Positions 1 through 38,422 of a stretch of DNA of 38,422 nucleotides are shown here, one piece after another. Where the stretch lies: contig PMBF01000050.1 in NCBI GenBank assembly GCA_003152875.1, positions 120,312-158,733 of the forward strand, read 5' to 3'. The notes beneath the pieces are model-generated. The model was given only the letters and a program-made list of their open reading frames with translations. It made no database searches and was not told the origin of the DNA. How positions within the stretch are numbered: the first letter of the stretch is position 1; each line of letters opens with the position of its first letter. This stretch comes from Ignavibacteriota bacterium (GTDB lineage: Bacteria; Bacteroidota; Ignavibacteria; UBA10030; UBA6906). Both the position numbers and the translations under genes were made by a program.

Positions 1-1807
1 TGTCGCCGATGACCGTGTAGGCAAATTTCCCGGATGACCCCATGTTCCCCACCACCATCACTCCCGTGTTGATGCCGATCCGCACATGGAAGGCGGGGCG
101 GCCTTCGGCGAGCCACCGGCGGTTGAGGTCGGCCAGCGCGTTCCGCATCGACAGCGCTGTGCGGCAGGCCCGCAGCGCATGATCGCTCTGCGGCACCGGG
201 GCGCCCCAGAAGGCCATGATGGCGTCCCCCTCGTATTTGTCGAGCGTCCCGTTGTGCCTGAAAATCACCGCCGACATGGCATCAAGGTACTCGTTCAGGA
301 GCGCGACCAGGCGCTCGGGCTCCAGCGTCTGGGCGATCGTGGTAAACCCCTCAATGTCGCTGAACAGTACCGTCAGCTCCTTCCGGGCTCCGCCCAGGGC
401 AAGCTTCTCGGGGTTGGCCAGCAGCTCATCAACGACCGACGGGTTGACATACGTGCTGAACATGGCCTTGATCATCAGCCGCTGCCGGCGCTCCGTGACC
501 ATGTTATACACCGTGGAACCGATGTACCCGCCCAGAACAGCCGTCATGGGGCTGACCACCGCGGCAACATAGCTTTCATGATTGAAAAGCCAGAGAGTGA
601 TCCCGGCGACGAGCAGAATCTCGACGGCGACGAACAGGAACGCAGCGATTTCGACCACCGCCTGTTTTCCCCGAGTGAGACCCCGCATCGATGCCGTGGC
701 GAAGAATGTCAGAAGCACCAGGATCACGACTTCCGGGATCTCGCTGCCCGGGCTCTGCATCACAAGAAAATCGCTGCGGAGGAGGTTCTCAATGACGTTG
801 GCATGGATTTCCACGCCGTACATCTGGTTGTCGCCGCGCTGGCGGCCGCTTCCCATCGACACCGGGAAGAGGTCCTTGTACTCAGGCACGGTCACGCCGA
901 CCAGCACGATCTTGTTCCTGAATGTCCCGTCGTACAGATATCCGTAGTCGGGGTCGCTGAAGGTGTTGGTCTGCGCCCCCGTCTCCCGTTCCTCGACAGT
1001 CGTGAAGGTTTCATCGTCGATAACGTCGTGAAACCGGATGTGCTTGAAGGTGCCGTTGGGCCCGTAGAAGTTGATGAGGAACGATGAGGGATCGTACTTC
1101 GGGATCACCCGTCCGGCGTACAGGAAGGCATCCGGGCTGTTGGCAGGCGCCGTCAGAGGGGGGAGCCCAAGCACGCGGTTGAGCACCGCAAACCCCAGCG
1201 TCGGGATGGCCAGGCCTGTGTCGCCGGCTGCCGACATCAAGAAATACGGGTTGTAGACCCGGTAGATCCCGTCTGCATCCCCCCTGATATTCACAAGTCC
1301 GAGAGCGCTGTCGGCTCCGAAGAACATGTTGCCGAATTCGTGCCGCAGCGACCTCCGTTCATACCGTTCCTCATCCTGTTCGCGTTTGCCTGCCAAAATC
1401 ACGAACCCGGTCTCCCGGATGGCGCTCATGAGCGTGCTGTCGCCCGCAGGGCCGTGTCCGTCCGGCGCATCGAAGATCAGGTCGAGACCGACCGCCCGGG
1501 CGCCGGCGCGCTGGAGATTCCGCACCAGGCGGGCGTAGTAATCCCGCGGCCACGGAAATGCCTCGGGGAGGGAGCGGAAGGCTTCCTCGTTGATCTCCAC
1601 AATGACAACGCCGGCGGATTCGTGAACGGTGGGATTGACGCCGCGGTAGAGGAATCGGAAATCGATGGAGGCGAGCTCGAGGCGCTGGAAGAGCCCCAGA
1701 TGAAAAACCTCCTCGACCGTCAGAGTGACAACCAGAAGGGCGATTGCAGCGGCAATGGCTGTCCGCGTCAACCAAATGCGCATGCGAGATGTCCGTACGC
1801 TGAACAT
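1..1807 (-). CDS. CHASE2-domain adenylate/guanylate cyclase (3' end cut by window edge)
   Basis: Predicted inner-membrane class III nucleotide cyclase making cAMP (or cGMP) from ATP (GTP). About 602 residues are visible. A hydrophobic helix near residues 15-35 is followed by an extracytoplasmic CHASE2 sensor region (to about residue 340), a cluster of hydrophobic helices (about 350-440) and the start of the catalytic domain. The metal-binding aspartates are present in FSDIEGFT (D484) and in KYEGDAIMAFWGAP (D528); the lysine of the latter motif fits adenine recognition. The visible part ends at the conserved YTVIGD, so roughly 100 residues or more are missing. The start is ambiguous: ATG 1807 or ATG 1783, neither with a clear Shine-Dalgarno. 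It follows the barrel gene by 47 bp on the same strand and is probably the last or near-last gene of the 6232-1 operon. Family assignment is firm; the stimulus is unknown. Confidence 0.93.
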   Translation of the reverse strand, partial: MFSVRTSRMRIWLTRTAIAAAIALLVVTLTVEEVFHLGLFQRLELASIDFRFLYRGVNPTVHESAGVVIVEINEEAFRSLPEAFPWPRDYYARLVRNLQRAGARAVGLDLIFDAPDGHGPAGDSTLMSAIRETGFVILAGKREQDEERYERRSLRHEFGNMFFGADSALGLVNIRGDADGIYRVYNPYFLMSAAGDTGLAIPTLGFAVLNRVLGLPPLTAPANSPDAFLYAGRVIPKYDPSSFLINFYGPNGTFKHIRFHDVIDDETFTTVEERETGAQTNTFSDPDYGYLYDGTFRNKIVLVGVTVPEYKDLFPVSMGSGRQRGDNQMYGVEIHANVIENLLRSDFLVMQSPGSEIPEVVILVLLTFFATASMRGLTRGKQAVVEIAAFLFVAVEILLVAGITLWLFNHESYVAAVVSPMTAVLGGYIGSTVYNMVTERRQRLMIKAMFSTYVNPSVVDELLANPEKLALGGARKELTVLFSDIEGFTTIAQTLEPERLVALLNEYLDAMSAVIFRHNGTLDKYEGDAIMAFWGAPVPQSDHALRACRTALSMRNALADLNRRWLAEGRPAFHVRIGINTGVMVVGNMGSSGKFAYTVIGD

Positions 1808-1854
1808 ACCGGTGGGCGTCTCAGTCGTTTGGAAGAGGGGGCAGCATCCAGGTC

Positions 1855-4284
1855 TCAGAGATCGTAGCGATACCGGAGGCTGAGGTAGTTGTCATCGCGC
1901 ACGCCGTCGTTTTTGAAATAGCTGAATTCACCAATGAGCCGCATGGATCTGTAAATGGTCCACTCCGTCTGAAGGTCAAACACCGTCCGTTTGAAATCGC
2001 CGAAGGTCGGGCTCACCGAGCCCTGGAGGACCAGATCCGCCGGGATGAGTTCATAGCGGGCCTGTACACCTATCGTGCTGTAGTCCAGCCGCTGGAGCGG
2101 TCCGCCGTGCACCTGCGCGGGAAGCTTGTTGAAGTTCAACGCGACGTCCAGACTCGTGGTCAGCGGTATCCCGTACCGTGTTGCAAGAGAGAGACCCAGC
2201 GTGAGGGCGTTGACATCCAGTCCTCGTGCGGTGGCGTCGGAGCGGTCCGAGGTTGAGAAGTTTATGGATGCGGTATGCATCGCTCCGTACGTGAAATCAT
2301 AGGATGACTGCACGAACAAACGGTTTGTCACATCGCTCACCGCGCTGAGGGAGTCCGGGCCGTTTGTGGGGAGTCCGTTCGCATTGTCGTACCTGCTGTA
2401 CCCTATGGTGGTGACCGGAACATCCTGCCCGGGGGCATACGTCACGGCAATGTTCACCGTTCCGTAGGTCGTCGTTGCAGCCTTGGTGTGCGAGGTGTTG
2501 TCGTTCAACTGCTCGTATCCCGCCGCCAGCAGGAGGGAGTTGTCGACAAGGCGGACCCGGTCGTTCACGTTGAAACCCTGCACGTCCTTGCGCAGGAACG
2601 ACTGGCCGAATGAGGTGTAGTCGCTGCCCCGGTACAGGTAGGTGAATTTCAGCACGTTATCGAAATAATGCAGCTGCAGGGAAGCCTCCCCGGCTGCGGT
2701 GCTCAGGCGCCTGAGCGAAAGTGGACGGAGGTTTTCATTGACCGTGATGAAGCGGGAGAGAATGTCTCGAACCTCGCGGACGGTGCTGGAGTCGTGGGGG
2801 AACAGCTCGCCGATCCGCTGATCAGTGATCGTGCCGCTGGAAATATCGCTGTTGTAGGCGCTGAATGCCCCCTGGGCAGCCAGTTCGATCCGCCGGTCGT
2901 CGAGGCGGGTCACGAAGTCCATGCCCAGGACCACGTTTTCCTGCGGCCTCGAGCCTGTGGTGATGGAGCCTGTCTCGTCCTGCGAATGCATCCAGGTGAA
3001 CCCGAGCTCCCAATGCTCCCCTGATGAAAAGCTCGGCCGTACTGCAAGGATGGACCGTTCATATGTGCCGAAGGAGTACTTTCCCCATACTCCCGGCCCC
3101 AGCCTGGCGTAGGCGGCGGACGGATCAGAGAGCTGTTCGGCCGCCAGCAATGTGTCGGCGATCGATTTCAAAAGCGCGCCTTCGATCGGCTTGCTGGTCT
3201 GGCCGCTGCTGACGGCCACGCTGAAGAAACCGACTGCTGCCGACGCGTGCACACCCCTGACCCGCATTCCGCTCAGGATCAGGTCGGGAAACGTCGGAGT
3301 CTGGTCGCCGTACCCCGCCCGGATCCAGGGGGATTCCACCCCGATGAAGTATCGGTCCTGGGGCTGCCGGTCGCTTTTCTCGTCCGATGTAAGAAAGGTA
3401 TTGGCTACAAAGCGCCAGTCGGAATACCGGAGTCCCAGGTTGATGGCGCCGCGGTTATACCAGGCGGGTTGCGACGCCACATTCTCCCGCCTCGATTCGA
3501 GCGACACGGACGCGAAATAGGTGACATCGCCCGTGGCGGCCGCCATCCCCTCACCCATCACGGAGAATGTCATCGAAGCCGTGTGATGCGGTTTTCCGGA
3601 CCGGGTAAAGAGACGGACTGAAACGGCGTGTGTACCCGGACCAAGATGGGTCCCCGTGTTCTCGGGAGCGATCACGCCGATTTCGCCGCTGAAGACAACC
3701 TTCGCCGTGACGTCCACGCCGTCCAGCAGAACGCGCGTCCCCCTCCGGTCGACGAGCGTGTCGGCCCGGAGGAGGGAGAACGAGATTACGACATCCTCGG
3801 GATTGAGCGCGAGGTCCGCTTCCGGACTGAGGAAGAGGACCTGCGCCGCACCTCCGGCGGCAACGGTCAGCCGCATCGTCCGCTCCGGGGGCCTGGAGAA
3901 AGGATCGGCTGTCTCGCTCAGCGGATAGGTTTCCAGAGTGCCGCTCGTGGTCGCAAAGACAATGTAGTACTCGACCGACGGTGATTGGACCGCCGATCCT
4001 GGAATCACGGCCTGTGCCGTTGTCCCGCGAATATCCATCTCTGCACGCCGGTAGTCGCTTTCACCGAACGGGCGGTAGACAAGAACAGCGCGCTGTATCC
4101 CCTCGCTCCGTGCCAGCACGGCCGTCACCGTCAACGGCGCTCCGGCAATGGCCTCAGCAGGTGAAATGGAAGACACCCGGGTGGAAACCTGCGAGAGCAC
4201 AATGTCGACCGGAACAAGCGTGCACAGAACGAGGAAGGTACCGGCAACAGCCGGTGCTGCTCTGGAAAGGAAATTCATCTGCAT
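1855..4284 (-). CDS. large exported protein with Ig-like N-terminal domains and predicted outer-membrane beta-barrel
   Basis: 809 residues, no family recognised by name. A signal peptide covers about residues 1-31. Residues 35-140 and 150-245 look like two Ig-like beta-sandwich domains (first begins VSSISPAEAIAGAPLTV). From about 255 to the end there are alternating polar/hydrophobic strands, many aromatic residues and a terminal strand ending LSLRYRYDL, as expected of an outer-membrane barrel assembled by BAM. It lies between the FecR-domain gene (165-bp gap) and the CHASE2 cyclase (47-bp gap), all on one strand. I infer a cell-surface sensor or scaffold coupled to the cyclase; this is not shown by sequence. 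The start could also be the second Met two codons later. No strong Shine-Dalgarno is seen. Confidence 0.8.
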   Translation of the reverse strand: MQMNFLSRAAPAVAGTFLVLCTLVPVDIVLSQVSTRVSSISPAEAIAGAPLTVTAVLARSEGIQRAVLVYRPFGESDYRRAEMDIRGTTAQAVIPGSAVQSPSVEYYIVFATTSGTLETYPLSETADPFSRPPERTMRLTVAAGGAAQVLFLSPEADLALNPEDVVISFSLLRADTLVDRRGTRVLLDGVDVTAKVVFSGEIGVIAPENTGTHLGPGTHAVSVRLFTRSGKPHHTASMTFSVMGEGMAAATGDVTYFASVSLESRRENVASQPAWYNRGAINLGLRYSDWRFVANTFLTSDEKSDRQPQDRYFIGVESPWIRAGYGDQTPTFPDLILSGMRVRGVHASAAVGFFSVAVSSGQTSKPIEGALLKSIADTLLAAEQLSDPSAAYARLGPGVWGKYSFGTYERSILAVRPSFSSGEHWELGFTWMHSQDETGSITTGSRPQENVVLGMDFVTRLDDRRIELAAQGAFSAYNSDISSGTITDQRIGELFPHDSSTVREVRDILSRFITVNENLRPLSLRRLSTAAGEASLQLHYFDNVLKFTYLYRGSDYTSFGQSFLRKDVQGFNVNDRVRLVDNSLLLAAGYEQLNDNTSHTKAATTTYGTVNIAVTYAPGQDVPVTTIGYSRYDNANGLPTNGPDSLSAVSDVTNRLFVQSSYDFTYGAMHTASINFSTSDRSDATARGLDVNALTLGLSLATRYGIPLTTSLDVALNFNKLPAQVHGGPLQRLDYSTIGVQARYELIPADLVLQGSVSPTFGDFKRTVFDLQTEWTIYRSMRLIGEFSYFKNDGVRDDNYLSLRYRYDL

Positions 4285-4449
4285 GTTCGCTGCTGGTGGC
4301 GAGTGACTTCGGATCGCCTGTGGCCTCTCACGATCATCCGGGGCGTGCCGCGCCGGCGCCGTACAGGCGTTGTCCCCGGTGCTCTGGCCCGTGCTGCACC
4401 GATGCCCTGTAGGAGCACACGACGGGTTTCAGTCATGAAGGGGGCACTA

Positions 4450-5136
4450 CTAGTCCCGGTACTCGATGTGCAGGCGCTTCGTCCGGCCCTGGTTGTCGCG
4501 GAGCTCGAACTCCAGCGTTTTTTGCGTCTCGCTCCGGAGTGCATCCTCGGCGCGCCGTCGTTCCGCATCCGTGCTCCGTCTGAAGAAGAGAGAGCCGTCC
4601 GGAGACGAGATCCCGGTAAAACCGGATGCCACGGCTACCGATTGCCGGGAGAGCAAGTTCTGCAGGTCAACGCTCCCTTCGAGCACGATGAGCGTGTCTC
4701 CGGTCCCTGTGATTCTCAACGACCCGCCGGTGCCGCGGATCGAGGCAACCGAGGTCGGAGAGGTGAACCGGAACTCTTCTCCCACACGCTGCTTCTGCAC
4801 AGTAAAGCCGATGACCCCCATGCGCACATCCAGAGATTTCGAGAAGTTGGAGCCGTTCATGACCCCTTTCACCGTCACCTCGGTAAGCTCACGCACCCGG
4901 ACCAGGCTGTTGTCCAGAAACTTGATGATCGCAATGGATTTCTCCCCCGTCCTCACCATATCCCCCGCGCCCAGTGTCTCCCCCCGCTTCGCCAGCTGCC
5001 ACTCTTTGTCGACTTCCTTGTGCGATACCTCAGCGATGACCTTGCTGAGGAGGCCGACCGTGACTCCCGGCGTTCCTGCGTAGCAGCTGGCGCCAAGTGC
5101 GGCCGCTGCAGCAACGAGACGAAATGTGGATCTCAT
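4450..5136 (-). CDS. FecR-domain exported protein
   Basis: 228 residues. A signal peptide covers about 1-20 (a cysteine at 18 in LGASC is only a poor lipobox). It is followed by a FecR domain recognisable from the segment LAKRGETLGAGDMVRTGEKS and the strand pattern IAIIKFLDNSLVRVRELTEV, then TSVASIRGTGGSLRITGTG and a charged C-terminal helix. FecR domains are periplasmic beta-rich modules; in iron-citrate signalling FecR links an outer-membrane barrel to a cytoplasmic sigma factor, but no sigma factor is seen here. Stand-alone FecR-domain proteins also occur beside CHASE2 cyclases. It starts 16 bp after the upstream gene's stop, with GGGG about 10 bases before the ATG, so translation is probably coupled. 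Domain call is firm; role is inferred. Confidence 0.88.
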   Translation of the reverse strand: MRSTFRLVAAAAALGASCYAGTPGVTVGLLSKVIAEVSHKEVDKEWQLAKRGETLGAGDMVRTGEKSIAIIKFLDNSLVRVRELTEVTVKGVMNGSNFSKSLDVRMGVIGFTVQKQRVGEEFRFTSPTSVASIRGTGGSLRITGTGDTLIVLEGSVDLQNLLSRQSVAVASGFTGISSPDGSLFFRRSTDAERRRAEDALRSETQKTLEFELRDNQGRTKRLHIEYRD

Positions 5137-5152
5137 GGTCGTTATTCCCCGG

Positions 5153-6232
5153 TTACTCGAGTCCGACCGACTGTATTGCGTCGGAGTGGGTGCGAAGATA
5201 CTTCAGAAGACCCCCGAGCTCGGCCGGGGAGAAGGGCGCTCCGTTCACCCGTGCGCCCCCTTGGATCTGCAACCCTTCCTCCCTGATCTGGTCGAAGAGC
5301 CCCTTGTATTTCTGATCGAGGGACCGCTCCAGCTCATCGAGCAGGGAGGAGACTGCGGATGGTCCGGGGTTGACCGTGAACGAACGCAGCGGGCTTTTCA
5401 GCAACATGTCCCTTCCTCCCGGCGCCCGTACGTGCCCTTCAACGAACCAGACGTACGTCTTTCCCGGCTGCAACGGCCGGACACCGGCCGCAGGATACTG
5501 CAACGATGTGGTCGCCGTTTCCCGGCTGATTTGCGGGACACCTTGGGCCGATTCCTCTAGACTCGTTTGCCCCGGGAGCTGCTCGAAGACGGAGATGGCC
5601 GATCGGGCTCCATCGAACACCCACTGGAAGAGCGGAAGCGGGCTGACCATTCGGTCCCCGTCGACCGGGAACAACAGTTCTACGGACGATGGGTTCGTCA
5701 GGACAATGGAAAAGACGGCAATCCCCGGGGGGCCGTTCGGAGGAACCTCTTCCACCTTCACGGCAAATGTATACGTGCCGGCGGGGAGCTGCCCGCTGGG
5801 GAGGGCGATGTCCTCGAGTTTCCTCTTGGCCGCCTGATCCGGCTGGTTCAGGGAGTCCCGGATCGTCTTCCCCTTGCCGATATCAAGATTGGTGATCGTG
5901 CGGGCACCGTTGACGGGGAATGCCCTGGTGACAAAATGAAGGGCGGGGTTAAATACTTCGCCGGTTGCCAGTGCCACTCTGAGGTCAACCGTCATGGCCG
6001 CCATGATGGAACGCCCACCTGCATTGATGTCGACGCTGAAAAGCCACTGAGGCGTGGCGGAATTCACGAAATCGACATCGGAGAATGAGAGGACATTGAT
6101 GGGCGCCACGATAGCATTGACCGTGAGGCCCTGGGCGGAAAGGAATCCAGGAATCAGGAGCAGGCCCAGCAGAAAACCGGCCATGAGGGATCTGGATAAT
6201 TCCGGTGTCTGACGGCATTCGGCGGTATCCAT
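5153..6232 (-). CDS. exported protein of unknown function, first gene of FecR/barrel/cyclase cassette
   Basis: 359 residues from the chosen ATG, which has AGAGG about 7 bases upstream; an ATG at 6307 gives a longer, implausible N-terminus, and one at 6184 would begin directly at the signal peptide. The hydrophobic stretch MAGFLLGLLLIPGFLSAQG is a signal peptide. Residues about 40-180 form a beta-rich domain; about 185-300 resemble a fibronectin III-like domain (LQPGKTYVWFVEGHV); about 305-359 are helical and charged. No family recognised. It opens the minus-strand operon with the FecR protein, barrel and cyclase, so I infer an envelope-exposed component of the same system. Confidence 0.8.
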   Translation of the reverse strand: MDTAECRQTPELSRSLMAGFLLGLLLIPGFLSAQGLTVNAIVAPINVLSFSDVDFVNSATPQWLFSVDINAGGRSIMAAMTVDLRVALATGEVFNPALHFVTRAFPVNGARTITNLDIGKGKTIRDSLNQPDQAAKRKLEDIALPSGQLPAGTYTFAVKVEEVPPNGPPGIAVFSIVLTNPSSVELLFPVDGDRMVSPLPLFQWVFDGARSAISVFEQLPGQTSLEESAQGVPQISRETATTSLQYPAAGVRPLQPGKTYVWFVEGHVRAPGGRDMLLKSPLRSFTVNPGPSAVSSLLDELERSLDQKYKGLFDQIREEGLQIQGGARVNGAPFSPAELGGLLKYLRTHSDAIQSVGLE

Positions 6233-6278
6233 GGCGAGCCTCTCACGCGAGGTTGATGAACCAAGGGCGAACTGAGGA

Positions 6279-6307
6279 AAGTTACGAAAACGGCGGGCCT
6301 CCCGCAA
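6279..6307 (-). promoter_or_regulatory. sigma-70-like promoter for the 6232 operon
   Basis: Read on the minus strand: -35 TTGCGG (6302-6307), 17-bp spacer, -10 TAACTT (6279-6284). Transcription would start near 6272, about 40 bases before the ATG at 6232. The motif closely matches the predicted dxr and rlmN promoters in this window (TTGCGN, 17 bp, TACCTT), which raises confidence. Confidence 0.55.
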
Positions 6308-6355
6308 TGCAGCCAGTGAATCGAGGTGCCATCAAGGAAAAGGGTCCCTTCTCCG

Positions 6356-6374
6356 GTCCCGCTTGCGGGGCGGC
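6356..6374. repeat. hairpin nearly identical to the IS200/IS605 right-end hairpin
   Basis: The 19-mer GTCCCGCTTGCGGGGCGGC differs from the reverse complement of the IS right-end segment 35424-35442 only in the two loop bases (TT versus AA). It lies in the 183-bp gap between rseP and the 6232 gene. It could be a relic of a related element, a dispersed REP-like hairpin, or a weak terminator for rseP (no T tract). GC-rich palindromes converge easily, so homology is unproven. Confidence 0.4.
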
Positions 6375-6415
6375 GTTCCGGGAGGTCCCTGCCCTCCGCC
6401 TCGCTCCCTCGCCTT

Positions 6416-7732
6416 TCAGAAATGCAAAAGGTCGTTGTACACGACAAATGCCATGAACGCCAGGAGCAGCACGAACCCGGCCCTCTGAAGCCCCAGCTTG
6501 ATCCGGACCGGAACCTCTCTTCGGAAAATGGCCTCGTAGACCAGAAACGCGAGGTGCCCGCCGTCCAGGGCAGGAAAGGGAAGGATGTTCAAAACCGCCA
6601 GGCTCACACTCAGAAGCGCCATGAATCCCAGGTAGGTAAGCAGACCCATCTCAGCGGTCTGGGTCGCCATCTGGGCAATGCGGATCGGACCGCCTACCGA
6701 TTGACTGAACGGTGTCTTGCCCGTGATGATCTGCCATATCTGCTGGATAAACAGAGTCGTGACATTCCCAATGTCCCGGATTCCGCGCGGCAATGCCTCC
6801 AGGAGCGAGTAGCGCACGCGTGTGATCGGGCCATTATAGCGGGCTCCGAATGTGATCCCGATCCGGCCATCAGAGGTCGGGATTGCGGTACCGCGCATGA
6901 CCTCCCCGTTCCTCCGCCACTCAATTTCCATGGGCTTTCCGGCGCTCGCCTGAACGGCCTCACGGACCTTCTGGTCCATGCGGAGAGGGGTCCCGTTCAG
7001 CGCGAGAAGGACGTCGTTGGGCTTCAGCCCCAACTTTTCCGCCGGCATGCCCGGCTCCACGGTGCCGACCACAATATCGGTGTTCTCCGAAACGATGCCG
7101 AGCGGAGCCTGATCGGGCTCCGGAATGGCCGTTCTCGACAGGAACAGGCTGACAGCGGCGCCTTTGCGGTCCACCAGGAACGTCACGTCATTGCCGAGCG
7201 ATTCGATGTAGACGTTACTGTAGATCTGATCCCAGTTGGAGATCTTCTTGCCGTTGATTTCCAGCACTCTGTCACCGGCCTGGAGCCCCGCCGTTGCAGC
7301 CGCGCTCTTTTCCGCTACGTAGCCGATGGTCGTCGTCTCGCGGACAACGCTTCCCTGAACGTAGTTGATCCCCCAGAAGATGGAGGTGGCGAGAACGAGG
7401 TTCATGATCACGCCGGCGCAGATGACGATCATCCGCTGCCAGACCGGCTTTGCACGGAACTCCCACGGTTCGGGGGGCCGGTTCAGGAACTCCGTGTCAA
7501 AGCTCTCGTCGATCATCCCTGCGATCTTGACATACCCTCCGATCGGGATCCATGAGACACAGTAATCCGTTTCGCCGATCAGTTTGCCGAAGGCTCTCGG
7601 GGGAAAACCGATGGAGAAGCGGTCCACGCGCATCCGGAAGAGCTTGGCCGCAAGGAAATGGCCCAGCTCGTGGACGAAGACGAGCACGCCAAGCGTAATG
7701 ACAAAATACATCAGTGTGGTTAGGAAATGCAT
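6416..7732 (-). CDS. rseP: RseP-family site-2 zinc metalloprotease
   Basis: 438 residues, close to E. coli RseP (450). An inner-membrane intramembrane protease that cleaves membrane-tethered regulators and remnant signal peptides. The zinc motif HELGH lies at residues 21-25 in the first transmembrane helix. Two periplasmic PDZ domains follow (cores VLEINGKKI and VLLALNGTPL). The second active-site motif LNILPFPALDGGH begins at residue 381 with the metal-ligand aspartate at 390, followed by the last membrane helix. It lies 22 bp downstream of dxr on the same strand; dxr-rseP adjacency is common in bacteria. No rseA-like anti-sigma factor is seen nearby, so the substrate is unknown. Confidence 0.95.
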   Translation of the reverse strand: MHFLTTLMYFVITLGVLVFVHELGHFLAAKLFRMRVDRFSIGFPPRAFGKLIGETDYCVSWIPIGGYVKIAGMIDESFDTEFLNRPPEPWEFRAKPVWQRMIVICAGVIMNLVLATSIFWGINYVQGSVVRETTTIGYVAEKSAAATAGLQAGDRVLEINGKKISNWDQIYSNVYIESLGNDVTFLVDRKGAAVSLFLSRTAIPEPDQAPLGIVSENTDIVVGTVEPGMPAEKLGLKPNDVLLALNGTPLRMDQKVREAVQASAGKPMEIEWRRNGEVMRGTAIPTSDGRIGITFGARYNGPITRVRYSLLEALPRGIRDIGNVTTLFIQQIWQIITGKTPFSQSVGGPIRIAQMATQTAEMGLLTYLGFMALLSVSLAVLNILPFPALDGGHLAFLVYEAIFRREVPVRIKLGLQRAGFVLLLAFMAFVVYNDLLHF

Positions 7733-7754
7733 GTCGCGTCAGGCATGGTGATGG

Positions 7755-8909
7755 TCATTCCACAACGGCTCTCCGTTGATGCACGGCCGTGCGGGTCTGC
7801 GTGTCAATCCGTACCAGGTCCTCCAGCGTCGCCTCCATGAGGGGCGTGTGGCCTGCCAGGGCATCCTCGATGATGCCGGGAATGTCCTGGAACGAGATCT
7901 TTTCCGCCAGGAACAGCTGTACCGCGACCTCGTTCGCTGCGTTCAATACCGCTGGTGCGGTCCCTCCGGCACGCAGCGCCTGGTAGGCAAGCCCGAGGCA
8001 GCGAAACCGCTCCATATCGGGGGGAAAAAACGTCATGGTCCCAAGTGAGACCAGGTCAAGGCGCTTCGACACCGAAGGTCCGCGCTCGGGAAACGTCAGC
8101 GCATACTGGATCGGGATCTTCATGTCCGGGATCCCCAGCTGCGCCTTGATCGACCCGTCCACAAACTCCACCAGGGAGTGAATGATGGACTGGGGGTGGA
8201 CAACCACCTCGATCCGGTCCGCCGGAAGACCGAAAAGCCAGTATGCTTCGATCACCTCAAGCCCCTTGTTCATCAAGGTTGCCGAATCGATGGTGATCTT
8301 GCTACCCATCCTCCAGGTCGGATGCGCCAGCGCCTGCGCGGGGGTGATCCCGCTGAAATGTTCCCAGGGCATGTCGCGGAACGGTCCCCCTGAAGCCGTC
8401 AGGATGAGCCGCGAAACCCCTTTCGCGTCCTCCCCCTGCAGGCACTGGAGGATCGCGCTATGCTCGCTGTCCACGGGGAGCAGCCGTACCCCATGCTCCC
8501 TCACCGCACGCATGATCAGGTCGCCTGCAACAACAAGGGTCTCCTTGTTCGCCAGCGCTATGTCTTTCCCGGCCTCGATTGCCCTCAGGGTAGGGGTCAG
8601 ACCTGCAAAACCTACCAGGGCGCTGACGACAACATCCACCTCCGGCCGCGTCACAGCCTCGATCAACCCGTCATCTCCTGTCAGGACGGCTGTGTGACCG
8701 TTGACATGATGACGAAGGGCTTCCGCTGTGCGCTCGTCCGAAACGACCACGGTGTCAGGCCTGAAACAGGCAACCTGCTCGCGGAGCAGGTCGATGTTCC
8801 TGTGGGCCGTCAATGTCGTCACCCGGAACCTCCCGGGAAACCTTTCGATCACTTCCAGGCTGCTCCTGCCGATGGAGCCGGTCGAGCCCAGGATGGCGAT
8901 ATTCGTCAT
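7755..8909 (-). CDS. dxr: 1-deoxy-D-xylulose 5-phosphate reductoisomerase
   Basis: 384 residues from ATG 8909. Cytosolic enzyme converting DXP to MEP with NADPH, the committed step of the non-mevalonate isoprenoid pathway. The N-terminal NADPH-binding loop GSTGSIG begins at residue 8. The metal-binding/active-site segment DSEHSAI, the flexible loop TASGGPFRD and the GSKITIDSATLMNKGLE motif are all present, and the length is normal. An in-frame ATG at 9071 would add 54 residues not found in the family and would read through the predicted promoter, so it is rejected. No clear Shine-Dalgarno. Cotranscribed with rseP. Confidence 0.96.
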   Translation of the reverse strand: MTNIAILGSTGSIGRSSLEVIERFPGRFRVTTLTAHRNIDLLREQVACFRPDTVVVSDERTAEALRHHVNGHTAVLTGDDGLIEAVTRPEVDVVVSALVGFAGLTPTLRAIEAGKDIALANKETLVVAGDLIMRAVREHGVRLLPVDSEHSAILQCLQGEDAKGVSRLILTASGGPFRDMPWEHFSGITPAQALAHPTWRMGSKITIDSATLMNKGLEVIEAYWLFGLPADRIEVVVHPQSIIHSLVEFVDGSIKAQLGIPDMKIPIQYALTFPERGPSVSKRLDLVSLGTMTFFPPDMERFRCLGLAYQALRAGGTAPAVLNAANEVAVQLFLAEKISFQDIPGIIEDALAGHTPLMEATLEDLVRIDTQTRTAVHQRRAVVE

Positions 8910-8945
8910 GACAGATGCCAGCGCTGAAAATGAGGACAGTAGAAC

Positions 8946-8974
8946 AAGGTACGCAACCCATGGGTGTTTCGCAA
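8946..8974 (-). promoter_or_regulatory. predicted dxr promoter
   Basis: Minus strand: -35 TTGCGA (8969-8974), 17-bp spacer, -10 TACCTT (8946-8951). The start would be near 8939, giving a 5' leader of about 30 bases before dxr. Same motif as upstream of the 6232 operon and rlmN. In the divergent direction a lone TATATT (9108-9113) is the only -10-like box seen ahead of the TPR gene; it has no convincing -35. Confidence 0.55.
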
Positions 8975-9142
8975 CCGAGAGAATCCCCCGATTGTGGAGG
9001 TCTCTTATGAGGAAGAGATCGCCAGGCCCGGGCATTGAGGCAGAAGTTTCGAACTGAGACACTCCCAACACCCGCGGTGCCGGGGTGCTTTCCTGCCTCT
9101 TATTTGATATATTAAGTTCGGATAGGGGAAGAGCGGAGGGGA

Positions 9143-11026
9143 ATGGGACGACAGACGATGACGAAAGGGAGATCGCGTATACGGACGGTTTTCTTCATCT
9201 TCCTGACCCTCGCCTTCGGTGCGGCGCGGGTCTCCTCGCAGACGCCCGATGCGGCTTCAAAATTCCGGCTCGCCGGAGCCCTCGAACAGGCGGGCGATCT
9301 GGAGCACGCCTCCCAGCTCTACCGGGATCTAACCTCCGGCGACCCCCTCAATGCTGTGTACACCGAGGCACTCCAGCGCACACTCGTCCAGCTCAAACGC
9401 TATGATGAGGCAATCGCACTGGTGAACAGCCGGCTGGAGCGCTTCCCTGGCGATATCTCCTCCATGACGGCGCTCGGCACCCTCAATTTCCGCGCAGGTC
9501 GCGAGAAAGAGGCTGCCGCTGCATGGGACCGTGTGCTTGCCCTGGATCCCTCCAATCCAAACCTCTATCGCATCGTCGCTTCCGCACAGGTGGAGAACCG
9601 ACTCCTCGACCGGGCCGCCGACACCTATCGCAGGGGACGCTCGGCCATCGGTGACCAAACCCTCTTCACACTCGAGCTCTCGCAGCTGCTCGTCGCCACC
9701 ATGGACTACAAGGGGGCAACACTCGAGCTGCTGGCCTGGCTTGAGCAGAACCCGGCCCAGACGAATTTTGTACAGAGCCGGCTGACCTCCTTTTCCTCAA
9801 AACCGGACGGGCGCAACGCCGCCATCGGCGTCATCCGGGACGCCCTGCGAGGGAAAGAGGATCTGCACGTGTTCGGCTTGCTCGCCTGGCTGTACATGGA
9901 GGGACGGGACTACGACAGGGCCTACGAGGCCTATGTCGAGATCGACAGGCTGGCCGCCTCTCATGGCCTGGGGATCCTATCCTTTGCCGACCGCGCCGCT
10001 CATGACAGGGTCTTTGCCGATGCCGCCCGGGCATACCGGGAAGCGCTCAGTATGCCGCTGCCCGAAGAACGGCGCCCGGCGGCCATGCTCGGGTATGCAA
10101 CCGCCCTGAAAGAGATGTCGGGCGCCAACGACTCCACGGGCTCTGCCCCCGATCGTTCCACCGGTGCGGTTCCCGAAACCAGGAGTTCCGGCGGCGCAGC
10201 ATCAGCCTTCAACGACATTGTCACACGCTATCCGCATACCCGGTACGCCGCAATCTCCCTGTTTCAGATCGGCGTGATCCGCATGGAGCAGTCCGACCTC
10301 GGCGGCGCCCAGGAAGCCTTCGACCGCGCGAGAGAGGAGCCCGCCGCTCCACCGGCCCTCAGGTACGACATCGGACTCAACCTGGGAGCCCTGGCAATCC
10401 TCAAGGCCGACACCGCCGCCGCCCGAACCGCGTTCCAGGCTGTATCCGCCGCGCCCGACGCTTCCCCCGACCAAAGCGACGAGGCCAACTTCCGGCTCGC
10501 TGAAATTGAGTATTTCGCCGGCAGGTTCGAGAATGCCTCGCGGCTGCTCGACGCCATGTCGCTGAATCTCAAGGCCGATATCGCCAATGACGCGCTCGCG
10601 CTGAAGGCCTTCCTGAGTGAGAACCTGGGCACTCCGGATGCCCTGGCGCAATTTGCCCGCGCCGATCTCCTGGCGCGCCAGCACCGCAATGCCGAAAGCA
10701 TAGCCCTCTTCCAGCAAGTGATCCGGCGCTTTCCACAGACATTGCTCATCGACGATGCGCTCATGAAGGTCGCCGCGCTGCAGGCCGGAGCGGGATTGTT
10801 TCAGGATGCCATCACAACGTACAGGACGCTGCTGGAAAAGTTCAAGGAGAGCAGCATCTCTCTCGACAGGGCGCAGTTCCAGATGGCGGAGGTCTATGAA
10901 GTCGGGATGAAGAATATCCCGGCCGCTATCGGGGCATACCAGCAGCTGCTGGCCGCCTATCCGAACTCGCTGCTGGCGGAACAGGCCCGAAAGAAAATCA
11001 GGGCTTTACGGGGAGAAGCGCAATGA
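9143..11026 (+). CDS. exported tetratricopeptide-repeat protein
   Basis: 627 residues. A signal peptide covers about residues 8-33 (FFIFLTLAFGAARVSSQ). The mature part is a long array of TPR-type helical hairpins, e.g. residues 37-70, 71-105, 106-140 and, near the C-terminus, 535-625. A Ser/Gly/Ala-rich linker at about 327-352 interrupts the array. TPR proteins are protein-binding scaffolds, here periplasmic. The start is uncertain: ATG 9143 has GGAGG only 3 bases upstream (too close), ATG 9158 has no clear site. Its stop overlaps the next gene's start (ATGA), so the two are translationally coupled. Confidence 0.87.
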   Translation: MGRQTMTKGRSRIRTVFFIFLTLAFGAARVSSQTPDAASKFRLAGALEQAGDLEHASQLYRDLTSGDPLNAVYTEALQRTLVQLKRYDEAIALVNSRLERFPGDISSMTALGTLNFRAGREKEAAAAWDRVLALDPSNPNLYRIVASAQVENRLLDRAADTYRRGRSAIGDQTLFTLELSQLLVATMDYKGATLELLAWLEQNPAQTNFVQSRLTSFSSKPDGRNAAIGVIRDALRGKEDLHVFGLLAWLYMEGRDYDRAYEAYVEIDRLAASHGLGILSFADRAAHDRVFADAARAYREALSMPLPEERRPAAMLGYATALKEMSGANDSTGSAPDRSTGAVPETRSSGGAASAFNDIVTRYPHTRYAAISLFQIGVIRMEQSDLGGAQEAFDRAREEPAAPPALRYDIGLNLGALAILKADTAAARTAFQAVSAAPDASPDQSDEANFRLAEIEYFAGRFENASRLLDAMSLNLKADIANDALALKAFLSENLGTPDALAQFARADLLARQHRNAESIALFQQVIRRFPQTLLIDDALMKVAALQAGAGLFQDAITTYRTLLEKFKESSISLDRAQFQMAEVYEVGMKNIPAAIGAYQQLLAAYPNSLLAEQARKKIRALRGEAQ

Positions 11027-12291
11027 CCCGACTGGTCCTGACCGCCCTGATGCTCATGATGAGCACCATGGCCTTCGCCCAGCAGAAACTCCTCATCACC
11101 ATGGACCTCCAGCAGACCGACCACCTCAAGGCCTACGGCATCGCCTACTGGGCTCTCACCAAAGGGCTGATGGTCGACTGGCTGCTCAACTACCGGGGAG
11201 GTTCGTTCATGATGGATGATCTCGGGATCACCGCCTCGGAGTGCCGCGTGCGGGGCGTGGCCTTCTCGGAGCTCGGCGCAGCCGAGGCAGCCGGGATCTA
11301 CGCCGACGTCCAGCGCGAAGACAACAACATGGACGTCGTCCGGCTCGAGAAGGCTCCCCGGGTAGCGGTCTATGTGCCTCCGGGATTTCAGCCGTGGGAT
11401 GATGCGGTGACCCTGGCGCTTGAGTACGCGGAGATCAAGTACGACAAGCTCTGGGATGATGAGGTGCTGCAAGGGAAGCTTGCGGAGTACGACTGGCTGC
11501 ATCTCCACCATGAGGATTTCACCGGACAGTACGGGAAATTCTACGCCTCCTTCGCCGGTGCCGCCTGGTATATCGAGCAGCAGGCAACCCTGGAGAAGGA
11601 GGCGCACAAGCTCGGATTCAAGAAAGTCTCAGAGGAAAAAAAGGCGGTCGCCCGCGCCATCAGGGAATTCATCGGCAACGGCGGCTTCATGTTCGCCATG
11701 TGCTCCGCCACCGATACCTATGACATCGCGCTGGCGGCCGAGAACACAGACATCTGCGACGTGATGTACGACGGCGATCCCCCCGACCCCGGCGCGCAGC
11801 GGAAACTCGATTTCACGAAAACGCTGGCCTTCACCAATTTCACCCTCGAGATGAACCCGCTGCGCTACGAATACTCAGACATCGACATCCCCCCGAGCGA
11901 CCAGCTGGCACTGCAGAACCCTGAAACCGACTATTTTACGCTCTTCGAGTTCTCGGCGAAGTTCGACCCCGTGCCGACCATGCTGACCCAGAACCACGTC
12001 AACGTTATCAAAGGGTTCATGGGACAGACCACCGGCTTCAAGAAGGAGTTGATCAAGAAATCGGTGACGTTGCTCGCCGAAAAACAGGGCACCGATCAGG
12101 TTCGCTACTTGCATGGCAACTTCGGACGCGGTACCTTCACTTATTACGGGGGCCACGACCCGGAGGATTACCAGCATGCAGTCGGCGATCCCCCGACAGA
12201 CCTCTCCCTGCATAAGAACTCGCCGGGGTACCGGTTGATTCTGAACAACATTCTCTTCCCGGCTGCAAAGAAGAAAGAGCAGAAAACGTAG
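11023..12291 (+). CDS. conserved exported protein (often labelled asparagine synthetase B)
   Basis: 422 residues with a signal peptide (1-19, ending MAFAQ). I recall relatives in Bacteroidota/Chlorobiota annotated as asparagine synthetase B, but there is no N-terminal catalytic cysteine at position 2 and no SGGxDS pyrophosphatase loop, so that function is not supported. Conserved-looking segments include DHLKAYGIAYWAL, LLNYRGGSF, LHLHHEDFTGQYGKFY (about residues 163-178), GNGGFMFAMCSATDTYD and GRGTFTYYGGHDPED. The Rossmann-like VAVYVPP start and the late GGHDPED hint at a class I amidotransferase-like or DUF4159-like fold; this is a guess. It has a good GGGGAG site 8 bases upstream and overlaps the TPR gene by 4 bp. 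Confidence 0.8.
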   Translation: MTRLVLTALMLMMSTMAFAQQKLLITMDLQQTDHLKAYGIAYWALTKGLMVDWLLNYRGGSFMMDDLGITASECRVRGVAFSELGAAEAAGIYADVQREDNNMDVVRLEKAPRVAVYVPPGFQPWDDAVTLALEYAEIKYDKLWDDEVLQGKLAEYDWLHLHHEDFTGQYGKFYASFAGAAWYIEQQATLEKEAHKLGFKKVSEEKKAVARAIREFIGNGGFMFAMCSATDTYDIALAAENTDICDVMYDGDPPDPGAQRKLDFTKTLAFTNFTLEMNPLRYEYSDIDIPPSDQLALQNPETDYFTLFEFSAKFDPVPTMLTQNHVNVIKGFMGQTTGFKKELIKKSVTLLAEKQGTDQVRYLHGNFGRGTFTYYGGHDPEDYQHAVGDPPTDLSLHKNSPGYRLILNNILFPAAKKKEQKT

Positions 12292-12344
12292 CTGCCCTAA
12301 TGCCGTCACATCATTGGAACGTCCACCCCAACGTCGGAGAACCC

Positions 12345-12992
12345 ATGCGCGCACTTGCCCTCTGCAGTCTGCTGTTCATCGCGGTGAGTTCCCCCGCCCA
12401 GCCGGTCGTCGGCGGACTCGCCCCCTCAGTCCATTTCGGCGTTCAGGCCGAATTCACGAATGCAAACTTCCCAGGCCCCCAGGTCAACGGGTCGACCGCA
12501 CTGAAGGATGTGTACGGGGCCGGGTTCGGCGGCGGCGCCCACCTGGACGTAGAATTTGCGATGCTCAGTCTGCGCCTGTCGGGAGATTACCTCTCCTTCT
12601 CTCCTGACAACGACAAATACCGCCAGGGACTCGAGAGTGTGATCGGAACTGCCGCCGGACAGTTTACCGTCAGCGGCGGCGGGATCACCGTGCTGTCGGG
12701 CAACATCAATGCAAAAATGGCCATTCTCCCCCTGCCTCTCATCAAGCCGTATCTGACCGGCGGCATCGGTCTGGCGAGACTGAGCGTCGAAGATGCAAAC
12801 ATCACGCAGAACGGAGCCGTCACAAAATCATTTCCGGGGTTCTCGTCCGATACCAAGACCATGTTCAACCTTGGCGCGGGGGTCGACGTCAGCATCGGCG
12901 TAACGCTGTTCCTCGAGGTGAAGTATACCTGGGTGATGACCGATCCGAAAACCAGCACGCTCGTCCCGATCCAGATCGGCATCACATTCTGA
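12345..12992 (+). CDS. small outer-membrane beta-barrel protein
   Basis: 215 residues from ATG 12345, preferred over 12300 because GGAGA lies 7 bases upstream and the signal peptide (MRALALCSLLFIAVSSPAQ) begins there. The mature part alternates glycine-rich turns with amphipathic strands and contains the typical barrel phrases LIKPYLTGGIGLARL and LGAGVDVSIGVTLFLEVKYTW, ending in a phenylalanine (QIGITF), as preferred by BAM. Resembles OmpX/OmpA-N-type 8-stranded barrels; no enzymatic residues seen. Third gene of the TPR/exported-protein/barrel operon, 53 bp after the previous stop. Confidence 0.82.
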   Translation: MRALALCSLLFIAVSSPAQPVVGGLAPSVHFGVQAEFTNANFPGPQVNGSTALKDVYGAGFGGGAHLDVEFAMLSLRLSGDYLSFSPDNDKYRQGLESVIGTAAGQFTVSGGGITVLSGNINAKMAILPLPLIKPYLTGGIGLARLSVEDANITQNGAVTKSFPGFSSDTKTMFNLGAGVDVSIGVTLFLEVKYTWVMTDPKTSTLVPIQIGITF

Positions 12993-13037
12993 GCCGCGGT
13001 TCCCGCAGCAGGGGGCTGGGCATCCGGCAGCCCGCGC

Positions 13038-13054
13038 CTGCCCTCGGAGGGCAG
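13038..13054. terminator. hairpin in the convergent gap
   Basis: Perfect 7-bp stem CTGCCCT/AGGGCAG with a CGG loop, between the convergent barrel gene (stop 12992) and DUF2851 gene (stop 13070). It has no T tract on either strand, so it may be a bidirectional or Rho-assisted terminator. Confidence 0.45.
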
Positions 13055-13069
13055 TGCGTGATATCCGCC

Positions 13070-14587
13070 TCAGTCGTCCGTGTCTCCGGCTGCGCCTCCC
13101 CGGGGTCCGATTTCCCCGAAGGGGCCGAGCACGCACTCCGCACACCGGTTCCTTGTGCAGTATCTGGCATGCAGCTGGAGCATGCCCTGCTGGTCCCTCC
13201 CTCCTCGAACCGGAATCAGGTTCCTGCGCATCCGCCTCGTAATCGTGTTTTCCTGGAGCAGGGGAAGAGCCGCATAGAGGCGGAACACCCTCCGGCAGGT
13301 CAGTCTGTCTTCGAAAAGCCGTGCGTACAGGAAAAGAAGAGGTATGATGGCGTTGACAATGATATCCAGCACCCTCTTCCTTCCGAGCGAGACTCCCTTT
13401 CTCCGTGCGCGGCGTATGGTCCGTGCAGCTCCTCTCTCCGGCGGCGCATTGGCCGGGCCCCGGTGTGGCGCAGAACGGAAGTGCAAATGTGTGCACCAGA
13501 ATCCTTCGGGGTGAATGGTGAAAAGGGCCGCCACCGTTCGAAGCTGCATGCGGGGGGTGGAGCCGTCCGCGTGCATCACCTCAACGAGCCTCCAGAATCC
13601 GCCATCGAACAGGATCGGCAGCAGGGCTGCCAGAGCCGCCAGTCGAGCCGTTGGAAAATTGGCGGGCCGCAGCCTGAAGAACAGCCATTCCGCCTCGTGT
13701 AGCACAGGCCCCCGGTACCCGCTTCTCAGCTTCTTCCATGCTCTTCGGAGGCATCGCACATAGACCCGGGCTTCCTTCTGAAGAAGCCCTCGGGACGAAG
13801 GGAGCAATCCCGCCGCCCCCAGGAGCATCGACTCCATTGCATGGCGATTATCGAGTCCCGCCCGGCGGAGGACTTCCAGCCGCATCCCGCGGGCAAGCCT
13901 GAGCATCGGCCGCCGGTTCTTGGAATAACCGAGGCACTCCATGATCCCTTCATACAACAGCTGGTCCCAGGCTCCCTTTACCGCCAGCTCCCTCCATGTC
14001 CGCTCAAGATCATCTCGTCCGTAGCGTCCCGGCTGCTGCTCGTCTGCCAGTTCGTTCAGGCGGGCGCTGAATCGGGCCGTTTTCTCGGAGAGTCGTTCCC
14101 TGCTCAGCCGGCGGATCCACCACCCGATGTTGCCCCTCGGGAGCGCTGCGTTCCACCGCCTGCACGGCAACATGGCCCATCCCGTCCCCGTCGTCAGTCT
14201 CCGGGGCCCCAGATGAGGAAAGCCCGGGAGATCGGAGAGAACGAGCAGGGGTATTCGGCGGTTGCTTCTGGTCCGTGCGGGTTCTTCCGTGCTCCCTGAC
14301 TTCAATGCGACATGAAGAATCACACGGTTATAGTGGGGGTCGGTGTGATGCCCGTGGCCGTACCATGACGCCGCATCGATGTGGATTTCCACGTCGCCGG
14401 AGTAGAGCGTGCCTCCAACGCGGATGCTTGCCCGGAGGAAATCGGGGCCGCTGTCTGCATTGGGACTGCCGGGGTAGAGGATCTGGATGGGCTTACCGTC
14501 GGTGGTGTGGAGCGGGAGATCCTCGAAGCGCGACTCTTCCCAGAGGAGCCGTAGCTCCGATTCTGACATCACCTTGCTGGTTCGCAT
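13070..14587 (-). CDS. DUF2851 family protein
   Basis: 505 residues from ATG 14587, which has AGAGG 7 bases upstream; the in-frame ATG at 14740 would add 51 Pro/Ala/Arg-rich residues and is rejected. DUF2851 is a cytosolic family of unknown function common in Bacteroidota/Chlorobiota. Visible hallmarks: N-terminal ESELRLLWEESRF, the segment NADSGPDFLRASIRVGG with SGDVEIHIDAASWYGHGHH (acidic and histidine residues like a nuclease or metal site), and a C-terminal cysteine cluster HARYCTRNRCAECVLG that could bind metal. Downstream of pyrF on the same strand, separated by 171 bp containing a strong hairpin. Confidence 0.88.
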   Translation of the reverse strand: MRTSKVMSESELRLLWEESRFEDLPLHTTDGKPIQILYPGSPNADSGPDFLRASIRVGGTLYSGDVEIHIDAASWYGHGHHTDPHYNRVILHVALKSGSTEEPARTRSNRRIPLLVLSDLPGFPHLGPRRLTTGTGWAMLPCRRWNAALPRGNIGWWIRRLSRERLSEKTARFSARLNELADEQQPGRYGRDDLERTWRELAVKGAWDQLLYEGIMECLGYSKNRRPMLRLARGMRLEVLRRAGLDNRHAMESMLLGAAGLLPSSRGLLQKEARVYVRCLRRAWKKLRSGYRGPVLHEAEWLFFRLRPANFPTARLAALAALLPILFDGGFWRLVEVMHADGSTPRMQLRTVAALFTIHPEGFWCTHLHFRSAPHRGPANAPPERGAARTIRRARRKGVSLGRKRVLDIIVNAIIPLLFLYARLFEDRLTCRRVFRLYAALPLLQENTITRRMRRNLIPVRGGRDQQGMLQLHARYCTRNRCAECVLGPFGEIGPRGGAAGDTDD

Positions 14588-14706
14588 GGCACGCCTCTTA
14601 AGTCTGCTGGCGTGCGGGATGAGCGGGGGGGAATGGGGCGGGTGGGTGGGGCCTATCCCCGGTGCGGGTTCGTTCCTGGCGTGTGTCCCCGCGGGCCGGA
14701 CGGCGG

Positions 14707-14735
14707 CGCCTTCAGGCATCACCGGCCTGAAGGCG
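14707..14735. terminator. strong 11-bp hairpin after pyrF
   Basis: CGCCTTCAGGC, a 7-base loop (ATCACCG) and GCCTGAAGGCG form a perfect 11-bp stem, 23 bp past the pyrF stop on the minus strand. No T tract follows. The left arm is the same 11-mer as the core of the IS left-end hairpin at 33884-33894. It may be a Rho-dependent or mRNA-stabilising hairpin, or an IS-derived repeat. Confidence 0.45.
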
Positions 14736-14758
14736 GTCACCTCCTGCTCAAGCTCTGA

Positions 14759-15616
14759 CTATCCGGGCCGGGAGAGTTTTCTTCGCTTGGCCCAGGGACC
14801 GAACTGCTTCTCGCGTAGAGCGTTGATCTGAGCCCGCAGAGATTCCGCTTCCCGGCGCGCGGCCTCTGCAAAGTCGTCTCCGGTGGATGCGTAGAGTATG
14901 CTGCGGCTGGCGTTGATCACGGCCATTTCTCCCCTGGCATCGCAACCGAACCGGACCGCCGAGCGGAGGTCTCCTCCCTGAGCCCCGATCCCTGGAATGA
15001 GCAGGGGCATCTCCGGGGCCAGCGTGCGGATGCGCCGCAGTTCCCTGGGCCGTGTGGCGCCCACGACCAGCCCGCAGTTCTTCCTGGTGTTCCACACCTT
15101 CACCCTTCTGATGACCTGCTCGTACAGGGGATGTCCTTTCACCTTCAGGTACTGGAAGTCCCTTGCGCCGGGGTTGGATGTGACCGCCAGGATGAAAGCC
15201 CCCTGATGGGCGTTTTTCAGAAATGGCTTCACCGAGTCTTCACCCATGTAGGGGTTCACTGTCGTGGCGGCGAATTCATAATCATCCGCAAGAAGCTTCG
15301 CGTACATGGCGGATGAATTGCCGATATCCCCCCGCTTGGCGTCGCCGATCGTGATGATCTCCTCCGGGATCCGCGCAAGCGTCTGGTGTACGGTGTACCA
15401 GCCGTGCTCGCCGGTTGCCTCGTAGAACGCCAGGTTCAACTTGTAGGCGCATACAAGGTCCCGGGTCGCATCAATGATCCGCCGGTTGAATTCGTAGATG
15501 GGGTCGCCGTAGGCGAAGAGGGATTCGGGGAGCTTGTTAATGTCGGTGTCAAGCCCGATACAGAGAAGGCTCTGGTTCTTCCGCTGAATGGATCGGAGGC
15601 GCTGGGAGAAGTTCAT
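14759..15616 (-). CDS. pyrF: orotidine 5'-phosphate decarboxylase (type 2)
   Basis: 285 residues. Cytosolic enzyme that decarboxylates OMP to UMP, the last step of de novo pyrimidine synthesis. The catalytic Asp-Lys-Asp segment GDAKRGDIG is at about residues 93-101, in the longer subfamily-2 form typical of Bacteroidota, actinobacteria and Myxococcus. CIGLDTDINKLP (substrate-binding Asp) near the N-terminus, NPYMGEDSVKPF and LLIPGIGAQGGD (phosphate loop) are present. It lies between larE (101-bp gap) and DUF2851. The last 15 or so residues are basic and likely not part of the barrel. Confidence 0.95.
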   Translation of the reverse strand: MNFSQRLRSIQRKNQSLLCIGLDTDINKLPESLFAYGDPIYEFNRRIIDATRDLVCAYKLNLAFYEATGEHGWYTVHQTLARIPEEIITIGDAKRGDIGNSSAMYAKLLADDYEFAATTVNPYMGEDSVKPFLKNAHQGAFILAVTSNPGARDFQYLKVKGHPLYEQVIRRVKVWNTRKNCGLVVGATRPRELRRIRTLAPEMPLLIPGIGAQGGDLRSAVRFGCDARGEMAVINASRSILYASTGDDFAEAARREAESLRAQINALREKQFGPWAKRRKLSRPG

Positions 15617-15717
15617 GAAACCTCCGGCAGGTGGTGCAGGGATCGCCCGGTCTTCCCCGTGTTCAGCTTCGGCCGCGATGAGGACTTATTCTTCCGGCGG
15701 CCGGGCGCCAGGCTGTG

Positions 15718-16635
15718 CTACACGCTTCCGCCCTGTGCGGCTTCCGGCGTCAGCCGCGTCGACGCCGCTCCCGGGCCGGCTGCGGGGACCGGTTGAAGAT
15801 ACCCTTCCTTCTCCGTTGCCGAAAGCACTTCGTTCATCGAACCCGTCCGGTATCCCTGCAGGTCGAGCGTGACGTAGATGAAACCCAGTTCCTTGAAATG
15901 CTGCACAAGCCCTCCGCGAAACGAGGGATCCATACACCGGGGCATGTCATCCGGTGCGATCTCGATCCGCGCGGTGTTGGCGTCGTGGAACCGGACCCGG
16001 AACCGGCGGAATCCGGCATCACGCAGGAAGGATTCGGCCCGATCGACACGGGAGAGGTTTTCCGGGTTGATCCCCGTACCATAGGGGAAGCGGGAAGATA
16101 AGCAGGCAAAGGAGGGTTTGTCCCAGGTGGGGAGGCCAAGGTGCTGCGAAAGCGCGCGGACCTCTTCCTTGCTCATGCCGGCCTCGAGAAGGGGGGAGCG
16201 GACGCAGTTCTCCGATTTCGCACGCATCCCGGGACGGAAGTCGCCTGCGTCATCGGTTATGGTGCCGTCGGCGATCCATGCAATCCCTTCCTGACCGGCC
16301 AGTTCCTTCAACTTCCCGAAGAGCTCGGTCTTGCAGTAATAACAGCGGTCGGGAGGGTTCTCGCTGAACTTGAGGTCGTCAGTCTCCTCCGTTCTCACCA
16401 CCACGTACCGCACTCCCATCCGTTCGGCCAGCGCAACCGCTTCTTCAAATTCCCGGGTGGGATAGGTTGCAGACTGCCCGATCATGGCCAGGACTCCCGG
16501 CCCGAGCTCGTCGAAAGCCACCTTGAGCAGGAGTGTGCTGTCCACCCCGCCAGAGTAACCTATTGCCACGCTCCGCATTCCCGCGAGAATCCCCCGGAGT
16601 GTGCGGTACTTCTCCTCCAGCATCAGTTCCAGCAT
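15718..16635 (-). CDS. larE: LarE-type ATP-dependent sulfur transferase
   Basis: 305 residues. PP-loop enzyme: adenylates a pyridinium dinucleotide carboxylate and inserts sulfur during synthesis of the nickel-pincer (NPN) cofactor of lactate racemase-like enzymes. The PP-loop SGGVDS is at residues 28-33. CYYC (Cys98, Cys101) and ACLSSRFPYG (Cys178, aligned with the sacrificial Cys176 of Lactobacillus plantarum LarE) are visible, the three-cysteine set expected for the catalytic iron-sulfur type. Start ATG 16635 has GAGAGGGG just upstream. larB, larC and larA are not in the window, so the target enzyme is elsewhere or the protein serves another thiolation. The C-terminal 25 residues are Pro/Ala-rich. 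Confidence 0.9.
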   Translation of the reverse strand: MLELMLEEKYRTLRGILAGMRSVAIGYSGGVDSTLLLKVAFDELGPGVLAMIGQSATYPTREFEEAVALAERMGVRYVVVRTEETDDLKFSENPPDRCYYCKTELFGKLKELAGQEGIAWIADGTITDDAGDFRPGMRAKSENCVRSPLLEAGMSKEEVRALSQHLGLPTWDKPSFACLSSRFPYGTGINPENLSRVDRAESFLRDAGFRRFRVRFHDANTARIEIAPDDMPRCMDPSFRGGLVQHFKELGFIYVTLDLQGYRTGSMNEVLSATEKEGYLQPVPAAGPGAASTRLTPEAAQGGSV

Positions 16636-16656
16636 GCTCCCCTCTCACATTACACG

Positions 16657-16687
16657 AAAAGAAAGCGCCACACCGCGGCGTGGCGCT
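16657..16687 (-). terminator. intrinsic terminator of the cytosolic TPR gene
   Basis: Minus strand: 8-bp perfect stem AGCGCCAC/GTGGCGCT (arms 16680-16687 and 16664-16671), 8-base GC-rich loop, followed by TTCTTTT. It lies 31 bp beyond the TPR stop and just before the larE start, separating the two units. Confidence 0.75.
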
Positions 16688-16717
16688 GTTCTACAAAACG
16701 CTTCCCGGAGCCGAGGG

Positions 16718-18142
16718 TCATCGTCTCAGCAGGCTCCTGAACTCCTTCATCCCCTTCGCTCCCGGAAAATCCTGCTCAAACTCGGACCGCTTCGCCGGAT
16801 CCAGCTGGAACGAACTCTTCAACGATTCCGCGGCTTCGTACAACCGGTTCATCAGGATCAGAACCTTGGCCCGGCTGTAGTAACTGTCGGCGGCGTAGGG
16901 ATTCGCATCCACCGACCGGTCAAATGCCTTCAATGCCTGCTTCGTGTACCCCAGCTCAAGGAGGGTCTCCCCGTAATCCAGCCACGCTTCATAGTTGTCC
17001 GGTTCCAGCTTGGTCACCATCCGGTAGCTGAGAAGCGATTCCCTGACCCTTCCCATATTATAGAGAAGATCAGCCTTGGCATACCATAGCTCGGGGTAGT
17101 CCCGGCATATGGAGAGGGCGCGGTTGTAATCGGTGAGCGCTCTCCGGTGCTGATCCAGGCTGTCGTAGCAGCTCCCCCGCCCGAAGCAAGACTCGTAGTG
17201 ATTGGGATCGAACTTCAACGCCTCGGTGAAGCACTTGACCGCGCTTTCAAACTCCCCCAGCTCCTCATAGGCGTTTCCGAGGTTGTGCCAGGCCGGGACA
17301 TCCTTCGGTTCAAGCCGCAGGGTCTCCCGGTAGCACGCGATGGCGTCGTGGAGCCGCCCCAGGTTGGCCAGCGCATTCCCCTTGTTGTACCAGGCAGCGG
17401 CGAAGTCCCCGTGGATCGCCAGCGCCATGTCGTAGCTCTCAATTGCCCGGTGCGGCTGAAGCATCCGGTTCAGAACGATTCCCCGGTTGTACCAAGCGTT
17501 GTAGTTGTACGGGTCGAGCCGGAGATGCTCTTCATAGCAGCGGAAGGACTCTTCAGGCTTCTCCAGGTAGTCGTAGCAATACCCCATCTCGTACCAGGCG
17601 TCCTTGTGCGAAGGGGTTCCCTCGAGAATGAACTTGAAAATCTGCACCGACTCTTCGTACCGGCCGGCCTTTTCCAGCGTAACTCCTTTGTTGAAGAGGG
17701 CTTCCTCGTTTGAGGGGTCGACCGAAAGCGCCTGCTCGAAGCAGGTGATAGCCTCCGTCGTCCGCCCGAGGTCGTCGAGCGTGATCCCCTTGTTGATCAA
17801 CAGCTCGGGATCTACAGGGTTGATCTCCAGTGCCCGGTCGTAGCACTCCAGCGCGGAGTCGTACTTGAAAAGGTTGCTGAGAATAATACCTTTCCGCTGC
17901 CAGTTCTCGGCGCTGTAGGGGATCAGGGAGAGCAGCTGGTTGATGAAATGAAGGGCCTCCTCGTACTTCTCGTGGTCCAGGTAGTACGCGACGATCTCCT
18001 CGAGCGCCTCCACGTTGGTGATGTCGGGCGCTCGGTCCTTCAACATGTCCTGGAAGCGTTTCAGCTCCTCCTCAAACCGCTCTCTTCGCCGCTCCTCGTC
18101 TTCCGGTTCGTCGTCGAACCCGCCAAAGTCCAGTATGCTCAT
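16718..18142 (-). CDS. cytosolic tetratricopeptide-repeat protein
   Basis: 474 residues, no signal peptide. A highly acidic/basic N-terminal helix (DEPEDEERRRERFEEELKRF) precedes about 11 regular 34-residue TPRs from about residue 45 to 455, with the classic W-x-x-x-G/L-x-x-Y...A...A...P pattern (e.g. AWYNKGNALANLGRLHDAIACYRETLRLEP). Such long canonical arrays form a superhelical protein-binding scaffold; partner unknown. It is divergent from yggS; a TATGAT -10-like box (18170-18175, minus) and a palindrome lie upstream. It has its own terminator, so it is probably a single-gene unit. Confidence 0.9.
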   Translation of the reverse strand: MSILDFGGFDDEPEDEERRRERFEEELKRFQDMLKDRAPDITNVEALEEIVAYYLDHEKYEEALHFINQLLSLIPYSAENWQRKGIILSNLFKYDSALECYDRALEINPVDPELLINKGITLDDLGRTTEAITCFEQALSVDPSNEEALFNKGVTLEKAGRYEESVQIFKFILEGTPSHKDAWYEMGYCYDYLEKPEESFRCYEEHLRLDPYNYNAWYNRGIVLNRMLQPHRAIESYDMALAIHGDFAAAWYNKGNALANLGRLHDAIACYRETLRLEPKDVPAWHNLGNAYEELGEFESAVKCFTEALKFDPNHYESCFGRGSCYDSLDQHRRALTDYNRALSICRDYPELWYAKADLLYNMGRVRESLLSYRMVTKLEPDNYEAWLDYGETLLELGYTKQALKAFDRSVDANPYAADSYYSRAKVLILMNRLYEAAESLKSSFQLDPAKRSEFEQDFPGAKGMKEFRSLLRR

Positions 18143-18186
18143 CTACCGCGCCCCCTGCCTGCTACCATGATCATACGTAAACCACA

Positions 18187-18206
18187 ATTGGTCCTTTGTG
18201 ACCAAT
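18187..18206. promoter_or_regulatory. perfect operator-like palindrome between divergent genes
   Basis: ATTGGTC, CTTTGT, GACCAAT: a perfect 7-bp inverted repeat with a 6-bp centre. It sits 12-31 bp upstream of the TATGAT box (18170-18175) of the minus-strand TPR gene, where a -35 element would be, and about 80 bp upstream of the yggS -35. The size suits a dimeric repressor or activator. Regulator unknown. Confidence 0.45.
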
Positions 18207-18287
18207 GAACAGAAAATTTGGTATGAAGTCAAGGTTGGCTTTTTGCCATTTCCAGCCTCTTTTCTGACCTTGCTTGGCCCAAGTGCG

Positions 18288-18316
18288 TTGATTTTGAAGG
18301 TTTCAGGGCTTATATT
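18288..18316 (+). promoter_or_regulatory. sigma-70-like promoter of the yggS operon
   Basis: -35 TTGATT (18288-18293), 17-bp spacer, -10 TATATT (18311-18316), in an A+T-rich intergenic stretch. The start would be near 18323, only about 10 bases before the yggS ATG, so the leader is too short for a normal Shine-Dalgarno, and none is seen. Confidence 0.65.
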
Positions 18317-18332
18317 ATTCATCTTGATTCAC

Positions 18333-19028
18333 ATGATTGCGGAAAACCTCGGCAGGATACGGCAAAGGATCGCGCAGGCCTGCGTCCGGTCCGGGCGGGA
18401 TACATCCGGCGTTACACTGGTTGCAGTGGCGAAGACCTTTTCCGCAGACCTCGTGGCGGAGGCGTTGCGCGCTGGTGCTCTCGATATCGGTGAGAATTAC
18501 GTCCAGGAGCTGGCAGCCAAGCGCGAGGCGCTCGCCGCTCAGCCGGTCCGCTGGCATTTCATCGGCCACCTGCAGCGGAACAAGGCAAAGGTTGTCGTCC
18601 CCTGGGTGGAGATGATCCATGCCGTGGACAGTATGCCGCTTGCGCGCGAAATAGAGACCAGGGCTCGCGCCTCTGGGCGGACCGTTGACATCCTCATCGA
18701 GGTCAATACCACGGGGGAGCCGTCCAAGTTTGGCGTGCCCCCGGACGGCCTGTTGCCGGCGGTTTCCGGTCTGGCCGGCCTGACCGGAATCCGCATTGCA
18801 GGTCTCATGACCATCGGCCCCTTCCTTCCCGACCCGGAAGGCTCTCGCCCGATGTTTCAACAACTCCGGAGCCTCCGCGATCAGGCGGCTGCCCTCGGCC
18901 AGGCAAATGCTCCCATGCATCACCTGTCCATGGGGATGACCGGAGACTTTGAGGTCGCCATTGAAGAAGGCGCAACGTTGGTCCGCATCGGCACTGCGAT
19001 ATTCGGTTCACGCAGGAAGCCGGCCTGA
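18333..19028 (+). CDS. yggS: YggS/PROSC family pyridoxal 5'-phosphate homeostasis protein
   Basis: 231 residues from ATG 18333; an ATG at 18198 would add 45 hydrophobic residues read through the promoter and is rejected. Cytosolic PLP-binding protein of the alanine-racemase N-terminal barrel fold that controls PLP levels. The PLP lysine is K34 in LVAVAKT; GENYVQEL, WHFIGHLQRNK, IEVNTTGEPSKFG, LMTIGP, LSMGMTGDFEVAIEEGATLVRIGTAIFG are the diagnostic family segments. First gene of the plus-strand housekeeping string; 120 bp separate it from divIVA, with a small CCCGC/GCGGG hairpin at 19077-19090. Confidence 0.96.
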   Translation: MIAENLGRIRQRIAQACVRSGRDTSGVTLVAVAKTFSADLVAEALRAGALDIGENYVQELAAKREALAAQPVRWHFIGHLQRNKAKVVVPWVEMIHAVDSMPLAREIETRARASGRTVDILIEVNTTGEPSKFGVPPDGLLPAVSGLAGLTGIRIAGLMTIGPFLPDPEGSRPMFQQLRSLRDQAAALGQANAPMHHLSMGMTGDFEVAIEEGATLVRIGTAIFGSRRKPA

Positions 19029-19148
19029 GTCCGCCACCACCGTGCACCGTTCGATGACGATCCCGTTCCAGGCACTCCCGCCCAGGCGGGAAACCTGTTC
19101 TCCGGCACAGGTCCCCGGTGTCCGGCTTATTCTTCGGAGAGGAGGTCC

Positions 19149-19700
19149 ATGAAACTGACCCCGCTTGACGTGCGGAAACAACAGTTCAAGAAACTGATGC
19201 GCGGATACGATCCGGTCGAGGTGGATACCTTTCTCGAAATGGTGGCCGTCGATATGGAAGAGCTCCTCCGGCTGCAAAGGGATGCCCGCGACAGGACCGT
19301 GGAGCTGGAAACCCAGCTGAAGGATTACCGGCAGATCGAGAAAACCCTGCAGCAGACCCTGCTCCAGGCGCAGGAAGTCATGGCCAAGGCCTATGAGTCG
19401 GCCAGGCGCGAAGCGGAAAGCATTGTGAAAGAAGCGGAACTCAGGGCAGCCTCGATCGTGGATACTGCCAATCGCAATGTGGCGCGCCTTTCGAATGATA
19501 TCGACGAGCTGAAAGTGCGCCGCGAATCCCTGGTGGCACGCCTTCGGGTGCTCTTGAGCACGGAGCTGGACCTTCTCAAGGCGATGAACCAGGGAGCCAT
19601 GGAAATCCTTGATCCGCCCCCCTCGCTCGGCACCGGCAAGGATCACCTGGACGTGGACTCCATCGTCAAAAGCATCGACCATGACCGACCTTCGAAATAA
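19149..19700 (+). CDS. divIVA: DivIVA-domain coiled-coil protein
   Basis: 183 residues. Cytosolic, membrane-curvature or pole-associated scaffold in cell division/envelope growth. The N-terminal lipid-binding domain is clear: LTPLDVRKQQFKKLMRGYDP then VEVDTFLEMV; residues about 32-160 are a nearly continuous heptad-rich coiled coil, including the KAYESARREAESIVKEAELRA stretch typical of DivIVA/GpsB relatives. A good GGAGG lies 7 bases upstream of the ATG. The 3' end overlaps the next gene by 20 bp. Its role in this phylum is not established. Confidence 0.93.
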   Translation: MKLTPLDVRKQQFKKLMRGYDPVEVDTFLEMVAVDMEELLRLQRDARDRTVELETQLKDYRQIEKTLQQTLLQAQEVMAKAYESARREAESIVKEAELRAASIVDTANRNVARLSNDIDELKVRRESLVARLRVLLSTELDLLKAMNQGAMEILDPPPSLGTGKDHLDVDSIVKSIDHDRPSK

Positions 19701-20535
19701 GATTGAAGAGGCTGTCGCGTTCCTCCGCACCAGGATCGCCGCCCAACCCCCGCTCGGCATCATTCTCGGAACCGGGCTCGGAGGCCTGGCTAAGGAGATC
19801 TCGGCGGAGGTCGTTGTCGACTATGCGGAGATTCCCTATTTCCCCCTCTCCACCGTGGAGTCTCACCACGGGAAACTCATCTTCGGCACCCTGGCCGGGA
19901 AGCAGGTGGTGGCCATGCAGGGACGCTTCCACTACTATGAGGGGTACACCCTGCAACAGGTGACGTTCCCGGTACGCGTCATGAAATTCCTCGGGGTGAG
20001 CACGCTCCTGATCTCCAATGCGGCGGGCGGCATGAACCCGAACTTCTCGCGGGGGAGCATCATGATTATTACCGACCACATCAACCTGCTCGGCGATAAT
20101 CCGCTCATCGGGCCCAACGACGATACTCTGGGTCCGCGCTTCCCCGACATGTCGGAACCCTACAGCAGGAGGCTTATCGCCGTCGCCGAAGATGTGGCGC
20201 TCGACTTGAAGATCAAGACGGAGCGCGGAGTGTTCGTGGCTGTCCCCGGGCCGAACCTTGAAACGCGCGCGGAATACCGGTTCCTCCGCATGATCGGCGC
20301 CGATGCCGTCGGGATGTCCACGGTTCCCGAGAACATTGTGGCGAACCATATGGGCATGAGTGTCCTGGGATTCTCCATCATCACCGATGAGTGCTTCCCG
20401 GATACCCTGAAGCCCGCCAATGTCGACGAGATCATCGCCGTGGCTAATGCCACCGAGCCCAGACTGACGGCCATTATGCGGGGAGTTGTTGAACGTGTCC
20501 GGCTGGAGCCTGACGGACAGCATGGAAAAGGATAG
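19681..20535 (+). CDS. purine nucleoside phosphorylase (class I, trimeric type)
   Basis: 284 residues from ATG 19681, which overlaps divIVA. Cytosolic enzyme that cleaves inosine/guanosine with phosphate to base and ribose 1-phosphate. Family motifs: GIILGTGLGGL (phosphate loop), ESHHGKLIFG, QGRFHYYEGY, SNAAGGMNP, the purine-site segment AVPGPNLETRAEYRFLR, GADAVGMSTVPE, and FSIITDE. An upstream in-frame ATG at 19609 lies inside divIVA and gives a non-family N-terminus. The ordering yggS-divIVA-pnp inserts a salvage gene into the otherwise division/translation cluster. Confidence 0.95.
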   Translation: MTDLRNKIEEAVAFLRTRIAAQPPLGIILGTGLGGLAKEISAEVVVDYAEIPYFPLSTVESHHGKLIFGTLAGKQVVAMQGRFHYYEGYTLQQVTFPVRVMKFLGVSTLLISNAAGGMNPNFSRGSIMIITDHINLLGDNPLIGPNDDTLGPRFPDMSEPYSRRLIAVAEDVALDLKIKTERGVFVAVPGPNLETRAEYRFLRMIGADAVGMSTVPENIVANHMGMSVLGFSIITDECFPDTLKPANVDEIIAVANATEPRLTAIMRGVVERVRLEPDGQHGKG

Positions 20536-20552
20536 CCCGGGAGCGTTGTCCT

Positions 20553-20777
20553 GTGATACCTGCTCCGGGAAGAGTGGTGCTGGCGGCCGCACTCATCCTG
20601 TCGGCCCTGGGGTTGCTGCTGATTCTGCATGACCGCGTCCCCTGGCTCGGCAGGCTCCCCGGCGACATCACGATTGTGAGGGGTGGCGTTCGTGTGTACG
20701 CGCCGATTGCAACGTGCGTGGTCCTGAGTGTGGTCGTCAGCCTGGTGCTCTGGGGGATTTCTCACTTGAGAAAGTAA
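20553..20777 (+). CDS. DUF2905 small membrane protein
   Basis: 74 residues, GTG start. Two predicted transmembrane helices (about 8-24 and 50-69) flank the conserved segment WLGRLPGDITIVRGGVRVYAP, which defines DUF2905. Function unknown; inner membrane. Starts 17 bp after pnp with GGGAG about 11 bases upstream. The stop codon abuts the ileS ATG directly, so ileS translation is probably coupled to it. Confidence 0.9.
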   Translation: MIPAPGRVVLAAALILSALGLLLILHDRVPWLGRLPGDITIVRGGVRVYAPIATCVVLSVVVSLVLWGISHLRK

Positions 20778-23700
20778 ATGCCGTTCAAAGAACTCACAGA
20801 CAGGCTGTCGTATCCTTCCATGGAGAAGGAGATTCTCCGGTTCTGGAAAGAGAACGATATCTTCCGCAGGAGCATCGCCGAGAGGGAAGGGAGGCCAGGG
20901 TTCACCTTTTATGAGGGCCCGCCGACCGCCAACGGCCGGCCTGGCATCCACCACGTCATGGCCCGGACCCTGAAAGACCTGGTCTGCCGGTATAAGACCA
21001 TGAAGGGCTACCAGGTCCACCGGAAAGCCGGCTGGGATACCCACGGGCTCCCCGTGGAGATCGAGGTCGAGAAACAACTCGGGTTCAAGCACAAAGACGA
21101 TATCGTCCGCTACGGCGTCGCGGAGTTCAACGCCAAATGCCGGGAATCGGTCTGGAAATATAAGGCCGACTGGGAGCGGTTGACGGAGGAAATGGGCTAC
21201 TGGGTCGACCTCCAGCATCCCTACGTGACGTTCGAGAACGAATATATCGAGTCGATCTGGTGGGCGCTGAAGAGGTTCTACGACGGCGGCATGATGTACA
21301 AAGGCTACAAGATTCAGCCCTACTGCCCCCGCTGCGAGACGCCCCTCTCGTCGCATGAAGTCTCGCTCGGCTACGACGATGTCAAGGAGCCGAGCGTCTA
21401 TGTCCGCATGCGCCTCAAGGCTGACCCCTCCACCTCGTTCCTGGTCTGGACAACCACCCCCTGGACCCTGATCTCCAACGTCGCGCTGGCCGTCGCTCCC
21501 GACGTGGACTATGTGAAGGTCTTCCACAAAGAGGAATTCCTGATTCTCGCCGAACGGCGGCTCTCGGTTCTCGAAGGCGACTCGACCGTTGTCGAACGCT
21601 ATAAAGGGCGGGATCTTGCCGGTTGGGAGTACGACCGGTTGTTCTCGTATCACCCGGTCGACAGGAAGGCCTTCTACGTTGTCACCGCCGATTTCGTGAC
21701 GACCGAAGACGGGACCGGCATCGTCCACATGGCCCCTGCCTACGGTGAGGACGACTACCAGACGGCGCGGATATACGATCTCCCCACCATCCACCCGGTC
21801 AACAAGAGCGGCGAATTCGGACCGGAGGTCACCGACTTTAAGGGTTTCTTTGTCAAGGATGCGGACCCCGAGATCATCCAGAACCTCAGGGAGCGGAAGA
21901 TCCTGTACAAGAAGGAGACCATCACCCATAGCTACCCGCACTGCTGGCGCTGCAAGACCCCCCTGCTCTATTACGCGCGAGAGTCCTGGTACATCCGGAC
22001 CACCAGCTTCGCCCGGCGCATGATCGAGCTGAACAGCCAGATCACCTGGGTCCCTCCGGAAGTGGGTGAGGGGCGCTTCGGCAACTGGCTCGAAGAAAAC
22101 AAAGACTGGGCGCTCTCCCGGGACCGGTTCTGGGGCACCCCGCTCCCGGTCTGGATCTGCGAGCTCTGCGGCCTGCAGAAATGCGTGGGGAGCATCCAGG
22201 AGCTGAAGACAGGCAGCAATGTGCCGGATCCTGTCGACCTTCACAAGCCCTATGTCGACGGCGTGACCTTCGCCTGCTCCTGCGGGGGAACAATGAAGCG
22301 TGTCCCCGAGCTCATCGATGTCTGGTTCGATTCGGGCGGTATGCCGTTTGCGCAGTGGCACTATCCGTTCGAGAACCGCGGACTCATTGAATCCGGTGAA
22401 CAGCATCCGGCCGATTTCATCTGCGAGGGCATCGACCAGACGCGCGGATGGTTCTACTCGCTGCACGCCATCGGAACCTTCCTCTTCGACAAGCCTGCCT
22501 ACCGGGCGGTGATGGTGAACGAGCTGATCCTGGACCGGGAGGGACAGAAGATGTCCAAGTCGAAGGGGAATTCGGTCAACCCCTTCCACATCCTCGAGCG
22601 CTACGGGGCTGATACCACCCGGTGGTACCTGGTGACCAACAGCCCTCCGTGGCGTCCCACCATGTTCGACGAGGAAGGCCTCGGCGAGGTACAGCGGAAG
22701 TTCTTTGGAACGTTGGTGAACATCTATGCGTTCTTTGCCCTGTATGCCAATGTGGATGGATTCTCCTATGCGGAACCGTCCATACCCGCGGCCGAGCGTC
22801 CGGAAATCGACCGCTGGATCCTCTCGGAGCTGCATTCCATGGTCGGCCGGTACACCGTACAGATGGATACGTATGATGTCACGAAGGCGGCGCGGAGCGT
22901 AAGCGAATTTACCATCGATCAGCTCTCAAACTGGTATGTCCGCAGAAACCGGCGGAGGTTCTGGAAGAGCGATAGGGGGAGTGATAAAACCGCCGCGTAC
23001 CAAACGCTGTACGAATGCCTCGACGCGGTGGCAAGACTTTCGGCGCCGTTCGCACCCTTCCTGGCAGAGGAGCTGTACCGGAACCTGAATGCCGTCTCAG
23101 CCCGCGAGCCCTCCCCGTCGGTGCACCTGGCCGCGATGCCGGAAAGCGATCCCTCGGTGATCGACGCCGGGCTCGAGGCCCGCATGGAACGCGCCGAGAA
23201 GATCGTCATGCTCGTGCGCGCGATGCGCATGAAGTCCAATTTGAAGGTGCGCCAGCCGCTCCGGCGGATCATCCTCCCGATCGGCGGAGGACATGAGCGG
23301 GATGAGATCATGCGGATGCAGGAGGTGATTCTCGAAGAGATCAATGTCAAGTCGATCGAGTATGTCACGGACGAATCGGGCCTCGTGCGCAAGAAGGCCC
23401 GGCCGAATTTCAAATCGCTCGGTCCGAAATTCGGCAAAGCCGTCCAGCAGGTGGCCGCCCGGATCAAGGAACTGACCCTGCAGGAGATCGCGGCCCTCGA
23501 AACCTCGGGAACGCTGACCTTTGAGGCCGGGGGAGAGCCTCGGGCGATTGTCCGCGGGGACGTGGAAATCCTCCGGGAAGACATGCCCGGGTGGCTTGTC
23601 GAATCCGACGGATCGTTGACGGTGGCCCTTGACACTGCGCTTGATGATGCGCTTATTGCCGAGGGTCTGGCGCGCGAGTTCGTCAATCGCGTGCAGAACA

Positions 23701-23924
23701 TGCGGAAGGATGCCGGCTTTGCGGTGACCGATCGGATCGGGATATTTCTCGACGCTCCGGCGCCGGCCGGAACGATGCTCGATTCGATGCGCGGGTATAT
23801 CCAGACGGAAACCCTGGCCGTGGAGTTTTCCCCGGTGTACAGGGATGGCGAGTACGCATCGACCGCCGAGCTCAACGGCGTTACAGTTCGTGTCGGTATT
23901 GAGCGACGTCCGGAGCGGGGGTAA
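20778..23924 (+). CDS. ileS: isoleucyl-tRNA synthetase, IleS2 type
   Basis: 1048 residues. Class I aminoacyl-tRNA synthetase. The HIGH-equivalent lies in PGIHHVMART (GIHH at 56-59); KMSKS is at 591-595 (GQKMSKSKGNSVNP). The editing CP1 domain contains the TTTPWTL threonine-rich motif; cysteine pairs in CPRC, CWRC, CELC and CSCG form zinc knuckles; WFDSGGMPFAQW precedes the second half. The long anticodon and C-terminal region without a terminal zinc finger, and the PPTANGRPGIHH form of HIGH, fit the eukaryote-like IleS2 subgroup, which is generally mupirocin-tolerant (family knowledge, untested here). It starts directly after the DUF2905 stop. Confidence 0.97.
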   Translation: MPFKELTDRLSYPSMEKEILRFWKENDIFRRSIAEREGRPGFTFYEGPPTANGRPGIHHVMARTLKDLVCRYKTMKGYQVHRKAGWDTHGLPVEIEVEKQLGFKHKDDIVRYGVAEFNAKCRESVWKYKADWERLTEEMGYWVDLQHPYVTFENEYIESIWWALKRFYDGGMMYKGYKIQPYCPRCETPLSSHEVSLGYDDVKEPSVYVRMRLKADPSTSFLVWTTTPWTLISNVALAVAPDVDYVKVFHKEEFLILAERRLSVLEGDSTVVERYKGRDLAGWEYDRLFSYHPVDRKAFYVVTADFVTTEDGTGIVHMAPAYGEDDYQTARIYDLPTIHPVNKSGEFGPEVTDFKGFFVKDADPEIIQNLRERKILYKKETITHSYPHCWRCKTPLLYYARESWYIRTTSFARRMIELNSQITWVPPEVGEGRFGNWLEENKDWALSRDRFWGTPLPVWICELCGLQKCVGSIQELKTGSNVPDPVDLHKPYVDGVTFACSCGGTMKRVPELIDVWFDSGGMPFAQWHYPFENRGLIESGEQHPADFICEGIDQTRGWFYSLHAIGTFLFDKPAYRAVMVNELILDREGQKMSKSKGNSVNPFHILERYGADTTRWYLVTNSPPWRPTMFDEEGLGEVQRKFFGTLVNIYAFFALYANVDGFSYAEPSIPAAERPEIDRWILSELHSMVGRYTVQMDTYDVTKAARSVSEFTIDQLSNWYVRRNRRRFWKSDRGSDKTAAYQTLYECLDAVARLSAPFAPFLAEELYRNLNAVSAREPSPSVHLAAMPESDPSVIDAGLEARMERAEKIVMLVRAMRMKSNLKVRQPLRRIILPIGGGHERDEIMRMQEVILEEINVKSIEYVTDESGLVRKKARPNFKSLGPKFGKAVQQVAARIKELTLQEIAALETSGTLTFEAGGEPRAIVRGDVEILREDMPGWLVESDGSLTVALDTALDDALIAEGLAREFVNRVQNMRKDAGFAVTDRIGIFLDAPAPAGTMLDSMRGYIQTETLAVEFSPVYRDGEYASTAELNGVTVRVGIERRPERG

Positions 23925-23950
23925 GTCAACTAGAGGAGCAAGGTACACCC

Positions 23951-24544
23951 ATGGCTACCAAGGGAACGAAGCCGGCGGCGAAAAAAACCGTCCCAGCGAA
24001 AAAAACCAGCGCCAACCGAGTCCGGAAGGCGGCAAAGACCGTCACGGTGCCGCATAAGGGTCCGGCACGCGACGTGAAATCCAAGAAGAAAACTGTGAGC
24101 AGGGGAGGGGCCGTGGAGCATCATGATGCAAAGGTGTATTCATCAGAGGACCTGAAGTACTTCAAAGAGATGATCCTGGCAAAACGCAAGGAGACCCTTG
24201 AGGAGCTTGATACCCTCAAGGAGAGTATGATGGACGTGACCACCGGCGAGTATGTGAGCGAGAGCTCCAACTATTCCCTGCATATGGAACAGGGAACGGA
24301 TGCCATGGAGCGGGAGAAGACATTCCTGTTCGCCGCACGTTCGAGCAAATACGTGAACCAGCTCGATGACGCCCTGGCACGCATCGAAGCAAAGACCTAT
24401 GGTGTCTGCCGGGTGTGCGGGTTGCTGGTTCCCAAGGCCCGGCTCGAAGCGGTCCCGACGGCCCAGACCTGCGCCGAGTACAAAAATACAGGCGTCGCGT
24501 GCGAGCGCGGCCGCCTGGCCCTGGCAAAGAAAAAGGGGACCTGA
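23951..24544 (+). CDS. TraR/DksA-family zinc-finger protein with Lys/Ala-rich N-terminal tail
   Basis: 197 residues. DksA/TraR proteins bind the RNA polymerase secondary channel. A basic low-complexity tail (about 1-50) precedes the coiled-coil region (65-147) and the zinc-finger region: Cys153, Cys156, Cys174, but position 177, where DksA has its fourth cysteine, is Tyr; Cys184 might replace it. AGAGGAG about 12 bases upstream. It lies between ileS (26-bp gap) and lspA (3-bp gap), the same place as ylyA in Bacillus. The acidic coiled-coil tip of true DksA is not obvious, so regulation of transcription is inferred from family only. Confidence 0.88.
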   Translation: MATKGTKPAAKKTVPAKKTSANRVRKAAKTVTVPHKGPARDVKSKKKTVSRGGAVEHHDAKVYSSEDLKYFKEMILAKRKETLEELDTLKESMMDVTTGEYVSESSNYSLHMEQGTDAMEREKTFLFAARSSKYVNQLDDALARIEAKTYGVCRVCGLLVPKARLEAVPTAQTCAEYKNTGVACERGRLALAKKKGT

Positions 24545-24547
24545 CGC

Positions 24548-25135
24548 GTGCGCGTCCTGCTCCTGTCCGTTGCCATCGTCCTTGGGGATCAGTTCAGCAA
24601 GCTTCTTGTCAAGGGTATCGGCATTCCCTCGCTGGGAATCTCCTGGCCCGGTCTTCCCTATGGCACAAGCCGGCCGGTGCTGGGGAACCTCCTGCGCCTC
24701 ACCTACATCGAGAACCCTGGCATGGCCTTCGGCATCGACGTCGGAGGGAAGCCCTGGTTCGCCCTCTTCTCGGTGATCGCCAGTGCCGCAATCGTCTGGT
24801 ATCTCCACCGCATGCGGAGCGAACGGCTCGGCTTCAGGGTCGCGCTGGCGATGATCCTCGGAGGCGCCGTCGGGAACCTGATCGACCGGGTCTTCTACGG
24901 TGTGCTGTTCGACACCGCCCCGCTGCTCTATGGCCGGGTCGTCGATTTCATTGATGTGGACTTCTTCGACATCACCGTCTGGGGATACCACATCTCGCGC
25001 TGGCCAGTCTTCAACATTGCCGATGCATGCGTCACCCTCGGTGTCATCATGCTGCTTGTCTATCACCGAACCGCCGTGGCCGAGGAATCTCCCCGGCTCG
25101 ATAAACCCGCCGCGCCCCCCAGTCCGGAGCGCTGA
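24548..25135 (+). CDS. lspA: lipoprotein signal peptidase (signal peptidase II)
   Basis: 195 residues, GTG start 3 bp after traR. Inner-membrane aspartyl protease that removes signal peptides from diacylated prolipoproteins. Four hydrophobic helices are visible; the conserved IENPGMAFG segment, GGAVGNLIDRV, and the catalytic aspartates in VVDF (D133) and FNIAD (D159) are all present. Insertions relative to short LspA proteins lie between about 23-47 and 114-128, the latter carrying FYGVLFDTAPLLYGR, as in other Bacteroidota-type enzymes. The C-terminal tail is polar and Pro-rich. Likely client in this window: the CHAT lipoprotein at 30692. Confidence 0.96.
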   Translation: MRVLLLSVAIVLGDQFSKLLVKGIGIPSLGISWPGLPYGTSRPVLGNLLRLTYIENPGMAFGIDVGGKPWFALFSVIASAAIVWYLHRMRSERLGFRVALAMILGGAVGNLIDRVFYGVLFDTAPLLYGRVVDFIDVDFFDITVWGYHISRWPVFNIADACVTLGVIMLLVYHRTAVAEESPRLDKPAAPPSPER

Positions 25136-25151
25136 CCGTCTGCTCTTCTCC

Positions 25152-26129
25152 ATGCCGCATCAGTTCGAGATCGTCGTCCCGGCAGGCAAGAAAAAGGAAC
25201 GGCTCGATACCTTCCTTGCCTCCCACGTTGAGAACGCCACCCGGTCCAGGGTGCAGAAGGCGATCCGCGAGGGCGCTGTGCTCATCGGCGGGAAGACCGT
25301 CCGGCCCAGCCACCCGGTGGCCCCGGGCGAAGTCATTCAGGTCACCCTTCCCGGGAGACCGCCTCAGAAAGCATCGCCGGAGTCGATCGCGCTCGATATT
25401 GTCTATGAAGACGCCGACCTCCTCGTAGTGAACAAACCGGCCGGCATGGTCACCCACCCCGCGTTTGGGAATTACACCGGCACACTCGTCAATGCCCTCC
25501 TGTATCACTGCAATGGGCTCTCCACCCTGAACGATCCCCTGCGGCCCGGCATCGTCCACCGGCTCGATAAGAACACCTCGGGCCTCATGGTCGTGGCGAA
25601 AAACGACAACGCGCACGCGAGACTCGCCCGCCAGTTCTCCCGGCGCACCATCCTTCGTCAGTACCAGGCCGTCGTATGGGGTGTGTTCGCATCCCCGGAG
25701 GGAATCATAGAAGCCGAGCTGGGACGGAACAAATCGGACCGGAAAAAGATGGCCGTGGTACTGGAGGGGAAGCATGCGGTGACCACGTACATTGTCCTCG
25801 AACAGTTTCCGTATCTCGCCCTGCTTGGACTCAAGCTCCAGACAGGCCGCACACATCAGATTCGTGTGCACATGGCGCATATTCACCACCCGGTATTCGG
25901 TGATCCGACTTATAACGGCCGTCATCTTGTCGCCGGCCCTGGCACGGCCGCTCAGAAATCTGAAGTCCAACGCCTCCTGGCTCTTATGCCCCGCCAGGCG
26001 CTCCATGCGAAAACTATAGGTTTTTTGCATCCGACGACAGGCGAAACCCTCTTTTTCGATTCTCCTCTCCCCGCCGACATGCAGTCGCTCCTTGAGATCC
26101 TGCGCCAGCATTCTCCTGCCGGCCGATAG
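25152..26129 (+). CDS. rluD: RluD-like ribosomal large-subunit pseudouridine synthase
   Basis: 325 residues. Isomerises uridines in 23S rRNA. An N-terminal S4 RNA-binding domain (about 15-75) is followed by the RluA-family catalytic domain with the HRLDKNTSG motif; the catalytic Asp is residue 139. NKPAGMVTHP and GRTHQIRVHMAHIHHPVFGDPTY are typical. The ATG at 25152 gives a normal family N-terminus; an upstream in-frame ATG at 24900 lies inside lspA. Last gene of the yggS-rluD string. A CCTGCC/GGCAGG pair just after the stop is too loose to call a terminator. Confidence 0.95.
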   Translation: MPHQFEIVVPAGKKKERLDTFLASHVENATRSRVQKAIREGAVLIGGKTVRPSHPVAPGEVIQVTLPGRPPQKASPESIALDIVYEDADLLVVNKPAGMVTHPAFGNYTGTLVNALLYHCNGLSTLNDPLRPGIVHRLDKNTSGLMVVAKNDNAHARLARQFSRRTILRQYQAVVWGVFASPEGIIEAELGRNKSDRKKMAVVLEGKHAVTTYIVLEQFPYLALLGLKLQTGRTHQIRVHMAHIHHPVFGDPTYNGRHLVAGPGTAAQKSEVQRLLALMPRQALHAKTIGFLHPTTGETLFFDSPLPADMQSLLEILRQHSPAGR

Positions 26130-26221
26130 ACCTGCCGGAAGGAGTATTTGGCAGGAAAATTGCTCGATTCTGGCATATCCATGACATGTCTCAGGGGAAT
26201 CCATAGCGGGTCCCTGGGCTG

Positions 26222-26264
26222 TGTGACATCAATCACATCCCTTCGACCGGCATACGGGTATCTT
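26222..26264 (+). promoter_or_regulatory. CRP-type operator with -10 box (predicted class II promoter)
   Basis: TGTGA-CATCAA-TCACA (26222-26237) is a perfect match to the CRP half-site consensus with the right 6-bp spacing. TATCTT (26259-26264) is a good -10. Taking the start as 7 bases past the -10 (26271), the operator centre is at -41.5, the standard class II activator position overlapping -35; no -35 hexamer is recognisable, as expected for an activator-dependent promoter. It precedes the outer-membrane protein gene at 26349. The binding protein could be any CRP/FNR-family member. Confidence 0.7.
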
Positions 26265-26313
26265 CCCCGATGAACTTATGGCCACATGCACCCACAAAAA
26301 TCACTGTCCCGCA

Positions 26314-26324
26314 CCCCCCCCCCC
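26314..26324 (+). repeat. C11 homopolymer in the 5' leader
   Basis: Eleven consecutive C residues between the predicted transcription start (about 26271) and the start codon (26349). Tracts of this kind can change length by slipped-strand mispairing. It is outside the reading frame as annotated, so a length change would alter the leader, not the protein. Confidence 0.9.
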
Positions 26325-26348
26325 ATTCACAAGATCTTCGGAGGAAGA

Positions 26349-27266
26349 ATGAACACCTTGAAACGGGCTTGTTCTCCAGGTGCCCTGTGCCTTCTCGCCC
26401 TTGTCGTCCTCGCCGGAGCCTCGGCAGCCCGGTCGCAGAATGACCTCGAGAAAACACTGAGGCAGAATACCTCCGCCACCGTGTCGGGGTATATCCAACC
26501 CGTCGCGGACATGTTTGGCGCCAACATGCACACCGGGTATTACCATACGGCCGACGTCGAGAAGTGGGGCCTCCACATCTCTCTCGACTTCGTCGCGATG
26601 GGAGCAATGGTGAAGGATGACCAGAAGAACTATTCCGCTCCGGCGCCAGAGGGTTTCAACCCGGGTACCTTTCAGACCGCCACCCTCTTCGGCGGCAAGG
26701 GGACCGAAGTCACCGACGTTCGCACCGGACTGAAATTCAGGGGGTCCGACGGCATTATCAATGCCAGCTACTTCCCGCTTGCCGTTCCGCAGCTGACGAT
26801 CGGCAACATTTACGGAACCCAGGCCATGATTCGATTCGTCACCCTTCCCGCCAGCCTCAGCAATGGCAAGCTTCCGGCGATCACCCTCTGGGGTCTCGGC
26901 GCACGGCATAGCATCAGCCAGTACATACCGAAATTCCCGGTGGACCTCGCGGCCGGCCTCTACTTCAACAGCTTCACCTTCGGGGACATGATCGACTTCA
27001 AGGGCGTCGCCCTCAACGCCCAGGCCAGCAAGAGCTGGTCCATCCTGACCGTCTACGGCGGTCTCCAGTGGGAACAGAGCAAGATGACCCTGAGCTATAT
27101 CTCTACGGATGTGTCGGCGCCGCCTGTCGATATCACGCTGGACGGCGCGAACGCATTCCGCTTCACGGCTGGCCTGGCCCTGGGCCTCGGCCCCCTGAAG
27201 CTCTTCGGCGATGTAAACTTCGGTTCGGTGACGACGCTCTCGGCCGGTTTCGGCTTCGGCAACTGA
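26349..27266 (+). CDS. DUF6588-like outer-membrane protein
   Basis: 305 residues from ATG 26349 (GGAGGAAG just upstream); the in-frame ATG at 26286 would add a 21-residue Pro-rich leader running through the poly-C tract and is rejected. Signal peptide about 1-29 (LLALVVLAGASAARSQ). A short helix is followed by YIQPVADMFGANMHTGYYHTA and KWGLHISLDFVAMGAM, which resemble DUF6588 proteins of Bacteroidota, then amphipathic strands ending SVTTLSAGFGFGN. Probably a beta-barrel in the outer membrane; transport substrate unknown. First gene of the CRP-type unit. Confidence 0.82.
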   Translation: MNTLKRACSPGALCLLALVVLAGASAARSQNDLEKTLRQNTSATVSGYIQPVADMFGANMHTGYYHTADVEKWGLHISLDFVAMGAMVKDDQKNYSAPAPEGFNPGTFQTATLFGGKGTEVTDVRTGLKFRGSDGIINASYFPLAVPQLTIGNIYGTQAMIRFVTLPASLSNGKLPAITLWGLGARHSISQYIPKFPVDLAAGLYFNSFTFGDMIDFKGVALNAQASKSWSILTVYGGLQWEQSKMTLSYISTDVSAPPVDITLDGANAFRFTAGLALGLGPLKLFGDVNFGSVTTLSAGFGFGN

Positions 27267-27299
27267 CCGCGCGAATCCATTCTCATTCTAAGGAGTCTC

Positions 27300-27848
27300 A
27301 TGATGAAGACCATGACATTCGTGCTGGTTACGCTGATGGCGGCGCTTGCCAGCGTGGGGTTCAACTGTATCAACGACTCGTTCCAGGTGGCGGTGAATCT
27401 CCCGATCGTCCAGGAGTATCCCATCAACCCCGGCCCCGCCGGGGCGTACGGCGGCTCCGCGGTCGTGAAACTGAAAGACATCATCGACCAGTCCTATCTT
27501 GACCACATGAAGAATGTGCGCTCGTATGACATCCGCGTCAGCACGATCGGCCAGTATAGCGGCAATGTGAGCGGGTCCGTCACTATCGACGGCAACACAC
27601 TCCTGACCTACAGCGGAGCTTGGAACCAGTTCAACACTCCACAGTCGGTGCTGGGAACGTCGGGACTCGTGTCGTCGAACTCAGTGGGCGTGCAGGCGCT
27701 GCTGACCAAGCTCAATCAGTTCACGACCAATCAAAACGTTACGGTCGCGGTCACCGGCGCCGGTACCATCGCCGGCACAACAGTTCCCGCCGGTCTGGTC
27801 CTGCGCATTGAGATCCTCTCGCAGGTCGATGCCGAAATCAGCAGCTGA
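27300..27848 (+). CDS. exported protein of unknown function
   Basis: 182 residues; ATG 27300 has AGGAG 6 bases upstream. A signal peptide covers about 1-20 (FVLVTLMAALASVGF). A cysteine follows (residue 23) but the preceding residues GFN do not form a lipobox, so lipidation is doubtful. The mature part is beta-rich with many Ser/Thr/Asn/Gly residues (SGNVSGSVTIDG, VTGAGTIAGTTVPAGLVLRIEI), like a small secreted or surface beta-sandwich. No family recognised. It follows the DUF6588-like gene by 33 bp and shares its terminator, so the two probably work together. Confidence 0.8.
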   Translation: MMKTMTFVLVTLMAALASVGFNCINDSFQVAVNLPIVQEYPINPGPAGAYGGSAVVKLKDIIDQSYLDHMKNVRSYDIRVSTIGQYSGNVSGSVTIDGNTLLTYSGAWNQFNTPQSVLGTSGLVSSNSVGVQALLTKLNQFTTNQNVTVAVTGAGTIAGTTVPAGLVLRIEILSQVDAEISS

Positions 27849-27872
27849 CGCAGGTCGCTCCTGTCTCATCGT

Positions 27873-27914
27873 GCAAGCCCTCTGTGCCTTCGGGTGCTGG
27901 GGGCTTGCTGTTTT
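27873..27914 (+). terminator. intrinsic terminator of the DUF6588-like unit
   Basis: Perfect 8-bp stem GCAAGCCC (27873-27880) / GGGCTTGC (27901-27908) with a 20-base partly self-paired loop, followed by TGTTTTGT. It begins 25 bp after the stop of the 27300 gene. Confidence 0.75.
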
Positions 27915-27980
27915 GTCGACTGCAGCACCGTGCGGAGTCTCCATCATCCCTCGCTCCAACGCAGCCCGAAGACGGGGCTC

Positions 27981-27991
27981 GGGGGGGGGGG
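27981..27991 (+). repeat. G11 homopolymer
   Basis: Eleven consecutive G residues between the terminator at 27873 and the rlmN promoter. Same length as the C11 tract on the other side of the unit and of opposite base. Non-coding as annotated. Confidence 0.9.
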
Positions 27992-28048
27992 TCCGCCGCG
28001 AGCCTTGCGTACCTGCCGCCTGCCATGCCCGCCCCCCTCTCCTCTCGC

Positions 28049-28077
28049 TTGCGTCCCGCACCGGGCTTTCGTACCTT
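28049..28077 (+). promoter_or_regulatory. predicted rlmN promoter (leaderless)
   Basis: -35 TTGCGT (28049-28054), 17-bp spacer, -10 TACCTT (28072-28077). The predicted start falls on or next to the rlmN ATG at 28084, so the mRNA would be leaderless; no Shine-Dalgarno is present. Motif nearly identical to the predicted dxr promoter. Confidence 0.6.
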
Positions 28078-28083
28078 TTCACC

Positions 28084-29223
28084 ATGGAAGCGAAGGGAAA
28101 GACCAACCTGCTCGGCCTCACGAAGGAGCAGTTGGGCGACGTTGTGGAGGACCTTGGCGAGCCGCGGTACCGGGCGCAACAAATCCACGAGTGGCTGTAC
28201 GCGCGGGGCGTGACGGACTTCCGCGCGATGACAAACCTGGCGAAACCATTCCGCGATCAGCTGTCGCGGGTTGCCGTCATCCAGGGGTTGACGCCGCTTC
28301 ACCAGACGTTTTCTCCGAAGGATGGGACAACGAAGTTCCTCTTCGCGCTATCCGACGACCTGCGCATCGAGAGCGTCCTTATCCCGCCTGCCACGGCCTT
28401 CCGCGACACGGAACAGCAGGAAGAAGACGAACAAAGCCGGCTTACGCTCTGCGTCTCCACCCAGGTGGGCTGTCCTCTGGACTGCGCCTTCTGTGCCACG
28501 GGCACCATGGGTTTCCTGCGCAACCTCTCTGCGGGAGAGATCGTCGACCAGATCCTGCAGGTCAGACGCCTGACACTCAGGAGGGTCACGAACATTGTCT
28601 TCATGGGGATGGGGGAACCGCTGCTGAATTACGACAGCGTCATGGCGGCCTCAGGCATCTTCACCGCTGGTGCGGGCATCGCGCAGAAAAGGATCACCGT
28701 CTCAACTGCCGGCCTCCCGGACCGTATCCGCCGCCTGGGCCTGGAGAAACGGAAGATCAAGCTTGCGGTCTCGCTGCACAGCGCCGTGGATGCCACCCGC
28801 TCGCGCCTCATGCCCATCAACCGGCGATTCCCTCTTGAGGATCTCCTCGCAGCCGTCAGTGAGTACTACGAGGAGACCGGCCAGCGTGTCACCTATGAGG
28901 TCATCTTTTTCGACGGGGTGAACGACACCGAGCGCGAAGTGGGCGCGCTGATCAGGCTGGCCCGGCGCGTTCCGTGCAAGATCAACGTCATTCCGTATCA
29001 TTCCATCGCATTCACCGATCCCACGGGGATCGGCGCCGGCCTGCGGCCGTCGCCACGGCTTGAAGAGCTTGTGCGGCGCCTGCGGGACCATCATCTCACC
29101 GCCCTGGTCCGCTCGAGTGCGGGTGAGGAGATCGACGCGGCCTGCGGCCAGCTCGCCGTCCGGCTGTCCCGGTCACCCGGCGAACGGCGCGCCGTCCGCG
29201 GCCTCGCATCACAGTCCGCGTGA
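28084..29223 (+). CDS. rlmN: dual-specificity rRNA/tRNA adenine C2-methyltransferase
   Basis: 379 residues. Radical-SAM enzyme methylating C2 of an adenine in 23S rRNA (and tRNA). The cluster motif CxxxCxxC is C130-C134-C137 (GCPLDCAFCATG). The two mechanism cysteines match C118 and C355 of E. coli RlmN: C123 in TLCVSTQ and C354 in AACGQL. FMGMGEPLLNYD (SAM site) and the N-terminal helical RNA-binding domain are present. Start ATG 28084 gives the family N-terminus; the longer frame from 27808 runs through the terminator and the G11 tract and is rejected. adk follows after 34 bp. Confidence 0.96.
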   Translation: MEAKGKTNLLGLTKEQLGDVVEDLGEPRYRAQQIHEWLYARGVTDFRAMTNLAKPFRDQLSRVAVIQGLTPLHQTFSPKDGTTKFLFALSDDLRIESVLIPPATAFRDTEQQEEDEQSRLTLCVSTQVGCPLDCAFCATGTMGFLRNLSAGEIVDQILQVRRLTLRRVTNIVFMGMGEPLLNYDSVMAASGIFTAGAGIAQKRITVSTAGLPDRIRRLGLEKRKIKLAVSLHSAVDATRSRLMPINRRFPLEDLLAAVSEYYEETGQRVTYEVIFFDGVNDTEREVGALIRLARRVPCKINVIPYHSIAFTDPTGIGAGLRPSPRLEELVRRLRDHHLTALVRSSAGEEIDAACGQLAVRLSRSPGERRAVRGLASQSA

Positions 29224-29257
29224 AACCATCCTTCACATCACCTTCTCAGGTTCTCTC

Positions 29258-29914
29258 ATGCGAATCCTCCTGTTCGGTCCTCCCGGCGTCGGCAAAGGAA
29301 CTCAGGCCAGACTCCTCGCTGGAGAATTCGGCATCCCGCATATCTCCACAGGCGATATGCTGCGTGCGGCAGTAACCTCAGGCACGGATCTCGGGAGAAA
29401 GGCGAAGGCGATCATGGACCGCGGAGAGCTTGTGCCGGACGATATCATGATCGGCATCGTCCGCGATGTTCTCTCGTCTCCGGCTGCGGCCCGCGGCTTC
29501 ATCCTCGACGGATTTCCGCGCACCCTGCCGCAGGCCCGGGCCCTTGCGCGCCTCTTCGAGGAACTCGGCATCAGTGACTACCGAGTGCTCGAACTCCGCG
29601 TGGACGATGAGGAAGTCGTCCGGAGGCTCAGCAGCCGGCTGGTCTGCTCGCGCGACGGAACGATCTTCAGCACGCTGACCGACAAGGTGAGCGCCGGTGC
29701 TCCCTGCCCAACCTGCGGGGGCACCCTGATGCAGCGCCAGGACGACCGGGAAGAGACCATCCGCCAGAGGCTGCAGGTCTATCACTCCACCACCGCTCCT
29801 GTCATTGGGTTCTATACGGCTCGCGGGACAGCCTGTGAGGTCGATGGAGGGAAGCCCATCGAGACGGTCCATGCGGCCATTAAGTCCGTGCTCGCAGCCA
29901 AAACGCCGGTGTAA
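29258..29914 (+). CDS. adk: adenylate kinase, zinc-site type
   Basis: 218 residues. Interconverts ATP + AMP and 2 ADP. P-loop GPPGVGKGT (residues 7-15), AMP-binding STGDMLRAAV and DGFPRTLPQA, and the LID arginines are present. The long LID domain carries a metal site at the same spacing as Bacillus subtilis Adk (130/133/150/153), but with ligands Cys130, Asp133, Cys150, Cys153, i.e. the Asp is in the second position, not the fourth. ATG 29258 begins the family N-terminus; the longer frame from 29060 overlaps rlmN. Followed after 16 bp by the phosphodiesterase gene. Confidence 0.95.
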   Translation: MRILLFGPPGVGKGTQARLLAGEFGIPHISTGDMLRAAVTSGTDLGRKAKAIMDRGELVPDDIMIGIVRDVLSSPAAARGFILDGFPRTLPQARALARLFEELGISDYRVLELRVDDEEVVRRLSSRLVCSRDGTIFSTLTDKVSAGAPCPTCGGTLMQRQDDREETIRQRLQVYHSTTAPVIGFYTARGTACEVDGGKPIETVHAAIKSVLAAKTPV

Positions 29915-29930
29915 CATCTGTGATCCAGCC

Positions 29931-30695
29931 ATGCTGGTGATTGCACACAGGGGGAATTCAGCCCACGCTCCCGAAAACACCATGACGGCCTTCCGCATGG
30001 CGGCGGAAGCGGGCGCCGACATGATCGAGCTCGATGTCCGCCTGACACTCGATGGTGCTCTGGCCGTCATCCACGACCGCCGCCTGGAGCGGACGACCAC
30101 TGGCCGCGGCCCCCTTCGACGTCAGACCCGCAGGAGCCTGGCGGATCTCGATGCGGGAAGCTGGTTCGCCCGGCGGTATGCGGGGGAACAGGTTCCCCTG
30201 CTGCAGGAAATCCTGGAAGCTCTGCCCCGCTCCCTGGGCATCAACGTCGAGGCGAAGACCGACGGTGAGCCGCGCTGGAGGAAACGCATGGTACCCGCGC
30301 TGGCCGAGATCCTGCGCCGGCACGCTCATGGGCGCGCCATCCTGGTCTCCTCGTTCAACCATGCGCTGCTCCGTCGCCTCAAAGTCCTCGACCCGTCAAT
30401 CCGGACCGGGGCTCTTGCTGTTCCCCTGCGCGATGCCGCACGGCGGCCTTCGTCTCTTGCCCGCAGCCTCTCGGTCTCCGCCTTTATCTGTAGCCGCTCG
30501 ATGCTCCGGAAACGGTTTGTCCTCGATGCGCATGCCCACGGGCTCCAGCTGTTTGTCTACGGGGTCAATACCGCCCGCCATCTCATCCGTCCTCGCAGAT
30601 TTGGCGCCGACGGCATCATCACCAACTATCCGGAGCGCATGCTGCGCCTCCTGGGCCGCTCACCCGTACGCCATTTCCCGGCACACTCGCTATGA
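29931..30695 (+). CDS. glycerophosphodiester phosphodiesterase
   Basis: 254 residues, no signal peptide (cytosolic UgpQ-like). Hydrolyses glycerophosphodiesters to glycerol 3-phosphate and an alcohol. The GDPD signature is complete: HRGNSAHAPENT (catalytic His6, metal-binding Glu), ELDVRLTLDG (ExD metal ligands), VIHD (second catalytic His), NVEAK (metal-binding Glu), and the terminal GADGIITNYPERM. Its C-terminal TGA overlaps the start of the CHAT lipoprotein gene (ATGA). Likely in an operon with adk and the CHAT gene. Confidence 0.93.
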   Translation: MLVIAHRGNSAHAPENTMTAFRMAAEAGADMIELDVRLTLDGALAVIHDRRLERTTTGRGPLRRQTRRSLADLDAGSWFARRYAGEQVPLLQEILEALPRSLGINVEAKTDGEPRWRKRMVPALAEILRRHAHGRAILVSSFNHALLRRLKVLDPSIRTGALAVPLRDAARRPSSLARSLSVSAFICSRSMLRKRFVLDAHAHGLQLFVYGVNTARHLIRPRRFGADGIITNYPERMLRLLGRSPVRHFPAHSL

Positions 30696-33280
30696 CGTTC
30701 CGCATGTTCCTCTTCTGCGCCTGCCTTCCCATTCTGGTTCTCGGATGCGGCGGCGAGCCTCAGCGCGAGCAGCAGGCAGACCGCCTTCTGGCCATGGCCG
30801 CAAGGCTCGCCGACCAGGGCTTCCTCAAAGCCTCCCGCGACTCTGCGGAAATCGCCCTGCGATTCTTTGAAGAGGCCGGGCACGAAGGGCGCACGGCCGA
30901 CGCAGAACGCATCCTCGGCGATCTCGATGCGGCTTCCGCCTCCTTCGACGACGCTCTGATCCGCTACCGCAGCGCCCTCCAGCACTACCGCGGCAATGCC
31001 GACCGGGCCGCCGCGCGCTCCATGCTGCTGACAATCGCAGATCTCGACAGGCAGATGGGGAACGACGAGGAAGCGTACGCCAGATATGAAGAGGCTCTCC
31101 GCCTTGCCGGGGCGCTGAAAGACCCGGAGGGAGGACACGAAATCGCGAGCGCCATGCTCCCGCTCGCGCGAACACTCGGCCGTTCCGAGATGGAAAACAC
31201 CCTGCTGGAGGGCATGAATCGCACAGCGGACTCAACGGGCGACCCCGCAGCCCAGGCGCGGGCGCGCAACGAGACCGCCCTCTCTGCATTTCATCGCGGC
31301 GATGCCGCCGGCGCAATCCGGAATCTCGTCGAAGCGCTGGGATTCTCCAGCAGGACCGCAGATTCCCTCCTTACCGCGACGATACTCCGGAACCTCGCGC
31401 GGGGCTACGAGACCGCCGGTTCCGTCAACGAGGCAATGTCCTCATATACGGAGGCTCTCCGGCTGGCCGACCGCATGCGCAAAGGGACGCTCATGCGCGA
31501 GGAACTCCTCATGCGGGTAGGCAACGCATTGCTCAGGCTTCACCGCCCGGCGGACGCGGAGCGCTTCTACCAGGCGGCCGGCGCCTCCGCAACGGCGCGG
31601 GGAGACGACCTGCATCGCGCATACACACTCCTTCAGCTCTCCCATTGCTCACGGGCCTCTCTGCCCGATTCCGCCCGCTCCCTCGCCCGGACGGCTCTCT
31701 CGCTTCTGCAGGAATCTGCGCCCCCCGCCGGAATGGCCTACGCTCTTGGCACTCAGGGCCTTGCCTCGCTCGCAGCAAACCGGCCGGCCGAAGCGGTGGA
31801 TCTCCTTCGCCGGGCTTCCGACGAGGCTGAGGTGACAATCCGGCACCGGGACGACGAAGACCTTCTCGTCGACTGCGAAGCAGCCGCGCTGGGGACCCGT
31901 CCCGCCCCATGGCACGAGGAATCGGTCGACCTCCTGCTGCGGCTGGATCGCCGCGAGGAAGCTCTGGCGCTTTCCCTCCGCCGCTCCCGCTGGCTTCTGT
32001 TCCGGGACCTCAGCCTCCTCAAGCCTTCACTCGCGAACGACTCTCTGAACACCCTCCTTGCAAGGTGGCATGACGCGGCAGCACACTGCGCGGGCGCCGA
32101 AGAGCAGCTCGATCGTGCCCTCACTGGACCCGCAGGCCGCCGTGAACGTATTCCGGAGGTGGCAAAGAACCTCGCGCAGGCACAGGAACTCGCGCGCACA
32201 ACTGCCGCGGCAATCAATTCCCTGAAACCGTCCGCCGGTGCCTTTGTCGGTGCTTCGGCTCCCGGCCTCGAATCCCTCAGGCAGCGGCTGCCTGAAGGCA
32301 CAGCGCTTCTCCTGTATGGCACCACGCGGCACACCGTCCACATCTTTGTTGTCGCCGGAAGGAAGACGTCCGCTGCCGTGGTCGCCATGGACCGGGATCG
32401 TTTGGAGAACCTCTGCAGGCAGTACCAGACCGGCCTGCGGCAGCTCGGGACCGGGGCGGATTCCCTCTCTCCGGCGCAGATGCTGAAAATCGACAGGGCC
32501 CAGCTGCCTGCGGGGTCCCCGCTCTATGACGCCTTCATCCGGCCCGTGGAAGGTGAAATCGCGTCCATGCGCGCACTCCTCATCGCGCCACCGGACGACC
32601 TGCCCTGGATTCCTCTTCATGCCTTGCGGCGGCGCGGAATGCCGGGAACATCGCTCATCGAGCGCTGCCCCGTTTCCTACGTCTACCCTGCGATCCTCTC
32701 CTCCGCCCCGGTCATTCCCCGGCCGGTGAAATCCGTTGTTGCCTTCGGCTACGCCGGATCGTCCGCGCACGATGTGGAATATGAACTGCGCGATATCCGG
32801 GCATTCTTCAAGGAGGCCCGATTCCTGTTCAGCGCACAGGCAATGCTCCAGTCTCTGGAGCGGGAGAACGGCGACCTCGTTCACCTGGCTCTGGACCTCC
32901 GGTGGGATCCCTTCCGGTCAGGCAACTCCTCGTTCTCGCTCCCCGATCCGAAGACCTTCGTGATGAAAGACCTCCCGATCGGCGAGCTCGCACGAGTCTC
33001 GTCGTTCCCCTCCATGGTAGTGTACAATTGCTCTGCGGATGCAGAGGCGGGTGCAAGACAGATCGCGGCCGTGCCGCTGGGCGCGGGCGTGCAGTCCGTG
33101 GTGCTCAATGGACTGTCCACCGGGAGGAAGGGGGATAAGATCTTCGGGGGGGCCCTCTATACGGCGCTGCTCTCCGGTCTTCCGTTGCCGGAAGCGTTCC
33201 GGGCCGCTACAATGGACATCATGCGCCGCAAGGAAGGGATTTCCCCGTTCTGGGCGTCGTTCGCATTGTGGGTAAGATAA
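30692..33280 (+). CDS. TPR-CHAT lipoprotein with degenerate caspase-like site
   Basis: 862 residues. A signal peptide ends in a VLGC lipobox (Cys19), so it is probably anchored in the periplasm; +2 Gly favours the outer membrane. Residues about 25-400 contain TPR-type repeats; about 530-862 form a CHAT (caspase HetF-associated with TPRs) domain. In CHAT proteases the His follows a HLAxH pattern; here the segment is LVHLALD (H731...D735), so the usual catalytic His is Asp, while the Cys is kept (YNCSADAEAG, C780) with the downstream GAGVQSVVLNGLS. It may be inactive or use another base. Exported CHAT proteins are less usual than cytosolic ones. Overlaps the GDPD gene by 4 bp. Confidence 0.87.
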   Translation: MTFRMFLFCACLPILVLGCGGEPQREQQADRLLAMAARLADQGFLKASRDSAEIALRFFEEAGHEGRTADAERILGDLDAASASFDDALIRYRSALQHYRGNADRAAARSMLLTIADLDRQMGNDEEAYARYEEALRLAGALKDPEGGHEIASAMLPLARTLGRSEMENTLLEGMNRTADSTGDPAAQARARNETALSAFHRGDAAGAIRNLVEALGFSSRTADSLLTATILRNLARGYETAGSVNEAMSSYTEALRLADRMRKGTLMREELLMRVGNALLRLHRPADAERFYQAAGASATARGDDLHRAYTLLQLSHCSRASLPDSARSLARTALSLLQESAPPAGMAYALGTQGLASLAANRPAEAVDLLRRASDEAEVTIRHRDDEDLLVDCEAAALGTRPAPWHEESVDLLLRLDRREEALALSLRRSRWLLFRDLSLLKPSLANDSLNTLLARWHDAAAHCAGAEEQLDRALTGPAGRRERIPEVAKNLAQAQELARTTAAAINSLKPSAGAFVGASAPGLESLRQRLPEGTALLLYGTTRHTVHIFVVAGRKTSAAVVAMDRDRLENLCRQYQTGLRQLGTGADSLSPAQMLKIDRAQLPAGSPLYDAFIRPVEGEIASMRALLIAPPDDLPWIPLHALRRRGMPGTSLIERCPVSYVYPAILSSAPVIPRPVKSVVAFGYAGSSAHDVEYELRDIRAFFKEARFLFSAQAMLQSLERENGDLVHLALDLRWDPFRSGNSSFSLPDPKTFVMKDLPIGELARVSSFPSMVVYNCSADAEAGARQIAAVPLGAGVQSVVLNGLSTGRKGDKIFGGALYTALLSGLPLPEAFRAATMDIMRRKEGISPFWASFALWVR

Positions 33281-33341
33281 GGCCTCCTGCCTGAGGGTCG
33301 GTCTCCCGTCAATCGGATTCGCGGCGGGGAACATCCCGGTC

Positions 33342-33800
33342 TTACTTCTCCGGAAAGAGGTGCTCGCCGACCTCATGCTTCAAGGCGCGGAGCGCAAGCG
33401 TGAGGTCCTGGATGAAGAACAGGAGCGAGCCGACCAACGACGCCAGGCTCAGGATGAAGAGCAGCAGCACCGCGTAATGGAGGTTCCATCCGAGCGTGCT
33501 CACGGCAAACAGCAGGATGATCAGGATGCTGACAAACAGGATGCTTGTCGCGCAAAGCGTGATGGCCAGTCGTAGAATCTGGGATCTCCGGTAGAGGATC
33601 CGGATCTGGATGACGAACCGCTCTCCTTCTGCCGGTCCGCTCCGGTCAATGGCGGCCTTGAGAAGCCGGGCCCGGTCGGTGGTCCTGCCAAGACGGTTGG
33701 TCATCGACAGCAGCAGGAGCCCGATTCCGGAGATCAATGCCACCGGAGAGATCGATGTCTGCAAAACACGGGTGAGTTCTCCAAAGTCCACAGTCCGCAC
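33342..33800 (-). CDS. DUF2721 membrane protein
   Basis: 152 residues, GTG start with AGGA 5 bases upstream. Inner-membrane protein with an N-terminal hydrophobic helix (about 16-34), a cytoplasmic basic segment (NRLGRTTDRARLL, the family signature) and two further helices (about 78-100 and 108-135). Function unknown. Convergent with the CHAT gene, 61 bp apart. The IS200/IS605 element sits about 70 bp upstream of its start, so its promoter may have been displaced. Confidence 0.88.
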   Translation of the reverse strand: MRTVDFGELTRVLQTSISPVALISGIGLLLLSMTNRLGRTTDRARLLKAAIDRSGPAEGERFVIQIRILYRRSQILRLAITLCATSILFVSILIILLFAVSTLGWNLHYAVLLLFILSLASLVGSLLFFIQDLTLALRALKHEVGEHLFPEK

Positions 33801-33867
33801 CTTTTTCCTAAATGAGGATCACAGGATCGCCGCAGCGTCCGCTGCGGGACATCAATCCATCGAGTTT

Positions 33868-33911
33868 CACGCGAGGGGACTGCCGCCTTCAGGCGGCAGG
33901 GGAATCGCGTG
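33868..33911 (+). repeat. IS left-end imperfect palindrome
   Basis: Lower stem CACGCGA/TCGCGTG (33868-33874, 33905-33911) and upper stem CTGCCGCC(T)/(A)GGCGGCAG (33880-33888, 33891-33899) separated by a purine-rich internal loop. Such subterminal structures are recognised by TnpA on single-stranded DNA. The lower stem spans the presumed cleavage site, so the exact end is uncertain. Confidence 0.65.
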
Positions 33912-33920
33912 CCTTTCTTC

Positions 33921-33949
33921 TTGATGTTGATATGTGGCGATTGTATATT
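33921..33949 (+). promoter_or_regulatory. predicted tnpA promoter (leaderless)
   Basis: -35 TTGATG (33921-33926), 17-bp spacer, -10 TATATT (33944-33949). Predicted start lies at or beside the tnpA ATG (33957), giving a leaderless mRNA. Almost the same hexamers as the yggS promoter. Confidence 0.55.
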
Positions 33950-33956
33950 TACATAG

Positions 33957-34355
33957 ATGGAACACAGGTATCGTAAAAACGCTCGTGCTGTTTTCTCGCT
34001 CAAATATCATCTAGTCTGGTGTCCAAAATATCGGCGGCCAGTGCTTGAAGGTGCTATCGAGCGACGACTTCGGGTACTCTTGAAGTCCAAGGCTAAAGAA
34101 CTTGAGATGACGATTCATGCTTTAGAGATCATGCCCGATTACGTACACGTGTTCATCGAAAGCGACACGCGTTGGTCGGTTTCTGAGATTACGAATCGGT
34201 TGAAAGGATTCACTTCTCACGAATTGCGGGAAGAGTTTCCGTCCCTCAAGTCTCGGCTTCCTTCCCTCTGGTCGCGTTCTTACTATGCCGCCACGGTTGG
34301 CAATGTCAGCGCAGAAACGATCCAGCGTTATATCGAATCGCAAAAAGGAAAGTAG
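33957..34355 (+). CDS. tnpA: IS200/IS605 Y1 transposase with altered HUH motif
   Basis: 132 residues, normal length. HUH-type single-strand transposase: nicks and joins single-stranded IS ends through a tyrosine. The catalytic tyrosine is Y125 in TIQRYIESQ. The metal-binding HUH motif should be at 62-64, but the sequence is MPDYVHVFIE: Tyr62-Val-His64, so the first His is replaced (a single base change from CAC to TAC would do this). Either the copy is impaired or this subgroup tolerates Tyr. The gene abuts tnpB. Confidence 0.9.
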   Translation: MEHRYRKNARAVFSLKYHLVWCPKYRRPVLEGAIERRLRVLLKSKAKELEMTIHALEIMPDYVHVFIESDTRWSVSEITNRLKGFTSHELREEFPSLKSRLPSLWSRSYYAATVGNVSAETIQRYIESQKGK

Positions 34356-35417
34356 GTGCGCCGCTCGTTCAAATATCGCCTCTATCCGAACCGCGCCCAA
34401 CTGCCCCGCTTGGGTTCCCTGCTGGATGCTGGCCGCATGCTCTATAACCTTGCGCTGGAACAACGGCGGGATGCATGGCGAAGCCGAAAGCTCTCCTTGA
34501 ACTATTACGATCAAGCGGCCGAACTGAAGGAACTCCGCGACGCTTTTCCCCAATTGTCTACGTTGAACTATTCTTCTTGTCAGGATGTTTTGCGCCGACT
34601 GCAAAAATCCTTCAACGGATTCTTCGGTAGAGTGAAACGTGGTGGAGCAGGCTTCCCACGTTTCAAGGCTCGCGAGAGATGGGATTCGATTGTTTTCCCC
34701 GCGTATGGCGATGGCATTCGACTGAATGGGAAACTCCGAGTTCAGAATGTCGGGCTGGTGCGGATCAACGTTCACCGGGAAATCCTTGGCACGATCAAGA
34801 CTGTGACGATCAGGCGCGAGGACGAAAGGTGGTATGCCGTCTTCTCCTGCGACGACGTTCCTGCGAGAACATTCCCAAGTGCGCGTCAGGAAGTTGGGGT
34901 CGATGTTGGCCTGTTGTCTTTCGCAACACTGTCCACTGGCGAGAGCGTCCCCAATCCGCGATGGTATCGACATACACAAGTGGCTCTTGCCGATGCTCAA
35001 CGGAGACGGGATACAAAGCGCGCTCGGTGTCTGCACGAGAAGGCAAAGCATCAACGCAGCGATTTTCAGCATAAACTTGCTCTGCGTTTGGTGCGAGAAA
35101 ATACGCTCATCGCCGTCGAAGATATTGGATCAAGAGCATTGATCGAGTCGTCTTCACGGGGATTATCAAAATCAATCAGTGATGCCGCGTGGTCGCAGTT
35201 CCTGAACATCCTGTCGTACAAAGCGGAAGAAGCTGGGCGACAGTTTGTGAAAGTCAATCCGCGCGGCACAAGTTCAACGTGCTCGCGGTGTGGCAAAGAG
35301 AAGAAGAAACTTCTCTCTGAACGTGTACACCAGTGTGAATGCGGGCTTGTCATCGATCGCGATCTCAACGCTTCCTTGAATATCTTACGGCTCGGACGGA
35401 GCCTTGCTGTTGCTTGA
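34356..35417 (+). CDS. tnpB: TnpB RNA-guided endonuclease
   Basis: 353 residues, GTG start directly after the tnpA stop with AGGAAAG just upstream. TnpB is an RNA-guided nuclease related to Cas12. N-terminal helix-turn-helix-like and oligonucleotide-binding region, then RuvC-I D183 (GVDVGLLSFATL), RuvC-II E255 (LIAVEDIG), a zinc ribbon Cys309/312/327/329 (CSRCG...CECG), and RuvC-III IDRDLNASLNIL (D334/D336). All catalytic residues are present, so the nuclease may be active. The helical stretch between RuvC-I and RuvC-II (WYRHTQ...RARCLHEKAKHQRSDF) looks about 10-15 residues shorter than in typical family members. Confidence 0.92.
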   Translation: MRRSFKYRLYPNRAQLPRLGSLLDAGRMLYNLALEQRRDAWRSRKLSLNYYDQAAELKELRDAFPQLSTLNYSSCQDVLRRLQKSFNGFFGRVKRGGAGFPRFKARERWDSIVFPAYGDGIRLNGKLRVQNVGLVRINVHREILGTIKTVTIRREDERWYAVFSCDDVPARTFPSARQEVGVDVGLLSFATLSTGESVPNPRWYRHTQVALADAQRRRDTKRARCLHEKAKHQRSDFQHKLALRLVRENTLIAVEDIGSRALIESSSRGLSKSISDAAWSQFLNILSYKAEEAGRQFVKVNPRGTSSTCSRCGKEKKKLLSERVHQCECGLVIDRDLNASLNILRLGRSLAVA

Positions 35418-35453
35418 GCAGAAGCCGCCCCGCTTGCGGGACGGAGTCGTCAC
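35330..35453 (+). ncRNA. predicted omega RNA (TnpB guide RNA scaffold)
   Basis: In characterised IS200/IS605 elements the guide RNA overlaps the 3' end of tnpB, ends at the right-end boundary, and reads the flanking DNA as guide. Here only 36 bases separate the tnpB stop from the predicted boundary at 35453, so the scaffold must overlap tnpB. The 5' limit given is a guess. The guide would begin at 35454 (AAAGTAGCAC...). Confidence 0.35.
35425..35444 (+). repeat. IS right-end hairpin
   Basis: CCGcCCCGC, loop TT, GCGGGaCGG: an 8-pair stem with one mismatch, 7 bases after the tnpB stop and 9 bases before the presumed right cleavage site. A near-identical hairpin occurs at 6356-6374. Confidence 0.65.
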
Positions 35454-35484
35454 AAAGTAGCACTTCTTCTCTCGAAAGGAAACA

Positions 35485-35518
35485 CGGGTCCCCGGGCCAT
35501 CCGAAGGCCCGGAACCCG
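35485..35518. repeat. strong hairpin beside the IS insertion point
   Basis: CGGGT + CCGGGCC pair with GGCCCGG + ACCCG across a 7-base loop, with a small CC/A internal bulge. It lies about 30 bp right of the IS. On the minus strand it is followed by TTTCCTTT, like an intrinsic terminator, but no minus-strand gene ends here. The rest of the 233-bp gap (35418-35650) holds no other feature I can support. Confidence 0.5.
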
Positions 35519-35650
35519 CGCAATTCAATCGAACGCAACAATCCCGCGTCACGTGCGGCGGAAAGGCGCCGTCCCATGTCTCTCACTCGTTTCTTCACGG
35601 GACACGTTGGCTCATCGCGGATTCGCTCGGAGCATCTCCGCCGCCCCGCG

Positions 35651-36703
35651 ATGGTGACGGAAAGCTCTTCCGTCTGGGTGATTCCGCTGCTGTTCGCAGT
35701 ATGCTGCCAGGGATTCCCGCAGGGGCACGAGGGTGGTCTGATCCGTGGGTTGGTCCGCGACTCTCTGTCGGGACAACCGCTGGAGCATGTGAATGTCTTT
35801 CTGGCCTCCACGACCATGGGGACTGGAACGCGTTCCAACGGAAGTTTCGCGCTGCCGAAGGTCCCCCCGGGAGCCTATGACCTGGTCCTCTCCTGTGTCG
35901 GGTACGAACTGAAACGATTGCATGTCGAACTGACGGGTCCCGACACGCTCTCTTACAAAGTCCGGCTGCGGGTCCGGATCATCCCAGTCGAAGGGGTGGA
36001 GGTGGCCGGCAATGCCCGCCAATGGAAGGAACGGCTCGATCACTTCCTGAATGTCTTCCTGGGCGACAGCCGCAACGCGGAACGGTGCCGTCTGGTCAAT
36101 CCGGAGGTGCTGGGGTTCAAAGCCGATACCGCGTTGCGGATGTTGTACGCGACAGCCGATCGCGCCCTCATCGTCGAAAACCGGGCGCTGGGCTACCGGG
36201 TTCGCATCGAGCTGGAACAGTTTCAGTGGAACGTGGAGCGGGAGTATGGAACCTTCGTCGTCTATACACGCTTCGACCCCCTTCAGGGCCCGAATGCTGC
36301 CCAAAGGGCCCAGTGGCAGGAAACCCGCGAAGTCACCTACCGGAGTTCCATGCGGCGTTTTCTGGCCGCCCTGGTCTCCGGCACTCTGGAGGAAGAGCGC
36401 TTCCGCCTGTATGCAGGCAGTCTGGAGGACCTCCAGGTGCGGCTCGGCAAAAGGCTCACTCCGGATCAGCTTGCAGTGGAACAGGTCGCCGGTACTCCCT
36501 TCTTCAGATGGGCCCATGAGGGATGGTTACGGGTTGAACAGGAGAATCCCGAAGGCCCCGCGACAAGCTACATCCGGCTCGCTGAGCCGGTCGTCTTCAT
36601 GAGTGCAAGGGGCATTCTCCGTGATCCTCTGTCGATCGGCGTCCTCGGATACTGGAAGGGTTGCAGAATTGCGGACCTCCTTCCCGATGACTACGTTCCA
36701 TGA
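35651..36703 (+). CDS. exported carboxypeptidase-regulatory-like domain protein
   Basis: 350 residues from ATG 35651, chosen because the signal peptide (VWVIPLLFAVCCQGFPQG) begins just after it; ATG 35576 (AAAGG 9 bases upstream) is a real alternative and adds 25 residues. Residues about 30-110 form a CarboxypepD_reg-like beta-sandwich: GLVRDSLSGQPLEHVNVFLA, then TMGTGTRSNGSFALPKVPPG and YDLVLSCVGYE. The remaining 240 residues are a conserved-looking domain I cannot name (FNAERCRLVNPEVLGF-like segment, WNVEREYGTFVVYTRF, FLAALVSGTLEEERFRLY). Similar proteins in Bacteroidota are cell-envelope associated. Stands alone, downstream of the IS. Confidence 0.82.
   Translation: MVTESSSVWVIPLLFAVCCQGFPQGHEGGLIRGLVRDSLSGQPLEHVNVFLASTTMGTGTRSNGSFALPKVPPGAYDLVLSCVGYELKRLHVELTGPDTLSYKVRLRVRIIPVEGVEVAGNARQWKERLDHFLNVFLGDSRNAERCRLVNPEVLGFKADTALRMLYATADRALIVENRALGYRVRIELEQFQWNVEREYGTFVVYTRFDPLQGPNAAQRAQWQETREVTYRSSMRRFLAALVSGTLEEERFRLYAGSLEDLQVRLGKRLTPDQLAVEQVAGTPFFRWAHEGWLRVEQENPEGPATSYIRLAEPVVFMSARGILRDPLSIGVLGYWKGCRIADLLPDDYVP

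Positions 36704-38422
<1,719 letters not shown>

Follow-up and report, generated by a model that had tools for sequence, protein, structure and literature searches.

A conserved four-gene envelope cassette of Ignavibacteria as a candidate relay from an outer-membrane barrel to cAMP

The window, a stretch of 38,422 nucleotides from an Ignavibacteriota genome of 3.96 Mb whose relatives are Ignavibacteria MAGs, carries a conserved cassette of four envelope genes. These encode an exported protein (P359), a FecR-domain protein, a protein with a predicted outer-membrane barrel (P809) and a CHASE2-domain class III adenylate cyclase. The operon probably specifies an envelope-spanning receptor pathway that leads from the barrel to cAMP, for which we infer the interactions, the direction of the signal, the stimulus and the link to a CRP-type regulator. 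Bacteria are known to have few ways of relaying surface signals across two membranes, and in the literature found, a single symbiont is the only case in which an outer-membrane receptor has been shown to have cAMP as its output. If the proposal is true, its far more widely conserved, split version would allow the FecR-to-CHASE2 step to be tested one component at a time, and two conserved families of proteins without an assigned role would gain one.

Gene order and conservation of the cassette

Read along the minus strand of the window, the gene order is dxr, rseP, P359, FecR, P809, cyclase, and all four codirectional envelope genes described in a first-pass annotation of this DNA are present. 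The gene for P359 extends from 6232 to 5153 with an ATG start at 6232, which gives 359 aa; the open reading frame listed for it begins at a TTG at 6307 and comprises 384 aa. The FecR-domain protein (228 aa) is encoded at 5136-4450 and P809 (809 aa) at 4284-1855. The cyclase gene occupies 1..1807 and continues past the window start, with 602 of its 735 aa inside the window. The upstream neighbours rseP (M50 site-2 protease, 6416..7732, minus strand) and dxr (DXP reductoisomerase, 7755..9071, minus strand) lie outside the minimal cassette. The “one clear promoter” previously assigned to the genes was not recovered: a sigma-70 scan of the minus strand upstream of P359 found none, and the promoters of this lineage may not fit the model.

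A survey of gene neighbourhoods, which the earlier annotation had proposed, reveals that the four genes are co-conserved. Profiles built for the analysis were used to scan 84 fetched loci, a set in which species repeat between overlapping subsets (one of them 31 named loci) and whose counts are descriptive, not an independent sample size. The exact order P359-FecR-P809-cyclase is found in 60 of these loci, contig ends truncate 13, and the other 11 depart from it; median intergenic gaps from P359 to the cyclase are 9.5, 54.5 and 6 bp. The exact order spans several families and other classes of the phylum, and P809 relatives are present in 35 of 41 related genomes. Across the phylum, a P809 ortholog (E below 1e-40) was found in 74 of 296 sampled genomes, a tally that ignores kinship between genomes. 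All 74 encode a CHASE2 domain, compared to 35 of the 222 genomes without P809, and the P809 and CHASE2 genes are adjacent in 65 of the 74. In the four genomes of genus g6, P809 and P359 are missing together, and the only intact CHASE2 frames are of a different, ~950-aa kind. The shared gene order is far beyond chance. Melioribacter-like genomes carry it as well (L076/L119).

Strict coupling of the four genes is not universal. In eight Chlorobia-like genomes P809 lies apart, P359 and FecR are still neighbours and CHASE2 is retained; the P359-FecR pairing is seen in a fetched locus for seven of the eight and by match coordinates only in the remaining one (G299). In genome G027 the cyclase has moved to another contig (L146). 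The lone P809 orthologs of the Chlorobia-like genomes (L126-L131, L133) comprise ~870-915 aa, and the other three genes are not nearby: the P359-FecR pair and CHASE2 cyclases lie elsewhere in the genome.

The neighbours dxr and rseP accompany the cassette in much of the order. They are absent in f2, in the examined f7 and f14 loci and, in other classes, at the loci of f21, f32 and f52, yet the cassette stays together there (L026, L027, L132, L134-L137). The proximity of RseP to FecR pointed to regulated proteolysis, an idea that was rejected since several cassette-bearing lineages lack this pairing.

The four proteins

P809 is predicted to consist of a signal peptide, two Ig-like domains (~37-242) and a large C-terminal outer-membrane β-barrel (~255-808). 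An AlphaFold model based on a 26-sequence alignment (mean pLDDT 81) shows two N-terminal β-sandwiches, after which antiparallel strands follow one another in a long run up to the C-terminus. In a Foldseek search against the PDB, the matches are mainly outer-membrane barrels at low TM, with the MtrB-type barrel of 6r2q ranking first, followed by TonB-dependent receptors and FimD ushers, a result which supports the predicted barrel as a fold class and not any specific relative. The earlier description of P809 as an Ig-like/β-barrel protein is therefore upheld at the level of structure prediction, in which the barrel does appear. Weak PDB sequence matches point to the Ig domains of peptidylarginine deiminase. 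No TonB plug or STN domain was matched by Pfam in P809 or 24 relatives. A scan of the genome contigs with P809 alone gave no match; a 25-row alignment was too diverse for patterns, whereas a 9-row alignment worked.

P359, with a signal peptide that ends in LSA before QG, is predicted (pLDDT 84) to fold into two Ig/FN3-like β-sandwich domains (~37-180 and 185-290) and a C-terminal helical segment (294-348). Neither P359 nor P809 matches any Pfam or NCBIfam family, in agreement with the annotation's statement that two components belong to no recognised family. Two candidate assignments for P359 were discarded: the cyanobacterial DUF928 (PF06051) was hit by one of 24 members at E 0.0045, with none above the cut-off in 41 genomes, and fold matches to transglutaminase reflect tandem β-sandwiches at low TM, not the enzyme. 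No homology was found between P359 and a 241-aa protein beside an Azospirillum CHASE2 cyclase.

The FecR and CHASE2 cyclase domains named in the first-pass annotation both have Pfam matches above the cut-off. In the 228-aa protein, PF04773 matches at E 1.4e-8 and places the FecR domain at residues 60-156, directly preceded by an N-terminal export signal; nearly all orthologs are alike in this respect. The protein lacks the cytoplasmic anti-sigma part of E. coli FecR, and no other FecR domain was found in the genome. Four FecR orthologs, from families f5 and f6, carry at their C-terminus an Ig domain that resembles the first of the two in P809, placed within the FecR ORFs in two cases (L032:9544-10620; L036:6872-7981) and by match coordinates in the other two, and this shared domain links FecR to P809. 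In L032, PF24045 (DUF7354) overlaps the start of the FecR region.

The full-length cyclase has 735 aa (L033:11912-14119; G000:C1:119911-122118). A gap of two Ns (G000:C1:120310-120311) lies inside its gene just before the window; the frame is open across it, and the assembly is uncertain there. The protein comprises an N-terminal transmembrane segment, the CHASE2 domain (PF05226, 4e-49), further transmembrane segments and the cyclase domain (Guanylate_cyc PF00211, 5e-17), both matches being above the cut-off. D484, K524, D528, N605 and R609 are kept in all 41 aligned sequences and the adenine-type T598 in 40 of 41, with Ser in CyaK; these positions are the two metal-binding Asp, the Lys and Thr typical of adenylate cyclases, and the paired Asn and Arg. 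By its domains and the adenine-specifying Lys/Thr pair, the window protein thus qualifies as a predicted CHASE2-domain adenylate cyclase. A CRP-family protein encoded in the same genome combines cNMP and HTH domains, and its GE-x9-RSA motif resembles the cAMP pocket of E. coli CRP.

A second CHASE2 protein of this genome (L087:3-2354, G000:C52; a ~940-aa frame, of the size seen in g6) appears, as read from its sequence, to have CHASE2 joined to an AAA activator domain of the sigma-54 type where the cassette protein has its cyclase.

A putative relay, its precedents and its rivals

In the proposed relay, P809 would form a barrel in the outer membrane with its two Ig domains in the periplasm, and P359, periplasmic or at the surface, would dock on it together with the exported FecR-domain protein. 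The stimulus at P809/P359 could be a ligand, some cargo or a disturbance of the outer membrane. In response, the FecR-domain protein would change how it touches the CHASE2 domain that the inner-membrane cyclase exposes to the periplasm. The resulting shift in cytoplasmic cAMP would then cause the CRP-type regulator to change transcription. A trans-envelope relay with cAMP output, as put forward in the first-pass annotation, is the best-supported reading, because the genes are co-conserved, a barrel is predicted, FecR has no anti-sigma part, and both an intact cyclase and a CRP are encoded; the flow of the signal itself is inferred. Neither of the outcomes that the annotation named as refuting it, a lack of co-conservation in related genomes or of a predicted barrel in P809, was observed.

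The relay reading is further supported by two precedents. Sinorhizobium meliloti needs both NsrA and the CHASE2 cyclase CyaK to perceive a protein signal (PMC7529298; PMC13001267), and the barrel of NsrA has been placed at 600-1200 (PMC7529298). NsrA and CyaK were assigned on pSymB from their position, their length and the domains they contain: an ORF of 1219 aa lies directly upstream of the gene for the CHASE2 cyclase, and in its product FecR (85-179) is followed by TPRs. A Methylocystis plasmid encodes the same kind of FecR-TPR protein adjoining a CHASE2 cyclase. The features shared with NsrA-CyaK are a periplasmic FecR domain, an outer-membrane β-barrel and an adjacent CHASE2 class III cyclase; in the cassette, the cyclase has the catalytic residues and an exported FecR protein beside it, the barrel being a prediction only. 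CyaK and the window cyclase have ~32% identity over 85% of the CyaK length, and homology between P809 and the NsrA barrel was not detectable by sequence (hhalign probability 0.1%). While NsrA unites FecR, TPRs and barrel in one polypeptide, the Ignavibacteria cassette has separate genes for FecR and barrel, Ig domains in place of the TPRs, and P359 in addition. In Campylobacterota, CHASE2 cyclases cluster with a FecR-domain outer-membrane protein, a TPR protein and a phosphodiesterase, for which one pathway was proposed (PMC9239204). That cluster differs from the cassette in including the phosphodiesterase and TPR protein, and P359 or P809 were not reported for it (PMC9239204). The Burkholderia BiofilmReg operon, where a LysM-FecR periplasmic protein adjoins a CHASE2 receptor with histidine kinase/response regulator output (PMC5192318), shares the position of FecR beside CHASE2 but is without barrel or cyclase. 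By analogy, the Ignavibacteria cassette may work like the NsrA-CyaK and Campylobacterota systems, while differing from them in build.

The description of the locus as an undescribed system consequently stands in part. The general idea of FecR, barrel and CHASE2 cyclase has precedent, genetic for NsrA-CyaK and comparative-genomic for Campylobacterota; the split version and its two family-less proteins are undescribed within the searchable literature, and a search for CHASE2 with Ignavibacteria found no paper. What is new is the split architecture, P359, and the resemblance of P359 and the P809 barrel to a separate pair of genes. Weak matches of P809 and P359 elsewhere in the phylum fall side by side, as a ~575-aa barrel and a giant exported protein of ~960-3200 aa, at eight loci (L156-L163, e.g., L157:5834-13876), with one gene in between in L160. 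The ~575-aa barrels, which have no Pfam family where tested, are homologues of the P809 barrel, with 454 aligned columns at E 1e-38 (hhalign), and the N-termini of the giant proteins are homologous to P359 residues 35-294 (E 1e-24). CarboxypepD_reg and similar repeats occur in the giant C-terminal part of the L157 protein. Beside these eight pairs, no FecR or cyclase gene was found. Since a barrel and a P359-type domain are neighbours in two contexts, P359 and P809 may act together, on this indirect evidence.

The same homology raises a rival: P809 and P359 could chiefly be a surface-assembly or secretion pair whose assembly or cargo is monitored by FecR and CHASE2, such that cAMP reports the export state and not an external ligand. 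We regard this as rather unlikely: the pairs homologous to the P809 barrel and to P359 35-294 do exist without FecR or cyclase, but the cassette holds no giant cargo gene, and P359 stops after its docking-like domains. A combined, speculative version, in which a phylum-wide relay shares its barrel/docking pair with the giant-protein export or display system, couples it to FecR-CHASE2 and reports the state of an outer-membrane machine as cAMP, has a similarly small chance of being correct. Less probable still is a set of co-transcribed housekeeping envelope genes, in which the cyclase would sense alone via CHASE2, with structural or transport roles for the barrel and FecR. Such a reading would account for dxr and rseP being likewise conserved alongside in many genomes; however, the four genes hold their order where dxr-rseP is absent, components of the set are jointly missing from g6, and the association of FecR, barrel and CHASE2 cyclase recurs in unrelated phyla and is functional in Sinorhizobium.

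In cell-surface signalling of the FecA-FecR-FecI type, a TonB-dependent receptor and an anti-sigma FecR act on an ECF sigma factor. The cassette has the FecR domain and the outer-membrane barrel in common with this system, but such an arrangement is highly improbable here and is contradicted by what the cassette lacks: a TonB plug or STN domain, the anti-sigma part and internal transmembrane helix of FecR, and an ECF sigma gene, none of which is among the genes identified in the cassette, with dxr and rseP as neighbours and no other FecR in the genome.

Further features of the locus and the window

Downstream of the cyclase, most loci of the order contain a convergent gene for a conserved secreted protein of ~350 aa (L033:10225-11277), for which no family was identified; dnaX and lon often come after this gene. 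Elsewhere in the window, 30692-33280 encodes a TPR-CHAT protein (CHAT domain, E 1.7e-15), with a 272-aa ORF immediately upstream, and 35339-36703 encodes a CarboxypepD_reg protein.
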